The notes under the pieces were generated by a model. It had not been told where the DNA came from. It did not search any database and saw only the letters and a list, made by a program, of their open reading frames with translations. A program made the translations under genes and the position numbers. From Bacillus marasmi (GTDB lineage Bacteria > Bacillota > Bacilli > Bacillales > Cytobacillaceae), in assembly GCF_902168435.1 (NCBI RefSeq), contig NZ_LR656171.1, forward strand, positions 165,790 through 229,789: a DNA stretch of 64,000 bases, read 5' to 3'. Positions 1-64,000 of the stretch are shown piece by piece. Every line of letters starts with the position of its first letter. The stretch's first letter is position 1.

Positions 1-764
1 CAGTCGAGATTGTAATCTCAGTTTCCCATGATTTAGGGACTGGCAAATTGTCTTTAAACATGATTTTCGAAAATGCTTGTATATTACTATCAGCAACGCT
101 CTGGGAATATTCTAGAAACTTTCGAACTTCTGTCGATTGTGAAACTTGTGCAAATCCAATGGATAATGCTTTGGCTAAGATACTCTTTTTCAAATTTAGA
201 GACATACTGATTACTTCAGTAGCAGCCAAACATCTTCCTTTCCCGAAAAAACCATCTGTAAAATCCTTACTAGTAATGAATTCCGGGTTCTTGGCAGGAT
301 AAAATAGAGGATCTCTCTGAAATTCTCCTAGTGTGAGCAATAGCTCGATCACTTGGTTATACATACGTAATACATCATGATTACAGGCTGTGTAAAAATC
401 TCTTAAATCTTTTCTTATAGACACAGCAATTGATTTTGAATGTCCCATTAATCCGTGTAAAGTCATTACATATAAATAATTCAAGCAAAAAACATCAGTA
501 AATAATCTCGTGGTATTATTATTGAGGTCGGCATCATTAAACCCGACCGGAATCGGAAATCCATCCCTCTCTAATAATCCTTCAATTTGTGGCTTTTGTT
601 TTTCAAAAATTTGGATAGCATCCTCAAATATCGCTTTCGTTCTCCTATCTTCAATAATAGTGACCATATATTTATTTACCATATATGTCATTGTCCCATT
701 AATAAACTGACCCCAGAGCGAACCAATTTCTGTTGATGTAAGCTGTATGTTGTTCTTATCCACA
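1..764 (-). CDS. DUF3231 family protein, 3' end cut by window edge
   Basis: The minus strand is open from a GTG at 764 to the window start, giving about 254 codons without a stop. GAGGTGA lies 6 bases before the GTG. The product opens VDKNNIQLTSTEIGSLWGQ and contains two related helical segments, roughly residues 8-155 and 170-254. The second includes GFFGKGRCLAATEV and LAKALSIGFAQVSQSTEVRKF. This pattern (TSTEIG.LW, then a KDL..FY segment, then a duplicated domain) is that of DUF3231 proteins of Bacilli, which are about 330 residues long, so some 80 residues are missing. Function is unknown in the family. It follows rph on the same strand after a 150-base gap. Confidence 0.75.
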
Positions 765-917
765 AATTTCACCTCAATAATTATTATGAATAGATTTGAG
801 GTTCAATATGTATTCTTTAATAGCGTTAAAAATCTAATATCCTATAATTTTTTTATCTGCCGCGTCCATTCTTGAAAAATAAATATTGGGTCGTTAGCGC
901 ATTTCAGGACTCAGCAA

Positions 918-3530
<2,613 letters not shown>

Positions 3531-3845
3531 TCAACATCTCTCCTTAACGGTAATGTTCTATTGATTTTAGCAGTAGTAAATGAGTATTATAAGTCTATAA
3601 TTGCCATTATTAGGATGTTATAATTGAAATAGGAAGAGAATAACGAGGCTTTACCATTACATATAGTATTCCTTATTACCACGATTCATCCACTTGAACA
3701 CCCATCCATCCCCATTTAACGGTTATTATTTTACATTTTTTTCAATTATTTTATAAATTTATCCTTTAATGTTATTTATTGAAGATATTGGTTGTGTTTT
3801 TCGCTATTGTAATATAATATCAATCTGTAAAAATGGAGGGTTATT
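3531..3845. other. Divergent intergenic region, rph / DUF5780-like
   Basis: This 315-base AT-rich spacer separates two divergently transcribed genes and must hold both promoters. A TATAAT sits close to 3814 ahead of the plus-strand gene and another on the minus strand at about 3577 ahead of rph. Neither has a clear TTGACA partner at 17 bases. I see no ORF and no long inverted repeat, and cannot identify a rifamycin-associated element. Confidence 0.4.
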
Positions 3846-4430
3846 ATGAGTAAGGTTAAATCCTTTGGTAAGAAAATCTTAATTGGAATTGGTTCTATTT
3901 TTATCTTATTTATTGTCATTGGTCTTTTAACAGCTGAGGATGATACTGAAAAAGCAACGTCAGATGAGAAAGCATCATCTAAAAAAACGGAAGCGGTTGC
4001 AACAGAAGCAAAAACTGAAGCAAAAGAGGAAACAGCACCGGTTGAAGAAGTAAAAGACCAAACAGATGTATTAATTACAGCAATCAATACGTCAAAAGAT
4101 ATCATCGGTGAAGATACGGTAACTTTAGTGGTACAAAACAATACCGATAAAGTATTAAAAAACATTACTGTAGGAATTACGGGGTATGATGCAGACGGTT
4201 TTCCTATTAAACTCAATTTTGGATATGATGATGTATACGGTGGAAAAGCCGAAAACGTTAATTTACAACCAGGTCAATCAAAAGACTATAGTTGGACTGT
4301 TTATTCTAAAGAACATAACCTTGCCAAAGCAAAAGCTTGTATCAATACATATGAATTTTATGATGTAGCTGAACAAGAAAACGCATTCTTTTCAACATGG
4401 AGAACTCAAAACGCAAATAATCCATATTAA
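3846..4430 (+). CDS. Membrane-anchored extracytoplasmic protein, DUF5780-like
   Basis: The 194-residue product has a short basic N-terminus, one transmembrane helix at about residues 11-28 (ILIGIGSIFILFIVIGLL), a low-complexity Lys/Glu/Ala/Thr linker at residues 31-75, and a beta-rich domain from about 76 to the end. That domain (DVLITAINTS, VTLVVQNNTDKVLKNITVGI, then GYDADGFP) resembles DUF5780/FxLYD-type immunoglobulin-like domains of Bacilli. It should face the outside, held by the N-terminal helix. There is no lipobox cysteine. GGAGGG lies 6 bases before the ATG. Function is unknown, and it is monocistronic between a divergent rph and a strong terminator. Confidence 0.65.
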   Translation: MSKVKSFGKKILIGIGSIFILFIVIGLLTAEDDTEKATSDEKASSKKTEAVATEAKTEAKEETAPVEEVKDQTDVLITAINTSKDIIGEDTVTLVVQNNTDKVLKNITVGITGYDADGFPIKLNFGYDDVYGGKAENVNLQPGQSKDYSWTVYSKEHNLAKAKACINTYEFYDVAEQENAFFSTWRTQNANNPY

Positions 4431-4523
4431 TTCCGATTAAGTTAATTGATACACCAATTCACAACCAAAGCAACCAGATAATCACCTTCATGTTATTATA
4501 TCAAAATACTAATAATCAAATAA

Positions 4524-4566
4524 AAGGAGCATACCTATTAGAGTTCATCTAATGGGTATGCTCCTT
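4524..4566. terminator. Bidirectional intrinsic terminator
   Basis: AAGGAGCATACC and GGTATGCTCCTT pair perfectly, with ATTAGA/TCTAAT extending the stem. T-rich tracts follow on both strands. It lies between the convergent DUF5780-like and MscS-type genes. Confidence 0.85.
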
Positions 4567-4628
4567 ATTTTAATTGTGAACTTTTATTCGGCTTAGAAAA
4601 TATCCACTGTTAAAGCAAATATTTGTCT

Positions 4629-5897
4629 TCAATGATTTCTTTCCTTTATCATAACGTCCTTATTAGTTTCATCGAGAACACCTTTTAAATCATTTCCAGA
4701 TGGATTTTGAAATAAGTGAATTCCAAATTCCTGTGCGACCGCAAACAGATGGTCGAAAATATCCGATTGAATCGCTTCATATATATTCCACCGTACATCA
4801 TTTGTAAACGTATAGATTTCTAAGGGCAAACCATGCTCTGTTGGCGCTAATTGCCTGACGATTAATGTCATTTCTTTATTAATACCAGGATGATTTTGCA
4901 AGTAATTAACGATATAAGTTCTAAAGACGCCGATATTCGTAAGGGCGCGTCCATTCACAGGGATATCCCGATTGATGTCATACATAGCATTAAACTCAGC
5001 TATTTCGATTTCCTTTTGAATAATATAATGGGATAGATAGTCAATTTTTTTAAATTTCTCAAGCATTGCTTCACTACAAAATTCAATACTATTGGTATCG
5101 ATAAATAAAGAACGCTTAATTCGGCGGCCTCCTGAACTTTGCATTCCTCTCCAGTTTTTAAAAGAGTCGGAAATTAGAGCATAGCTAGGGATCGTCGTAA
5201 TCGTTTTATCCCAATTTTGAACCTTTACCGTATTTAAAGAAATATCAATAATTTCACCATCGGCACCATATTTTGTCATTTCAATCCAATCTCCAACTCT
5301 AACCATATCATTGGCTGTCAGCTGCACACCTGCTACAAGTCCAAGTAATGAATCTTTAAAAACCAACATTAAAACTGCTGAGAGTGCACCAATACCACTA
5401 AGCAGGATAAAAGGACTTTCTCCGATTAAATTGGCAATAACTAAAATTGCTCCAAGCGTTAACACAACAATATTGACGACTTGAATATAGCCCTTTATCG
5501 GCCTACTTTTCGATATTTCAAAGGTTTGATAAATATCATTAATCGCATTTAACAGACTATTAATAACTAGTAATCCGACGATAATGATATAGGTAATCGC
5601 CCCTTTTTCGATAATCGTCTGATAATCGGGAAAAGTTGCAGCAAAGTAATAAATAATAATCGCTGGAACAATATGGGATAACTTATGAAAAACCTTCCTT
5701 TCCAAAACGATATTGTCCCAAGTGAATTTGTTATTATTGACGAAATGAGTGATGATTCTAATCACGATTTTTTTGGTAATAAAATTGACGATTACGCAGA
5801 TGATTCCTATTAATAAAATCATGATAAATACCGAAAGATATTCTGCCCATGTTGGCGAGATATTAGCTTCAGCAAGTAAGTTATAAATGAATTCCAT
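4629..5897 (-). CDS. MscS-family mechanosensitive channel (YbdG-like)
   Basis: The product has 422 residues with five hydrophobic segments in the first 190 residues, followed by the MscS beta-domain signature RVGDWIEMTKYGADGEIIDI and VQNWDKTITTIPSYALIS near residues 205-245. The layout of a five-helix membrane domain and the GADGEI loop fits the E. coli YbdG (miniconductance) branch rather than three-helix MscS. It opens under membrane tension and protects against hypo-osmotic shock. GAGGAGGGGAAG precedes the ATG. A stem-loop at 5931-5971 lies in the probable 5' leader. It is monocistronic. Confidence 0.85.
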   Translation of the reverse strand: MEFIYNLLAEANISPTWAEYLSVFIMILLIGIICVIVNFITKKIVIRIITHFVNNNKFTWDNIVLERKVFHKLSHIVPAIIIYYFAATFPDYQTIIEKGAITYIIIVGLLVINSLLNAINDIYQTFEISKSRPIKGYIQVVNIVVLTLGAILVIANLIGESPFILLSGIGALSAVLMLVFKDSLLGLVAGVQLTANDMVRVGDWIEMTKYGADGEIIDISLNTVKVQNWDKTITTIPSYALISDSFKNWRGMQSSGGRRIKRSLFIDTNSIEFCSEAMLEKFKKIDYLSHYIIQKEIEIAEFNAMYDINRDIPVNGRALTNIGVFRTYIVNYLQNHPGINKEMTLIVRQLAPTEHGLPLEIYTFTNDVRWNIYEAIQSDIFDHLFAVAQEFGIHLFQNPSGNDLKGVLDETNKDVMIKERNH

Positions 5898-5930
5898 TTC
5901 TTCCCCTCCTCACAACATCATGTGAATATT

Positions 5931-5971
5931 AAACAAACAACGTCCAACAAATGTTAGAACGTTGTTTGTTT
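5931..5971 (-). other. Stem-loop in probable 5' leader of the MscS-type gene
   Basis: Arms AAACAAACAACGT and ACGTTGTTTGTTT (13 bp, perfect) flank a 15-base loop that itself contains AACA-AA-TGTT. It ends 34 bases upstream of the ATG on the minus strand. No run of T follows on either strand, so it is not a standard terminator. Confidence 0.5.
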
Positions 5972-6452
5972 AGTTGGTCAATATTTTTCACACAACTTCC
6001 TTTATATCCTCTGTGCTTTGATTATTATTATTCATTATTTTCCGCTCGATTATCGTATGTCCGAGGCCCAGTTCTTTTGCTTCTAACTAGTTTGAATAAG
6101 GCTGCGGTATTTTGCATGGATTAGTCTACAGAAAATTTCGGGGGTTATGGCAACTATATCAAAATGTTCTAAACCAAGCTAACAGGAAAAAATAGCTTAT
6201 TTAAGGCTCTCGTCTTTCTAACCCGTTATAGTAGGAGGAATTAAGACCTATTCTTAGAATAACTCTCAGTTTCTGTGGATATGGCCGGAATTCTCGAGGT
6301 AATGGTCAAACATTGGTAAGTTTCTGTGGATAAATTTATTAATAGCCGCTTTCTTGGACTTTCCATTCTAATTATTAAGATTGTAACAATCTAGTTTAAT
6401 AAGCTAAAATGGGAAAGAAAACGTATCACACTCTATGATTGGAGGTTTTTTT
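5972..6452. other. Intergenic region with duplicated 14-mer and DnaA-box match
   Basis: No gene is supported in these 480 bases. The 14-mer AGTTTCTGTGGATA occurs twice in direct orientation (6268-6281 and 6319-6332). The second copy extends to TGTGGATAA, a perfect 9-base DnaA-box consensus on the complementary strand. The region must also carry the promoter of the bceR-like gene. Confidence 0.4.
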
Positions 6453-7124
6453 ATGTACAAACTATTAATTGTCGAGGATGATATGGTCATTGCTAGAACG
6501 GTAAGTCATCACCTTCAATCTTGGGGATTTGAAGCGGAATTTGTGACCGATTTCCAGAATGTGATGACCCAATTTGTTTCATTTGATCCGCAATTGGTGT
6601 TATTGGATATCTCACTTCCCTTTGTAAATGGATTTACCTTGTGTAGTGAAATTCGCAAAGTTTCCAAAGTACCGATCATTTTCATCTCATCTGCTTCTGA
6701 TAATATGAATATTGTCATGGCGATTAATATGGGTGGAGATGACTTTATTGCCAAACCTTTCGACTTAAACGTCTTGACCTCGAAAGTTCAAGCTTTGCTT
6801 CGTCGTACCTATGATTTTACGGGACAAACCAATTTGCTTGAACACAAAGGGGCAATTTTAAACACAAGTGACGGAACCCTTACCTTTAATGGTGAAAAAA
6901 TCGAACTAACGAAAAATGACCAAAAAATTCTGCACGTTCTGCTTGAAAATAAGGGCAAGGCGGTCTCAAGAGATGTCCTCATGACACGGTTGTGGGAAAC
7001 GGACAGCTTTATTGATGATAATACACTGACGGTCAATATTAATCGACTCCGCAAAAAATTAGAATTACTCGGGTTGATTGATTATATTAAAACAAAGAAA
7101 GGCCTCGGCTATTTGGTGGACTGA
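6453..7124 (+). CDS. BceR-type response regulator (OmpR family)
   Basis: An N-terminal receiver domain (LLIVEDDMVIA acidic pair, VLLDISLPFVNGF with the phospho-acceptor Asp, KPF lysine near residue 101) is followed by an OmpR-type winged helix (residues ~125-223, DDNTLTVNINRLRKKL). The start was placed at the ATG at 6453 because GGAGG lies just upstream. The in-frame ATG at 6435 precedes that site. It is followed one base after its stop by a short sensor kinase, then by an ABC pair. This is the BceRS-BceAB arrangement, in which the regulator responds to peptide antibiotics and activates the transporter. The palindrome at 8144-8159 is its likely target. Confidence 0.88.
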   Translation: MYKLLIVEDDMVIARTVSHHLQSWGFEAEFVTDFQNVMTQFVSFDPQLVLLDISLPFVNGFTLCSEIRKVSKVPIIFISSASDNMNIVMAINMGGDDFIAKPFDLNVLTSKVQALLRRTYDFTGQTNLLEHKGAILNTSDGTLTFNGEKIELTKNDQKILHVLLENKGKAVSRDVLMTRLWETDSFIDDNTLTVNINRLRKKLELLGLIDYIKTKKGLGYLVD

Positions 7125-7125
7125 T

Positions 7126-8127
7126 ATGAAAAATCAAACAGAAAACATCATTCTCCTATATTTACATAAAAACTGGAAACCAATTGCTTTGTTCAGCGTG
7201 TTTGTCCTCGTGTTTTCTATCGTGTTTTCCTTGAGCCATCTCCCCCTCGGCCCGATTCTCTACTCGACCCTATTATGTTTTTATATTGGACTCATCTTTT
7301 TTGTCGTTGATTTTTTCATATTTATCAAGCGTTACAAAAAGCTGCAAAAATCAAAGAAAACGATTATCGTGCATACCGACCAATTGCCTGCGCCCCAAAA
7401 TGCAATTGAACGGCAGTATCAGGAATTGTTACAGATTTTATCGGAAAATAAAAACGAATTGACGGTTCAAGCTGACAATAAACAAAAGGATTTAGTCGAT
7501 TATTTTACCCAATGGACACATCAGATCAAAACACCCATGTCTGCAATGCGTCTGTTGCTACAATCAGAACAAAATGAGCAAACTTCAGAACTCGAAATGG
7601 AATTGTTTAAAATTGAACAATATGTCCAATTTGTCCTGCAGTATCTACGATTAGAAAAAATGTCCAATGATCTCGTTTTTAAAAAATACGACTTAGATGA
7701 CATTCTGAAAAGTGCTATCCGGAAAAATGCAAAAATGTTTATCCGCAAGAAAATCTCGCTAAACTATTCGGACGTAAACTGTACTGTGTTAACAGATAAA
7801 AAATGGCTGCAGTTTGTAATCGAGCAGATTCTATCGAACGCGTTAAAGTATACAAACGCTGGCTCGATTTCTATTCATATGAAAAATTACCGACTCATCA
7901 TTGAAGATACGGGCATTGGGATTCTTGAAGAAGATTTGCCCCGGGTATTTGAAAAAGGTTTTACAGGATACAATGGTCGCACATCAAATCAATCTACCGG
8001 GCTCGGCTTGTATCTTTGCAAACAAATCCTAACCAAATTATCCCACGACATCGCAATTGAATCCCAAGTGGGAAAAGGAACAAAGGTCATGATTGATTTA
8101 GAAACGAAGGAAATTGGGGTGGAATAA
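7126..8127 (+). CDS. BceS-type intramembrane-sensing histidine kinase
   Basis: About 333 residues from the ATG at 7126, which nearly abuts the regulator stop at 7124. Two transmembrane helices lie within residues 18-65 with almost no extracellular loop, the hallmark of Bce-type kinases that detect transporter activity rather than ligand. The phospho-acceptor histidine lies in THQIKTPMSAMRLLL near residue 130. The N box (EQILSNALKYT) and G boxes (EDTGIGI, GLGLYLC) follow. It is cotranscribed with the regulator upstream. The transporter genes start 130 bases downstream behind their own operator. Confidence 0.88.
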   Translation: MKNQTENIILLYLHKNWKPIALFSVFVLVFSIVFSLSHLPLGPILYSTLLCFYIGLIFFVVDFFIFIKRYKKLQKSKKTIIVHTDQLPAPQNAIERQYQELLQILSENKNELTVQADNKQKDLVDYFTQWTHQIKTPMSAMRLLLQSEQNEQTSELEMELFKIEQYVQFVLQYLRLEKMSNDLVFKKYDLDDILKSAIRKNAKMFIRKKISLNYSDVNCTVLTDKKWLQFVIEQILSNALKYTNAGSISIHMKNYRLIIEDTGIGILEEDLPRVFEKGFTGYNGRTSNQSTGLGLYLCKQILTKLSHDIAIESQVGKGTKVMIDLETKEIGVE

Positions 8128-8143
8128 CCGAAAAACTTCCATC

Positions 8144-8159
8144 CTTACATTATTGTAAG
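8144..8159 (+). promoter_or_regulatory. BceR-type operator upstream of the ABC transporter genes
   Basis: CTTACA-TTAT-TGTAAG is a perfect inverted repeat that matches the TnACA-N4-TGTAA consensus described for BceR-like regulators. It sits about 100 bases before the ATPase start. A further TGTAAGC follows at about 8176. Assignment to the adjacent regulator is inference from consensus and position. Confidence 0.7.
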
Positions 8160-8256
8160 TTTGAGCGTTGATATGTAAGCTAAAGCGATGTTTGTGCTAG
8201 ATAGCCCCCTGATATACTGATCATATAAACAACATAAGGGACGGAGGAATTTAATC

Positions 8257-9024
8257 ATGACCTTACTAGAAGTGAAAAATCTAAAAAAAGTATACACCAC
8301 TCGTTTCAGTGGAAATCATGTTCAGGCACTAACAGATGTGAGCTTTTCAGTTGAAGAAGGCGAATATGTGGCAATTATGGGTGAATCCGGTTCTGGTAAA
8401 ACGACCCTGTTAAATATTTTAGCTGCACTTGATAAACCAACGAGCGGCGAAGTTTTACTTCAGGGCAAAGATATCGTAGCCATTAGTGAAAAAGAAATTT
8501 CGGCTTTCCGCCGGCAAAATCTCGGTTTTGTGTTTCAAGACTTTAACCTACTCGATACCTTTTCAGTGCAAGACAATATCTTTTTACCACTCGTTTTATC
8601 CGGCAAAGCCTATCGTGAAATGAGTAAGCGCTTAAAGCCACTTGCTGAAAACTTAAGAATCAGTGATATTTTAGCAAAATTTCCTTATGAAGTATCCGGT
8701 GGTCAAAAACAGCGAGCAGCGGTTGCGCGCGCGCTTATTACGAATCCAAAGCTAGTCCTTGCCGATGAGCCAACTGGTGCGTTAGATTCGCGAGCTTCTG
8801 ATGATTTACTGGAGATTTTTTCCAAAATTAATCAAGAAGGCCAAACGATTCTAATGGTTACCCATAGTACAAAGGCTGCCAGTCATGCGGGTCGTGTATT
8901 GTTCATCAAAGACGGAGCCGTGTTTCATCAACTCTATAAAGGATCGTTATCCAATGAAGCAATGTACCAAAAAATTTCGGATACATTAAACATCATTGCA
9001 ACGGGCGGTGGTAGAAATGAGTAA
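8257..9024 (+). CDS. BceA-type ABC transporter ATPase
   Basis: The 255-residue nucleotide-binding protein carries Walker A (GESGSGKTT), Q-loop (FVFQDFNLLD), signature (VSGGQKQR), Walker B (LVLADEPTGALD) and the H-loop (MVTHS). The length and FNLLD Q-loop are those of the BceA/MacB-like subfamily. GGACGGAGG precedes the ATG. It overlaps the permease start by 8 bases (ATGAGTAA), implying translational coupling. Two copies with one permease are expected to form the complex that frees lipid II-cycle intermediates from antimicrobial peptides and also signals to the kinase. Confidence 0.9.
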   Translation: MTLLEVKNLKKVYTTRFSGNHVQALTDVSFSVEEGEYVAIMGESGSGKTTLLNILAALDKPTSGEVLLQGKDIVAISEKEISAFRRQNLGFVFQDFNLLDTFSVQDNIFLPLVLSGKAYREMSKRLKPLAENLRISDILAKFPYEVSGGQKQRAAVARALITNPKLVLADEPTGALDSRASDDLLEIFSKINQEGQTILMVTHSTKAASHAGRVLFIKDGAVFHQLYKGSLSNEAMYQKISDTLNIIATGGGRNE

Positions 9025-10993
9025 GTTTTTCTACACCAAACTTGCCCTCACCAACATCAATAAGCACCGAAAAACGTATATTCCTTATATCTTTACGAGT
9101 ATTTGTACCATCTCCATGTTCTACATGATGCATTTTATTTCTGGAAATCCTGGGCTAAAAGAAATGTCTGGTGGGGATTCTTTAATCACGATATTAAATT
9201 TAGGCAATATCGTTATCGGGATTTTTTCACTCATTTTCTTGTTCTATACGAATAGCTTCTTAATAAAACGACGAAAAAATGAGTTTGGATTATTTAACAT
9301 ACTTGGCATGGAGAAAAAGCATATTGCCAAAATCATTGTTTGGGAGACTTGCATCGTTACCGTTACGAGTCTTGTATTGGGGATAGTTAGCGGAATTGTT
9401 GTAGGTAAATTAATGTTTTTACTATTAAACTATATTTTACATTTTGAAATCCCGCTTACGTATTTTGTTTCAATAAAATCACTCGGAATTACCTTAGTTC
9501 TATTTATCGGAATTTTTGTGCTTACGCTTCTTAACAATTTAAGACAAATTCACTTGGCGAAACCGATTGAATTATTGCGAGGCGGTCAGGTCGGCGAAAA
9601 AGAGCCTAAAACGAAATGGTTCCTCGTCTTAATCGGGGTCGCGACTCTTGGATATGGATACTACATCGCCCTAGTGACAGAGTCACCATTAGTTGCGATA
9701 AATAAATTTTTCTTTGCTGTTCTGCTTGTCATTATCGGGACCTACGCTTTGTTTACAGCTGGTACGATCGCTGCGTTAAAATTAATGAGAAAAAACAAAA
9801 ACTTCTATTACCAAACAAAGCATTTTATCAGTATTTCAGGTATGATTTATCGGATGAAGCAAAACGCAGTCGGCCTCGCAAATATTTGTATTTTGTCAAC
9901 GATGGTGTTAGTGATGCTGTCGACCACCGTGTCGATGTATATTGGAATGGATGATTTGTTAAAAAATCGCTATCCGAAGGAAATGGATGTTTCCGCTAGG
10001 AATCTTTCTGAGGAGCAGTCTCGTGAAGTTGAAAAAATAATCCATGATTTAGCGAAAGAGTATGGAATAGAAATTAAAAATCCCGTTCATTATCGATCAG
10101 CAGGCTTTCCGACAATCAGAACGGAAAACAGCTTTAACATGGTCCGCCCAAACTCGAAAGCATTCTCAAATATTTCTGTCATTGAACTGATTACGGTTGA
10201 CGAGTTTAATCAGTTGGAAAACCAATCTGCTACACTTGAGGACAATGAAGTTCTTGTCTACACGTTTAGAGGAGATCCTATTGGGGATACGATGACAGTC
10301 GAAGGACAGCAATTCAACGTAAAATCTCAAATAAAAAACCTATCCATCAACGGTGATTCTGCCGCCATGATAGCCGACACTTACTTCGTCGTCGTAAAAG
10401 ATGAAGAAACACTTAAATCCCTGTATCCGGCTGAGAAAATGGAAGGGATGGACTGGAAAGACTTATCCTTCTTTTACGGCTTTGACGCTGAAGGAAGTGT
10501 AAAAGATGAGATCGCCCTTACCAAAGCTTTAACGCAAAAATTACAGGAGTCCTCTATCGATGGCCATGCAGAAGGTCAGGAAGAAGCACGAGAATCGTTT
10601 TATTCCATCTACGGCGGCCTATTTTTCCTTGGCTTATTCCTAGGCACATTATTCATCATGGCAACAGTCTTAATTATGTACTATAAGCAAATATCAGAAG
10701 GTTACGATGACAAAGAGCGATTTGCGATCATGCAAAAAGTAGGCTTGAGTAAAGCTGAAATTAAGAAATCAATTAAGAGTCAAGTCCTGCTCGTCTTTTT
10801 CTTACCGCTTGTCGCAGCCGTTGTGCACATCGCTTTTGCTTTCAAAGTCATTACAAAACTACTAGCCTTACTAAACTTAACGAACGTAGACCTCTTTATG
10901 ATGTGTACTGCTTCTACCATTCTAATATTTGCTGGATTTTACGCAATGGTTTATACCTTAACAGCAAGAGAATATTATAAGATTGTTAGTTAG
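9017..10993 (+). CDS. BceB-type ABC transporter permease (FtsX-like)
   Basis: About 658 residues from the ATG at 9017, which overlaps the ATPase stop. The order is an N-terminal helix, three FtsX-type helices, a further block of helices, then a large soluble insertion at about residues 310-530 and three C-terminal helices (FLGLFLGTLFIMATVLIM onward). Ten helices with a large extracytoplasmic domain between TM7 and TM8 is the BceB layout, where that domain sets peptide specificity. The particular antibiotic cannot be read from the sequence. A terminator follows immediately. Confidence 0.88.
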   Translation: MSKFFYTKLALTNINKHRKTYIPYIFTSICTISMFYMMHFISGNPGLKEMSGGDSLITILNLGNIVIGIFSLIFLFYTNSFLIKRRKNEFGLFNILGMEKKHIAKIIVWETCIVTVTSLVLGIVSGIVVGKLMFLLLNYILHFEIPLTYFVSIKSLGITLVLFIGIFVLTLLNNLRQIHLAKPIELLRGGQVGEKEPKTKWFLVLIGVATLGYGYYIALVTESPLVAINKFFFAVLLVIIGTYALFTAGTIAALKLMRKNKNFYYQTKHFISISGMIYRMKQNAVGLANICILSTMVLVMLSTTVSMYIGMDDLLKNRYPKEMDVSARNLSEEQSREVEKIIHDLAKEYGIEIKNPVHYRSAGFPTIRTENSFNMVRPNSKAFSNISVIELITVDEFNQLENQSATLEDNEVLVYTFRGDPIGDTMTVEGQQFNVKSQIKNLSINGDSAAMIADTYFVVVKDEETLKSLYPAEKMEGMDWKDLSFFYGFDAEGSVKDEIALTKALTQKLQESSIDGHAEGQEEARESFYSIYGGLFFLGLFLGTLFIMATVLIMYYKQISEGYDDKERFAIMQKVGLSKAEIKKSIKSQVLLVFFLPLVAAVVHIAFAFKVITKLLALLNLTNVDLFMMCTASTILIFAGFYAMVYTLTAREYYKIVS

Positions 10994-11023
10994 AGGCATG
11001 CCCATTTGAATGGGCTTGCCTCT
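10992..11023 (+). terminator. Intrinsic terminator after the BceAB-type operon
   Basis: AGAGGCA, GCCCATT, a TG loop, AATGGGC and TGCCTCT form a strong hairpin followed by TTATTATT. The stop codon of the permease lies in its left edge. Confidence 0.85.
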
Positions 11024-11081
11024 TATTATTGTAGTGCGAACCATCTATGTATAGCTGAATTTTGATTTCCTTGTCATTGAA

Positions 11082-11270
11082 AATAAACGGAAAAATTCCT
11101 GCTAAATTAGAAAATACCCATATTTCCTAAACAATAAGAGGAGTTTTTCCGTCTATTTGATTTAAATCTTGGGATATTGGCTTTTTTTGAGCAGTTAAGC
11201 GGAATTTCTCCCCTTAAATTTGCTTCATTTGTCTCCATTTTTAAAATAAGTGGAAATTCTCCGCCTATGG
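11082..11270. repeat. Four-unit imperfect repeat element (CGGAAA..TTCC family)
   Basis: Four ~26-base units lie at about 11082-11109, 11133-11158, 11194-11220 and 11245-11270 in alternating orientation. All fit a loose pattern TAnnCGGAnAATTCC..CTTATT (for example AAGTGGAAATTCTCCGCCTA). The element fills the space between two convergent 3' ends. Its total length and four-unit plan resemble the CGGACA-type elements elsewhere in the window, with different sequence. Confidence 0.5.
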
Positions 11271-11291
11271 ATTCTGAATTCTACGCGAAAA

Positions 11292-12284
11292 TCAATAGCT
11301 CGTCAAAAACACTTTTCCTTTTCGCATTTTAGAAGATTCAACCACATCAATTGCACTTTTAATATCAGTTAAATCGTAATGGGAATCTACCACCATCATT
11401 CTTAATTTTTCATCCTCGATCAGGCTTATCAGATGTTCAAAAGCGCCTTGCCATTCATCTGTCGACACCTTTCCATTCCAGTGCCGCAAATGAAATATAT
11501 TGGCGTTTACTTTGGCTCTTTTTACAATATCAGCCCAGTTCACTTGTACCCCTGATAATAGTCCAATCGTGATAAAGTTCCCATTAGGGCGAACACAAAA
11601 CGCCAACTCGTTCCCGGCTGAACCACCAATGGAATCGATTGCGGCATCGGCCCCTTTACCGTTTGTTAATTCCATCACGGTTTCGCGGAGTGGCATTTTA
11701 GAGGTATCAATCACTTCAGAAGCACCGAGTAGCAACAAATCTTCAGTATGCTTATGATTTCTTGTCACCGCTATCAATCGAAAGCCTAAAATCTTCGATA
11801 ATTGTGCAAAAATATGGCCAATCGCAGACCCGCAAGCATTCACGAGTAAAACATCATTATGTCTCAGTTTTAACGCTTCCGTACAAACCACCCATGCTGT
11901 CAGAGGATTGATATACATCTGAGCTGCCGTAAAATCATCAATTGTATCTGGAATAACGACTGCATGTTGATCTGATGTTTTGACAAACTCTTGCCACGTC
12001 CCTTCCCCACGTAAAGGGAGCACACGTTTACCGATAAGATCTTTCGAAACTAAAGGACCTACTTCTTCTACAATCCCCACTCCTTCATACCCAGGAATAT
12101 TAGGTAAAGAAATTCGATGAGCATATGAACCTCTTATCGGTATCAAATCAGAAGGATTAATCGGACGAGCCAACATCCGGACAAGCACTTCATCATCCTT
12201 AGGCGGTACAATAATCTTATTCTCAATTTTGAGGACATCACTAGGACGACCAAACTCGTAAAATTTCAAACATTTTGCGTTCAA
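11292..12284 (-). CDS. MDR-family quinone oxidoreductase / enoyl reductase-like protein
   Basis: The 330-residue medium-chain dehydrogenase/reductase has an N-terminal GroES-like domain (NPSDLIPIRGSYAHRI, PGYEGVGIVEEVG) and a Rossmann domain with GSAIGHIFAQLSKILGF as nucleotide loop. Catalytic and structural zinc cysteines are absent, so it belongs to the zinc-free branch that contains quinone oxidoreductases and mitochondrial-type trans-2-enoyl-CoA reductases. NADPH is the usual cofactor. The substrate cannot be deduced. It appears monocistronic. Confidence 0.75.
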   Translation of the reverse strand: MNAKCLKFYEFGRPSDVLKIENKIIVPPKDDEVLVRMLARPINPSDLIPIRGSYAHRISLPNIPGYEGVGIVEEVGPLVSKDLIGKRVLPLRGEGTWQEFVKTSDQHAVVIPDTIDDFTAAQMYINPLTAWVVCTEALKLRHNDVLLVNACGSAIGHIFAQLSKILGFRLIAVTRNHKHTEDLLLLGASEVIDTSKMPLRETVMELTNGKGADAAIDSIGGSAGNELAFCVRPNGNFITIGLLSGVQVNWADIVKRAKVNANIFHLRHWNGKVSTDEWQGAFEHLISLIEDEKLRMMVVDSHYDLTDIKSAIDVVESSKMRKGKVFLTSY

Positions 12285-12315
12285 GATTAATAGACTCCTT
12301 TATTATCTGTGGTAC

Positions 12316-12347
12316 CTGTCACGCCCCGAAAAATCTTGTTTCACAGG
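12316..12347. repeat. Solo half of the CTGTCACC palindromic repeat
   Basis: This 32-base segment (CTGTCACGCCCCG, AAAAATC, then TTGTTTCACAGG) matches one arm of the full hairpin at 63815-63881 at about 28 of 30 positions. The second arm is missing here. Confidence 0.65.
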
Positions 12348-12528
12348 ATGTTCCACGCGTCGAAAAGATTATGATTCTCACATTGACCAACCACACGGTG
12401 AAATCACTGGGAGGTTACTGATTAGAACATTATTAGCAATGGCAATTCCTAAAAGCCTAAGAAAATAATCCCCCAAAGCTTTTGTATCATTTTGTCCATG
12501 AGAAATCAATCACTCTGGTGCTCTAATA

Positions 12529-12563
12529 GGAAAACAAAAGGTCATTCCCACCTCTTGTTTTCC
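12529..12563 (-). terminator. Probable terminator of the dab operon
   Basis: GGAAAACAA and TTGTTTTCC (9 bp) enclose a second short stem AGGT/ACCT. It lies 16 bases beyond the stop of the last gene on the minus strand. The T tract is weak. Confidence 0.5.
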
Positions 12564-12578
12564 CTTGGTTTTCCATCG

Positions 12579-13094
12579 TTAAAAATTCCCCGCCGTTTTA
12601 TCAACTGGTTCATTATAGATTTTTTCGCCAACCATATCGATAAATAATTCGGTAACTTTTACATTGGTCGGCATTAAGGGATGATTTCGAATCACATCGG
12701 TCCTTTCAGCAGTGGTCAACGGTTTGCTTCCTTCAAGCCACTCTTTTACATTACTGTTAGGAAACTCGGGCCTACAATTTTTAAAGAGATAATCTACTGT
12801 TTCGATTTCTTCTTGGGATCCAATTCTTTCACAAATTTTGTTAAGGATGCTTCTGTCGTTCTTTTTAACATCATGCATGGAAACTAAATAGATTTCTTCG
12901 ACATTTTCCATATAAACTGCCAAAATGATTTCCCTCATTAAATTACCAAAAGGCTCAATAGCATCATGTCGGTAACCGTGTATAAATAAGATACTTTCTG
13001 GATTGATACTCATCTTCTGCTTAATGATATTCTCTAGTTTGTGTTCCATCCCAATCACAAATAACACTTTAGTATTTTCATCTTTATTCAACAC
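12579..13094 (-). CDS. YbcF-like degenerate beta-carbonic anhydrase homologue
   Basis: About 171 residues from the GTG at 13094, chosen because AAGGAGG lies 8 bases upstream. The GTG at 13100 would be only 2 bases from it. The fold signature of beta-carbonic anhydrases is visible (VLFVIGMEHKLENI at the CMDxR position, HGYRHDAIEP at the NAGG..DDAI position, IYLVSMHDVKKND at the GHTDCG position). The zinc cysteines are replaced: C-x-D-x-R reads G-M-E-H-K and H-x-x-C reads H-D-V-K. It is therefore unlikely to be an active zinc enzyme. It ends the dabB-dabA-ybcI-ybcF operon, the same neighbourhood as ybcF in B. subtilis, so an accessory role in inorganic-carbon uptake is inferred. Confidence 0.7.
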   Translation of the reverse strand: MLNKDENTKVLFVIGMEHKLENIIKQKMSINPESILFIHGYRHDAIEPFGNLMREIILAVYMENVEEIYLVSMHDVKKNDRSILNKICERIGSQEEIETVDYLFKNCRPEFPNSNVKEWLEGSKPLTTAERTDVIRNHPLMPTNVKVTELFIDMVGEKIYNEPVDKTAGNF

Positions 13095-13112
13095 GTTCAC
13101 CGCCTCCTTGAT

Positions 13113-13493
13113 TTATAGTTCACCTAGGGATAATTTGCTTTGCAAATCACTTGAAAGCTTAAAAACTATGATTCGTTCACCTGTCTGAGTACTAAGATCA
13201 GTGAAAAAACTAACTACTTCTTGTCCTGTAAGGTTTAAAATGATTTCCTTTAATTCTTCTAATCCGGTTTCCACCAAGCTATTTCGATTCAATTTAACAG
13301 ATAATAATCCTTCTTTATCTTGACAAAGTGCATATTCGGCTGGAGTTAAGATTCCGCGTAATCCAATGATGATCATGTCACGCAGTATATCTGATTTAAC
13401 CGATACTGAACCACGTCCAAGATAATGCTTTTCCCAATGAGTTAATGCTTTACTTATTTCAGCTTCAAGTGCTCCTTTTGATTTAACAATCAT
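13113..13493 (-). CDS. DUF2294 family protein (YbcI-like)
   Basis: A small soluble protein of about 126 residues, starting MIVKSKGALEAEISKALTHWEK, with GRGSVSVKSDILRDMIIIGLRGILTPAEYALC and a C-terminal FFTDLSTQTGERIIVFKL. These are the conserved blocks of DUF2294, to which B. subtilis YbcI belongs. The ATG at 13493 has GGGAG 6 bases upstream. It sits between dabA and the ybcF-like gene, conserving the B. subtilis order, and its function is unknown. Linkage to dabAB suggests a role in the transporter or its control. Confidence 0.75.
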   Translation of the reverse strand: MIVKSKGALEAEISKALTHWEKHYLGRGSVSVKSDILRDMIIIGLRGILTPAEYALCQDKEGLLSVKLNRNSLVETGLEELKEIILNLTGQEVVSFFTDLSTQTGERIIVFKLSSDLQSKLSLGEL

Positions 13494-13530
13494 ACTAAAC
13501 TCCCTCTCCTTCATTATTTAAATAACTCTG

Positions 13531-16149
13531 TTAAGTCCAGCTCATCCAGTTTCCTTCTGCATCTATTACAGCAAGACGAATCCATCCGTTTTGAATTTTT
13601 TGCCGAAATGCTGGAACTCGATCCAGTAACCGTTCAATAAATTCCTTTGGAGCATGAATCACGACCAACAGGCGTAAAGGAGCATGATAGATTTCTTGAT
13701 CCGACTTCATTACAGACTGCCAAGGAAGTCCGGATAGTAAGTCACTTGCATTCCCCTGCATCACACCAATACCGGATGTCACCGTTTGAGTCGCTTTATT
13801 CCCACTGCCATAATAATGTGGTGCCACGGTTGACGCGTAATATTGAAGATTAATCCATTGGGCTACAGTTGTCGGGCCAGTAATGATATTTTCGAGAATG
13901 ACACCGTTTTGATCCTTTTCCCAATTATAATTGTGGAGAAATGCTCTTCCATCTAAATGGCAGTCTTTAGTAAGTTTGCGGTCACCAATAATGAATGCGG
14001 CATTTCTCGCTAGGCCCCATTCGGGACGCACCTCACTCCAATCTTCTGACAAGCGCTGGGCTTCAATTATTGGATTTATTTTATCAGATCCAACTTTTGG
14101 TAACTTTGAAATTCGCTCAGCATTTGCTTCCTTCCTCACTTTAGTCAGTGTCACTTTGATTTGCTCAAATGCATCTTTCGCTTCATCTGATAAGGTTGGT
14201 ACATAAAGCCAACGCAGTTCATCTAAGGTAGTAATATGTTCTGCTGCAACAAAAACAGTATCTTTCGGAATTGATATTCCCCTTTTTCCAAGTGATAATC
14301 TCACCTGTGGAAGATTACACAATGACGCTAATACTCGTGCATTAAAGCCACTTGATGCTCCGCCACATGCCCCGCAGTCTAATGCAGATGAATAGGGATT
14401 ATTTGTACTGTGACTTCCATGGCCACATATAACTACTAAAGAAGCGAAATGATCTGTGAGCCCCATCATGGTTAACGCCTGATGAACATATTGCACTTTC
14501 TGTTCTTCGGTAAAACCAATCGGAAGTTCCGTTTCCACTGTATGTTTATATTCAAGTGATAGTTCAGTACTAGGTTTATGAAGCCATTTTTCACGAAACT
14601 TGCGGGACACAACACCAGTTAGCCGCGGAGTAAAGCTTCGTGCCAAAGTTTGAATACTTTGCCAGGGACCACTAATCTCTGGGAGTAGCATACTCGAAAG
14701 CACATTCTGTTTCATTGTTTTAAATGTATAGTTTATAGTCTTACCCACTTGCTTCCGTTGTTGATATCGATGTAATTTAGGCTCAGTTGACGATTCCTTA
14801 ACTTTTAATTGCGGTTTGAACATGACTGGCAACGAATGATGTGTGTGTTTACTGCCAAGCTTATTAGTTTCAATCGGCAATCCAAAAAATCCAGCTGTTC
14901 CCAAAGTCTCAAATGGACCAGATTCTTCGAGTTTTCGGCGAAAAAGCTCTGATCGAACATCGATACAAAATACAAATTGAGCTTTTACATGCTTTACTTT
15001 TCCCATCATCGTATGTTTTTTGGAAGCAATCGTTTGCATGAGCTGATTTTCGTATGTTTTTTCCCATGCCTCTAGCCATAATCGATTGCGGAGAACCCTA
15101 TCAAAACGGTCAGCCAGTGTCAATCGGGCCTGTATTTCTGTGGCGGATAACTGCGACCAAGCTTTGACAGGTAAGTTCCCCCATTCTTCCCAAGATAAAA
15201 TCAATGATTCTAAGTTTACGTTTTGTTCTATTGATGGCTGAGGTAAAGGGAGATAGGGCTTGACCAAAACCTTCTCCAAGCATAAGCGAACAGCCAAATA
15301 GTCCATAAGTAGTGAGTTTTCTGGCGGTGATTCCTTAGAGCGCCATAGCATCATTCCTGCCCATCCCGGCAAGGCAAGTAAATGAGCTTCCAAATATTCC
15401 TGTATATCCGAATACGGAATTCCAAGTGCTAACAAGGCTTCTTTTAAAGCATGGTCTGCATCCTTATGTAAATTCTTTAGTTGATTTCGTTGTTTTTTGC
15501 TCAGTGATGGATCGTGTTGAACAAGTCTCTTCCAAGCACGATAGAACCCTTCTTCACGTTTGGGCATGGACCAGGCAGCGTGAGATCGATCCAAAAACAA
15601 TTTACACCACTTGATGATATGGCTATTTAGTTCCTTTGTCGTCATTACACCGCTTAGCTTTTCGAGTCGCTGACTGGATGTTTGGACAGGCTGATTTTTA
15701 GTGATTTGGGATTGAAACCTACTTAATTTCTTTACGATAATTTTAGACTCAGGACTGGGTTTTATATTGATTGATTGTTTTTCTAGATTCAAACTTGCCC
15801 TGCAAAACCGTTCAGCATCTTCTCTTGGCATTTCAAATTTTTGAAAATCAAGCCATTGTGAAAGACTTTTTTCAAGTAACTCCTGATGAATCTCACCGTT
15901 TTTCCATGCCGACAACAAAATTGATTCATTTGGCATCATGTCAATATCACAAGCATATTTAAATCGGCGTGCTACTTGTTCAAATGTTTGTTCTTCTAAT
16001 CCGACCCAGGGATTCCGCGCCGCAAATGTGTTAATGGGCCCCAGTGGTACGATTGTTTTGCTAGCTACATGAACCAAATCGTAAATATTAAGCTGAAGTT
16101 CAACAGGTTCTTTTTCCCATTTTAATACTTTGGCTAAACTTGTATACAT
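13531..16149 (-). CDS. dabA: DabA, inorganic-carbon transporter catalytic subunit (DUF2309)
   Basis: The 872 residues match the DUF2309 family (B. subtilis YbcC). The predicted zinc site resembles a type II beta-carbonic anhydrase: Cys and Asp in FVFCIDVRSELFRRKLEESG near residues 390-400, then His and Cys in GHGSHSTNNPYSSALDCGACGG near residues 560-580. DabA with the membrane partner DabB takes up CO2/bicarbonate using the ion gradient and hydrates CO2 on the cytoplasmic side. The start has GAGGAGG upstream, inside the end of dabB (stop at 16152), so the two are translationally linked. In heterotrophs the system supports growth in air by feeding carboxylases. All catalytic residues are present. 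Confidence 0.92.
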   Translation of the reverse strand: MYTSLAKVLKWEKEPVELQLNIYDLVHVASKTIVPLGPINTFAARNPWVGLEEQTFEQVARRFKYACDIDMMPNESILLSAWKNGEIHQELLEKSLSQWLDFQKFEMPREDAERFCRASLNLEKQSINIKPSPESKIIVKKLSRFQSQITKNQPVQTSSQRLEKLSGVMTTKELNSHIIKWCKLFLDRSHAAWSMPKREEGFYRAWKRLVQHDPSLSKKQRNQLKNLHKDADHALKEALLALGIPYSDIQEYLEAHLLALPGWAGMMLWRSKESPPENSLLMDYLAVRLCLEKVLVKPYLPLPQPSIEQNVNLESLILSWEEWGNLPVKAWSQLSATEIQARLTLADRFDRVLRNRLWLEAWEKTYENQLMQTIASKKHTMMGKVKHVKAQFVFCIDVRSELFRRKLEESGPFETLGTAGFFGLPIETNKLGSKHTHHSLPVMFKPQLKVKESSTEPKLHRYQQRKQVGKTINYTFKTMKQNVLSSMLLPEISGPWQSIQTLARSFTPRLTGVVSRKFREKWLHKPSTELSLEYKHTVETELPIGFTEEQKVQYVHQALTMMGLTDHFASLVVICGHGSHSTNNPYSSALDCGACGGASSGFNARVLASLCNLPQVRLSLGKRGISIPKDTVFVAAEHITTLDELRWLYVPTLSDEAKDAFEQIKVTLTKVRKEANAERISKLPKVGSDKINPIIEAQRLSEDWSEVRPEWGLARNAAFIIGDRKLTKDCHLDGRAFLHNYNWEKDQNGVILENIITGPTTVAQWINLQYYASTVAPHYYGSGNKATQTVTSGIGVMQGNASDLLSGLPWQSVMKSDQEIYHAPLRLLVVIHAPKEFIERLLDRVPAFRQKIQNGWIRLAVIDAEGNWMSWT

Positions 16150-16151
16150 CG

Positions 16152-17666
16152 TTATTTACCTCCTCGAGATAAGATTTGAGTCAAATACTTCGGGTGGCTT
16201 TCGACCAAATTCCGATGAGGCTCACCTAGTCGTACGAACCAAAGATAAATGACCGCGAAGGCTGTTGATGTACGATTTCGGGTGAGCCAGGCACCTAATG
16301 AACTGATAATCAATAAGACTAGTACGAGCGAAATAGCCGTAAATGCATGAGGGTGTTCACCTGTATGAATGGTACCTTCTAACAATTTATAAAATACTGT
16401 ATGAATCAACATATATACAAAAGCAGCTCCAGCAAAGATAGAAATTCCGACCATTCGTGCGATATGTCCGTTCCCATTAACCACAAGTTGCGTCCATGCT
16501 AGGAACACTGACCATCCTAACGCCACTGCGCTTACCATTCGATACGCCTCAAAAGGTGCTTGAAGCCAATACCCAACTCCTACCATGACACTGGATACAA
16601 CTCCCATAATCGACCATATATATGACTTTGACTTATTATTTTCGTGATTCGGGTCATGATGACGAATCGCAGAGCCCGCTTGTAGGAATAAGGTTGATTT
16701 GAACAGCCCATGTAATATTGCATGAATGATAGCTGCCAAATAAGCACCTAATGCACACTGGATGAGCATGAATCCCATTTGTGCTATCGTTGATCCAACC
16801 AATTGCCGTTTATAGTCAACTTGGACTAACATCATTCCAGTTCCAATTAAAACAGAAAGACTGGCTATTACGAGCAAAACAATTTGGGCTGGGTCCCCGT
16901 TAAAAAACGGTGCGAATCGAGTCAACATGATTCCACCCGCATTTACGATTCCCGCATGCATCACTGCAGATATTGGCGTTGGCGCCACGACCGAATCTAA
17001 CAACCAGCGTTGGAATGGCCATTGTGCAGCCGGAATCATTACACTTAGGATGAACAGTAAGTTAATCAAGGTTTTTTCCCATGAAGCTAATTGTGCCAAG
17101 CTTTTTTCGGATAGGACTACAGACAACTCCCAGTGCCCTGTTGCTTGCGTCACCCAAATGATCACTATCGACAAAATAATCCAGCTAAGGGCAAACATTC
17201 GTCCCGTAAAAGCAGCAGCCTGTCTTGCCACTTGCCATTCTTTTCTTAATCCGATGAGCAAGGTTAGACCAAGAAGTGTTATCCCCCAGCAAACTAATAG
17301 TAAACGAAGATCATCACTTAGCCAGGCAAGTGCGTCAGCCGATGTTGTAATGGTGAGAAGTGCAAAATATTTTCGATAATGTCGATCACCAAGTAAATAA
17401 TGAACTGAATAGCGCTGTACGATTAAGCCAACTGTAAGAACGAACAATGCTAAAATCCATGATAAGTGATCAAAACGCCAAGGCCCAAAGTTTCCTCCCT
17501 TATGATGAAAAATCAAGGCAAAAAGGACGATTACTGGGGGCAGAGAATGCAAAACGATATGCATACGGACAAAACGCAAGGGAATCTTTGAGTGTAACAA
17601 CAATAATGAACTAATCACAGAAACTGCAACTGAAATAAAAAATACGATTGGCATGGAAACTAACAT
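16152..17666 (-). CDS. dabB: DabB, NuoL-like proton channel subunit of the carbon transporter
   Basis: A polytopic protein of about 504 residues with 13-14 hydrophobic segments and NuoL/MrpA motifs (WPFQRWLLDSVVAPTPISAVMHAGIVNAGGIML, LHGLFKSTLFLQAGSAIRH). The conserved lysine in HGLFKSTLF and the histidine in VMHAG are the proton-path residues of this superfamily. Next to dabA it is DabB, formerly annotated NdhF or NADH dehydrogenase subunit 5. I favour the ATG at 17666, which has GGGGGA 8 bases upstream, over the ATG at 17681, which lacks a ribosome binding site. A 27-codon ORF with a strong site ends across this ATG (ATGTTAG), suggesting coupling. Confidence 0.88.
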   Translation of the reverse strand: MLVSMPIVFFISVAVSVISSLLLLHSKIPLRFVRMHIVLHSLPPVIVLFALIFHHKGGNFGPWRFDHLSWILALFVLTVGLIVQRYSVHYLLGDRHYRKYFALLTITTSADALAWLSDDLRLLLVCWGITLLGLTLLIGLRKEWQVARQAAAFTGRMFALSWIILSIVIIWVTQATGHWELSVVLSEKSLAQLASWEKTLINLLFILSVMIPAAQWPFQRWLLDSVVAPTPISAVMHAGIVNAGGIMLTRFAPFFNGDPAQIVLLVIASLSVLIGTGMMLVQVDYKRQLVGSTIAQMGFMLIQCALGAYLAAIIHAILHGLFKSTLFLQAGSAIRHHDPNHENNKSKSYIWSIMGVVSSVMVGVGYWLQAPFEAYRMVSAVALGWSVFLAWTQLVVNGNGHIARMVGISIFAGAAFVYMLIHTVFYKLLEGTIHTGEHPHAFTAISLVLVLLIISSLGAWLTRNRTSTAFAVIYLWFVRLGEPHRNLVESHPKYLTQILSRGGK

Positions 17667-17743
17667 GTGATATTCCCCCATCGCAATATATGGATGGAAG
17701 TAACTGTAATGCCGAATAAATCCATCTTCATCATATGCTTCAT
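17660..17743 (-). CDS. Candidate 27-residue leader peptide upstream of dabB
   Basis: The ATG at 17743 has AAAGGAAGG 6 bases upstream, the best ribosome binding site in this region. The frame reads MKHMMKMDLFGITVTSIHIL then RWGNITC and stops with TAG at 17660-17662, overlapping the preferred dabB start. The peptide is too short for a domain search by eye. Its placement between an intrinsic terminator and dabB suggests either a leader peptide that couples translation or a small protein partner of DabB. Confidence 0.5.
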   Translation of the reverse strand: MKHMMKMDLFGITVTSIHILRWGNITC

Positions 17744-17771
17744 TTTGAACCTTCCTTTCTGATGATTATGA

Positions 17772-17844
17772 GACAAACAAAAAAACCGACAATTTTTGAG
17801 TTTAACGGTTATTGAAAACCATTAAACTCGTAAATTGTCGGTTT
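17772..17844 (-). terminator. Intrinsic terminator inside the dabBA leader
   Basis: AAACCGACAATTT/AAATTGTCGGTTT with GAGTTTAA/TTAAACTC inside form a long hairpin at 17783-17844. On the minus strand it is followed by GGTTTTTTTGTTTG. It stands 29 bases before the leader ORF and about 106 before dabB, with no minus-strand gene upstream for it to end. It is therefore a candidate attenuator, or the 3' end of a small RNA. Confidence 0.75.
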
Positions 17845-18034
17845 ACTATTAACTAGCCAAAATATTGGTTTTTTACATAGTCTACCTTTATAAGATATTT
17901 AAAAGTGGATTTTTTCTCGGTTATCTTAAAACAACTTTATCAATAGGATTACTTTTTCATCTAGTCAAAAACTTAACTTTATGCTAAAGCAATCTTTATT
18001 TACCATCTGTTTTTACATCATTAATATAGTGGAT

Positions 18035-18063
18035 ATGTTACTATTGTTTCAAGATTCTGTCAA
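18035..18063 (-). promoter_or_regulatory. Probable sigma-A promoter of the dab leader
   Basis: On the minus strand TTGACA (18058-18063) and TAACAT (18035-18040) are separated by 17 bases. The -35 is a perfect consensus and the -10 matches 4 of 6. Transcription would begin near 18028, about 285 bases ahead of the leader ORF. Confidence 0.5.
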
Positions 18064-18216
18064 GTCAAAATTAACAAAGGTAATGACTACCTTATGGGAA
18101 GTAATGATCATATAAATTCTTTGATACTGTTTTATAGACCGCTTCAGGGTACAAATCACTGCAAGCAGAACTTTGAATAATGATGTACTTATGCTATTTT
18201 TTTAAAGGGTGATATT

Positions 18217-18648
18217 GTGGAAATTAGATTATGTAAAGATACGGAAATTAGCAAATTAGCAGAAATATGGTACGAAGCTTCCTTAAATGCACATGATTTT
18301 GTAGATAAAGATTTTTGGGGATCTCAAAAGAATAACATGAAAGAAAAGTACCTTCCAATGGCTGAAACCTATGTTATCAGCAATGAGAAAGATGTTATTG
18401 GCTTTATATCAATGGTAGATCATTATTTGGCTGCTTTGTTCATTGATGTTAAGCAACAAGGTGCAGGATATGGTAGTCGATTGTTACATTTTATAAAAGG
18501 CCGAAGGGAAAAAATACAATTGAAGGTGTACAAAAAGAATACTAATGCCGTAAATTTCTATTCAAAAAATGGCTTTGTTATAAAAGAAGAATTACTAGAT
18601 GAACAGACGGCAGAGGAAGAACTTTTAATGGAATGGAAAAAAATTTAG
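18217..18648 (+). CDS. GNAT family N-acetyltransferase
   Basis: The 143-residue single-domain acetyltransferase has the acetyl-CoA loop QQGAGYGSRLL (Q/RxxGxG/A motif A) near residues 89-99, followed by LKVYKKNTNAVNFYSKNGF, the motif-B pattern of YjaB-like proteins. It begins with GTG (AAAGGGTGA upstream). It would transfer acetyl from acetyl-CoA to a small amine or protein N-terminus, and the substrate is not predictable. Monocistronic. Confidence 0.82.
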   Translation: MEIRLCKDTEISKLAEIWYEASLNAHDFVDKDFWGSQKNNMKEKYLPMAETYVISNEKDVIGFISMVDHYLAALFIDVKQQGAGYGSRLLHFIKGRREKIQLKVYKKNTNAVNFYSKNGFVIKEELLDEQTAEEELLMEWKKI

Positions 18649-18703
18649 CGAAAACAAGAAACAAGGTCAATCATTCTTCAATTAATTTGAATAAGTAAAG
18701 TAG

Positions 18704-18738
18704 AGGTTTCCCTAAGTTTTCTTAACTTATGGGAAACC
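18704..18738. terminator. Probable bidirectional terminator
   Basis: AGGTTTCCCTAAGTT pairs with AACTTA(T)GGGAAACCT with a single bulged base. It lies between the convergent GNAT and membrane protein genes and includes the stop codon of the latter. T tracts are short on both sides. Confidence 0.6.
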
Positions 18739-19177
18739 TGCTATTTCTTTTGTCCATCGCTTTATTTTGCTTTGCTGCGGCATTATAGGTTTTTAACTTT
18801 TTAAAATGCTTTTTCTTTTTTATGTACTTCTCGTTTAGAACTAGTACTTTTTGGTTTTCAGATGTTTCGTATTTCCGGTAAATTGAATTATATTTTACAA
18901 AAGCAAGATGTCCTAAGTAGTAAATTGGCAAGGTCATAAACAGAAGGATGGCTAATTGGAGGAACCAATTGTAATCCTTACCGAAACCGTATATGGTCAT
19001 GACAGCATTTGCTGTGAGAGAAACCATTAAGGTGATCACCACATTACATATATGAAAAGAAATCACAGCTTGATGTTCACGAAATAATTGCTCTAATTCA
19101 TTCTTGACTAATAGCGTGATAAATACCGATAACACAATGGCAATAAAGGAAACGAGATAAATGAGAGCCAAATCCAA
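18722..19177 (-). CDS. Uncharacterised membrane protein
   Basis: About 151 residues from a TTG at 19177, chosen because GGGAGGGG lies 7 bases upstream. No ATG fits the site. Three hydrophobic segments are visible: LALIYLVSFIAIVLSVFITLLV, an internal one around CNVVITLMVSLTANAVM, and WFLQLAILLFMTLPIYYLG. A strongly basic tail follows (KKKKHFKKLK). I do not recognise the family. It lies just beyond the terminator of the BMC operon and probably has its own promoter. Confidence 0.6.
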   Translation of the reverse strand: MDLALIYLVSFIAIVLSVFITLLVKNELEQLFREHQAVISFHICNVVITLMVSLTANAVMTIYGFGKDYNWFLQLAILLFMTLPIYYLGHLAFVKYNSIYRKYETSENQKVLVLNEKYIKKKKHFKKLKTYNAAAKQNKAMDKRNSRFPIS

Positions 19178-19230
19178 TTTTCTACCCCTCCCTGATAATC
19201 CCCTAATATTTCCATTATAACCTGTACACA

Positions 19231-19263
19231 AACAAAAGAACCAACTATCAAAATAGTTAGTTC
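19231..19263 (-). terminator. Terminator of the BMC operon
   Basis: On the minus strand GAACTAACTAT, a TTTG loop and ATAGTTGGTTC form an 11-bp stem with one G-T pair, followed by TTTTGTTT. It begins 25 bases after the mdh stop. Confidence 0.85.
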
Positions 19264-19287
19264 GATGAAAAGTAGTAAAATATGTTA

Positions 19288-20226
19288 TTATTTTACAAGT
19301 GGCAAAATGTCCTCTACTGATTTTGCCGATTTGTTCAGTGCTGCTTTTTCTTCATATGTTAACGGAAGTTCAATGACGCTTTGTATTCCGTTTCCACCAA
19401 TAATTGTCGGTACACCTAAGCATATGTCGGTAAAACCATACTCCCCCTCTAAATAAGCAATGGTTGGTAGGATTCGTTTTTTATCTCGAATAATGGCTTC
19501 AGCCATCATAACAAGTGAGGCGGAGGGAGCATAGTAGGCACTGCCATTCCCTAGTAAAGAAACAATTTCTCCTCCACCCTTTCTAGTCCGCTCGACAATT
19601 GCATCCAAGCGTTCTTTCGAAATTAGCTTGTCAAGCGGTATTCCACCAGCATAGGAGTAACGGATTAATGGTACCATGTCATCCCCATGACCACCTAAAA
19701 CAAAACCAGATACATCTTCTACCGATATATCCAATTCATCCGCAACAAATGTATTAAATCTAGCTGTATCTAAAACTCCAGATTGCCCAATTACACGGTT
19801 TCGTGGAAAATTCGTTGCTTTATAACACGCATACGTCATTGCATCAACAGGATTACTTAATACGATAATAAAACTATTAGGCGCGTATTTAGCGATATTA
19901 AGAGAGATTGAGTGAATGATTTTTGCATTAGTAGAAATAAGATCGGCTCGACTCATCCCGGGCTTTCTTGGTAACCCAGCGGTAATGATGACAAGGTCGG
20001 CTCCATCAAGCTCTTCAAAATTGGATGTCCCTTTAATAGTAGCATTGAAACGCAAGACTGGACCCGCCTCAAGAAGGTCGAGTGCTTTGCCTTTTGTTGG
20101 ATTTTCCTGTGCTGGTATATCTAAAAGAACAATATCGCCAAGTTCCTTTTGGGCGAGCATTAATGCCGTCGTGGCACCTGTATGGCCAGCACCAATTACG
20201 GCGATTTTTGGACGTCTAAATCCCAT
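19288..20226 (-). CDS. mdh: Malate dehydrogenase, last gene of the BMC operon
   Basis: The 312 residues align closely along their length with Bacillus Mdh of the LDH-like type: NAD loop [36 protein letters not shown] with the substrate-binding arginine that specifies malate/oxaloacetate, [11 protein letters not shown] with the catalytic histidine, and [11 protein letters not shown]. It interconverts malate and oxaloacetate with NAD(H). In Bacillus the housekeeping mdh lies in the citZ-icd-mdh cluster, so this copy 48 bases after a shell protein gene is probably a second gene. A role in re-oxidising NADH made by the aldehyde dehydrogenase is inferred. No N-terminal encapsulation helix is visible. 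AGGAGGAGAAGC precedes the ATG. Confidence 0.9.
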
Positions 20227-20274
20227 GCTTCTCCTCCTTTCACCTTTTAATGAGATAAGTATTTCAAAAGTCTA

Positions 20275-20550
20275 TTATTTCGTCTTGTTCATTATTCCGT
20301 AAATTTCGCTATCCACTCTTGGTATGACATGTGCTGATCGCAGGCCTCCAACTCTATATGCAGCCTCTTTGCCCGCTTCAACAGCCGCTTGTACGGCACC
20401 AACATCTCCTTCTACCAATACGGATACAAGCGCCCCGTCGATTTTTTCCTGATTTACGATTCTCACATTTGCTGCTTTTAGCATTGCATCCGCTGCTTCA
20501 ATCGATGCTACTAAGCCAAATGTTTCAATCATCCCGATTGCTTTCGCCAT
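20275..20550 (-). CDS. BMC-H shell protein (fourth hexamer)
   Basis: A single BMC domain over 91 residues: [41 protein letters not shown] and HVIPRVDSEI. The pore loop reads NQEKIDGALV, so the small glycine-rich pore of the other major shell proteins is replaced by a loop with an acidic residue. This suggests different permeability. It starts 26 bases before the end of the BMC-P gene and is followed by mdh. It should form cyclic hexamers that tile shell facets. Confidence 0.92.
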   Translation of the reverse strand: MAKAIGMIETFGLVASIEAADAMLKAANVRIVNQEKIDGALVSVLVEGDVGAVQAAVEAGKEAAYRVGGLRSAHVIPRVDSEIYGIMNKTK

Positions 20551-20833
20551 TTACGACACCTTCTCTTTTACGAATTTCTGTAGAATCGACAATTCCGATA
20601 ACAGCAGCATCAAGAGGTGAAATACAGTCAGGCATAATTGCCCGTGCTGAACTGCCTTCTGTATAAATGATTTGATCCCCCATGCCAGCCCCAATGCGAT
20701 CTGCCGCTATGATTGGCGAATGAATAAAGGATCCATCAGGGTGAATCGGCTGCACGACCAATAATTTCAACCCAGTCATACCTTCCTCTTTCCTTGTTGC
20801 CCAAACATTGCCAATGATTATCCCTAATTTCAT
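20525..20833 (-). CDS. BMC-P shell vertex protein (EutN/CcmL family)
   Basis: The 102 residues begin MKLGIIIGNVWATRKEEGMTGLKLL and include GAGMGDQIIYTEGSSARAIM and DAAVIGIVD, all diagnostic of the EutN/CcmL pentamer fold. Pentamers cap the vertices of the icosahedral shell. This is the only pentamer gene in the operon. The C-terminus carries a short hydrophilic tail after residue 87, which overlaps the start of the next gene. AGGTGGGTG precedes the ATG. Confidence 0.93.
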   Translation of the reverse strand: MKLGIIIGNVWATRKEEGMTGLKLLVVQPIHPDGSFIHSPIIAADRIGAGMGDQIIYTEGSSARAIMPDCISPLDAAVIGIVDSTEIRKREGVVNGESNRDD

Positions 20834-20845
20834 CGTTCACCCACC

Positions 20846-21709
20846 TTACGCTTCGATTATTTCAATCTTTATACCTGAATTGCGAGCTGTTTCTCTTGCC
20901 AACGGGGTAACAATGGTAGATTTTTGAATAGCAATGGCTTTTCCTGAATGTTTTTGAACGTCATGTTCTGACAGTACCTTCCCTCCAAAAACAGGAAGCT
21001 TCTTATTATCATTAACCGATTCGATGATTGGGGAATGGATTGGATTTTGCTTATGCATCCTATTAACTATTAATCTGCCAAGCTGTCCGGTTTGTATCCA
21101 GCCAGCATTTGCTTCATCTGTGTCGATATGCATTTCGGTAATATAGGAGGATGAAACCCGAACGAGAACTCGCTCAAAAGTAATTGGTCGAATCGTATCC
21201 ACTCCGACTGAAACGTAATCTCCATCACTCACTCCGAATGCTTTCGCATCAGAAGGATTTGTATGAATATGCGGTTGTGCAATAATCAAACCCTCCTGTA
21301 AATATAGACTTCCTTTTGTTCCGATTATCGTGACTGGGCTAGACCCAACGAGATTTCCAGACTGCCGAATTGGAGGATTACAACCAAGCTTTATCGCATC
21401 TGTCAAACTCACTTCCACTTGTGTTTGTCCCCTTGCTGGACCGAGAATTCGAACTCGTTCAATCGCCCCCCTCGGGCCCGCAATGGTAACAGTTTCCTCA
21501 GCAGCAAACTGATTGGGTTGAGATAGATATTTTTTTACCGTTAATTGATAATTTTCTCCAAACAGTTGGGACACATGTTGCTCTGAAAGATGGACATGAC
21601 GGGCTGATACTGCAATCGGAACTTCATTTACTCGCATGCCTGCATTATTTTTTTCCTTAACCTGCTGAACAACCTGTTCAATAATCGTTTGTAGAAAAGG
21701 GTGATCCAA
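20846..21709 (-). CDS. pduL: PduL-type phosphotransacylase with C-terminal extension
   Basis: The central ~190 residues are the PduL fold: SARHVHLSEQHV, AIERVRILGPARGQTQVEVS, QPHIHTNPSDAKAFGV and EMHIDTDEANA, with histidines of the metal site intact. It converts acyl-CoA plus Pi to acyl-phosphate and CoA, recycling CoA within the compartment. The N-terminal LQTIIEQVVQQVKEK is an amphipathic helix of encapsulation-peptide type. At 287 residues it is about 70 longer than usual. The extra C-terminal part (KVLSEHDVQKHSGKAIAI, TIVTPLARETARNSGI) looks like a small folded domain. It lies between BMC-H and BMC-P genes. Confidence 0.9.
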   Translation of the reverse strand: MDHPFLQTIIEQVVQQVKEKNNAGMRVNEVPIAVSARHVHLSEQHVSQLFGENYQLTVKKYLSQPNQFAAEETVTIAGPRGAIERVRILGPARGQTQVEVSLTDAIKLGCNPPIRQSGNLVGSSPVTIIGTKGSLYLQEGLIIAQPHIHTNPSDAKAFGVSDGDYVSVGVDTIRPITFERVLVRVSSSYITEMHIDTDEANAGWIQTGQLGRLIVNRMHKQNPIHSPIIESVNDNKKLPVFGGKVLSEHDVQKHSGKAIAIQKSTIVTPLARETARNSGIKIEIIEA

Positions 21710-21755
21710 TTGTTCCTCACCTCACTTTAAACGTAATTAGGAAAAATAATTGACT

Positions 21756-22082
21756 CTATTTCACATCTGGAATATGTGGTACTGATTGTTGTTGTGCTTC
21801 TTGAATTTGCGGTAGGATAGCTTCAAGCTCATTATGCGGGCGTGGAATCACATGAACACTTAGGATTTCTCCAACCCGAGCTGCTGCAGATGCCCCAGCA
21901 TCGGTTGCAGCTTTTACTGCACCAACATCCCCCCGCACTAAAACCGTCACGATTCCCCCACCGACATGTACTTTCCCAACTAAGTGCACACTCGCAGCTT
22001 TAACCATTGCGTCCGCAGCTTCAATCGAAGCTACCAAACCTTTTGTTTCAATCATTCCAAGTGCCGTCATCTCTCTAGCCAT
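21756..22082 (-). CDS. BMC-H shell protein (third hexamer)
   Basis: About 108 residues from the ATG at 22082. AGGAGG lies 9 bases upstream and overlaps the alternative ATG at 22100. It has the classic BMC pattern [20 protein letters not shown], pore loop [15 protein letters not shown] and [15 protein letters not shown], with an extra C-terminal tail of about 20 residues. It is very close to the first hexamer (24094-24384), including the GGG pore, so these two are probably the bulk facet proteins. It follows the aldehyde dehydrogenase by about 70 bases. Confidence 0.93.
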
Positions 22083-22155
22083 ATTCCAATTCCTCCTCAT
22101 TAATATCTTTATTTTCCGAATGATTGTTATCCTTCATAACAAGGAACAAGGATCG

Positions 22156-23679
22156 TTACCCTTTATTGATTTGTTTTAAAATTTGCTCGACGATTTGAGC
22201 AACATCAGCAACATCATACTGACTGTTAGAGCCAACTTTTCGTAAAACATCCTCAGCTACTTGATTTGCCTCTGGAGAATATCTAACTTGCGCTTCTTTT
22301 GCTCCACCCCTTGGGATTGTGACCTCTTTAATCCCATAAGCCATTCTTTTAATATTGATTAAATGGCGCGCCGACAGATTATCAGATGTGATATTTCCAC
22401 CAAAAGAACCACAGCCTAGTGTGAACGAAGGATCGAAGCTAGTCGTTCCTCCAACTGCACCCATTGTCGAGAGAGTGTTGACTAGAATTCTAGACACAGG
22501 AAGGTCTAAAGAAAATTCTCTGGCCACTTCGTCATTTTCTGTGTGAATTGAAAGACTATGACCTCTCCCACCTAAATCAAGCAATCGTCCGCAAATTTCC
22601 TTGGCATGTGTTGTGTTTCTGGCCTGATACAAAGCAAAAATTGGCGAGAGCTTTTCCAACGAGAAAGGGACGTGCTTGCCGATTTCAGTTTCTTCTGCCA
22701 CAAATAATCGAACACTCTCGTCAATTGTGATTCCAGCAAGCGCTGCAATTTTAGCAGGACTTTTTCCAACAATTTCAGGATTTACCTTTCCTGGGCTTGT
22801 AGAAATCACTTTTTCCATGCGTTTCTTTTCCTCTTGATTTAAGAAGTAAGCCCCGTTTTGCTTTAATTCACGAATTACAATGGAAGCAATTTCTTCATCT
22901 ACAACAATTGCCTGTTCAGTTGCACAGATCGTACCGTAATCAAATGTTTTACTGTCAACAATCTTTGCAACGGCTTGTGCTAGTTTTGCTGTTTTCTCAA
23001 TATAAACCGGAACATTCCCTGGACCGACCCCGTATGCAGGTTTTCCAGAACTATAAGCCGCTTTAACAAGCCCGCCCCCACCTGTTGCAAGAATTAAATT
23101 GACGTCCTTATCCTTCATGAGCGCTTGAGTTGCTTCCATAGACGCATGGGAGAGCCAACCAATTAACCCTTCCGGTGCACCTGCTTCAAGTGCGGCCTGC
23201 TCACAAACTTTTAACGCCTCAATCGTACAATTCACCGCATATGGATGTGGACTAACAACAATTACATTACGTGTTTTCAGCGAAATTAATGTTTTGAAAA
23301 AAGCCGTCGAAGTTGGATTCGTCGTTGGAATAATCGCTGCGATAACTCCGAACGGTACAGCAATTTCCAGCATCCGATTGGCTCGGTCCTCATGAATAAC
23401 GCCTACCGTTTTTTCATTTTTAATGGATTCATAGACTGCCTTAGAGCCGACTTCGTTTTTCATTGTTTTATGTTCAACAACACCCATGCCTGTTTCTTGA
23501 ACAGCGAGAGCTGCTAGCCGGTATGATTGTGCATAGGCGGCTTCTGCAACCGCTTTAACAATCCTATCAACCTGCTCCTGTGAATATGACATATATTGAA
23601 GCTGGGCCTGTTTCGCCTTGCGAACAGCCTCACGCATTTCCTGTAGGGCAACTAAGTCTTGATCGACAATAGTAACCAT
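22156..23679 (-). CDS. BMC CoA-acylating aldehyde dehydrogenase (EutE/PduP family)
   Basis: The 507 residues show the acylating ALDH plan: IIPTTNPTSTAFFKTLI, ATGGGGLVKAAYSSGKPAYGVGPGNVP, catalytic cysteine in FDYGTICATEQ, and CGSFGGNITSDNL. It oxidises an aldehyde with NAD+ and CoA to acyl-CoA. The C-terminal end (DVADVAQIVEQILKQINKG) is an amphipathic helix after a flexible linker, the form of an encapsulation peptide, placed here at the C-terminus rather than the N-terminus as in PduP. Chain-length preference (acetaldehyde or propionaldehyde) cannot be read. AGGTGG precedes the ATG. Shell genes lie on both sides. Confidence 0.93.
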   Translation of the reverse strand: MVTIVDQDLVALQEMREAVRKAKQAQLQYMSYSQEQVDRIVKAVAEAAYAQSYRLAALAVQETGMGVVEHKTMKNEVGSKAVYESIKNEKTVGVIHEDRANRMLEIAVPFGVIAAIIPTTNPTSTAFFKTLISLKTRNVIVVSPHPYAVNCTIEALKVCEQAALEAGAPEGLIGWLSHASMEATQALMKDKDVNLILATGGGGLVKAAYSSGKPAYGVGPGNVPVYIEKTAKLAQAVAKIVDSKTFDYGTICATEQAIVVDEEIASIVIRELKQNGAYFLNQEEKKRMEKVISTSPGKVNPEIVGKSPAKIAALAGITIDESVRLFVAEETEIGKHVPFSLEKLSPIFALYQARNTTHAKEICGRLLDLGGRGHSLSIHTENDEVAREFSLDLPVSRILVNTLSTMGAVGGTTSFDPSFTLGCGSFGGNITSDNLSARHLINIKRMAYGIKEVTIPRGGAKEAQVRYSPEANQVAEDVLRKVGSNSQYDVADVAQIVEQILKQINKG

Positions 23680-23714
23680 CCTAGCACCACCTTAGTAAAG
23701 AGCTGAAAATATGT

Positions 23715-24011
23715 TTATAAGGAAACCCATCGGGTATTTTTCTCTTTTTGATAAAATAAATCAGTATCCTCGTTAGGATTTGCCAGCAAACCTGCAGTAT
23801 ATAGTGCACCCTCTGCTCTGGCGATTTCTTTTCCAACATCAATCGCCATTCTTACTGAGCTCAAACTTCCGCCTATAAGCAGGGTGACAAGCGCAACATC
23901 TCTTGTCTCATGTTTGATGATGAAGACTTCAGCCTCCTTCAACATGGCATCAGCTGCCTTAATCGAAATTGCAACACCATTCGTTTCAATTAAGCCAATC
24001 GCATCATACAC
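23715..24011 (-). CDS. Divergent BMC-H shell protein (second hexamer)
   Basis: A single BMC domain of 98 residues with AIGLIETNGVAISIKAADAML at the start, but much altered later: the pore segment reads KHETRDVALVTLLIGG, without the glycine triplet, and the usual HVIPRPH motif is replaced by TAGLLANPNEDTDLF with a basic-aromatic tail. It may form hexamers with a charged pore or a specialised facet. It lies between the first hexamer and the aldehyde dehydrogenase, behind an intercistronic hairpin. GAGGGA is 10 bases before the ATG. Confidence 0.88.
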   Translation of the reverse strand: MYDAIGLIETNGVAISIKAADAMLKEAEVFIIKHETRDVALVTLLIGGSLSSVRMAIDVGKEIARAEGALYTAGLLANPNEDTDLFYQKEKNTRWVSL

Positions 24012-24033
24012 TTTCTGTCCCTCATCTCAATAT

Positions 24034-24085
24034 GGGCGAGATGAAGGTTTACAATCTAGTTCTCAACCTTCATCAAGCTTCGCCC
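24034..24085 (-). other. Intercistronic hairpin between two BMC-H genes
   Basis: GGGCGAG-ATGAAGGTT and AACCTTCATC-aag-CTTCGCCC pair over about 16 positions with a 3-base bulge and a 15-base loop. No T run follows in the direction of transcription, so it should not terminate. It may act as a 3' stabiliser for the upstream shell mRNA or as a processing site that sets shell stoichiometry. Confidence 0.6.
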
Positions 24086-24093
24086 AAACAATC

Positions 24094-24384
24094 TTATTTT
24101 TCTAAACTTGGTAAAATAATATCTAACTCATTATGCGGACGAGGGATCACATGATTTGATAATAACTGGCCAACACGTTCCGCTGCTGAGGTCCCTGATT
24201 CCACTGCTGCCTTCACAGCACCTACATCACCTGTGACTAAAACCGTGACAATCCCGCCTCCAACATGCACCTTGCCAATTAAATTAACATTTGCCGCCTT
24301 TACCATCGCATCTGATGCTTCAAGCGCAGCCACAAGCCCCTTTGTTTCAATCATTCCTAAAGCACCATCTATGACTCTAGTCAT
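24094..24384 (-). CDS. BMC-H shell protein (first hexamer)
   Basis: The 96 residues carry a canonical BMC domain: [20 protein letters not shown], pore loop [36 protein letters not shown] and [15 protein letters not shown]. The sequence is nearly that of the third hexamer. AGGAGG lies 9 bases before the ATG. It is the first shell gene in the operon and, with the hairpin behind it, the likeliest most abundant component. Confidence 0.93.
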
Positions 24385-24417
24385 CTATACTACCTCCTCA
24401 TAAACTGTTAACTTCGA

Positions 24418-24759
24418 TTAATAATGAGTGGAATAGAACTTGACCTGTTGTTCTCTTTGTATACTACTCTCCGAAGATTTCTTTCGAATCTTGGATGCGA
24501 CAACCTCCCACTGCTGTAATTCCTCTTGATTGAGTGATTGAGTAATAAAGTGCCGGTTCACTGAATGCCCCTTGTTCGTATCACCCATTTTCTGGGAAAT
24601 AATCCCCCACTCCCTAATCTCCTCATCCGAAAGTGCCCGCTGTTGAACTTTGTCAGTCCACTTTTGTTGATGATGTTGCTTCTCGGGAGTATAATCTGAA
24701 TGCTCCTCAAGCTTTTGTAGCACTAATTTCGTAATTTCTTCAATCATCATTGCATTCAT
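24418..24759 (-). CDS. Small BMC-associated protein with encapsulation-type helix and two W-motif repeats
   Basis: I do not recognise this family. From the ATG at 24759 (5 bases after the HAD stop) it has about 113 residues. An ATG at 24780 is also open. The N-terminus MIEEITKLVLQKLEE is an amphipathic helix like BMC encapsulation peptides and like the N-terminus of PduL in this operon. Two similar segments follow, RALSDEEIREWGIISQKMG and SLNQEELQQWEVVASKIR (pattern L-S/N-x-E-E-I/L-x-x-W-x5-K), separated by about 19 residues. The rest is polar. The make-up suggests a cargo adaptor or scaffold that links enzymes to the shell, not an enzyme. It is the last gene before the shell block. Confidence 0.65.
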   Translation of the reverse strand: MNAMMIEEITKLVLQKLEEHSDYTPEKQHHQQKWTDKVQQRALSDEEIREWGIISQKMGDTNKGHSVNRHFITQSLNQEELQQWEVVASKIRKKSSESSIQREQQVKFYSTHY

Positions 24760-24763
24760 ATTT

Positions 24764-25528
24764 TCAGTTTTCCCCCCCATTCATCAAATCTAGGTAATCC
24801 CGAATAATATAATCAGCATTCCGCAAATAATCCGTATCGACTTGTTTGTTAGGGACAATGCCTACTTTTAAGTTCATCCCAGCATTTACACCTAGAAGCA
24901 TATCGGCATTTGTATCTCCAATTATCATCATTTCTTCAGGTGCTAACTCGTAGCGTTCACTCGCTAAATAGACTAGATCAGGGAACGGTTTTCCATTTTG
25001 AACTTGGTCGCTGCCGATAATAAAATCAAAATATTCAGATATATTGACGTAGTCTAATTGCTTTACTGCATTTCTCGTATCATCAGCCGTCAAAACGCCC
25101 ATTCTCACACCATTTTGTTTTAATTTTTCTAATAACAACCTTACATTTGGCAGCAACCTGAGATTGACTGATTGGGTTAGTCTATCGTTTGCATAATCCA
25201 TACTTTTTTTTGCATTTACAACCGCTAGGTCCCATGGAACACCATGCTCGTATAATTTGAGGGCAACGATGATTTGTGATTCATAAATACTACCAATCGC
25301 CAGAGGTCCCGTCGGATCGACCTCCATGTCCTCTACTCCCACCCCAAAGGCTAGCTTTATTTCATTAAGATTTACTCGATAGGATGGTAAATGCTCACCC
25401 AAATATTGATAAATATCCATCAACCAAGGAATCCATAGTGAAGGTAAATCTAGTAATGTCCCATCTTTATCAAAAATAACAGTTTTGATTTCTTTTCCAT
25501 ATAATTCCAATCCCGCTATCTCCTTATC
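24764..25528 (-). CDS. HAD-superfamily phosphatase of the BMC operon
   Basis: About 254 residues from the ATG at 25528, which overlaps the permease stop (ATGGATAA). The frame is open further upstream to an ATG at 25621 inside the permease gene. The HAD motifs are complete: IFDKDGTLL (nucleophile and acid Asp), VLTADDT (motif II), NGKPFPDLV (motif III Lys) and MIIGDTNADMLLG (motif IV), with an alpha-helical C1 cap as in phosphoglycolate phosphatases. The substrate is unknown. Within this operon it may remove a phosphorylated dead-end product of the kinase step. It ends 5 bases before the small repeat protein gene. Confidence 0.85.
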   Translation of the reverse strand, partial: DKEIAGLELYGKEIKTVIFDKDGTLLDLPSLWIPWLMDIYQYLGEHLPSYRVNLNEIKLAFGVGVEDMEVDPTGPLAIGSIYESQIIVALKLYEHGVPWDLAVVNAKKSMDYANDRLTQSVNLRLLPNVRLLLEKLKQNGVRMGVLTADDTRNAVKQLDYVNISEYFDFIIGSDQVQNGKPFPDLVYLASERYELAPEEMMIIGDTNADMLLGVNAGMNLKVGIVPNKQVDTDYLRNADYIIRDYLDLMNGGEN

Positions 25529-26906
25529 CATTAATGCCCGCTGTTTCCTCGATTTCAATTTGTTTTTGCGAGAATCGTTCTTCTGGAGCATCAGTGTTAA
25601 TATTGTGTCTTGCCCAGACAAAATAGTAGACTACTGCTGCGCCAAACGTTGCCAAACAGATAAAGAAGAAGGTTATGTTTGCAAAGAAGCTAGCAAATAA
25701 TGCGACGACAGCAAGAATGAGTGAAACAATTGGGGCCACAGGGTACAATGGTGTTTTATAAGGTCTTGCAAGATTTGGTTCCTTTTTGCGTAAAATTAAA
25801 ACAGAAAGGTTCATCGTAATATAAGAAACTAAAGCTCCAAAAGTAGAAATTAGAATTAAGTCATCCGGATTAAATAGGTTGACTAACACAAACCCGATGA
25901 CTCCAGGGATAATGATCGCAGCAACTGGTGTTTTACGAGTTTTGTGTAACTTTGATAGAAAACTAGGTAAATATCCTGCTCTTGATAAAGCAAATACTTG
26001 ACGAGAATAGGCTAAAATAACCCCGGAGAAGCTGGCAATTAATCCTACAAGTCCAATAGTTGCTAATACTTGGGCAAGCCAATAAGTTTCGCCAAACACG
26101 GCTGCTACCGCCATAGGAAGTGGATCAGATGCTGTGCTCATCATTTCAATTCCACCTAGACCAATCGCAACGGTTGTCGTTAATACCGAAATAATAACCA
26201 AAGTAGTAATCCCTGATAGTATTCCTTTTGGCATATCCTTTTTGGGATCACGACATTCCTCTGATAACATCGGTAGCATTTCAATCGCTAAGAACAGCCA
26301 CATGGCAAATGGTAACGATGCCCATATCCCAGTGAATCCACCAGGAATTAATGAAGTCTCACCATCCCCAAATAATCTGCTTGTATCCACTTGCGGCAGT
26401 CCAACAAAATACATTAGCACCAATAATCCTAAAGCAATGACAACTAATACCGTTTCAAGCGTTGCATATTCTTTTACCCCAATGATATGAATCACCATGA
26501 AGAAAATGTACATAAACGCTGCAGCTAAAACTGGACTAATTGATGGAAATAAAAAGTTAATATAAGCGCCAATCCCAATAACGACGACTGGAGCGGCAAT
26601 CATATACTGTAAAATAACCCCTATTCCGGTAATAAACCCGACAAATGGTCCCATAGCCCGTCTCGCAAAAGAATACGGACCTCCTGCATAAGGCAAAGCA
26701 GTCGATAATTCCGAAATTCCAAATGTCATGAATGTGTACATAATCGCCATGAAACCAACAGCAATCAACATCCCGACATATCCAGATTCAGCTAATCCAA
26801 AGTTCCAACCGAAATAGTTACCTGAGATTACAATCCCGACCCCAATCGCCCAAAGATGTAGTGGTGTTAATGCCTTTTTTAATTCTTGGTTTTGATTGTC
26901 CTTCAT
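25524..26906 (-). CDS. APC-family permease, ethanolamine (EAT)-type
   Basis: About 460 residues with 12 hydrophobic segments. The first helix reads WAIGVGIVISGNYFGWNFGL, the variant found in the ethanolamine transporter (EAT) branch of the amino acid-polyamine-organocation superfamily. PYAGGPYSFARRAMGP and a long hydrophilic C-terminus follow. The ATG at 26906 has GGAGG 6 bases upstream. It probably imports the amino alcohol processed by the compartment. It is the third gene of the operon, and its last codons overlap the HAD start. Confidence 0.85.
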   Translation of the reverse strand: MKDNQNQELKKALTPLHLWAIGVGIVISGNYFGWNFGLAESGYVGMLIAVGFMAIMYTFMTFGISELSTALPYAGGPYSFARRAMGPFVGFITGIGVILQYMIAAPVVVIGIGAYINFLFPSISPVLAAAFMYIFFMVIHIIGVKEYATLETVLVVIALGLLVLMYFVGLPQVDTSRLFGDGETSLIPGGFTGIWASLPFAMWLFLAIEMLPMLSEECRDPKKDMPKGILSGITTLVIISVLTTTVAIGLGGIEMMSTASDPLPMAVAAVFGETYWLAQVLATIGLVGLIASFSGVILAYSRQVFALSRAGYLPSFLSKLHKTRKTPVAAIIIPGVIGFVLVNLFNPDDLILISTFGALVSYITMNLSVLILRKKEPNLARPYKTPLYPVAPIVSLILAVVALFASFFANITFFFICLATFGAAVVYYFVWARHNINTDAPEERFSQKQIEIEETAGING

Positions 26907-27008
26907 ACACATCCTCCTTAAGTTTCAGTAATACAAATATTGTAGATTTGTATTGATTACTTTTGCTATTGGACTTAGGATCGACTGACTTCGCACGAAT
27001 GGTATCGC

Positions 27009-28025
27009 TTACAATCTATATTTTTCTAAATAACGAATGGCTAGCTCGTCGGTTTGTTCAGTATATCTACTTCCCAGTTGTTGACTAGTCGGATTGTCAT
27101 GACTTCCAATCCATGAAATCAGCATTAATCTTCTCATCATGATAAAGGTTGGAATCTCTGCCTCTTCTTGTTTCGATAGTGGTCGAACTTTTCGGTATCC
27201 TTCAACCCAAGCGTCAATGAGTTCTGGCACATACGGCTGATGTTCAATGAAGCTTAAGGATGAAGCTAAATCAAATAAATACCAGCTAAATCCACAGTCA
27301 TCAAAATCAATCACCTTAATCTTCTTATCCTCAACTATTAAATTTGGGAGGCGAAGATCGGCATGTATTAAACCGAATTTTTCATTTGATGTGCCATATT
27401 GATCTAACCGCTGTTTGATGACCTCTGTCACTTGTTGAAACATTTCTATTCTTTCAGGCGTCATGCCCTTCCCATCTTGCCATCTCCCCCAGGTCGGGTT
27501 ACTGCCTAATATGGTTTCAAATGTCCAAGTGTGGCGTTTGACATTTTGTGGCGGATTCCAATTGATGCTATGTTCGTGAAGATGTGCGGTAATTTCCCCA
27601 AGGATTTCAAATTGCTCAATTAGCTCTTGTTCGTTTTCTTCACTTGGTGATTCCCCTGGTAAAAACGAGAATAACGTACAATAATATGGAGGCTCATTTT
27701 CATGTAGGATTATTTCTTGGACGTCCTCCCCGTTGACCCCTGGGAAAGGGAGAGAAACAATGATTGGACTATCTAGATTGATTGATTTTAACCACAATAA
27801 TTCGCTTTGGATTTCTTCCTTTGTGTGATAACCAGGCCGATTGACTCTTAAAATATATTTCTCATTGTTGACGAAATCTCGTACTAAATAAGTAGCGTTC
27901 TCAGAGTAATTCAGCAGTTCAACATGCGCCTTTGTTAATGACGGGTAAAATTGAAGTGATTGATTGGCAACCTCTTGAAAGATATTTAATACATTTGAAT
28001 ACGATTGTTCATTCGTAACCCCCAT
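27009..28025 (-). CDS. APH-fold kinase, probable amino-alcohol kinase
   Basis: The 338 residues have the aminoglycoside phosphotransferase/choline kinase fold: ATP-site lysine in NEKYILRVNR, catalytic loop HADLRLPNLIV and metal-binding DFDDCGFSWYLFDLAS. In the RMM-type microcompartment of Mycobacterium an APH-family protein is (S)-1-amino-2-propanol kinase. Its pairing here with a class III aminotransferase-fold enzyme, a permease and BMC genes is the same, so phosphorylation of 1-amino-2-propanol or ethanolamine on oxygen is inferred. It is the second gene, 31 bases after the phospho-lyase. Confidence 0.82.
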   Translation of the reverse strand: MGVTNEQSYSNVLNIFQEVANQSLQFYPSLTKAHVELLNYSENATYLVRDFVNNEKYILRVNRPGYHTKEEIQSELLWLKSINLDSPIIVSLPFPGVNGEDVQEIILHENEPPYYCTLFSFLPGESPSEENEQELIEQFEILGEITAHLHEHSINWNPPQNVKRHTWTFETILGSNPTWGRWQDGKGMTPERIEMFQQVTEVIKQRLDQYGTSNEKFGLIHADLRLPNLIVEDKKIKVIDFDDCGFSWYLFDLASSLSFIEHQPYVPELIDAWVEGYRKVRPLSKQEEAEIPTFIMMRRLMLISWIGSHDNPTSQQLGSRYTEQTDELAIRYLEKYRL

Positions 28026-28056
28026 CTCTTTTCTCCCCCTTTTTCTAGTAAAGTGA

Positions 28057-29319
28057 TCAGTAGCCTAATTTTCTTGCAGCTTGCTTAATTCCTAATTCAC
28101 AACGTTCTAGTAATTCATCACAATAGTTCTTATCGCATAGAATGCCTGGCTTGAATTGTAAAACTCGATTATCCAGCATTGAGTAAATGGCCCATACACC
28201 ATTTTCATAGAGTGAACTCATCACATGTTTGGCACCTTCTGGATGATCAAATTCAAGTCCCATCACCACGCCTAGTTGGCGAATTCCAACAAAGAATTCT
28301 GGATAACGCTGTTTGATTTTTTCCAATTCGTATCCCAGGTAGCGGGAAACAAAATTCACATTTTGAACAACTTCCTCACGCTGTGAAATTTCCAACACCT
28401 TCATCGCAACAAGACATCCTAATTCAGAGCCACCGAATGTTGAAATATGAGCCATACCATCCTCGTTCATCCATTGCCCTGCTTTTTTGCTAACAATTGT
28501 AGCGGCAATTGGATATATTCCTCCGCTAAATCCTTTTGAGGTAACTAAAATATCAGGCTCTACCCCATAATGTTCAATCCCCCATAATTTCCCCGTTCGC
28601 ATGAGGCCTGTCTGCACTTCATCGGCAACGTAAAGCGTTCCATATTTTTCACATAATTTCTTTACTCCTGCAAGATAACCTGGTTCAGGAAGCGGGAAAC
28701 CGTATGTCGCCGGGATCGTTTCAATAATGACACAGGCAACATCTTCATTCCTTAATGCAGCTTCCATTGCTTGTAAGTCATTGAATGGTACATGGATAAA
28801 CTCAGAAGGACTTCCTTCACTTAAGAATGGTTTCGAATAACGCTCATTCCCAAGAGATACCGCTAACCCAGTATGGCCATGGTAACCATTAATAATGGAG
28901 ACAAATTTCTTTCGTTTCGTGGCGTACCTTGAACACTTTAATGCAACATCAATCGCTTCACTTCCACCACAGGATAAAATCGAATAATGTAAACTATCAG
29001 GCGTACACTCTGCTAACACTTTGGCTAGTTGTGCCCGGTTAATCGATGGAAAATGGTGATTACCGATATCGAAATCTTCTAAAGCCTGCTTCAAGGTTGA
29101 TATGATTTCAGGATTTCGATGACCCAGGTTGTAGGTTCCTCCATTAAGATGAACGTCCATCAATTTTTTGCCTTTCATATCATAAAAGTAGTAACCTTCC
29201 CGTTTCCCAATTACTAGATCCACTCCGTCAGCTTGCCATTGTTTTGTTTTTCCGGGATTCCACCATTCAATAGATTGCTTGAGAACTTGTTCTTTTGATA
29301 TTTCTTTAGTCTGATTCAT
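28057..29319 (-). CDS. Class III aminotransferase-fold enzyme, probable amino-alcohol-phosphate phospho-lyase
   Basis: 420 residues with the fold-type I PLP signature: LSCGGSEAIDVALK, YHGHTGLAVS, VADEVQTGLMRTGKLWG with the cofactor Asp, and the PLP lysine in VTSKGFSGGIYPI. Class III members include ethanolamine-phosphate phospho-lyase, which removes phosphate and ammonia to give an aldehyde. With an amino-alcohol kinase and an acylating aldehyde dehydrogenase in the operon, that reaction is more likely than transamination, though sequence alone does not exclude an omega-transaminase. No clear encapsulation peptide is seen. It is the promoter-proximal gene, with AGGAGGG before the ATG. Confidence 0.8.
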   Translation of the reverse strand: MNQTKEISKEQVLKQSIEWWNPGKTKQWQADGVDLVIGKREGYYFYDMKGKKLMDVHLNGGTYNLGHRNPEIISTLKQALEDFDIGNHHFPSINRAQLAKVLAECTPDSLHYSILSCGGSEAIDVALKCSRYATKRKKFVSIINGYHGHTGLAVSLGNERYSKPFLSEGSPSEFIHVPFNDLQAMEAALRNEDVACVIIETIPATYGFPLPEPGYLAGVKKLCEKYGTLYVADEVQTGLMRTGKLWGIEHYGVEPDILVTSKGFSGGIYPIAATIVSKKAGQWMNEDGMAHISTFGGSELGCLVAMKVLEISQREEVVQNVNFVSRYLGYELEKIKQRYPEFFVGIRQLGVVMGLEFDHPEGAKHVMSSLYENGVWAIYSMLDNRVLQFKPGILCDKNYCDELLERCELGIKQAARKLGY

Positions 29320-29470
29320 TCTGAACTCCCTCCTGTTACGAAAGACAATTTCTTATCTTGCTAGGCTTAATATAACATTGTATTTTTTAAAATTATTGTA
29401 AAAATCGGAACATTCAGAATAAATACTTTAATTTTTCGTAAATAATTTGTATAATTTTTGTAAACTAGTA

Positions 29471-29496
29471 ATTTCGAGAATTTAGGTTTTCGAAAT
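29471..29496. promoter_or_regulatory. Inverted repeat in the divergent BMC/AraC promoter region
   Basis: ATTTCGA (29471-29477) and TCGAAAT (29490-29496) form perfect 7-base arms with a 12-base spacer, between a TATAAT at 29450 and the AraC start. It is a candidate operator for the adjacent regulator. No binding consensus is known to me. Confidence 0.4.
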
Positions 29497-29534
29497 GAAA
29501 TTACACGTGGTAAATAATCGAGGGGGTATGATGC

Positions 29535-30356
29535 TTGAATATCTTTAGTCCATTAAATGCCGTTACTTATTTCCCTGCTCAGCCAGAAATCGAGAGAAAT
29601 TCTGATTATTATTTGGAAAAAAAGCCTAATAGTTATTTGTGTAGACAAAGTATTGCGGTGTTTTATCAGTTTAAAGTAAAACAAAATCATGCTCAGTTCA
29701 TTTCCATAATCCCTGATGGAGCTTTTGATTTGTTGTTTTGTTGTGACCCAAACAGTCCTGAAGGATATTTGTGGACAAACCCGTTCAAACGACGAGTTCA
29801 GGATGGCTTTCGCGAGGATTGTGAGTATTTCGGAGTTCGCTTTTACCCAGAGCAGCAACTTTTTTCTTTTCATTATCATATGAAAGAACTGCTAGATCAG
29901 AAAATTCCCCTTACAGATGTCTTTCAGGTTGACCCTTCATTTGTTGTGCAAATCGGAGAGACTCAATCTTTCCAGGAAAGAATACATATATTTGAAAAAT
30001 ATATGGAAAAAATCCAATCTGAAAAATCTTCCTCCCAGCTTATCGTCGAGTATTCAGTTCAAAAAATTTACTCTACTAAAGGGCAGATTAAAATGGATAC
30101 ATTATCGAAAGATATTGGCTATACTGACCGTTATATTAGAAAAAAATTCGAGGAACAAATCGGATTTTCCCCAAAACAATTTAGTCTCATTGTCAGATTC
30201 CAAAATGCTTTAAACATCATCTTAAAAAACCATAACTATGACTTATCAGAAATTATTTTCGATCAAGGCTACCATGATCAATCCCATTTTATCCGCTCCT
30301 TCAAGCAATTTACTAACCTATCACCAGAACGCTTTAAAGAAATTTTTTATAACTAG
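29535..30356 (+). CDS. AraC-family regulator, divergent from the BMC operon
   Basis: 273 residues with an N-terminal DUF6597-like sensory domain (FISIIPDGAFDLLFCCDP, EYFGVRFYPEQ) and a C-terminal AraC pair of helix-turn-helices (STKGQIKMDTLSKDIGYTDRYIRKKFEEQ, then YDLSEIIFDQGYHDQSHFIRSFKQFTNLSPERFK). The start is TTG at 29535, with GAGGGGG 8 bases upstream. Upstream ATGs are out of frame. It is transcribed away from the first BMC operon gene across a 215-base region and is the obvious candidate activator of the operon in response to the amino alcohol or a metabolite. Confidence 0.85.
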   Translation: MNIFSPLNAVTYFPAQPEIERNSDYYLEKKPNSYLCRQSIAVFYQFKVKQNHAQFISIIPDGAFDLLFCCDPNSPEGYLWTNPFKRRVQDGFREDCEYFGVRFYPEQQLFSFHYHMKELLDQKIPLTDVFQVDPSFVVQIGETQSFQERIHIFEKYMEKIQSEKSSSQLIVEYSVQKIYSTKGQIKMDTLSKDIGYTDRYIRKKFEEQIGFSPKQFSLIVRFQNALNIILKNHNYDLSEIIFDQGYHDQSHFIRSFKQFTNLSPERFKEIFYN

Positions 30357-30462
30357 ATTAAGAGCACTTTTTTATGGCCAACCTTACCAATCAAATTTAC
30401 GATTGCAATGATTCTCAATCGATAAACACAAAATGTAATGGAGCGAATTTACGACAAAAAAA

Positions 30463-30494
30463 AGTCCTGCAAATGATTAATCATCAGCAGGACT
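30463..30494 (-). terminator. Terminator of the CPBP protease gene
   Basis: AGTCCTGC/GCAGGACT with ATGATTAATCAT inside, followed on the minus strand by eight T. The stop codon of the gene lies within the left part of the hairpin. Confidence 0.85.
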
Positions 30495-31428
30495 CTTCAT
30501 TATTATTGGTTACACTTTGAAGGCTCTTAGAATTATAAAATGCTGTTCCCTTGTATTTCTTCAAAGATATATACAGAAAAATCCCAAGTGAAACAGCAGT
30601 CCACATCAAGGTCGTTAAAGGATCAATATCTTTCACAACGAATAAAGATGGGATATTTCCCATAACAGAGTCGTCCATTGTCAGAAACCAGCCAAGCAAC
30701 ATGTTATTAGCCGCATGAGCACCAATCGATAATTCAATACTGTTTGTTTTCGCGCTTATATAACACCATACGAATCCAGTTAATAAGTAATCCGCCCCTA
30801 CTAGGATAGGAGAATACTTCATTTCTGGATTTTCAAAATGGAGCGAGCCGAAAATAGCACCAGCAATCAATGATAATATAATAGGATTCCGAACCCACTT
30901 TCCAATCAGTTGCATCAAATAACCCCTGAAAAAAACTTCCTCACACGTTGTTTGGATGGGAGTTAAGATTAGCACAAGGACAAACAACATTAGAAAATCT
31001 GAAAAATGAATACTGTTTAATGAATAGTCCCCAGGGTTTAGTAAAGCATCGATGAATAACGTCATGCTGAGTATAAGAAAAAAGGTGATAAACCCAAAGC
31101 TGATTTTCTTCCAATCTATCTTTCGATTGGGCGTAATTAGCGTAATAAATTTACGCTTATGGATGAAACGAATTGCAATATAGACGCCTAATAACCAAAA
31201 GACAAACACCGAATTCATGAGGGTAAAGTTAACCAATGGATTGAGTCCCACAAAATCTACTATCTCATCATCGTAATAACTATTTGGATTACAATCTGAT
31301 TGAACCAGCATTTCTCCAATGATTGCATATGGAATACCTGCGATAAAAATAAAGAAGATGATGACAATAAACGATGAAACATATTGTTTCCAACTATTCT
31401 TGCCTTCTTGCATATTAAGAAAATTCAT
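30484..31428 (-). CDS. CPBP-family intramembrane metalloprotease
   Basis: About 314 residues from the ATG at 31428 (GGAG 10 bases upstream). Earlier in-frame ATGs lack a site. About eight hydrophobic segments are present. The ABI/CPBP motifs are visible: TTCEEVFFRGYLMQ (motif EExxxR) near residue 195, FGSLHFEN (motif FxxxH) and a third conserved region with SIGAHAANNML. These glutamate and histidine residues form the metalloprotease site in Rce1-like proteins. In bacteria members act in bacteriocin immunity or unknown processing. It is a single gene between AraC and yppF. Confidence 0.8.
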   Translation of the reverse strand: MNFLNMQEGKNSWKQYVSSFIVIIFFIFIAGIPYAIIGEMLVQSDCNPNSYYDDEIVDFVGLNPLVNFTLMNSVFVFWLLGVYIAIRFIHKRKFITLITPNRKIDWKKISFGFITFFLILSMTLFIDALLNPGDYSLNSIHFSDFLMLFVLVLILTPIQTTCEEVFFRGYLMQLIGKWVRNPIILSLIAGAIFGSLHFENPEMKYSPILVGADYLLTGFVWCYISAKTNSIELSIGAHAANNMLLGWFLTMDDSVMGNIPSLFVVKDIDPLTTLMWTAVSLGIFLYISLKKYKGTAFYNSKSLQSVTNNNEESC

Positions 31429-31573
31429 ATCAATTAAACTCCGTATCTTAATAGTTTCGTAGTTACATCTACACATTTTTACATTTATAGATAAAAAAGT
31501 CAATGTTTCCCAGGTGTAACAAGACAAGCTAAAACAGAAGATTCCTCCCGTTATTTCGCAAATCTTTCAATAA

Positions 31574-31612
31574 AAGCAAAAAACCGCACAAGTGAATTTC
31601 ACCGTGCGGTTT
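31574..31612 (-). terminator. Terminator of the yppF-like gene
   Basis: AACCGCAC/GTGCGGTT with the inner palindrome GTGAAATTCAC, followed by GGTTTTTTGCTTTT on the minus strand. Confidence 0.85.
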
Positions 31613-31626
31613 AGATTACTATTAAC

Positions 31627-31656
31627 ATTATATTATATTATATTATATTATATTAT
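31627..31656. repeat. Pentanucleotide tandem repeat (TATTA)n
   Basis: About six copies of TATTA in a row. On the minus strand they read as repeated TATAA, beginning at the TAA stop codon of the yppF-like gene and containing overlapping TATAAT hexamers. Confidence 0.85.
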
Positions 31657-31829
31657 GCTGTTAACTCTGAGGACCGTTTGTCTAATTCACTGAAAAGCTT
31701 TTTATATTCGACAATACATAATTCACCGTGCAAATAACCTTTTTTAATATAATTATGCAATTCAGTAACATGTAATGGATTCCGTTGTTTCTCTGAAATA
31801 AAGCGTTGAATTAAATTTTCTAATGTCAT
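31653..31829 (-). CDS. YppF-family small protein
   Basis: A 58-residue ORF from the ATG at 31829 (GAGGAGCTG upstream): it begins MTLENLIQRFISEKQRNP and continues LHVTELHNYIKKGYLHGE and IVEYKKLFSELDK. The pattern of an N-terminal helix, a D/TEL..Y.KK.Y segment, then EL.I.EYR.L..ELE is that of YppF, a small protein conserved in Bacillus. Function is unknown. It has its own terminator, so it is probably monocistronic. The coding region ends exactly where a pentanucleotide repeat starts. Confidence 0.75.
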   Translation of the reverse strand: MTLENLIQRFISEKQRNPLHVTELHNYIKKGYLHGELCIVEYKKLFSELDKRSSELTA

Positions 31830-31999
31830 ATAAATCAGCTCCTCTTCTTAATCCTATACGTTTTTTACTGCTAACTGAATTATAGCACGTGATTTATATC
31901 ACACCGAGTTTTTTGATAATTCAAACTTACGACGATTTTCTACAATAATGTCGATTTTTACCTACACTCGATTTCTAATGATTTTTATGGCGTTTTCCC

Positions 32000-33106
32000 C
32001 TACTGCAGTTTTCCACGGCATTCGACCGGTAGTGCTTCGATAACTTCACTTTCTGAAATTAAAAACGCATTTTCATATAAATTACAAACTGGACAAATAT
32101 GGTTTGGAATAATTTCCACTTTATCGCCAATATTCACCTGATTTCGGAATTCTTCATTATAAATGATAGCATGTTCGTCGAATACACCATGGATATAGGT
32201 ATCGGAAAATCCCTTAATGCGTCCGAAGCCCTTTGTTGTTGTATGACCCTTGCTTCTTGATTGTGCCGTAATCCCTTTTGCCCCCACATCAGTAATGACC
32301 CGTTCATTAGTCGGCTTGCTAATGACAGTTGTTAGAACAGACGCAGCACAGTTGTCATATGTACCGATCACATTTGCTTGTGAAGCGTCCATGAAAATAT
32401 AGGTACCTGGTCTGATTTCAGTTACACCGCTTGGTATTTTAAACTTCAGCATAAACGGTGGCGTCGAACCGATGCTAACCACTTCTGGATTTAGCCCCAT
32501 TTCTTCTGCTAGTTTTGCAAAATGCAAGGTTCGGTTTACACTTTCTAGATAAAGCGCTTTGCACTCCTCTACGTTTTCTGCCTTATAGGAATGGCCATCA
32601 TGGGAAAAAACCCCTTTAAACTCTACATTTTTACAAGCCTTCACAGCTTCTAATAATGTGATATAATCGCTTTCCTCAATAATTCCGGAGCGTTGTTCTC
32701 CCACTTCGATCTCCACGAGTACCTGGGCTTTTTTTGACGCTCCCTCAAACACTTCTTCGATTTGATTCAGCTGAAAGGTATGATCAATTCCAAATGAGAT
32801 GTCAATGGTTTCAGCTAATGTTTTAATTCGTTCAAGCTTTGATTTGCCAACAATCTCATTGGCAATAAAGATATTTTTCAATCCATTTTCAGCCATGACT
32901 TCTGCTTCGCCCACTTTCGCTACCGTAATTCCAATCGCACCAAGATCCTCTTGTAATCTAGCCAGCTTTGGCATTTTATGTGTTTTGGTATGCGGACGCA
33001 ACTGCACATTATGTATATCAGCATAATTTTGCATAGAACGAAGATTTTCCATCATGATGTCTCTATCAATCAAAAGCGCCGGTGTATCCAACTCAAAATA
33101 TTTCAT
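32000..33106 (-). CDS. D-threonine aldolase / D-serine dehydratase-like PLP enzyme
   Basis: 368 residues with the fold-type III (alanine-racemase-like) barrel: DTPALLIDRDIMMEN, PLP lysine in RPHTKTHK, EVGEQRSGI, and a C-terminal domain with the metal site H-x-C in NHICPVCNLYE. These are features of the D-TA/DSD1 family, which splits D-threonine to glycine and acetaldehyde or dehydrates D-serine. Which reaction applies is unclear. It is divergent from a YheO-like regulator followed by RidA and a threonine-synthase-like enzyme, suggesting a small D-hydroxyamino-acid catabolic unit. AAAGGAGA precedes the ATG. Confidence 0.85.
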   Translation of the reverse strand: MKYFELDTPALLIDRDIMMENLRSMQNYADIHNVQLRPHTKTHKMPKLARLQEDLGAIGITVAKVGEAEVMAENGLKNIFIANEIVGKSKLERIKTLAETIDISFGIDHTFQLNQIEEVFEGASKKAQVLVEIEVGEQRSGIIEESDYITLLEAVKACKNVEFKGVFSHDGHSYKAENVEECKALYLESVNRTLHFAKLAEEMGLNPEVVSIGSTPPFMLKFKIPSGVTEIRPGTYIFMDASQANVIGTYDNCAASVLTTVISKPTNERVITDVGAKGITAQSRSKGHTTTKGFGRIKGFSDTYIHGVFDEHAIIYNEEFRNQVNIGDKVEIIPNHICPVCNLYENAFLISESEVIEALPVECRGKLQ

Positions 33107-33295
33107 TTAATTGGTCTCCTTTATTTAAGATATATAAAAACTTATACAAAAACCGAATAAAACGGCTGTATTTCCTCTAAATTATATAAAATTTTATAAG
33201 AATAGCAATATTTTATATAATAATTTCTATATTTTTTTGATTTTATATAATAAAATATATATTGTGAGAAATGGACAATAAATGAGGTAGTAGAT

Positions 33296-33937
33296 ATGGA
33301 AGAAAGTAAAAAAGTGTTAGAAAGTTTTATTCCAATAGCAAAAGCGACTGCGAAAATGTTTGGACAGAACTGTGAAGTCGTTATTCATGATTTGACGAAC
33401 CCACAAGCGTCCGTCATTTTCACGGTAAATAACCATGTAACTGGAAGAAAAATTGGGCAGTCATTTGACCATCTAGTGAAAACGGTATTACTATCAACAG
33501 ATTTTAAGGAAGATTATTTAGCAGGATATACATTTTTAACAGAAGACAATCGGACGATTCGTTCTTCGACATCATTAATTCGTGACTCTAAAGATAAGGT
33601 AATCGGTGCATTCTGTATTAATTTTGATGTTGAAGCATTGAATCAAATGCAGCAATTTTTGAATGTCATGCTACCAGCCCAAGATGAAACTCTAGCAAAT
33701 GCAACAGACGATGGTAATGAAACGATTGAAAATGTTGAAGCAATCGTTGATCAACTGATTTCGCAAATAATTGAGAACAGCAATCATTCAACAATGAAAC
33801 GCCAGGAAAAAATCGAACTCATTCGCTTTATGGATGAAAAAGGTATTTTCTTAATGAAGGGTTCCGTTGAGAAGGTTGCATCATTAATGGGGATTTCCAA
33901 AGTAACCGTATATAGTTACTTAGATGAAATAAAGTAA
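33296..33937 (+). CDS. YheO/DauR-like PAS-HTH transcriptional regulator
   Basis: 213 residues. The N-terminal ~110 form a YheO-type PAS domain (FIPIAKATAKMFGQNCEVVIHDL, RKIGQSFDHLVK, KDKVIGAFCINFD). The C-terminus is a helix-turn-helix (RQEKIELIRFMDEKGIFLMKG, VASLMGISKVTVYSYLDEI). DauR in Pseudomonas, of the same design, regulates D-arginine catabolism. Location next to the D-threonine-aldolase-like gene and upstream of ridA points to control of this D-amino-acid cluster, by inference. GAGGTAG precedes the ATG. Confidence 0.85.
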   Translation: MEESKKVLESFIPIAKATAKMFGQNCEVVIHDLTNPQASVIFTVNNHVTGRKIGQSFDHLVKTVLLSTDFKEDYLAGYTFLTEDNRTIRSSTSLIRDSKDKVIGAFCINFDVEALNQMQQFLNVMLPAQDETLANATDDGNETIENVEAIVDQLISQIIENSNHSTMKRQEKIELIRFMDEKGIFLMKGSVEKVASLMGISKVTVYSYLDEIK

Positions 33938-34008
33938 AACTTCCATCAATGGGGGTCTAACTGACCGATAAAAATCAATAAAAATAACTACAGTTGAGGA
34001 GAATTTCA

Positions 34009-34383
34009 ATGAAAAGCATTTTTGAAGTAGGTAATTTAAAATCAAATGGACATTATGCTTTAGCAACAGTACACAATGATACCGTTTACGTATCAGGACA
34101 ATTTGCAATTGATCCGATTACCCGTGAAAAGAAATTCGGCCCGATTGAACAAGAGACATTACAAGCCCTCAAAAATGTTGAATTAATATTAGAAGAATTA
34201 GGAAGTAAAAAAGAGCAAATTTTACGAATGACTTTGTACATACCTGATGTGAAGTTATGGGACAAGGTCGATACAGTTTATAAAGAATTCTTTGGTAATC
34301 ATAAACCTGCCCGTACTGTCGTACCAACCAATGAATTACATTTTGGTTTCAAAATTGAAATTGAAGCCATTGCCTATATTTAA
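34009..34383 (+). CDS. RidA family reactive intermediate deaminase
   Basis: About 124 residues from the ATG at 34009 (GAGGAG upstream). The ATG at 33994 has no site. The YjgF/RidA pattern is clear: TVYVSGQFAIDP, ETLQALKNVELILEELGSKKEQILRMTLYIPD, and KPARTVVPTNELHFGFKIEIEAIA. Archetypal RidA has an arginine in that position (PARTxV), present here. It hydrolyses enamine/imine intermediates released by PLP dehydratases to ketoacids and ammonia, which fits its place between the regulator and a threonine-synthase-like PLP enzyme. Confidence 0.9.
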   Translation: MKSIFEVGNLKSNGHYALATVHNDTVYVSGQFAIDPITREKKFGPIEQETLQALKNVELILEELGSKKEQILRMTLYIPDVKLWDKVDTVYKEFFGNHKPARTVVPTNELHFGFKIEIEAIAYI

Positions 34384-34467
34384 CCATTTTAATTCAAGCG
34401 AGATTTGCAGCAGATTTGGTTTACAAACCGTTTATCTGAAAAACTAACGATAAGGGATCGATTTTTA

Positions 34468-35571
34468 ATGGGACAATATGTTTGCAATAGCTGCGGAAAA
34501 ACACATGAGATTACACCAACGATATGGAAATGTGACTGTGGTGGTGTACTTGATTTAATAAAAGAAATGCCAGTAATTGATGCTAGTGTATGGAGTCATT
34601 ATCCAAACTCAATTTGGCGTTATTTTGACACGATGCCATTTGTCAAAGAATCCAAAACATGGGAATCTATCACATTGGGCGAAGGGCAATCTCCGCTCAT
34701 TGTTTTAGATTCTACGGAGCCAAATACATATGTAAAAGTTGATTATATGATGCCTACTCTATCGTTTAAAGACCGCGGCGCTGCCGTGTTAATGACAAAG
34801 GCGAAAGAATTAGCGGTATCAAAAGTGATTGCCGACAGCAGCGGGAACGCTGGAACCGCGATTGCCGCATATGCAGCCCGTTGTAACATTGCCTGCGATA
34901 TTTATTTAAGTGATGAAACTTCACCGAAAAAGGTCGCTCAAATAAAGGCACATGGGGCAACGATTAAACAAATTCATGGTACCCGGGAGGACATCGCTGC
35001 AGCTGCCCAAAAAGCAGTCGATGATGAAAAAGTATTTTACGCTAGTCACGTGTACAATCCTTATTTTTATGAAGGAACCAAAACCTATGCCTATGAAATT
35101 TACGAGCAACTTGGCGGAGCGCCAGACGCTCTCATCATCCCGGTTGGTAATGGTACTCTTGTCCTTGGTGCTTACTATGGCTTCAAAGAGTTGTATGAAA
35201 ACAAATTAATCGAAGTAATGCCAAAGATTATCGCTGTCCAAGCAGCGAACTGCGCACCACTTGTGCGTGCATATGAAAATGGAGATGAATTGGCAAAACC
35301 TGTTACGAATCAAGGTACATTAGCAGAAGGTATTGCTATTGCAGCGCCCGCACGTTCAAAACAAATACTAGAAGCTGTCCGTGACACCAAGGGGACCTTT
35401 ATTGACATTCAAGAAGTTGAGATTTTAAGTGCGCGCTCGAAGCTTAGCGAAAAAGGCTTCTATGTAGAAGTAACTACTGCAGCGAACTATGCAGGTTATT
35501 TAAAATATAACAAGTCACCACAAGAAAAAATTGTCATTCCGCTTTGCGGTGCAGGCATTAAATCAAGCTGA
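34468..35571 (+). CDS. Threonine synthase / dehydratase-like PLP enzyme
   Basis: About 367 residues from the ATG at 34468, chosen over an upstream TTG at 34405. An N-terminal zinc ribbon (CNSCGKTHEI, WKCDCGGVL) precedes a fold-type II PLP domain with the Schiff-base lysine in PTLSFKDRGAAV, SSGNAGTAIAAYAARC and a glycine loop IIPVGNGTLVLG. The fold is that of threonine synthase. In this context (RidA, D-threonine aldolase) a catabolic lyase or dehydratase acting on a hydroxyamino acid or diaminopropionate-type substrate is equally possible. It is followed by a terminator. Confidence 0.8.
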   Translation: MGQYVCNSCGKTHEITPTIWKCDCGGVLDLIKEMPVIDASVWSHYPNSIWRYFDTMPFVKESKTWESITLGEGQSPLIVLDSTEPNTYVKVDYMMPTLSFKDRGAAVLMTKAKELAVSKVIADSSGNAGTAIAAYAARCNIACDIYLSDETSPKKVAQIKAHGATIKQIHGTREDIAAAAQKAVDDEKVFYASHVYNPYFYEGTKTYAYEIYEQLGGAPDALIIPVGNGTLVLGAYYGFKELYENKLIEVMPKIIAVQAANCAPLVRAYENGDELAKPVTNQGTLAEGIAIAAPARSKQILEAVRDTKGTFIDIQEVEILSARSKLSEKGFYVEVTTAANYAGYLKYNKSPQEKIVIPLCGAGIKSS

Positions 35572-35589
35572 TTTCAATCATTCGGCAAT

Positions 35590-35623
35590 AGTGGTGGTCA
35601 TGATTTGGATTCGGACCACCACT
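35590..35623 (+). terminator. Intrinsic terminator after the threonine-synthase-like gene
   Basis: AGTGGTGGTC and GACCACCACT form a 10-bp stem with a 14-base loop, followed by TTATGTTGTT. Confidence 0.75.
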
Positions 35624-35642
35624 TTATGTTGTTGATTATTTC

Positions 35643-35786
35643 GATTAACAACAATGTGAGGATTCCATTTTAGGGATTGGTGTTTTTTGCGATTAATATA
35701 AATGTGAGGATTCCATTTTAGGGATTGGTGTTTTTTGCGATTAATATAAATGTGAGGATTCCATTTTAGGGATTGGTGTTTTTTGC
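35643..35786. repeat. Three tandem copies of a 48-bp repeat
   Basis: Units at 35643-35690, 35691-35738 and 35739-35786 share TGTGAGGATTCCATTTTAGG and GATTGGTGTTTTTTGC. Units 2 and 3 are identical, unit 1 differs at a few bases near its start. They are non-coding and abut the CGGACA element. Confidence 0.9.
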
Positions 35787-35964
35787 GGACACTAGTTCCG
35801 TTATTTTCATAAAAAAAATGGTTTGAAGCTACTTAACGGACAACAGGTTCGTTATTTGATTATTAATGGGCTATATTCAAATGTTTTCATCAAAATAAGG
35901 TATTCTGTGTCCGCTTAGGGTTAGAATGAGGAGCTTTTCATCAAAATAAGGGCCTCTATGTCCG
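35786..35964. repeat. CGGACA-type F-F-R-R repeat element, copy A
   Basis: Four 21-base motifs of form CGGACA-N9-TTATTT: two forward (35786-35806, 35837-35857) and two reverse (35893-35913, 35944-35964). Together they make an imperfect ~180-bp palindrome between two convergent 3' ends. Confidence 0.85.
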
Positions 35965-36010
35965 GCTAAAAATCTGACTCTCACTGACTGGTACTATATC
36001 GATAACGCTC

Positions 36011-36051
36011 AAAAAAAAAGAAAAAAGCAGTGATTATTTCAAACCACTGCT
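36011..36051 (-). terminator. Terminator of the pnuC-nadR operon
   Basis: AGCAGTG/CACTGCT with a 12-base loop, followed on the minus strand by TTTTTTCTTTTTTTTT. Confidence 0.85.
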
Positions 36052-36062
36052 CAAGAATCGTG

Positions 36063-37091
36063 CTATTTTCCTTCAAGCATTCCACCTATCAACTCAATCG
36101 CTTCTTCCAAGCGCTTTTGATAGGTCCCGCTAATACAAACAAACTCGATTCCGCTGTCTTTCAATAATGCCTTCAAACGTTGATTATTTTCTTCTCGGAT
36201 CTTCTGTTCACCATGGACCCTTAACCCATCATCCACCCATTTGACATCAGGTTCTAAATATAGGCATAAATCATACTTTTGAATTTGGGCGATTTCATCA
36301 AGAACACGTTGGTGTTTCTGATTATATAACTCTGAGTAAAACTGAGTGACAGCCGCCTCCGTATCAATAAAGACCACCTTATTTGCTTTTTTAATCGCAT
36401 CATATTCCCTCATCTTGTGGCCATATGCAATAATAGGGTAATCCTCCTCTAAAATAATGCCATCACAACCACCTAAATCCTCACATAACTCTCTGCCATA
36501 TTCTTTAACGTATGTCGTATTGTAGATGTGTGCTAGATTTCGAGTCAGCGTCGATTTCCCACAGCTTTCCGTTCCTAAAATAACGACCTTTTTTACGAAA
36601 TAAGGCTTTGCCACTTCGGGAATGTAGTCCCAGTAGTGAAAGACTCCCTTTTTACGAATTTCCGTTGCTGAAATCGGACAATGTTTTCTTTTTTCATCAA
36701 GCAAAATGTGCTGTGCTTCGGGATATAATTCATTAAAAATCGGACCATAATCCATCTCAGAACTAAACACAACGTCAATGTTCTTCCCGATCGCCTGTTT
36801 AATTTTCAAAGCTCCCTCGTGCCAATTATAATCATCATCACCATCATCATCCTCAACTTCAATCACGTGGACGTGCTCCATATCCTTCGTCAGCTGTGAA
36901 AGCCAACGAAGCCTAATCCGACTTGGAATATAGGTAAGCTTACTCCCCTCACACAATTCCTGATCACGCTTTACACTATGAGACAGAACTACAAATAATT
37001 CATCGACCATCGTAGAGGCTTTGATGATCGCGTACACATGACCTTGATGCAAAGGTAAAAACTTTCCGCCGTAAAATCCAACCGTCTTCAT
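36063..37091 (-). CDS. nadR: NadR-like NMN adenylyltransferase / ribosylnicotinamide kinase
   Basis: 342 residues in two domains. Residues 1-165 form the nucleotidyltransferase (GGKFLPLHQGHVYAI with the HxGH-type motif; CPISATEIR as ISSTxxR). Residues 170-342 form the kinase with Walker A GTESCGKSTLT. The E. coli helix-turn-helix domain is absent. The protein phosphorylates nicotinamide riboside and adenylates NMN to NAD. Its start overlaps the pnuC stop (TAATG), so import and conversion are coupled. An acidic run (EDDDGDDD) near residue 80 is unusual but lies in a loop. Confidence 0.9.
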   Translation of the reverse strand: MKTVGFYGGKFLPLHQGHVYAIIKASTMVDELFVVLSHSVKRDQELCEGSKLTYIPSRIRLRWLSQLTKDMEHVHVIEVEDDDGDDDYNWHEGALKIKQAIGKNIDVVFSSEMDYGPIFNELYPEAQHILLDEKRKHCPISATEIRKKGVFHYWDYIPEVAKPYFVKKVVILGTESCGKSTLTRNLAHIYNTTYVKEYGRELCEDLGGCDGIILEEDYPIIAYGHKMREYDAIKKANKVVFIDTEAAVTQFYSELYNQKHQRVLDEIAQIQKYDLCLYLEPDVKWVDDGLRVHGEQKIREENNQRLKALLKDSGIEFVCISGTYQKRLEEAIELIGGMLEGK

Positions 37092-37786
37092 TACATTCCC
37101 TCCCCCTTTTGCTTCTTATGAACCTTAGACCAATTGTAATAGCCGTAGACGCTATTAATAAGAAACGCTGACCACATCACAAGCATGGAGACATCATTCC
37201 CACCTTGTGAAATTAAAGCTTTCCACCAAAGTGCGATTGAAAGTACATTCACAGCAATCCAAAATAGCCATTGTTCCGTGTATCTTTTTAACATGAGTAT
37301 TTGGGCAATGACCGATAAGGTCGTTGTAGCCGAATCAATCCAAACAACATTGCCACCGATTTTTTCAAGTAAGTAAGCGTAAAATACAAAGATTGCTAGA
37401 AATAATGACAGCGTTATCGTCCACCCTTTTTTCGTTAAAGAGCTGATTTTGATTTCTTCGCCGCTTGTAGTTTGCTTCGTTTTGTGTTTCTTCCATAAAT
37501 AGATGCCTACGAACTGGAGCGGAAAATAAAACAGAGCATTAAGCATAACCTCGCCATATAGGCCATAACCGTAAGAAATATAGGCATAGGTTCCAGTTTG
37601 GATAATGCCGAAATAGTAATTGCTAATCTTCCCTTTGGCAACCAATACGACACAGAGCATGCCTGAAATCGAGGTGATAAATCCTAATAAGGTATCATCC
37701 CAGGCAAAAAACAAATACACATTCACTAAGGTAAAAGTAATCAACCAAAGCTTCTCAAACAGTTTCCACTCTTTTAACATCTTCAT
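37091..37786 (-). CDS. pnuC: PnuC nicotinamide riboside transporter
   Basis: 231 residues with seven hydrophobic segments and family motifs GIIQTGTYAYISYGYGLYGE, LFYFPLQFVGIYLWKKH, and WIAVNVLSIALWW. PnuC facilitates uptake of nicotinamide riboside, held inside by phosphorylation through the cotranscribed NadR. The upstream region carries the NrtR-type palindrome at 37813-37831, giving a direct route for regulation by the neighbouring nrtR. Confidence 0.9.
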   Translation of the reverse strand: MKMLKEWKLFEKLWLITFTLVNVYLFFAWDDTLLGFITSISGMLCVVLVAKGKISNYYFGIIQTGTYAYISYGYGLYGEVMLNALFYFPLQFVGIYLWKKHKTKQTTSGEEIKISSLTKKGWTITLSLFLAIFVFYAYLLEKIGGNVVWIDSATTTLSVIAQILMLKRYTEQWLFWIAVNVLSIALWWKALISQGGNDVSMLVMWSAFLINSVYGYYNWSKVHKKQKGEGM

Positions 37787-37812
37787 TCCCCATCGCCCCT
37801 TTATTAATTATC

Positions 37813-37831
37813 AATTAACAAATTGTTAATT
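37813..37831. promoter_or_regulatory. Probable NrtR operator upstream of pnuC-nadR
   Basis: AATTAACA-AAT-TGTTAATT, a perfect inverted repeat 27 bases before the pnuC start. The same arms occur upstream of nrtR (38660-38678). Confidence 0.7.
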
Positions 37832-37848
37832 ATATGACCGAAAAAAAT

Positions 37849-38631
37849 TTAGTATTTAGCATTATATATCGATACATATGGTTCAAAATCATTAAAACGA
37901 TATAGCTGAGCTTTATTTTTTGACCAACGATTGGTTTTTTGCGGCTCCCCATCCTTCTCTACTTTTTCTATGAATGGTAGCGTTGGTGCTTTTCTGAAAA
38001 ATTGAGAATCAAGCTTAAGCCAAGATTCATCCATAACAGTAAGCAATACCCCTTGTAGTTCGGAAAGCACAAATTCCTTTGGTAAAAAATTTTTGGCGAG
38101 CGTAGTTAATGACATATCTTTTTTAATGAACCATAAAGCATCCTCGATAATTTGCCTATGATCAAAGGCTAAATCCAGCTGAAACACTTCATCCATCGAG
38201 AATAGCTCTACCTCTGCTGCATCGTCTGCGGCTCTTCTTTTCACCAATTTATTTTCAGGAACAATTGCATAATGGGCATTCGAAATAATCCATCCCCTTT
38301 TGTCACGACCAAATCGATCGTATACTCCAAAGTGCTTGATTTTTAAACCTTCAACACCCGTCTCCTCTTGCAACTCGCGAATCGCTGCTTCATTTGCTGT
38401 TTCCTCTTGTTTAATGAAGCCACCTGGCAATGCCCACTTCCCTGCCTCAATATTGGGTTCGCCCTCTTTTGTTTTTTCAGCTCGTTTAATCAGCATGATT
38501 TTTAATGATTTTTGTGGTGGTTTATATGGACCGACCTCAGTTGAAATAATCGTAAAAATCGCGATATCACTCGTATAACCATCAGGAGTCCGATATTGGC
38601 TCACATCATAATACAACAAATCCTCGCTCAT
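37849..38631 (-). CDS. nrtR: NrtR-type Nudix regulator of NAD metabolism
   Basis: 260 residues: an N-terminal Nudix domain (residues ~20-155) with an intact box GGFIKQEETANEAAIRELQEETGV and a C-terminal winged-helix region (FVLSELQGVLLTVMDESW, FFRKAPTLPF). This two-domain plan is that of NrtR, an ADP-ribose-sensing repressor of NAD genes. Because the Nudix box is intact it may retain ADP-ribose hydrolase activity, as in some family members. It precedes pnuC-nadR on the same strand, and both promoters share the same palindrome, implying autoregulation. AGGTGA precedes the ATG. Confidence 0.85.
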   Translation of the reverse strand: MSEDLLYYDVSQYRTPDGYTSDIAIFTIISTEVGPYKPPQKSLKIMLIKRAEKTKEGEPNIEAGKWALPGGFIKQEETANEAAIRELQEETGVEGLKIKHFGVYDRFGRDKRGWIISNAHYAIVPENKLVKRRAADDAAEVELFSMDEVFQLDLAFDHRQIIEDALWFIKKDMSLTTLAKNFLPKEFVLSELQGVLLTVMDESWLKLDSQFFRKAPTLPFIEKVEKDGEPQKTNRWSKNKAQLYRFNDFEPYVSIYNAKY

Positions 38632-38659
38632 CGATTGCTCACCTAATTCTGCGTTTATT

Positions 38660-38678
38660 AATTAACACTTTGTTAATT
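38660..38678. promoter_or_regulatory. Probable NrtR operator upstream of nrtR
   Basis: AATTAACA-CTT-TGTTAATT, perfect arms identical to those at 37813-37831, 29 bases before the nrtR start. Confidence 0.7.
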
Positions 38679-38854
38679 GTTATTCATATTATATCACTTA
38701 CCTATGTAAAAGTTACATAAATTTTTCGACAAACCTTGAAATTGCGTAATTTGGCTTGCCTTTGCTTTACTAGAAACATATTGAAATACGCACATACCCT
38801 ATGTAGTATATAAATATAACTTTAATACCTAGTTGGGTATGAATGGAGGATCTC

Positions 38855-39874
38855 ATGGGTAATCAAGTAACAAGACGTGACTTTATTAGAAATTCCAGTG
38901 GTGCAGTACTAATTGGAACGGCTATATTGTCCGGAGCTGACAGAGCATTTGCGGCCCCAAAACAATCTTTAGAAAAAGGGACTGTTATTGATTTAACGGT
39001 TTGTGATGGTTGTTCTGCAAAAAACACCCCTGCCTGTGTACTCGCCTGTCGAACAAAAAATCAAGATAAATTTCCAAAGGTAGATAGAGAGAAACTTACA
39101 CCTTATTGGCCACAGAAAACATATGAAGACTGGTCGGACAAACAAGATATGACAAATCGACTAACGCCATACAATTGGACGTTCGTAGATAAAGTCGAGG
39201 TCGAACACAATGGAACCACTGAACAAATATTTGTTCCTAGAAGATGTATGCATTGTGATAACCCTACTTGTGCAGGCGTTTGTCCTTTTAGTGCCATTAA
39301 AAAGGATGAAAATGGTGCGGTAACTATTAATGATGGGCATTGTATGGGAGGCGCAAAATGCCGTGATGTTTGTCCATGGGACATTCCGCAAAGACAAGCG
39401 GGCGTTGGTTTATATATGAAACTAGCCCCAGAATATTTAGGTGGAGGCGTCATGTATAAATGTGATATGTGTGCAGATCTAGTGAGCCAAGGAAAAGAAC
39501 CTGCCTGTGTCACAGCATGTCCAAAGAACGCTATCTCATTTGGAACTAAACAAGAAATGATAGACTTAGCCAATAAACGAGCAAAGGCAATAAACGGCTT
39601 TGTCTATGGCGAAAAAGAAAATGGCGGAACATCAACCCTTTATGTATCAAAGGTTCCTTTTGAGAAAATCGATAAAGCGATTAAGGAAAGTAAGAAACAA
39701 GCAAATGATATGAAACCTGGGCGCCCAAATATGGAAGTCAGCATAGAAAACAAACTCGACTCGCTTAGTGGAATGGCTCTAAGTGCAGCCATTGCACCAG
39801 TGGCCGGGATTGCAGCTGCGGGATTTGCAGCTTATCACAAACTGAAAGGGGGTAAACAGGAACATGAAGAATAG
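38855..39874 (+). CDS. Tat-exported ferredoxin-like 4Fe-4S protein
   Basis: About 339 residues from the ATG at 38855 (GGAGG upstream). The ATG at 38843 overlaps that site. The N-terminus is a twin-arginine signal, TRRDFIRNSSGAVLIGTAIL with AFA before the cut. Sixteen cysteines fall in four groups, CDGCSAKNTPACVLAC, CMHCDNPTCAGVC, CMGGAKCRDVC and CDMCADLVSQGKEPACVTAC, enough for four [4Fe-4S] clusters as in HybA/DmsB-like electron-transfer subunits. A hydrophobic C-terminal segment may anchor it. The cytochrome b gene overlaps its 3' end. No molybdopterin or hydrogenase catalytic gene lies nearby. Confidence 0.85.
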   Translation: MGNQVTRRDFIRNSSGAVLIGTAILSGADRAFAAPKQSLEKGTVIDLTVCDGCSAKNTPACVLACRTKNQDKFPKVDREKLTPYWPQKTYEDWSDKQDMTNRLTPYNWTFVDKVEVEHNGTTEQIFVPRRCMHCDNPTCAGVCPFSAIKKDENGAVTINDGHCMGGAKCRDVCPWDIPQRQAGVGLYMKLAPEYLGGGVMYKCDMCADLVSQGKEPACVTACPKNAISFGTKQEMIDLANKRAKAINGFVYGEKENGGTSTLYVSKVPFEKIDKAIKESKKQANDMKPGRPNMEVSIENKLDSLSGMALSAAIAPVAGIAAAGFAAYHKLKGGKQEHEE

Positions 39875-40547
39875 TAAGCTCGGGAAAATATATAGACAAT
39901 CGTGGTCCAATCGACTCGTCCATTGGGGCGTGGCGGTTTCCATTTTTTCATTAATCATAAGTGGCTTTGGGCAAATGCCAATGTACAAACGCTATAATAT
40001 TGTCAAACTACCAGGCGCAGAGTGGCTTGGAGATTATTCTATAACACTAGTCATGCACTATCTCGGAGCGATTTCTTTAATATTCTTTGTTTTCTATCAT
40101 ATGTTTGTCCACTTTTTTAAGAAGGAATTTGATGCAATTCCGAAGCGCGGGGACGTAAAGGAATCTGGAAAAATAATTAAAGCGATGATTACAAAAGGAG
40201 AGGAACCTCCAAGTGATAAGTATCTTGCTGAACAACGACTTGCTTACATAGCAATCGGTATAACTGTACTCGCTTTAGTTATTACTGGTTTAATAAAAAT
40301 CGCTAAAAACGTTGCATTCATCCATATTCCGCATTCAGCGATTTTTCTTTCTACAACCATTCATAATGCGGCAACCATGATCTTAATTTTCTTAATTATC
40401 TCTCATTTAGCTGCGTTTATCATCAAAGCTAATCGAAAGCTACTTCCAGGTATGATGACAGGATATGTGGATGAAGAATATGTAAAACACAGGCACTCCA
40501 AATGGTATAAACAGATAAACGAAAAAAATAGCCACAAAAGCACTTAA
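39864..40547 (+). CDS. Cytochrome b subunit (FdnI/HyaC-like)
   Basis: 227 residues with four hydrophobic segments and histidines at typical haem positions: RLVHWGVAVSIFSLIISG, VMHYLGAISLIFFVFYHMFVHF, FLSTTIHNAATMILIFLIISHLAAF. This is the four-helix di-haem cytochrome b fold of formate dehydrogenase and hydrogenase gamma subunits. It overlaps the Fe-S gene by 11 bases, so the pair should form one membrane complex passing electrons between menaquinol and an unknown partner outside the membrane. Confidence 0.85.
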   Translation: MKNSKLGKIYRQSWSNRLVHWGVAVSIFSLIISGFGQMPMYKRYNIVKLPGAEWLGDYSITLVMHYLGAISLIFFVFYHMFVHFFKKEFDAIPKRGDVKESGKIIKAMITKGEEPPSDKYLAEQRLAYIAIGITVLALVITGLIKIAKNVAFIHIPHSAIFLSTTIHNAATMILIFLIISHLAAFIIKANRKLLPGMMTGYVDEEYVKHRHSKWYKQINEKNSHKST

Positions 40548-40630
40548 TATATTAAAGTTTTATTAAACGCTATTATTATAGTAGAAAAATATTAATTTTA
40601 GATGTATTCTATAAACCTAATACCATAGTA

Positions 40631-40662
40631 AAATCCTCGTTTGTTTAATCAAACGAGGATTT
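40631..40662 (+). terminator. Probable terminator after the Fe-S/cytochrome b pair
   Basis: AAATCCTCGTTTG, a TTTAAT loop and CAAACGAGGATTT form a perfect 13-bp stem. The downstream T tract is short. Confidence 0.65.
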
Positions 40663-40692
40663 CGATATACCGAGAATAACTTATAGGGGTGT

Positions 40693-41580
40693 ATGGATAT
40701 ATCTGAAAAAATTGTTGTCATTACAGGTGCAAATAGTGGATTAGGACTGGAAACAGCCAAGTATTTTGTAAGTACCGGAAATGTCGTAGTCATGGCTGTC
40801 AGAGATATAAAAAAAGGAGAAGCCGCAAAAAATGAGCTACTACAGTTATTTCCTCAAGCAAAAGTTGATGTTATATATTTAGATTTGGCAAAATTAACAA
40901 CGGTTCATCATTTTGCAGACGCTTTTTCCAAGAAATACGATTCGTTAGACTTATTAATAAATAACGCTGGGGTGATGATCCCCCCTTTCTCCAAAACGGA
41001 AGAAGGATTTGAACTTCAATTTGGATGCAATCATTTAGGGCATTTTGCTCTAACCAGTTTAATGCTTCCATTATTGGAAAAGGCCAAACAACCTCGTGTT
41101 GTCACACTAAGTTCAATTGCCCATCGAACTGGCAGTATTGATTTTGATAATTTTGATGGTTCAAAGGGCTATCGCTCAATGAAGTTTTATAGTCAAAGTA
41201 AACTAGCGAACCTTCTGTTTGCAAAAGAACTTGACGAACGGTTAAAACGTAATGGGTATAAAACAATTAGTTTAGCAGCGCATCCTGGCATTTCCTCAAC
41301 CAATCTATTTAGAATTGGAAAGGAAAAAGAACCTTGGTATATCAAGCCAATCTTAAAACTAATTGCTCAACCAGCTGAAAAAGGGGCATTACCTACAATA
41401 ATGGCTGCAACTGATAATACATTAGTAGGTGGCGAATATATCGGACCTGATGGTGCAGGCAATCGAAAAGGCAATCCTACCATTGAAATTCCTCGACACC
41501 ATGTCTATCATAAATCAACCATGGAGAAATTATGGACTGTTTCAGAACAACTAACATCCGTGAAGTTTAATCTAGATTAA
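40693..41580 (+). CDS. Short-chain dehydrogenase/reductase, retinol-dehydrogenase-like
   Basis: 295 residues of the SDR fold: cofactor loop TGANSGLGLETAKYF, NNAGVMIPPF, catalytic serine in SSIAHRTGS and YxxxK in YSQSKLANLLFAKEL. The length and GANSGLG loop match the RDH/WWOX-like subfamily, usually NADPH-linked. The substrate is unknown. Monocistronic between terminators. Confidence 0.82.
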   Translation: MDISEKIVVITGANSGLGLETAKYFVSTGNVVVMAVRDIKKGEAAKNELLQLFPQAKVDVIYLDLAKLTTVHHFADAFSKKYDSLDLLINNAGVMIPPFSKTEEGFELQFGCNHLGHFALTSLMLPLLEKAKQPRVVTLSSIAHRTGSIDFDNFDGSKGYRSMKFYSQSKLANLLFAKELDERLKRNGYKTISLAAHPGISSTNLFRIGKEKEPWYIKPILKLIAQPAEKGALPTIMAATDNTLVGGEYIGPDGAGNRKGNPTIEIPRHHVYHKSTMEKLWTVSEQLTSVKFNLD

Positions 41581-41654
41581 TTTGCGAAGTCGATTCTTTT
41601 TTTGGTAGAAAACTAATACTAAATTTTTTGAAAAAACGTATTGTTAAGCGTATA

Positions 41655-41696
41655 AACAATAAGCCATGCATCCTTTATGTTGCATGGCTTATTGTT
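41655..41696. terminator. Perfect 16-bp hairpin after the SDR gene
   Basis: AACAATAAGCCATGCA and TGCATGGCTTATTGTT are exact complements with a 10-base loop. A strong T tract is missing, so termination is likely but not certain. Confidence 0.6.
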
Positions 41697-41854
41697 ATGA
41701 AATTTAGGCAGAAAATTCCGGATAACGCTAGTCTATATCGAAGTAAATCTTTTTATTTCATCAACGCACAAGTCATAATTATGTCCATAAGATTAATCTT
41801 ATTATGGATATTTACACATAATAGAAAGTAAACGATTCGACAGGAGGCATATTT

Positions 41855-42142
41855 ATGGCGAAATGTGAGCTTTGTGACCGCGAACCAGTTGAAACAACTG
41901 TCCATCATCTACTGCCTAAAGAAGAAGGTGGCACATTTGGCCCAACTGCCAACCTATGTATTCCCTGTCATAAGCAAATCCACGCTCTTTATACAAATAC
42001 AGAAATTGCCAGTCGCCTCACAACTATTTCTCAATTAAAAGATGATGACCAACTATCCCGATTCATTAAATGGATTCGAAAACAACCGCCCACCAAATTA
42101 ATGAAAATTAAAAAATCCAATGATCGAAAGCGAAAACGGTGA
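41855..42142 (+). CDS. Small HNH-nuclease-like protein
   Basis: 95 residues with two CxxC-type metal pairs (KCELCDREP and LCIPCHKQIH) and TTVHHLLPKEEGG in the position of the HNH ββα-metal motif, where the central residues are H-H and the last is the CHKQIHALY helix. This is the compact form widespread in Bacilli. Nuclease activity has not been shown for these stand-alone proteins as far as I know. The tail is strongly basic, suitable for nucleic-acid binding. ACAGGAGG precedes the ATG. Confidence 0.8.
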   Translation: MAKCELCDREPVETTVHHLLPKEEGGTFGPTANLCIPCHKQIHALYTNTEIASRLTTISQLKDDDQLSRFIKWIRKQPPTKLMKIKKSNDRKRKR

Positions 42143-42352
42143 ATGCGAGCCAGAATCTCCCCGTACTGTTATTATGTTCCTGTTTTTCCGTTTCCTCATT
42201 TCTACCGCAATTCAGTCCATCGTCATAGTTTGATAAAGTTGTAAATTTTTAGAATGTTTACTTGTTTCTAATTATGATATATTTGTATAACATATCAATA
42301 CTATGAAAAATTAACACAATCTAGCATTGATTATTTTATAGAGAAAGTAGAA

Positions 42353-43045
42353 ATGACTATGAAACTATTTTTTAACCGTATATTGCGTTTAATTTTTGGA
42401 CTATTTTTATACTCACTTGGTATCGTCGTCACCATGAATGCTCATATAGGATTTGCACCATGGGATGTCTTTCATGTTGGATTGGCCAAAACAATCGGGA
42501 TGAGTATTGGTACCGTCTCAATTTTTGCAGGCGTAGCAATTGGAATTATCACAGTATTATTAGGTGAGAAACTCGGACTCGGTACGATTCTAAATATGGT
42601 GTTAATCGGATTGTTTCTAGATGTATTGATTGGATTTCATCTAATTCCCGTTGCGAGCAATTATATGTTAGGTATCTTTATGATGATTGTTGGATTGTTT
42701 ATTATCGCTTTGGCTTCCTACTATTATATAGGGTCAGGATTCGGTGCAGGTCCAAGAGATAGTTTGATGGTGGCACTCACTAGAAAAACGGGCTTACCTG
42801 TTGGTGTCTGTCGGGGAACGATTGAGCTGTTGGCAGTCTTGGCCGGATGGAGGCTTGGGGGTATGGTTGGATTCGGAACCATTATTTCTGCGTTTGCAAT
42901 AGGATTTTGCGTTCAAACAACCTTTAAGTTGCTCAAGTTTGACCCAACAAAAGTTAAACACGAAACATTAGACCGAACATTTACATTCCTTTTCCATAGC
43001 AAAAAAGAATTAAATAAAACGACTGATAAATTTGGTAGTATGTAA
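42353..43045 (+). CDS. YczE/YyaS/YitT family membrane protein
   Basis: 230 residues with five hydrophobic segments and the family signature FGLFLYSLGIVVTMNAHIGFAPWDVFHVGL near the N-terminus and GSGFGAGPRDSLMVALTRKTG in the middle. B. subtilis YczE is required for surfactin production by an unknown mechanism, and other members are uncharacterised. The ribosome binding site is weak. The ATG at 42359 is an alternative start. The gene is followed by the repeat array. Confidence 0.8.
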   Translation: MTMKLFFNRILRLIFGLFLYSLGIVVTMNAHIGFAPWDVFHVGLAKTIGMSIGTVSIFAGVAIGIITVLLGEKLGLGTILNMVLIGLFLDVLIGFHLIPVASNYMLGIFMMIVGLFIIALASYYYIGSGFGAGPRDSLMVALTRKTGLPVGVCRGTIELLAVLAGWRLGGMVGFGTIISAFAIGFCVQTTFKLLKFDPTKVKHETLDRTFTFLFHSKKELNKTTDKFGSM

Positions 43046-43110
43046 ACAAAATGTCTATTTAGGGGGCATTATATGAAAAGAAAGTTTGCGTTGAGCGACA
43101 GGGATTTATG

Positions 43111-44191
43111 CGGACATCTGGTGCGTTATTTACACAAATAATACTGTTTTGCTAGAGCTAACGGACACCAGGTACGTTATTTGACCCTCTATGGGCATTT
43201 TTTTGTGATTTTTACTTAAATAAGGTTATCTGTGTCCGCTTAAATCCAACAACACGCCAATCTATCAAAATAAGGTCATCTGTGTCCGCTTAAATCCAAC
43301 AACACGCCATTCCTATCAAAATAGGGTCATCTGTGTCCGCCAAAAAAGCCAGCGGACATCTGGTGCCTTATTTCCACAAATAATGCTGTTTTGCTAATGC
43401 TAACGGACATATGGTGCGTTATTTGACCCTCAATGGTCTAATTTCTGTGATTTTCACTTGAATAAGGTCACCTGTGTCCGCTTAAATCCAACAACACGCC
43501 AATCTATCAAAATAAGGTCATCTATGTCCGGTTAATATGTTAGCGGACATCAGGTACGTTATTTCCACAAATAATGCTGTTTTGTTAGAGCTAACGGACA
43601 TCAGGTACGTTATTTCCACAAATAATGCTGTTTTGCTAGAGCTAACGGACACCAGGTACGTTATTTGACCCTCAATGGGCATTTTTCTGTGATTTTCACA
43701 TGAATAAGGTCCTCTGTGTCCGCTTAAATCCTACAACACGGCAATTTTATCAAAATAAGGTCATCTATGTCCGGTTAATATGTTAGCGGACAGCAGGTAC
43801 GTTATTTCCACAAAAAACGCCGTTTTGCTAGAGCTAACGGACACCAGGTACGTTATTTGACCATCAATATGCATTTTTTTGTGATTTTCACATGAATATG
43901 GTCTTCTGTGTCCGCTTAAATCCAACAACACGGCAATTTTATCAAAATAAGGTCATCTATGTCCGGTAAAAAAATTAGCGGACATCAGGTACGTTATTTC
44001 CACAAATAATGCTGTTTTGCTAGAGCTAACGGACACCAGGTACGTTATTTGACCCTCAATGGGCATTTTTCTGTGATTTTCACATGAATAAGGTCCTCTG
44101 TGTCCGCTTAAATCCAAAAACACGCCATTTCTATCAAAATAAGGGCATCTATGTCCGCCAAAAAAGCCAGCGGACATCCGTTTCGTTATTT
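43111..44191. repeat. CGGACA-type repeat array, ~5.5 copies of a 192-bp F-F-R-R unit
   Basis: I count 12 forward and 11 reverse motifs of the form CGGACA-N9-TTATTT. Forward: starts at 43111, 43162, 43353, 43404, 43544, 43595, 43646, 43787, 43838, 43979, 44030, 44171. Reverse: 43218, 43268, 43318, 43460, 43510, 43702, 43753, 43894, 43945, 44086, 44137. Pairs alternate F-F-R-R with a 192-base period (43595, 43787, 43979, 44171). The linkers between motifs are also conserved. The array fills the space between yczE and the convergent GH1 gene. Confidence 0.92.
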
Positions 44192-44207
44192 CCACCCAAA
44201 AATACTG

Positions 44208-45746
<1,539 letters not shown>

Positions 45747-45892
45747 CTAAAGTCCATTTCTAACAACCATCCATGATTTATGATAGGCCAGACTTTTTAA
45801 TTCAGTTATTTCCGTAAATTGATTATTTCATAGATTAAGTGACATCTTGTACAACTTGTACATACTATATTGTAAGAAAGGAGGGGTGGCAT

Positions 45893-46078
45893 ATGGATCG
45901 TACAATTTTTCTAATGTTAGCTTGTATTTTAGCAGGTTTCGCGCTAATCAAAGTTCCACTAGCAGGTACTTTCTTAGCAAGCATTTCACCAGTCACTTCC
46001 ATGATTGGTATTATAGCCATCTTAGTCTTCTCCCTTTATCTAATCTATAAAGGAGTAATGGCAATAGTTGGGAAGTAA
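45893..46078 (+). CDS. Small membrane protein of 61 residues
   Basis: The ATG at 45893 has AAAGGAGGGG upstream. The frame extends back to 45839 without a better site. Two hydrophobic segments span most of the protein: TIFLMLACILAGFALIKV and MIGIIAILVFSLYLIYKGV, with few charges. I do not recognise the family. It ends at a strong terminator and is monocistronic. Confidence 0.6.
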   Translation: MDRTIFLMLACILAGFALIKVPLAGTFLASISPVTSMIGIIAILVFSLYLIYKGVMAIVGK

Positions 46079-46136
46079 CTCTTAACAAGGATCTATCCAT
46101 AGATAAGTTTATAGATGAAATTAATGACTAATTTCT

Positions 46137-46175
46137 AAATGATGTTGATTTTTGAATCAGCATCATTTTTATTTT
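46137..46175 (+). terminator. Intrinsic terminator
   Basis: AAATGATG-T-TGATT, a TTTG loop and AATCA-G-CATCATTT form the stem, followed by TTTTTATTTT. It lies between the small membrane protein and the convergent peroxiredoxin gene. Confidence 0.85.
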
Positions 46176-46219
46176 CATCACATGAAATCGCTGCAAGCTC
46201 TCTAAATTCTGCCATTGAA

Positions 46220-46795
46220 TTATGGATCCCTCATCATACCAGAATCACTCGGTACCCAATTAGCAGGGACTCCTTGCCCAGTTCTTCTACCATACTGAAC
46301 CCCTTGGATAATTCTTACAATCTCATAAATATTTCGACCAACTTCCGGAGGATTTACAAATCTGGTAACAATCGTTCCTTCTGGGTCGATAATGATTGTT
46401 GCGCGGAATGTAGCTCCAGTTTTTTCATTTAAAACTCTGTATGCTTTACTTATTTTTTGTGTCCGATCACTTAATAAAGGAAACGTCACCTTAGCTGCAG
46501 CAGAAGAAACTTCGGTAAAAACTTTATGGGAATTTACACTATCGGTACTTATGGCAAGTACGTCTGCATTTAATGCCCTAAATTGATGATAAATAGCAGC
46601 GACCGCTGCTAACTCTGTCTGTCAAACAAAAGTAAAATCACTAGGATAAAAAAATAAAATGACCCATTTTCCAATAAAGCTTTGTAAGCGAATTTCCTTC
46701 ATTTTCTTTTCAACATTGTCGTAAGCTTCTGCCACAAATAAGGGTGCTTTATCAGTTGTCTGTGCACAAAATGGTTGTTCGTAGTCCTCATACAT
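46220..46795 (-). CDS. Peroxiredoxin with in-frame TGA at the peroxidatic cysteine (candidate selenoprotein)
   Basis: Read from the ATG at 46795 (AGGAGG 10 bases upstream) the minus strand encodes 191 residues of a Prx1/AhpC-type peroxiredoxin, interrupted only by TGA at codon 58 (46622-46624). Upstream: [11 protein letters not shown] and [16 protein letters not shown]. Downstream: [48 protein letters not shown] and [12 protein letters not shown]. The TGA sits exactly where PxxxTxxC has its reactive cysteine. A hairpin with a GGTC loop lies 17 bases beyond it. The C-terminal resolving cysteine (usually VCPANW) is valine. Either selenocysteine is inserted, giving a peroxidase for H2O2 or organic peroxides, or the gene is a pseudogene with a single nonsense codon. 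Confidence 0.75.
46594..46611 (-). promoter_or_regulatory. SECIS-like stem-loop downstream of the TGA codon
   Basis: On the minus strand TAGCAGC, loop GGTC and GCTGCTA form a perfect 7-bp stem. Seventeen bases separate the TGA from the loop. In E. coli fdhF the same GGUC apical loop stands 18 bases after the UGA. The sequence also encodes conserved peroxiredoxin residues (LAAVAAI). Confidence 0.65.
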
Positions 46796-47055
46796 ATGAC
46801 AATGTCCTCCTCATCAAAGAATACTCTTTTATCTATATGTATAAGACAACTAATTAGTGAATCATAATTTTTTAAAACGACATCACCGTTCGTATATATT
46901 TGCTCAAAAGATGCCACATAACACACTTTAACCACATTGCTTTTGTATAGTGCGAAAAGTCATTGAATTATTAAAATTATATTACTATTATGAAGGTGAT
47001 ACCATATTTAACATTTAATTCCACCACCTATCCTTTAGTGAGGAAGGAGAGAGTT

Positions 47056-48882
47056 ATGAAATACACTTGGCGAATCATCCTAGCTGGAATTGTCTTTTTT
47101 GTAAATGTGTTTAACTATCAATTTGGCGATTTTAACCCTTCAATGATTTTTTCTCATTTATTAAACACAGCAATCGGTTGGATGATCGGCCTGCAAATTG
47201 ATAAATATCTCATTTCCAAAAAGGAGCTTGGTACAACCAAAACTGTATTATTGGACTATTCTTTTGCCATGGACTCTGCGGCTGAAGCAATTGGAATTAT
47301 GAACGAAGCTGGGCAGTTTATCTTCGTAAACGAAGCGTATGCCAATTTGTACGGTTATAGTAAAGATGAATTTTTAACACTTAATTGGACTAAATGTTTC
47401 CCCCAAAAGATTTCCGAGCATATGAATAAACATGTAATAATCGAATTAATGAAGTATTCGATTTGGAAAGGAGAGCTAATCGGCGTTCGGAAAGATGGAA
47501 CCACCTTTCCAATCGAAATCTCCTTATCCCATATTAAAGAATCAAAGAATACGATATGCTTCGTTAGAGACATTACTGAGCAAAAGAATTATGAAGAGCA
47601 TATTAAATATATAGCTGAACACAATGATCTAACGGACTTACCAAACCGACGGCGATTACTTGCAGATTTAGCACTTTGTCAGCAAATCGAAGCAGACACT
47701 GCTCTACTTTTCCTAGATTTAGATCATTTTAAATTAATAAACGATACTTTAGGCCATGACTTTGGTGATGAATTATTGAAAAATGTTGCAAACAGACTTC
47801 TTTCCTTTGAAAACGATTATATTCATGCCTACCATCATGGTGGTGATGAATTTATTATGATTGTTGTAGGAAAGGATGTTGATTTTGTAAAAAATCTTGC
47901 AGGTACTATCATTCTAGAAGCTAAAAAACCTTATTACATTAAGGGTAAGGAACTCTATGTTACTGCAAGTATTGGAATCAGTCGTTATCCTGAAAACACC
48001 ACACATATCCACGACCTTATAAAAACAGCCGACACTGCTATGTACCATGCTAAATTAGTTGGAAAAGACACATTCAAATTTTTTACAAAAAAGCTTGAAA
48101 TGCAACAAAGTCGGAAAGCATTGATCGATACAGAGTTAAGAAAAGTTTTGAAGAATAAAGAACTTTTCATCGTCTATCAACCAAAATTTGATTTAACTAA
48201 TGGAGATATCGTAGGATTCGAGGCTCTCCTTCGTTGGATTCATCCGGAGCTCGGCATCATTTCACCAAAGGAATTTATCCCGATTGCAGAAGAAACGGGC
48301 CTAATTACAAATTTCGGTAAGTGGGTCATTCATGAAGTGTTTAATCAATTAAAAATTTGGAAAGAGCAAGGGTTCCCATTAGTCCCTGTATCCGTAAATG
48401 TTTCTCAGAGACAATTTCGCGATAAAGAATTAATTAAAGTTATTGCTTCAAGCTTGAAGTCATACAATATTGATGCAAAGTACTTTGAAATAGAAATTAC
48501 TGAAAGTGTAGTGGAAGATTCGGAGTTAATGCTACCCACTCTGCGTTCTTTAAAAGAATTGGGAATTAACATTTCGATTGATGACTTTGGAACGGGTTAT
48601 TCCTCCCTAAATGTTCTAAAGGATTTACCCATTGATACTCTTAAAATTGATCAATCCTTCATTCGTGACTTGTTAATTGATCCAAAAGATTATCAGCTTG
48701 TAAAAACGATTATCGAAATAGGTTGTAATCTTGGATTACAGGTTGTCGCAGAAGGAATTGAAACAAAAGAGCAATTAAATCATCTATTAAAATTGAAAGC
48801 AGCAATCGGTCAAGGGTTTTATTTTAGCAAACCTAAAACTGCAAAAGAAATAGAGGAAAACTATTTAAAAGTGCTAGCCTAA
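47056..48882 (+). CDS. PAS-GGDEF-EAL cyclic-di-GMP turnover protein
   Basis: About 608 residues from the ATG at 47056 (AAGGAGAG upstream). Two N-terminal hydrophobic segments (residues 3-50), a PAS domain (~70-180: SAAEAIGIMNEAGQFIFVNEAYANLYGY), a GGDEF domain (~190-345: LFLDLDHFKLINDTLGHDFGD, HHGGDEFIM) and an EAL domain (~365-600: FEALLRW, EITESV, SIDDFGTGYSSL, DQSFIRDL). Both active-site signatures are intact, so it could make and degrade c-di-GMP. The PAS and membrane segments suggest input from a redox or small-molecule cue. It is divergent from the TGA-containing peroxiredoxin. Confidence 0.92.
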   Translation: MKYTWRIILAGIVFFVNVFNYQFGDFNPSMIFSHLLNTAIGWMIGLQIDKYLISKKELGTTKTVLLDYSFAMDSAAEAIGIMNEAGQFIFVNEAYANLYGYSKDEFLTLNWTKCFPQKISEHMNKHVIIELMKYSIWKGELIGVRKDGTTFPIEISLSHIKESKNTICFVRDITEQKNYEEHIKYIAEHNDLTDLPNRRRLLADLALCQQIEADTALLFLDLDHFKLINDTLGHDFGDELLKNVANRLLSFENDYIHAYHHGGDEFIMIVVGKDVDFVKNLAGTIILEAKKPYYIKGKELYVTASIGISRYPENTTHIHDLIKTADTAMYHAKLVGKDTFKFFTKKLEMQQSRKALIDTELRKVLKNKELFIVYQPKFDLTNGDIVGFEALLRWIHPELGIISPKEFIPIAEETGLITNFGKWVIHEVFNQLKIWKEQGFPLVPVSVNVSQRQFRDKELIKVIASSLKSYNIDAKYFEIEITESVVEDSELMLPTLRSLKELGINISIDDFGTGYSSLNVLKDLPIDTLKIDQSFIRDLLIDPKDYQLVKTIIEIGCNLGLQVVAEGIETKEQLNHLLKLKAAIGQGFYFSKPKTAKEIEENYLKVLA

Positions 48883-48901
48883 TCATGTAAAAGAAAAATA
48901 A

Positions 48902-48944
48902 AACCAACAGCATCAATTCCAATAAGGAGTGCTGTTGGTTTTTT
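48902..48944 (+). terminator. Intrinsic terminator after the GGDEF-EAL gene
   Basis: AACCAACAGCA and TGCTGTTGGTT form an 11-bp stem with a 17-base loop, followed by TTTTTT. Confidence 0.85.
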
Positions 48945-48973
48945 GTAATTCTTTATTAACTTGGCATGCCTGC

Positions 48974-49363
48974 CTAATCTTGATCTGGACTATTAACCAT
49001 AATTCCAGCAACTTGAGTTAACTTATCATAAAAAGCGGGTCCTGCCGGGTGTGAATCAAGGCCAACCTCTGTAAATGCTTCTTTCATGCAGCGAAGCCAA
49101 CAGGCTGCTCTCTTTGGTGTAACTTCAAAAGGAAGATGTCTCTCTCTCATTGCAGGAGGTCCAAATTCTTGACTATACAGCGCTGGTCCACCTAAAAATT
49201 GCGGTAGAAACAATCTCTGCTTCCGCTTGATTTCTTCCATATCGCCTTCAAAAAGTGGTCTTAACTCCGGGTCTCGATAGACACGTGGATAAAAAGCATC
49301 TACAAGTTTATCAATTGTGTCCTGGCCGCCAATTTTCGTGTAAAGTGAATTGTTATTTTCCAA
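48974..49363 (-). CDS. Group II truncated haemoglobin (YjbI-like)
   Basis: 129 residues starting with TTG (no in-frame ATG upstream). Features: LYTKIGGQDTIDKLVDAFYPRVYRDPEL, RLFLPQFLGGP, the proximal-histidine region MRERHLPFEVTPKRAACWLRCM with the W of group II (trHbO) and a PPAMRERH motif. B. subtilis YjbI is the counterpart. It binds O2 or other diatomic ligands. Roles proposed for the family include peroxide or thiol-stress protection. It is not next to yjbH here. Monocistronic. Confidence 0.88.
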   Translation of the reverse strand: MENNNSLYTKIGGQDTIDKLVDAFYPRVYRDPELRPLFEGDMEEIKRKQRLFLPQFLGGPALYSQEFGPPAMRERHLPFEVTPKRAACWLRCMKEAFTEVGLDSHPAGPAFYDKLTQVAGIMVNSPDQD

Positions 49364-49521
49364 AACGCCATCCCCATCCTAGTGTGCTTTTTCCTTTTTT
49401 TACTTATTATAACGGGTAACCAGGTTGGGTTTTATGATATGAATCACAGTTATCATTGAAAGCTTGATTTAGTTCTGATTCCTCAATAAGGCTTTACACA
49501 TAAAATCAATTAGTAAATAAA

Positions 49522-50130
49522 TTAATTCTCCTCTATTTTTTGTTTATCATGCTGAGCCGCAAGTTCGAGAAATTCTTCGACAAACTCATCACTTTCTGGC
49601 TCACCAACCCAATCTGGGAGAACATCATAATAATGAGACAACGCGTCTATCGTGTATTCAAAAATCGTTTCCTGTCGACGTTCCCTCAAAAGCATGCTTA
49701 ATTGACTCATCAGTTGCAATTCTAGCGGATTGTCGATCCCCGATACAACCTCCCTAAATTCTGCAACGAGCTGCGCTTTTTCTAGTTCTTTATTAATTTC
49801 GTTAAATTCAACTTTGTTATAAATGGGTTTCCCTATAAACTCTGCATCTTTGCCTAGCGTAATATCAGTTTCATAATCCACTACCTGCGGCTTTAACTCC
49901 TGTCTCAGCTTTTCTTTTTGGATCATTAATTTATCAACATCATCGAGTTCCTTTTGAAAATATTCTTCCTCATGGCCAAATATCTCAGAAAGAAGCGGGA
50001 GATGCTTTTTGGAAATACTTTGTTTTCCCTTGATCCATAAATTAATATTCTGCTTTTTGATTCCTAACTTATCAGCTAAAACTTGATGCTCCATATGATA
50101 TAAGTTCAAGATATACTCTAATCCAACCAT
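49522..50130 (-). CDS. XRE-type helix-turn-helix regulator
   Basis: 202 residues with an N-terminal HTH (residues ~8-50: HQVLADKLGIKKQNINLWIKGKQSISKKHLPLLSEIFG), a charged coiled region and a helical C-terminal part (LELQLMSQLSMLLRERRQETIFEYTIDALSHYYDVLP) possibly for dimerisation or ligand sensing. I recognise no closer family. Two palindromes with the same arms lie directly before the gene, so autorepression is likely. TAGGAGGG precedes the ATG. Confidence 0.8.
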   Translation of the reverse strand: MVGLEYILNLYHMEHQVLADKLGIKKQNINLWIKGKQSISKKHLPLLSEIFGHEEEYFQKELDDVDKLMIQKEKLRQELKPQVVDYETDITLGKDAEFIGKPIYNKVEFNEINKELEKAQLVAEFREVVSGIDNPLELQLMSQLSMLLRERRQETIFEYTIDALSHYYDVLPDWVGEPESDEFVEEFLELAAQHDKQKIEEN

Positions 50131-50144
50131 AATAACCCTCCTAA

Positions 50145-50193
50145 AATATTGTCTAAGACAATATTACCTTAAAATATTGTCTCAGTCAATATT
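50145..50193. promoter_or_regulatory. Pair of palindromic operators upstream of the XRE-type gene
   Basis: Site 1 (50145-50165) has perfect 9-bp arms AATATTGTC/GACAATATT around TAA. Site 2 (50173-50193) has AATATTG/CAATATT arms around a 7-base centre. Centre-to-centre distance is 28 bases. Site 1 begins 15 bases before the start codon. Confidence 0.75.
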
Positions 50194-50295
50194 CAGTAGA
50201 ATCCACTTTCTTCCACAAGCAAAAAGGGAGGCAACATAGCCCCCCTTCATCATGTGTAATACCATTTAATTGTTGTGTTTCTTCAAACTATCAAT

Positions 50296-50601
50296 CTATA
50301 TTTTTCTAAAATGATACGCCCCATTTTCAAATTTCGTAAAATGAACCGTTTCCCCAATTTGAACTGGTTCGTCCATTCGTGCTGTTACTTTAAGAGCTGC
50401 ATCATTTAGTTGAATAATCGCAACGGTATAAGGACTTTCTTGTGCAAATTCCGCCGGTGGTACGTAAATCGTTGTGACTGAATAAACAGTACCTTCACCA
50501 GAAATTTCACGTTCCACAACTTGTTCATTTTCAGACTCAGACGTAAAGGGCTTTGTTAAATAGCTCTTGTCTTTAAATTCATAAATCATCATCGTACTCA
50601 C
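50296..50601 (-). CDS. DUF35 OB-fold protein lacking the zinc ribbon
   Basis: 101 residues resembling the acyl-CoA-associated DUF35 OB-fold: GEGTVYSVTTIYVPPAEFAQESPYTVAIIQLNDAALKVTARM then QIGETVHF. Full DUF35 proteins carry an N-terminal rubredoxin-like CxxC ribbon, which is missing here. The gene starts with GTG at 50601, overlapping the thiolase stop, or at the ATG at 50592. DUF35 proteins form complexes with SCP2-type thiolases encoded alongside, the arrangement seen here. Confidence 0.75.
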   Translation of the reverse strand: MSTMMIYEFKDKSYLTKPFTSESENEQVVEREISGEGTVYSVTTIYVPPAEFAQESPYTVAIIQLNDAALKVTARMDEPVQIGETVHFTKFENGAYHFRKI

Positions 50602-51737
50602 ACCCTTTCCAATACATGTACAACAGAGTATGCTCCAGTACCACCTAAATTTTGCGCCATCCCTATGCGAGCATGCTCTACCTGATTAAATGCTTGTCCC
50701 CTTAATTGAAGGACAATTTGGATAAACTGCGCCACTCCTGTTGCTCCAATTGGATGACCTCTAGACAGAAGACCTCCACTTGTATTGATTGGTGTTTTCC
50801 CATTTAATCCAGCATGCCCCTCCTGAATAAATTTCCATGCTTCTAGACGATTGGAAAAGCCTAAACCTTCAATTGCTAGAAGCTCAGTTATTGAAAAGCA
50901 ATCATGAACCTCTACCACATCAATGTCAGAAGGACCTAATGCAGCTTGCTCGTACGCCAGTTTCCCAGATTCAATAATCGCAGGAATTTGCAGAACTGAA
51001 TCTAAATCCTGAATATTTGTTGGCCCAGACACCTGGACAGATGCTCGAATTTTAATCGGACTTGGATTTTTACTTAACACTACACTCGCTGCACCATCTG
51101 TGATTGGAGAACAGTCAAACAAGCCAAGTGGATTTGTTATCTGTTTAGCTTGCATCACTTCTTCTAGTGTGGTCGGCTTTTGAAATTGTGCTAGTGGATT
51201 ATTGACGGCATAGGAACGATTTTGTAAAACAACATTGGCGAGATGCTCTTTAGTTGCTCCACTTTCGTACATATATCGATTAGCCAGTAATCCAAAGAAA
51301 CCAGGAAAGGTCAAACCTGCATTCTTTTCACTAGAGCTATTATCCATTGCTGCATTAATCGCTTGAGTCACTACTTCTGTTGAAGCGTGCTTCATTTTTT
51401 CTCCACCGACAACTAACACATTTTCATAAGCACCACTTAAAATACCGATGACAGCTTGACGAATCGCGATGCCTCCCGATGCGCATGCTCCTTCTACTTT
51501 TAATGCTGGAATATAGCCAAGCCCTAAATCATTGACAAGCATCGAGCCTAGAATTTCTTGATTGGTAATAGCCCCACCCATAAAGTTTCCAACAATGACT
51601 GCATCGATTTTTGGATGTCCCGCATCATTCAACGCATCCCTTGCTGCTTTTAGCATAAGCTCTTTTAACGAAGATTCATTGTGTTTACCAAAAGGTGTGA
51701 TCCCAACACCACTTACAAAAATATCCACCTCTAACAT
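50598..51737 (-). CDS. SCP2-type thiolase / acetyl-CoA acyltransferase
   Basis: 379 residues of the thiolase fold with reactive cysteine in VEGACASGGIAIRQAV, HDCFSITELLAIEGLGF, and GGLLSRGHPIGATGVAQF with catalytic histidine. It belongs to the non-specific lipid-transfer-type (SCP-x) branch, which often works with a DUF35 partner. The frame opens at an ATG at 51737, but the spacing of AAGGGG favours the GTG at 51728. It is third in an operon with acyl-CoA ligase and an MHS transporter, suggesting thiolytic cleavage of a beta-ketoacyl-CoA from an imported acid. Confidence 0.85.
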   Translation of the reverse strand: MLEVDIFVSGVGITPFGKHNESSLKELMLKAARDALNDAGHPKIDAVIVGNFMGGAITNQEILGSMLVNDLGLGYIPALKVEGACASGGIAIRQAVIGILSGAYENVLVVGGEKMKHASTEVVTQAINAAMDNSSSEKNAGLTFPGFFGLLANRYMYESGATKEHLANVVLQNRSYAVNNPLAQFQKPTTLEEVMQAKQITNPLGLFDCSPITDGAASVVLSKNPSPIKIRASVQVSGPTNIQDLDSVLQIPAIIESGKLAYEQAALGPSDIDVVEVHDCFSITELLAIEGLGFSNRLEAWKFIQEGHAGLNGKTPINTSGGLLSRGHPIGATGVAQFIQIVLQLRGQAFNQVEHARIGMAQNLGGTGAYSVVHVLERV

Positions 51738-51815
51738 CCCCTTTATTACGAATAAGCGTAACCTTCAACTTAAATCACTAAAAAATTTAAACCTAGCAAC
51801 TTTTGAAAAATAACC

Positions 51816-53126
51816 CTACATTTGATTTGTTTTTTGAATTGGATCCGCAATGACGATTTGATCATTATATTGGGTCACTTTTCGTGTATCCGGTGAATAT
51901 ATCGCTAAGATTAATGAAATCAGTAGTCCTACAGCCATAAATCCGCCAAATATATAAGGTGATGCCCCATATAATACACCCATTTCTGTCCAAAGCATCG
52001 GTCCAAATCCGACGATAGCAGCAGCGACCTGATAACCTAGCCCAAGTCCTGTATAGCGAACGTTGGCTGGGAATAACTCCGAGAAAAATGTCCCTTGCGT
52101 TGAGAAAATCGCTGCCCAGAAGACCCCTAACATCAAGGCCTGCATAACGTAAAACATCGTTGTGCTTTGCGGAATGAATGAGAAATACGGAATCGCAAGT
52201 AATAACAATGCAACAACACCACTGATATAAATCGTTTTACGGCCGATAAAGTCTGACAAATACCCAACCAACGGAATTGTTAGAATCATCGTTGCACAAC
52301 TTATTGTTAATGCAGTTAATGCGACATCTCGGCTATAGCCTAGATAAGTCGTTGCATATACCAAGATAAATGACATGAGGAATACATTGAAAAAGCCGTC
52401 TCCAAGTTTTAATCCAATTAGGCGAAGAATATCCTTTTTATTATTTTTAAAAGCTTCTACAATAGGTACTTTGGCAAGCTCGCCTTGTTCCTTTTTCTGC
52501 TTGAACTCTGGTGTTTCCTCAATCCCGCTACGAATCCAAATCGCCAATACAATTAAAACCGCACTGAATAAGAATGGTAATCTCCAGCCCCAGGCCATAA
52601 ATTGTGCTTCAGTCGTTAATGAGCTAATCATGGTAAAGCTAAATGTTCCGAGTACTAAGCCAATCGGTACACCTAATTGAGGAATTGAACCAAAGAATCC
52701 ACGGACACCTTTTGTCGCAGATTCAGTTGCTAGTAATACGGCTCCGCCCCATTCGCCGCCGAGCGCAACACCTTGAAGTAAACGTAAAACAACCAGCGCG
52801 ATTGGCGCTATTAAACCAACTTGAGCATAGGTTGGAAGTAAACCAATTAAGAACGAACTTCCCCCCATCCCAATCAAGGTCAGCATGAGCGAGGCCTTTC
52901 TGCCGATGCGGTCTCCCATATGTCCAAAAATAATACTGCCTAGTGGTCTTGCAGCATAACCTGCTCCGAAAGTGGCAAAGGCAATTAAAATCGAAATAGA
53001 CGGATCCTGTGTCGGAAAGAATAATGTAGAAAATACAAGTCCTGTTGCTGTTCCATAAAGATAGAAATCATACCATTCAATAACGGAACCTGCCAAACTG
53101 GCTAATAAAATCCTAAAATTTTTCAT
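51816..53126 (-). CDS. MHS-family MFS transporter (metabolite:H+ symporter)
   Basis: 436 residues with 12 hydrophobic segments. The opening FRILLASLAGSVIEWYDFYLYGTATGLVFSTLFFP is the signature of the metabolite:H+ symporter family (ShiA, KgtP, ProP), and the loop FGHMGDRIGRKASLMLTLIGMG fits the 2-3 loop. Family substrates are organic acids and betaines. With an acyl-CoA ligase gene 17 bases upstream the cargo is probably a carboxylate activated by that ligase. Confidence 0.85.
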   Translation of the reverse strand: MKNFRILLASLAGSVIEWYDFYLYGTATGLVFSTLFFPTQDPSISILIAFATFGAGYAARPLGSIIFGHMGDRIGRKASLMLTLIGMGGSSFLIGLLPTYAQVGLIAPIALVVLRLLQGVALGGEWGGAVLLATESATKGVRGFFGSIPQLGVPIGLVLGTFSFTMISSLTTEAQFMAWGWRLPFLFSAVLIVLAIWIRSGIEETPEFKQKKEQGELAKVPIVEAFKNNKKDILRLIGLKLGDGFFNVFLMSFILVYATTYLGYSRDVALTALTISCATMILTIPLVGYLSDFIGRKTIYISGVVALLLLAIPYFSFIPQSTTMFYVMQALMLGVFWAAIFSTQGTFFSELFPANVRYTGLGLGYQVAAAIVGFGPMLWTEMGVLYGASPYIFGGFMAVGLLISLILAIYSPDTRKVTQYNDQIVIADPIQKTNQM

Positions 53127-53142
53127 CTAATTCCCTTCTTTC

Positions 53143-54702
53143 TTAAATGGATATTAACTTGCGTAATATATGTTTCTGGATTTTCCCAACAGGTGTACGA
53201 GGGAAATCTTCAACAAATTCAATGAACTCTGGGACTTTAAATTTCGCCAGTTTTTCGCGGCAGTGTTCAATTAGTGCTTCTTCTGTTACAGTAAAACCTT
53301 TATTTAAAATGACATATGCCTTGATGGCTTCATCACGCATCTCATCTGGAATACCAATGACAGCTGCTTCATAAACCGCTTCATGCTCGACTAACGCGCT
53401 CTCGACTTCGTTGGCTGCAACATTTTCACCAGAACGCTTAATCATATCCTTCATCCGGTCTACAAAATAAAAATAGCCATCACTTCCGACATAAGCATTA
53501 TCCCCTGTTAATAACCACTCTCCGTTGAAGGTTTGCCTTGTTGCTTCTTCATTTTTAAAATAACCCTTCATCAACGTTCGGCCTCGAACTCCTTTGACAG
53601 CGATTTGGCCGACTTCACCCTCAGGCACTTCAATCCCGTTTTCATCAAGTAATTTCACTTCATAGCCAATACTTGGTTTTCCGATACTCATATTTTTCCG
53701 AATATCGTTGATCGGATTGATTAATGGAACGCCAATCGTTTCTGTCATCCCATACATTTGTAGGAGCTTTACATCGTATTTATTTTCAAAATCGGCAATT
53801 TGGTGTTCCGCTATCGACTGTGCAAATAGGATTAATCTGATAGAGTTATCCCGATCATTTTCATCATATTCCTTTGCTAAAATCATTCTTAATGGGGCAG
53901 CAAATAGGGAACCAACCGTTCCGCCAAGCGCTTTTGCTTGTTTAAAATAACGAGTGGCACTAAATTTCTCTGTGAGGGCAATACTTGCACCAACTACAAG
54001 CGCAGACATCGTTGAATAATACTGCGCGTTACCATGGAATAGTGGTAAAACGATGAATGGCCGGTCGTTCTCATTGAGATTAATAGATTTTGATAATAAT
54101 TCACCTGCATAAATATAATTGGCATTCGTAACCTGGACGCCCTTCGGTTTGGAAGTTGTGCCCGAAGTATAAAGCATCGCGACAACATCCTCCGACTTAA
54201 CTTCTGGTAAAGCTTTTGGCTGGTTCGGTGACACTTTTAATAATGCGTTGAAATGTAATACACCATCGATTGCTTGTTCACAACGTGTGAGAATCGTATT
54301 CTGAATCGTTGGTAACTCACTTTTTATTTGAGTAAACTTATCTAAATACTCAACTTCTGTCATTAAAACAACGGCCTCAGAATGATTAATAATATATTTC
54401 ATCTCATCAGCCGGTGATAAAATATTGGTTGGTACCATAATGGCGCCAATATTCGCTAACGCAAACCAAGTCGTTAAAAATTCGATATTATTTGGTAAAT
54501 GCAGGACAACATGATCCCCTTTTTGAATCCCTAAATTCAAAAGAGCATGACTTAAGTTGTTCACTTCTTCTTGAAATTGTTTATACGTTTTTTTATATCG
54601 CTTTTCATGACCATCTTCAAAATGTATAAACACTTTATCCTCGTGCTGCTTGACCTTAGTGGCTAATAGTGACCGAAGCGTTCTTTTCCCTAATATATCC
54701 AT
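53143..54702 (-). CDS. AMP-dependent acyl-CoA ligase
   Basis: 519 residues of the adenylate-forming family: phosphate-binding loop AMLYTSGTTSKPKGVQ, MYGMTETIGVPL, WLLTGDNAYVGSDGYFYFVDRMKDMIKRSGENVAANEVES and the catalytic lysine in RTPVGKIQKHIL. It activates a carboxylate as acyl-AMP and transfers it to CoA. The closest shape is that of crotonobetaine/carnitine-CoA and medium-chain ligases, with substrate unresolved. It is the first gene of the TetR-linked operon. Confidence 0.85.
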   Translation of the reverse strand: MDILGKRTLRSLLATKVKQHEDKVFIHFEDGHEKRYKKTYKQFQEEVNNLSHALLNLGIQKGDHVVLHLPNNIEFLTTWFALANIGAIMVPTNILSPADEMKYIINHSEAVVLMTEVEYLDKFTQIKSELPTIQNTILTRCEQAIDGVLHFNALLKVSPNQPKALPEVKSEDVVAMLYTSGTTSKPKGVQVTNANYIYAGELLSKSINLNENDRPFIVLPLFHGNAQYYSTMSALVVGASIALTEKFSATRYFKQAKALGGTVGSLFAAPLRMILAKEYDENDRDNSIRLILFAQSIAEHQIADFENKYDVKLLQMYGMTETIGVPLINPINDIRKNMSIGKPSIGYEVKLLDENGIEVPEGEVGQIAVKGVRGRTLMKGYFKNEEATRQTFNGEWLLTGDNAYVGSDGYFYFVDRMKDMIKRSGENVAANEVESALVEHEAVYEAAVIGIPDEMRDEAIKAYVILNKGFTVTEEALIEHCREKLAKFKVPEFIEFVEDFPRTPVGKIQKHILRKLISI

Positions 54703-54738
54703 CTTAAACTCCCCTTTCTGTTAGCGTTTTCATTTTTC

Positions 54739-54754
54739 ATAGACCGTAGTCTAT
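54739..54754. promoter_or_regulatory. Palindromic operator candidate for the TetR-type regulator
   Basis: ATAGAC-CGTA-GTCTAT has perfect 6-bp arms and lies in the divergent region 36 bases before the acyl-CoA ligase start. Confidence 0.55.
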
Positions 54755-54888
54755 TAATAATGTAATATAGAATCAATTTAATTGTCAATATTATTTTCTG
54801 ACTATTTTGTAAATTCGGAATAAGTGTTGGGTTTGCTCATTGAATTATGTTAATATAGGTGTTAAGAAAAATGAGTAGGTGTTCAGTT

Positions 54889-55509
54889 ATGAAGAAGAAA
54901 ACACGAGAGCAACAAGCTGAAGAAACTAGAAAAAGAATCTACCAAACAGCATTAAAACTATTTGAAACAAAAGGATTTAACCAGGTAAGCGTCGATGAAA
55001 TCGTTCGGAAAAGTAAAAGTTCAAAAGGAGCATTCTATGGCCATTTCTCTTCTAAATACGATATTTTTATCGAAAAATTTAAAGAAATAGATTCATTTTA
55101 TGAGAATTTTGTTCGAAACTTACCAAGCGATTTGCACTTTGAGGAAAAGGTCATTGCGCTTTTCGATGCGCAAATGACTTACTTGAAAAATGAACTCGGC
55201 GAAGATTTGATGCGAAGTGTCTATACGAGTGGATTAGTCAAAAATGAAGCAAACTTTTTCGCCAATACGGACAGAAGCTTATATAAAATATTAAATCAAT
55301 TTGTTCATGAAGCCGTTGATCATGGAGAACTACCAACATCCATAGAAATAGATAAAACAAGCCTGTTCATTTCAAGATGTATGCGCGGAACCCTTTACGA
55401 TTGGCTTTCCTTTGGTGACAAATTCAATCTAAATGAAGAAGCGAAATCATTTATATCTATTTTTCTAAAAGGCTTAGTGAATAGCAATGAAGTGATTAAT
55501 AACAGTTAA
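54889..55509 (+). CDS. TetR/AcrR-family regulator
   Basis: About 206 residues from the ATG at 54889. In-frame ATG at 54871 and a TTG at 54859 are alternatives. The N-terminal HTH is typical: RKRIYQTALKLFETKGFNQVSVDEIVRKSKSSKGAFYGHFSSKYDIF. The C-terminal helical domain carries the ligand pocket. It is divergent from the acyl-CoA ligase operon with a palindrome between them, so it probably represses that operon and is released by the acid or its CoA ester. Confidence 0.85.
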   Translation: MKKKTREQQAEETRKRIYQTALKLFETKGFNQVSVDEIVRKSKSSKGAFYGHFSSKYDIFIEKFKEIDSFYENFVRNLPSDLHFEEKVIALFDAQMTYLKNELGEDLMRSVYTSGLVKNEANFFANTDRSLYKILNQFVHEAVDHGELPTSIEIDKTSLFISRCMRGTLYDWLSFGDKFNLNEEAKSFISIFLKGLVNSNEVINNS

Positions 55510-55533
55510 CAGGTTACACCCGGTGCATAGTAG

Positions 55534-55580
55534 AAAAATGGATTAGGCTAGCCAAATTAAGATTCACCTCATCCATTTTT
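55534..55580. terminator. Hairpin between convergent tetR and secreted-protein genes
   Basis: AAAAATGGAT and ATCCATTTTT pair, with AGG/CCT inside. The flanks AGGCT and CACCT are shared with the hairpin at 62131-62180. It serves as a probable bidirectional terminator. Confidence 0.65.
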
Positions 55581-55989
55581 CATAATCTAATAACCTTAAG
55601 AAGTGGGCTGTGTCGCGTTCAAATGTAAGGAAATGCAGTCTATTTTCATCATCAAAAACCATAATATAAGGATTTTCCTGACCGGAAAAGATGATGGTTA
55701 CTTCATCTACAAGGTCATTAAACCATTGATTTTTCACCATTATAGGAGGTTCTAACGGAACTCTTATCATATATCCTGTTTTGGGAATTGGGTTATATTT
55801 TACATATACGCCGGATATCCCCTCAAGAAATGTTTTGACTTCCTGTTGTAATTGGGGATTCTGTTGAACAATTGCGATCACTTTGCCTTTACTTATTTCA
55901 AAAACTTCTATTTGTCGGTTTGTTTGAGCACTTGCTATCGTAGAAACGAATTGAAATATTATGATGATGCCAAATATCTTTTTAATCAC
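55564..55989 (-). CDS. Uncharacterised secreted protein
   Basis: About 141 residues from a GTG at 55989, 5 bases after GAGGTG. The ATG at 56043 has no site. The N-terminus is a Sec signal peptide (IKKIFGIIIIFQFVSTIASAQ) with an ASA cleavage site. The mature part has GKVIAIVQQNPQLQQEVKTF and IFSGQENPYIMVFDDENRLHFL, with no cysteine and no transmembrane helix. I do not recognise a named family, though the make-up resembles small exported proteins of spore formers. Confidence 0.6.
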   Translation of the reverse strand: MIKKIFGIIIIFQFVSTIASAQTNRQIEVFEISKGKVIAIVQQNPQLQQEVKTFLEGISGVYVKYNPIPKTGYMIRVPLEPPIMVKNQWFNDLVDEVTIIFSGQENPYIMVFDDENRLHFLTFERDTAHFLRLLDYEKWMR

Positions 55990-56121
55990 ATGATTCACCT
56001 CAAAGATATTATGCCCTAAAACACCATTCCAATTGTGTTCCATTGGAAAACCTATTTCCGACGAGTTTCTATGGTTTTTTTCAAATTAGAAAAGAAAACA
56101 TCGAAAGAGTCCGATGTTTTC

Positions 56122-56994
56122 TTATCCGCCTACAATGGTGCCACCATTGATATGAAGGGTCTGTCCGCTTACATAACTAGAATCATCACAGGCCAAATAT
56201 ACATATGCCGGTGCCAGCTCGAACGGCTGCCCGGCTCTTCCCATCGGTGTGTCAGAGCCAAACGTGGCAACCTGATCGGCTGTAAAAGTGGAAGGAATGA
56301 GTGGAGTCCAAATCGGGCCAGGTGCAACAGCATTTACCCGGATTCCTTGGGCAGCAAGTGACAACGCCAGTGAACGAGTAAAAGAAACAATGGCCCCTTT
56401 TGTTGCGGAATAGTCAATGAGCTGTTCATGGCCATGGTAGGCTGTAATTGAAGTTGTATTGATGATCGATGCTCCTTTTTTCAAATGGGGTAATGCCAGT
56501 TGGGTCATGTAAAAATAGGAAAAAATATTGGTTCGGAATGTTTTCTCCAGTTGTGCAGATGTAATATCCAACAAGCTATTTTGCGGATGCTGCTCAGCTG
56601 CATTGTTAACAACAATATCAAGTTGCCCGAAGTCTGATAGTATTTTGTTTACGGTACTTTTGCAAAAATCTTCATTGCCGATATCGCCAGCATACAACAG
56701 GCATTTGCGACCTTCCGCTTCAATCAGCTGTTTAGTTTCCCCGGCATCATCGTGTTCGTCCAAATAGACAATCGCAACATCTGCCCCTTCCTTGGCAAAA
56801 TGAAGCGCTACAGCCTTCCCAATACCGCTGTCTCCACCGGTAATAATCGCCGTTTTACCTGCTAGTTTTCCACTAGCTTTGTATGTGGGGCTAATTGAGG
56901 TTGGACGTGGATTCATGTCTGTTTCGACTCCAGGCTGCCTGTCCTGATGCTGGGCCGGAAAAGTGGGCTTCTTTTGATTTTGATTGCTACTCAT
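56122..56994 (-). CDS. Stress-type SDR oxidoreductase (YhdF/GSP39-like)
   Basis: About 290 residues from the ATG at 56994 (GGAGGT upstream). A polar N-terminal extension (QNQKKPTFPAQHQDRQPG) precedes the SDR domain: TGGDSGIGKAVALHFAKEGADVAIVY, NNAAEQHPQNSL, INTTSITAYHGHEQLIDYSATKGAIVSF and a C-terminal SGQTLHINGG. The extended N-terminus with PG and the GGDSGIG loop are features of B. subtilis YhdF, YdaD and GSP39, which are general-stress dehydrogenases. The substrate is unknown. Confidence 0.85.
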   Translation of the reverse strand: MSSNQNQKKPTFPAQHQDRQPGVETDMNPRPTSISPTYKASGKLAGKTAIITGGDSGIGKAVALHFAKEGADVAIVYLDEHDDAGETKQLIEAEGRKCLLYAGDIGNEDFCKSTVNKILSDFGQLDIVVNNAAEQHPQNSLLDITSAQLEKTFRTNIFSYFYMTQLALPHLKKGASIINTTSITAYHGHEQLIDYSATKGAIVSFTRSLALSLAAQGIRVNAVAPGPIWTPLIPSTFTADQVATFGSDTPMGRAGQPFELAPAYVYLACDDSSYVSGQTLHINGGTIVGG

Positions 56995-57164
56995 GTTAAT
57001 ACCTCCAGGTGATGGTTTCACCTGTTAGTTTTTGGAGAAAAGCTTGAAAATATTAGGATTAAAAAATCATTTAACAAGAAAACCCTATATATTTTTCGTG
57101 AAAATGAAAGAAACAGGGAAACAAATCTGTCCCCCTGTCCCTGATATTGATTAACAACAGTTTT

Positions 57165-57515
57165 TTATTTTCGTAAAATCTTCTCCATCGCTTTTCCTTT
57201 TGCTAGCTCATCTACTAGCTTATCCAAATAGCGTATTTCTCGCATCGTCGGTTCTTCGATTTCTTCGACTCGATAACCACAGATTACGCCCTTGATCAAA
57301 GCCCTGGAAGGATTTGGTTGGGGTGCCTCCGCAAAGAACGTCTCAAAGTCTGTCTTTTCTTCGAGTCGAACCTCTAACTCCTCCTGGCTATATCCGGTCA
57401 ACCAACGAATGATTTCATCAACTTCTTCCTTCGTGCGTCCTTTTTTCTCTGCCTTTGTAACATAATGGGGATAAACACTTACAACACTCGTTGTATAAAT
57501 TCTATGCTTGGACAT
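57165..57515 (-). CDS. DUF2200 family protein
   Basis: 116 residues starting [40 protein letters not shown], with [27 protein letters not shown] and a C-terminal [15 protein letters not shown]. These blocks define DUF2200, a small soluble family of unknown function with conserved YP and NP..LI.G.ICG motifs. Monocistronic. Confidence 0.82.
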
Positions 57516-57617
57516 GAACCATCCACCTTTACATGTAAATTAATATATAAATAGTATGCAATCTTATCCTTGGAAAAGCAAAATCTAGTATCTATGCGTC
57601 TATACCCATTTCTCGTA

Positions 57618-58670
57618 CTAAAATAACCATAGGAACAGCTTTGCCATTAAGTAGCCGACCAATCCACAACAAGGGAATGTGAGCACCCAGGTCAGTACCA
57701 TTTCACGGACAATGGCCAAATTGACATTCCTAATATTCTTTGCAGCGCCAACGCCCATAATCGCCGTTGTTTTTACATGTGTTGTTGAAACCGGGATACC
57801 GCTCACAGTTGAGAGTAATAGACACAATCCACCTGCAAAATCGGAAGAAAACCCTTGATATTTTTTTAATTTTACCATGTCCATACCGACAGATTTGATT
57901 ATGCGCTGTCCTCCGATAGATGTTCCAAGACCCATAACCACTGCACAAAGGATCATGAGCCATATTGGAATGACGACTTCACCGGTTTGTGACTGCCCTT
58001 TCGCAAGAAACATTCCAAGCAAAAATACACCAATGAATTTTTGGCCATCCTGTGCCCCATGCATAAAAGCCATCCCGGCGGCGGACGTAATCTGAGCTTT
58101 TCCAAAAAAACTGCTCATTTGATGATACTTCATCCCACTGCAGATTAATCCAACCAGTTTTACGACCACATATCCCAGCACAAAGCCTAGTACTGTGGAA
58201 AGCCCTAAGCCGTAGAGGACCTTTATCCATTCACTGCCATTAATTCCAGAAAATCCACCCTGTAATGCGATTGCTGCTCCAGATAGCCCGGCAATTAATG
58301 CGTGACTCTCACTTGTAGGAATTCCAAATACCCATGCTGCCGTTGCCCAAAGTACAATCGCTGTCATAGCGGCACATAACGCGACTAATGCGTCATCAAC
58401 ATCACCATGGAAATCGACCATATTGTAAATTGTCTCTGCCACTTTCTGATTTACGACAGTCACAGCTATAACACCAAGTAAGTTAAACACAGCTGCCATT
58501 ATGATTGCTGGTCTTGGCTTCATCGCACGAGTCGAAATACAGGTTGCAATTGCGTTCGGTGCATCCGTCCACCCATTGACAAGAATCACGCCCAAAGTAA
58601 GGATTGTCGTTACGCTCAGTGCTGGGTATACGCTTAATTCAGATATGAAATCGAGGATTGTTATTTCCAT
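57618..58670 (-). CDS. pit: PiT-family inorganic phosphate transporter
   Basis: 350 residues with ten hydrophobic segments and the duplicated PiT signature: GWTDAPNAIATCISTRAM near the N-terminus and FMHGAQDGQKFIGV in the second half, plus GIPTSESHALIAGLSGAA and GIPVSTTHVKT. It is a low-affinity phosphate (or metal-phosphate):H+ symporter. In many Bacilli a DUF47/PhoU-like gene precedes pit. None is intact upstream here. The neighbouring 380 bases hold no recognisable gene. Confidence 0.9.
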   Translation of the reverse strand: MEITILDFISELSVYPALSVTTILTLGVILVNGWTDAPNAIATCISTRAMKPRPAIIMAAVFNLLGVIAVTVVNQKVAETIYNMVDFHGDVDDALVALCAAMTAIVLWATAAWVFGIPTSESHALIAGLSGAAIALQGGFSGINGSEWIKVLYGLGLSTVLGFVLGYVVVKLVGLICSGMKYHQMSSFFGKAQITSAAGMAFMHGAQDGQKFIGVFLLGMFLAKGQSQTGEVVIPIWLMILCAVVMGLGTSIGGQRIIKSVGMDMVKLKKYQGFSSDFAGGLCLLLSTVSGIPVSTTHVKTTAIMGVGAAKNIRNVNLAIVREMVLTWVLTFPCCGLVGYLMAKLFLWLF

Positions 58671-59053
58671 AATTTATGACTTCCCTGCAAACTCAATTTG
58701 GATGGCACCAATCGAATTTCAAGCATCATCATCATCTTCCTTCGGTTCAATTTTCATTTTTTCCGAGTTTTTATTATTGAAAATACCTCTATATTTCAGT
58801 TAGACAAATACTGCCCCCATCAACTTTGGGCACTCACCATTTTGCAATAAATTCCTTCACTTTGAAATTTCTCCATTTACATTCATAATCCTTGTGACTA
58901 TTCTGTTAAATTTTCAGAAAAATGGGAAAGAATGGTCGCATCATTTTATCTAAGATGCCAACCGTTAGGGAATGGATAAAAAACATGATAATAGCGTCTT
59001 GAGAATACGATAGGTAAAAAGAAATGAAAAATGGAGTTGGAATGGAGGATTGT
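58671..59053. other. Divergent intergenic region, pit / tgl
   Basis: No gene is supported. The minus-strand stretch 58671-58780 contains a short frame ending EPKEDDDDA and a second ending FAGKS just before pit, separated by TGA. I could not match either to a family. Both promoters should lie here, but I see no convincing -35/-10 pair. Confidence 0.35.
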
Positions 59054-59884
59054 ATGATACAAGTATCAGGGGTTACGTTTCAACTAGATGACAAGTGGCA
59101 GCTTGGGAATATTGAAAAATCGATTATTCGCTCGATGCAGCAGACACCTGTTAATTATTCTTATCATTCCATCGGTGAATTACTGTTTGAACTAAACGTA
59201 CGGAAAAACATCATAAAGAGTGCAAAAGAGATGAATCAAAGTAAAGCTTTGTTTCGAAGCTTTAAAAGGGCACGCTGTAATCCTAAATACTGGCAACTAA
59301 CAGCAGCGGGTGGATTTCTGTTAAAACCTGGTGTAAAACCCTCTGTAGCGATTCTAGATATCTTTCGGAACGGTTCACTTTATGCATTTGAATGCGCAAC
59401 CGCTTCGATTATCATTTTTTACCATGCCGTATTATATAGTATTGGCAGCACACTATTTAATTCTCTGTTTCAAAATCTTTATCTTTATAGCTGGCACACT
59501 GACTCTGATCTTCAAATCATTACTAATTATTCAAATTATTTTATACCTGGCGATGTTGTTTACTTTAATAATCCTGACTATGAGCCAAGAACTCCATGGT
59601 TTAATGGACTTAGTGCTGTCCTTCTAAATGATGGAAAGTTCTTTGGACATGGGTTTTCCATCAGGACTGGAGATGAAATGATTAGACTTCTTAATACAAA
59701 GAGAAAATCCGACAGTGATCAATCTGCTTATTTAACGAGATTAGTGACAAGACCTTCTTTTACCCATCTAGCCAGTTTGGCAAGTCTACAAAGAGATTAT
59801 CGAACAAATAAATTACAACATCATGTTGTGCACCATAACAAAAGCGCCATATCGAATGCCCAATATTTATATTATCTGGAATGA
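59054..59884 (+). CDS. tgl: Protein-glutamine gamma-glutamyltransferase Tgl
   Basis: About 276 residues from the ATG at 59054 (GGAGG 5 bases upstream; 59042 is an alternative). It aligns along its length with B. subtilis Tgl: YHSIGELLFELNVRKNI, catalytic cysteine in LYAFECATASIIIFYH, YSWHTDSDLQI, FIPGDVVYFNNPDYEPRTPWFNG and FFGHGFSI. Tgl cross-links coat proteins such as GerQ through lysine-glutamine bonds during spore maturation. The C-terminus is about 30 residues longer than in B. subtilis. This supports a spore-forming host. Confidence 0.9.
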   Translation: MIQVSGVTFQLDDKWQLGNIEKSIIRSMQQTPVNYSYHSIGELLFELNVRKNIIKSAKEMNQSKALFRSFKRARCNPKYWQLTAAGGFLLKPGVKPSVAILDIFRNGSLYAFECATASIIIFYHAVLYSIGSTLFNSLFQNLYLYSWHTDSDLQIITNYSNYFIPGDVVYFNNPDYEPRTPWFNGLSAVLLNDGKFFGHGFSIRTGDEMIRLLNTKRKSDSDQSAYLTRLVTRPSFTHLASLASLQRDYRTNKLQHHVVHHNKSAISNAQYLYYLE

Positions 59885-59904
59885 ACTAAGACATACAATT
59901 TTTG

Positions 59905-60083
59905 CGGACATACCATCCGCTATTTTTGCTTAAATCAGCAATGTCGAGATGGCAGCGGACATTGGATCCTTTATTTGCACAAAAAATGGTTAACCATTCA
60001 AGATTTCGCCTAAATAAGGTATCTGGTGTCCGCAAATCTCTTCTTTGAAGGCTTTTTACGGCAAATAAGGAACTCTGTGTCCG
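59905..60083. repeat. CGGACA-type F-F-R-R repeat element, copy C
   Basis: Forward motifs at 59905-59925 and 59956-59976, reverse at 60012-60032 and 60063-60083. Same order, spacing and total length (179 bp) as copy A at 35786-35964. It lies 20 bases after tgl. Confidence 0.85.
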
Positions 60084-60199
60084 TTCAAATCTTAGGCACA
60101 CTTATGACATTAACCCATTTTATGTTAGACGGGCTCCATTTTCACCTTTAAGAGTATTCTATTGTTATAGAAATACTAAAACAAAGGGGAAATTTGAAA

Positions 60200-60448
60200 A
60201 TGTATCCTAACGTAAACGCTATGCCAAATATGGGTCCAAATGTTGCGCCTATGCCGAATGTTGCACCAATGCCAAATGTTGCTCCAATGCCTACGTATAC
60301 AGCTCCTGCTATGGATCATTGCTATCCAGCACCTGCTTATGCTTATTGTTGCCCTCCAGATAACTGCAATGATTTTGTCTTAATTGTTGTGTTGTTCATC
60401 TTATTAATCATTGTTGGGGCATGTGGTTATACCTTTTATAGAGATTAA
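60200..60448 (+). CDS. YjcZ-family small sporulation-type membrane protein with PNVAPM repeats
   Basis: 82 residues from the ATG at 60200. The C-terminal helix DFVLIVVLFILLIIVGACGYTFY is the signature of YjcZ-like proteins, found in spore formers and often in multiple copies. Before it come cysteine-rich YAYCCPPDNC and a tandem hexapeptide (PNVAPM three times, residues ~16-33), which is unusual for the family. The role is unknown; a spore or mother-cell membrane location is inferred. It follows the repeat element and ends at a terminator. Confidence 0.75.
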   Translation: MYPNVNAMPNMGPNVAPMPNVAPMPNVAPMPTYTAPAMDHCYPAPAYAYCCPPDNCNDFVLIVVLFILLIIVGACGYTFYRD

Positions 60449-60468
60449 CTATCCCACATACTAAAAAA

Positions 60469-60503
60469 ATCCTGTACAGCTTATGTTTGTACAGGATTTT
60501 TTT
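60469..60503 (+). terminator. Terminator after the YjcZ-like gene
   Basis: ATCCTGTACA and TGTACAGGAT form a 10-bp stem with a 9-base loop, followed by seven T. Confidence 0.88.
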
Positions 60504-60606
60504 ATAAAATAGTGACCAGTTCTTGCCGCCCCTAATAATATCAGGTACTATTCATCCTAATTTCATGAATCCTTCGAAATTTTTTCACCAATCGGAGTCA
60601 ATAAGC

Positions 60607-61029
60607 TTATTCCGTTAGCTCCCATGCTGGATTCCAAACCACTTCCCAAACATGTTTGTCTGGATCTTGAAAATATCCAGAATATCCTCCCCAAAACGTT
60701 TCATGAGGTGGGACTACTATTGTCGCACCAGCCTCCTCAGCTTGCTTCATGACCATATCAACCTCTTCTTGACTACCAACATTATGACCAATCGTAAAAT
60801 CAGTAGGACTAGCTGGAGTTACACCAAGTTTAGTGTCATAAGCAATATCCTTCCGATTCCAAAGGGCAAGTTTTAGTGAAGGTTGTAAATCGAAAAACGC
60901 GACAGCACCATGTTCGAACTCCTCGCCGATTATCCCTTCCGTCGATAACCCAAGTCCATCTCGGTAAAATTCCAATGATCTGTTCAAATCATCTACACCT
61001 AATGTAATGACAGAAATTCGTGGTTTCAT
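60607..61029 (-). CDS. VOC-superfamily (glyoxalase-like) protein
   Basis: 140 residues of two paired beta-alpha-beta modules: ISVITLGVDDLNRSLEFYRDGLGLSTEG, VAFFDLQPSLKLALWNR and FWGGYSGYFQDPDKHVWEVVWNP. The last carries the C-terminal metal Glu (W-E-V). Such proteins include glyoxalases, dioxygenases and antibiotic-binding proteins. The substrate is not predictable. A ribosome binding site AAGGAG is present. Confidence 0.82.
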   Translation of the reverse strand: MKPRISVITLGVDDLNRSLEFYRDGLGLSTEGIIGEEFEHGAVAFFDLQPSLKLALWNRKDIAYDTKLGVTPASPTDFTIGHNVGSQEEVDMVMKQAEEAGATIVVPPHETFWGGYSGYFQDPDKHVWEVVWNPAWELTE

Positions 61030-61260
61030 AATTAATTCTCCTTGTAAGTGTTTTATCGAACTGGGCCATGAAACATTACTCGTGGAATTTTCCTCGGAAC
61101 TGTTTCATTGAGCTCCTCCATGATACAAATCACCAGCATTTTTCATTAAAACTGTTTTACGGTCCCTTATCATTTCCATTATAACCACTTGTAACACAGA
61201 AAGTACCATAAACACCTTGTTTTTCACTCATCTAGCATTCACCCATAAACTAATTATGGG

Positions 61261-62100
61261 GTGATGATTGTGTTCCAACGAAATCAAATCGACAAAACTA
61301 CGTATCATAAAAAATATTTTCGACCATCTTGCTTTCCAGCTCTCAATCTGAGGTTTGACACCTGGGAGTTCTTCGCACCATATTATGATAAAGCCTATGA
61401 CCAATTTCAAATTCCGGCTGAATTGGCAAAAACCCCTGAGGACACCCTTCTGAACTATTTTAGTATTTTGCGAGAAGCTGCAAATTTACTTGGGCGACAT
61501 TGTGGTTCAGTTGGTCAAGGAACTAGTCCTTTTCCAATTGCCTATAACTTTTTGTCAAAGGCTTATCAAAAAAAATTAAGCTACGAGCAATATGTTCATT
61601 CGTTTGCGGGAATTGGACATACAAGTTTGATCAAGCTTTGTAGAGTGCCAGATGACAGCGGTGGAATAAGATTCTTTTATGAAATTGAAACAATTGAGGG
61701 ATTTGAGGGACAAAAAGCGGAATACTTTGGGTACTATTACGGATTTATTCAACTCATTCACGAGCAAGGCGGTTATCGAATTTCAGATATAAGTAAGATT
61801 GTGGAGGATTTTCTGTGCGCCCCATATCACGGCTGGGACCATGATGGGGAAAATGTGGTAGATATTAAATTTGGTGAGTGGTGTAAGTTAATCCAACAAA
61901 GATACCAAACTATAACAAATGGATATATTAAAAACATTTGCTTCCGTGGCCATAATGGGGCAGATTATTGCATTATTTTTTTCACTTTAACAAACGGAAC
62001 CGATGTTGAAATCGCCCAATTTCGTAAAGCAGGTAGTCAGTCGTGGATACAAATACACATCAAGCCTGAAGAAGATTGTTTAGGACTAAAAAGGGAGTAA
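61261..62100 (+). CDS. Uncharacterised protein of 279 residues
   Basis: I do not recognise this protein. The frame starts GTG-ATG-ATT at 61261, with a later GTG at 61270 better spaced from GGGGTG. It has no signal peptide or membrane helix. It is rich in aromatic residues (WEFFAPYYDKAYDQF, EYFGYYYGFIQLIHEQGGYRISDI, CAPYHGWDHDG). The C-terminal third (CFRGHNGADYCIIFFTLTNGTDVEIAQFRK) looks like a beta-strand pair. Codon use resembles its neighbours. Monocistronic, closed by a terminator. Confidence 0.6.
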   Translation: MMIVFQRNQIDKTTYHKKYFRPSCFPALNLRFDTWEFFAPYYDKAYDQFQIPAELAKTPEDTLLNYFSILREAANLLGRHCGSVGQGTSPFPIAYNFLSKAYQKKLSYEQYVHSFAGIGHTSLIKLCRVPDDSGGIRFFYEIETIEGFEGQKAEYFGYYYGFIQLIHEQGGYRISDISKIVEDFLCAPYHGWDHDGENVVDIKFGEWCKLIQQRYQTITNGYIKNICFRGHNGADYCIIFFTLTNGTDVEIAQFRKAGSQSWIQIHIKPEEDCLGLKRE

Positions 62101-62130
62101 TTTTTAAAATTTGCGAAGATAGATAGAAAG

Positions 62131-62180
62131 AAATGGATGAGGCTCTCCTAATGACAGGTCACCTAATCCATTTCTTTTTT
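62131..62180 (+). terminator. Intrinsic terminator, same family as the hairpin at 55534
   Basis: AAATGGATGAGG and CCTAATCCATTT pair with one mismatch, followed by CTTTTTT. Confidence 0.75.
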
Positions 62181-62196
62181 GTAAAAATCCCAATAT

Positions 62197-62415
62197 TTAT
62201 GGCCTGATAAATATTCCTATCAAATTCAAAATTACACCCAAAATAATGAATATCATCGCTAACTTAGTTCTTTTTCTACCTTCATAACTTAATTCGCTAG
62301 AAATCTTATCACCAATGTTGATACTCCTAAAACTATTCCAAATTTGGTAAAACTGGAAAGTGGATAATAGAAACAAGATGATTGACAATAGTGATAGAAT
62401 CATATGAAGGTCCAT
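62197..62415 (-). CDS. Small two-helix membrane protein
   Basis: 72 residues with two hydrophobic segments, MILSLLSIILFLLSTFQFYQIW and KLAMIFIILGVILNLIGIFI, joined by a polar loop (GDKISSELSYEGRKRT). AGGGGAG lies before the ATG. The family is not recognised. Convergent with the unknown 279-residue protein gene. Confidence 0.6.
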   Translation of the reverse strand: MDLHMILSLLSIILFLLSTFQFYQIWNSFRSINIGDKISSELSYEGRKRTKLAMIFIILGVILNLIGIFIRP

Positions 62416-62561
62416 ATTTCACTCCCCTTCATGAACTTATTTTTATTTTCAAAGAGAAATTTAACTAGTTGATATTTATACTATATCGTATAAATTGGGA
62501 TACTTTTCCAAGAATAATCAATTCATTGTAATTTTTACCAAACTTATCATCAACTGCTCTT

Positions 62562-63437
62562 TTACTGCTCGCTTTCTCCATACCCATCTGGTGCAGGTAT
62601 ACCATGCTCAGCAGAACGACTAACCTCTTCCCACTCTTTCCATGAAGAAAGCCGTTTTTCTGTATTTTTAATGGCAATATCATAAACAAAGCTTCCCAAA
62701 ATCAATCTGAGTGGTGGGTTCTCACAATTCACTAGTTTCATCAGAGCTTCTGCTGCTAGCTTCGGATCACTATCAACTGATTCGGTTGGATTTTGCTTAG
62801 CCAGCTCCTCACGTAATGAATCATACTCGTTATTCTGTGTGGCAAAACCCATTTTCAAATAAAGATTGGTCCAGTAACCTCCAGGTTCTACAATCGAAAC
62901 CTTTACACCAAAATGAGCAGCTTCTTGTGCTAGCGCCTCGCTAAATCCTTCTAATGCAAACTTGCTAGCACTGTATACTCCCGACATCGGACCAGTTATC
63001 AACCCACCAATACTAGAGATTTGTATAATATGACCTGAATCTTGACTCCGCAAGTACGGCATAACGGCTTGCGTCACCCAAACAGCACCAAAGAAATTCG
63101 TTTCCATTTGAAACCTAACTTCATTCTCACTAAATTCCTCAATCATTCCTAGAACCATATTGCCGGCATTGTTTACGACAATATCAATTTTCCCAAAATG
63201 TTTAAAGGCCGTTTCCACTGTAGTAAAAACAGCATTACGATCCGTAACATCCAGTTTCAAAGGAAGTAACATTCCCTCAAATTGGCTTTTTAGAGCGTGC
63301 AACTTCTCAATATTTCTCGCAACACCAACAACCTGATCACCTGACTCTAATGCCTTCTTCGCAAATTCATAGCCTAGTCCACTGCTCGCACCTGTGATGA
63401 ACCAAACTCGTGAATTTTCAACATGATTAACTGACAT
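62562..63437 (-). CDS. Short-chain dehydrogenase/reductase
   Basis: 291 residues: cofactor loop ITGASSGLGYEFAKKALESGDQVVGVARN, LDVTDRNAV, NNAGNMVLGMIEEF, catalytic region IQISSIGGLITGPMSGVYSASKFALEGFSEALAQE (Ser, Tyr, Lys present) and VEPGGYWTNL. This is the classical subfamily often annotated as oxidoreductase, probably NADP-linked because of the arginine after the second strand. The substrate is unknown. GGAGGAG precedes the ATG. Confidence 0.85.
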   Translation of the reverse strand: MSVNHVENSRVWFITGASSGLGYEFAKKALESGDQVVGVARNIEKLHALKSQFEGMLLPLKLDVTDRNAVFTTVETAFKHFGKIDIVVNNAGNMVLGMIEEFSENEVRFQMETNFFGAVWVTQAVMPYLRSQDSGHIIQISSIGGLITGPMSGVYSASKFALEGFSEALAQEAAHFGVKVSIVEPGGYWTNLYLKMGFATQNNEYDSLREELAKQNPTESVDSDPKLAAEALMKLVNCENPPLRLILGSFVYDIAIKNTEKRLSSWKEWEEVSRSAEHGIPAPDGYGESEQ

Positions 63438-63485
63438 AGGATAGTCTCCTCCTTAAATGTTGATTTTTAGTACTTTTAAAACCCT

Positions 63486-63516
63486 AAAAAGAGCACAGGC
63501 AATCTGCCCATGCTCT
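63486..63516 (-). terminator. Intrinsic terminator upstream of the SDR gene
   Basis: On the minus strand AGAGCA-TG-GGCA, a GAT loop and TGCC-TG-TGCTCT are followed by TTTTT. It must end transcription entering from beyond 63517, or attenuate the SDR gene. Confidence 0.75.
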
Positions 63517-63646
63517 AGAAGTTAAAAAATTTAATGGATTCATCTTTATTATTAAAATAACAACAATTTCTTGTTGTCCCCTGTTCAACGTATGTTTCAA
63601 TGGATTTCTCACTTATTTTAAACGGAAAAGTAGGCGATTTCACCAT
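63515..63646 (-). CDS. Possible 43-residue small ORF ending at a terminator
   Basis: The ATG at 63646 opens a frame reading MVKSPTFPFKISEKSIETYV, then a CC-containing tail, stopping with TAG at 63515-63517 at the edge of the terminator hairpin. There is no good ribosome binding site and no family match, so support is mainly positional. Confidence 0.25.
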   Translation of the reverse strand: MVKSPTFPFKISEKSIETYVEQGTTRNCCYFNNKDESIKFFNF

Positions 63647-63814
63647 AAACAAACGCAAAATAAAGGTTTCTATTAGAAGACAGATTTATCCTATTACTCT
63701 GAGCATAAGCAGAGCCTTTGAACGTATAAAATTATCGGTTCAAAGCTAGGATATCAATCATCAGGAAGCCTCCATTCCTCAATATAATTCCAGTATAACA
63801 AAGTTTCTGGGTGC

Positions 63815-63881
63815 CTGTCACCGCCCGGTTTTTCTTGTTTCACAGGTGTTTTGTGAAACAAGATTTTTCGGGCGGTGACAG
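63815..63881. repeat. CTGTCACC palindromic repeat element
   Basis: Two 30-base arms beginning CTGTCACCGCCCG and ending CGGGCGGTGACAG pair except for a central 6-base internal loop. A 7-base loop separates them. A single arm recurs at 12316-12347. Confidence 0.85.
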
Positions 63882-64000
63882 CGTATAATGGTAAATAAGT
63901 CAACCACCCTTTTTCTTTAAAAAAGACCGATTTTAAGTAAAACCCCCATTTTCCATTTTTAGGAAGGTTCAACCATCACAGAAATTATTTTAGAGCTCCT

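Follow-up and report, generated by a model that had tools for sequence, protein, structure and literature searches.

The window, the whole stretch of DNA that was analysed, comprises 64,000 nucleotides of Bacillus marasmi. On its minus strand lies a frame for an AhpC-type peroxiredoxin, running from an ATG at position 46795 to a TAA that ends at 46220. The frame has 191 codons and a single break, TGA at codon 58 (46624-46622), which falls at the peroxidatic position. No further stop was found on translation. The features of the locus are as follows.

46220..46795, minus strand: predicted selenocysteine (Sec)-containing AhpC-type peroxiredoxin gene, with UGA58 read as Sec (from translation, Pfam AhpC-TSA and relatives)
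46622..46624, minus strand: in-frame TGA (codon 58), in place of the peroxidatic Cys (from translation, alignment and relatives)
46594..46611, minus strand: SECIS-type hairpin UAGCAGC-GGUC-GCUGCUA, with the apical loop at 46604-46601 (from the fold, covariation and low third-position variation)
46806..46812, minus strand: ribosome-binding site GAGGAGG, 10 bases 5' of the ATG (from sequence)

A first-pass annotation of this DNA had described a 191-codon ATG frame, with a ribosome-binding site and TGA58 as the only break. Translation and the GAGGAGG motif bear this out; that annotation had not named the strand. The Pfam domain AhpC-TSA (PF00578) spans the TGA, covering residues 15-143 (E 1.2e-35; 122.6 bits against a gathering cut-off of 26). 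In the window protein, the PxxxTxxC motif reads P51-S-D-F-T55-F-V-U58, and U58 aligns with the Cys of Cys homologues. Column 58 is invariant in an alignment of 32 proteins, where the TGA is shown as C. The earlier placement of the TGA, at the reactive Cys of the motif, is thus confirmed. It had also been expected that annotation would truncate the product to about 90 residues. A GTG-started fragment of 89 amino acids is indeed present, at 46489-46220. Conversely, a relative from Cytobacillus spongiae, which has the TGA, appears in NZ_CP089998.1 as a single peroxiredoxin CDS of 597 bases. Hence, read-through of this codon is already part of at least one public annotation.

A scan of genome contigs returned 178 relatives, and the best 80 of these were retained. 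Codon 58 is TGA in 74 of the best 80, and Cys in the other six, which close the list with identities of 47% or less. Among these relatives are Niallia, Peribacillus, Sutcliffiella, Neobacillus, Rossellomorea, Mesobacillus, Cytobacillus, Fictibacillus, Salipaludibacillus and Bacillus sp. SG-1. Beyond the Bacillales, they comprise Pelotomaculum, Clostridium sp. OS1-26 and a Desulfobacterales MAG. Pooling with loci from further searches gave 93 loci, 87 with TGA and six with Cys. Note that the pool includes repeats of the same genome; merging identical proteins reduced the 87 to 79 distinct Sec proteins. A survey of 193 family genomes found the TGA form in 96. All listed matches better than E 1e-50 have TGA, and the next one listed (E 1.3e-33) is without a stop. 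Hence, no close Cys version of the orthologue is seen in the family. The first-pass annotation had proposed checking relatives for TGT or TGC at codon 58, and close relatives have TGA instead. As a separate observation, a record titled Pseudomonas sp. ISL-84 contains a Cytobacillus-like Sec peroxiredoxin, and is possibly a mislabelled Bacillaceae genome.

Recurrence of the identical TGA, in these relatives and in half or so of the family genomes, argues against a nonsense mutation of a Cys codon, whether in a pseudogene or through sequencing error. So does the absence of any other codon among the listed matches better than E 1e-50. Substitution rates point the same way. Compared with a relative of 83% identity (L020), and with codons 58-68 left out, dN/dS values for the parts before and after the TGA are 0.084/0.51 and 0.086/0.61, a ratio of about 0.14 for the latter. 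Compared with a relative of the same genus (L142), the values are 0.124/0.47 before and 0.131/1.29 after. As first proposed, the frame remains coding and conserved 3' of the TGA, where dN/dS is about as low as upstream, and by this measure purifying selection acts on the downstream part. Conservation of the codon, in 74 of the best 80 of 178 relatives, together with low dN/dS on both sides, excludes a TGA that arose by chance.

Two departures from most relatives could be taken as decay. The first, Gln59, is the only residue of the window protein to differ at positions that are at least 93% conserved; Pro follows Sec in 75 of the 78 other aligned proteins. The first-pass annotation had asked whether C-Q-T-E is the ancestral form at this point; in the alignment it is not the usual one. 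The same Gln occurs in L142, and Glu takes its place in five genomes of another genus (L135-L138 and L141). The second departure is a shorter C-terminus. The window protein stops six residues short of most relatives, while L142 is shorter still and has a different C-terminus. Within this genus, the tail thus seems able to vary. In a FastTree tree, the window branch ranks 23rd of 79 by length. Extra stops, in six family matches, had suggested decay, but the second stop was the C-terminal end of the protein in 6/6 cases. Judged on its sequence, the window copy is without sign of decay. Given the conservation, the selection and a conserved hairpin described next, we reject a pseudogene or sequencing error, which we regard as extremely improbable.

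The hairpin, a feature absent from the first-pass annotation, is a stretch of 18 bases that starts 10 nt after the UGA. In an excerpt of PMC13188914 (Fig. 2 legend), SECIS elements are described by an apical loop of 3-9 nt and an upper stem of 4-16 bp. The same excerpt asks for G within the first two positions of the loop, a UGA-to-loop distance of 16-37 nt, and a minimum free energy of -7.5 kcal/mol or lower. On each of these excerpted measures, the window hairpin lies within the range: the loop, GGUC, is 4 nt long and has G first, the stem is 7 bp, the UGA-to-loop spacing is 17 nt, and the 50-nt segment after the UGA folds at -11.2 kcal/mol. Taken alone, the hairpin is unexceptional (z -1.5; 14/200 shuffles reach an equally good fold).

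Comparison across relatives is more telling. Identical 40-nt segments were merged, from 87 to 68, and PrxU was added to give 69 distinct segments. In these, 97.1% of cells are paired. Double-changed cells number 29, compared with 6.1 +/- 1.9 in shuffles, and the covariation score is 0.282, compared with 0.163; for each measure, 0/500 shuffles were as high. Two of five pair measures are weak, with 16/500 and 42/500 shuffles as high. Slid controls score below the true register, even if pairing remains at 89.2% of cells when the register is moved by -3. The loop-closing pair is G-C in 59 segments, A-U in eight and C-G in two, around GU in all. Counted over the 87 hairpins, the loop GU is found in 87/87, with closing pairs GC (78), AU (7) and CG (2). 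The pair of columns 18-27 is A-U in 49 of the 69 segments, G-C in 15 and G-U in five. These two pairs join third codon positions (Ala64/Val65 and Ala63/Ala66, respectively), so the protein is unchanged when they change. A 5-bp core is incomplete in three of 87 hairpins (L090, L091 and L092), all outside the Bacillales. Variation at silent sites is also low. Within the hairpin, the five fourfold-degenerate sites have a mean third-position entropy of 0.70 bits, compared with 1.75 bits for 50 others. All five fall below the other 50 (p 1.3e-4, for sequences that are not independent). The hairpin clearly exemplifies an RNA signal, within coding sequence, that restricts codon choice.

We then consider the decoding machinery. 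The B. marasmi genome is in 46 contigs and is listed as 100% complete and 3.26% contaminated. It contains a tRNA-Sec, at C13:371512-371604, scoring 62.2 bits (cut-off 47) and with anticodon TCA according to ARAGORN. Genes for selA (562.3 bits), selB (361.5 bits) and selD (392.5 bits) are each above their own cut-off. The search for selA, selB, selD and tRNA-Sec, proposed with the first-pass annotation, has thus recovered the whole set.

Other in-frame TGA codons, in candidate selenoprotein genes, occur in the same genome and add to the case for Sec decoding. The selD gene carries its own (KAGUGCK). A formate dehydrogenase alpha gene (L127, contig C35; NRTUHAPS) scores above cut-off, and a formate-dehydrogenase-like gene (L131, contig C37; ARIUHSST) scores below. 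A second redoxin, P0003 (L015 1447-1980, contig C43), has TGA at its active site (FTPGUIKE), and a hairpin 3' of this codon folds at -8.9 kcal/mol, with 32/200 shuffles folding as well. A lipoprotein-like redoxin, P0004 (L018 1444-1938, minus strand, contig C27), has TGA in the context NTUDYCKS; an NCBIfam scan gave weak matches, under cut-off, to TUGYCR and SelL-related families.

Among the 193 family genomes, selA is present in 172. All 96 genomes with the TGA form have selA, 76 genomes have selA without the TGA form, and the TGA form occurs in 0/21 selA-less genomes. The association has a Fisher p of 2.8e-7, a value that ignores kinship; a single genus supplies 13 of the 21 genomes without selA. 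A tRNA-Sec above cut-off is likewise found in 172/193 genomes, including 94 of the 96 with the TGA form. The remaining two, G078 and G161, are 66% and 85% complete. In G179 and G183, which are 81% and 80% complete, tRNA-Sec is present and selA was not found. Confinement of the TGA form to selA genomes weighs against UGA58 being read without Sec, as Trp or Cys through near-cognate read-through, or in an alternative genetic code. The SECIS-type hairpin, and the location of the codon at the catalytic Cys position, count against it too. As for an alternative code, table 11 yields long open frames throughout the window. We give a reading of this kind almost no credence.

Our data suggest instead that the gene almost certainly encodes a functional Sec peroxiredoxin, of the AhpC/Prx1 type, in which UGA58 is decoded as Sec. 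The first-pass annotation had reached the same reading of UGA, which gains support from the sel machinery, the TGA in relatives and the covarying hairpin. tRNA-Sec and SelB would carry out the decoding, with the mRNA hairpin 17 nt downstream as guide.

How might such an enzyme complete its cycle? In the window protein, GVPANW has Val where the resolving Cys would stand, and Cys10 is the sole other Cys. Translation agrees with the first-pass annotation on both points. The C-terminal resolving Cys is missing in 79/79 Sec proteins, with Val (66), Ile (8), Ala (3), Thr (1) or Leu (1) in its place, and is retained in all eight AhpC-type Cys forms sampled (L013, L014 and L094-L099). Hence, Sec and a missing resolving Cys coincide in our sample. 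Note that this comparison left out other redoxin types, namely L015, which has TGA, together with L016 and the secondary hits in L098 and L099, which have Cys; for these four rows the alignment stops short of the resolving-Cys site. It had been supposed that the window enzyme would need an unusual resolving route. The C-terminal Cys is indeed absent, but this is not peculiar to the strain, since absence is the rule in the Sec group, in 79/79, and extends to PrxU. A single origin of the Sec form would fit a tree built from 79 Sec rows, PrxU among them, and eight Cys rows (87 in total), on which one change of label suffices, but support is low (59/25; 58% of bootstraps) and PrxU sits on a long branch.

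The rest of the active site is largely kept. Thr55 is present in 78/79 Sec proteins, with Ser in one, and Thr60, Arg131 and Arg154 are each present in 79/79. The motif Pro, Pro51 in the window protein, is found in just 28/79 Sec proteins; elsewhere the residue is Ser (21), Ala (17), Gly (10), Thr (2) or Met (1). The AhpC-type Cys forms examined keep this Pro, and its loss in 51/79 Sec proteins is strange for a peroxiredoxin.

In the mechanism we propose, the Sec58 selenolate would attack H2O2 or an organic peroxide, yielding a selenenic acid. This intermediate would then be reduced by an external thiol, either thioredoxin or bacillithiol with its redoxins, so that the enzyme could be called a '1-Sec' peroxiredoxin. 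We infer external reduction because the C-terminal resolving Cys is missing, and consider this route reasonably probable. The genome has bshC, and bacillithiol is hence also a candidate reductant. For the second half of the mechanism only, there is a different possibility: Cys10, or Cys5, could resolve the selenenic acid, within or between subunits, before thioredoxin acts. Such a role would fit the frequency of these residues, with Cys10 in 66/79 Sec proteins, Cys at the Cys5 position in 44/79, both in 39/79 and at least one in 71/79. Neither is present in 8/79, however, and 7/79 have no other Cys anywhere in the homologous region. Hence, the Sec group as a whole cannot depend on resolution by an N-terminal Cys. 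To our knowledge, no resolving route through such N-terminal Cys residues is known among peroxiredoxins, and we think it fairly unlikely here. With reduction by an external thiol as the preferred route, Cys10, accompanied by Cys5 in many relatives, may assist in some lineages and be dispensable in others.

The closest known system is PrxU of Peptoclostridium (Eubacterium) acidaminophilum (WP_084481301.1, NF040737). PrxU also has TGA at the peroxidatic position (FTFV-U-ATE) and, like the window protein, is without Cys at the C-terminal resolving site (EVAPSGW). It shares the kind of hairpin, CAGC-AGUU-GCUG, at an offset from the UGA identical to that in the window. Identity between the two proteins is 38.7%, over 92% of the query, and the annotated N-terminus of PrxU differs. 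Going by the title of a 2001 report by Sohling, PrxU is said to come from a strict anaerobe. NCBIfam describes PrxU as thioredoxin-dependent. Its model, NF040737, is the best-scoring NCBIfam match to the window protein, at 163.6 bits, which is under the curated cut-off of 270; L020 scores 164.1 bits and PrxU itself 408. On these scores, and by sequence, the window gene belongs inside the Sec peroxiredoxins and outside the NCBIfam PrxU equivalog as drawn. A bolder proposal is a Bacillaceae-centred Sec peroxiredoxin group, outside that equivalog, in which Cys was exchanged for Sec with loss of the resolving Cys, the motif Pro became looser, an N-terminal Cys resolves, and coupling may be to bacillithiol. 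As a whole we find this proposal doubtful.

Typical 2-Cys AhpC peroxiredoxins (TIGR03137), including two in this genome (L013 and L014), have the family and the active-site motif in common with the window protein. They differ in having an active-site Cys, and a resolving Cys in CPANW-type motifs, neither of which is found in the Sec group. Sec-containing glutathione peroxidases are not known to have an internal resolving Cys. These belong to another family but, according to passages of PMC8533274, are likewise Sec peroxidases that rely on an external thiol for reduction.

Sec peroxiredoxins (TxxU) are an established family, as excerpts of PMC9312934, PMC13188914, PMC1794560, PMC5029168 and PMC1088965 indicate. 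In PMC5029168, the excerpt puts Sec-Prx genes at 91, from 78 organisms; some of these may belong to this Bacillaceae group. Table 2 of PMC1794560, in the part seen, gives only three selenoproteins for Firmicutes/Bacillales. The excerpted text of PMC11076775, on selenium-tolerant soil bacteria, gives ordinary peroxiredoxin genes as selenium-related, and the terms 'UGA' and 'TGA' are absent from it; the excerpt of PMC12013277 has none of the terms sought. Among the matches listed in our literature search, which covered titles and abstracts, none dealt with this Bacillaceae Sec-Prx group.

Members of this Bacillaceae family are mostly aerobic or facultative. About half of the sampled family genomes (96/193) carry the gene, so a Sec peroxidase appears not to be limited to strict anaerobes. 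The genome has its own AhpC-type Cys peroxiredoxins (L013 and L014), available for comparison with the Sec form. In these cultivable spore-formers, the benefit of selenium in a peroxidase, when a Cys enzyme exists, is testable.

Lastly, we considered the surroundings of the gene. Neighbouring open reading frames were compared at 76 loci. No neighbour is widely shared, and genuine neighbours of the window gene appear in none of the 14 largest clusters listed. Frames inside, or antisense to, the peroxiredoxin gene itself make up the top two (22 and 19 loci), and the next ones occur in 13/76. An operon or partner gene was rejected, as neighbours are not widely shared across the 76 loci. For a PerR box upstream, the best match in the window has three mismatches and shuffled controls are equally good; hence, we make no claim of regulation. 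Adjoining the peroxiredoxin gene, and divergent from it, is a PAS-GGDEF-EAL protein (46990-48882), which is in none of the 14 largest neighbour clusters listed for the 76 loci. A tandem repeat array lies at 43111-44195; its periods, near 50, 191 and 242 bases, overlap, and TRF scores reach 1006. It is flanked by an open reading frame at 42353-43045, with no Pfam match, and by a glycosyl hydrolase family 1 gene at 44208-45740.
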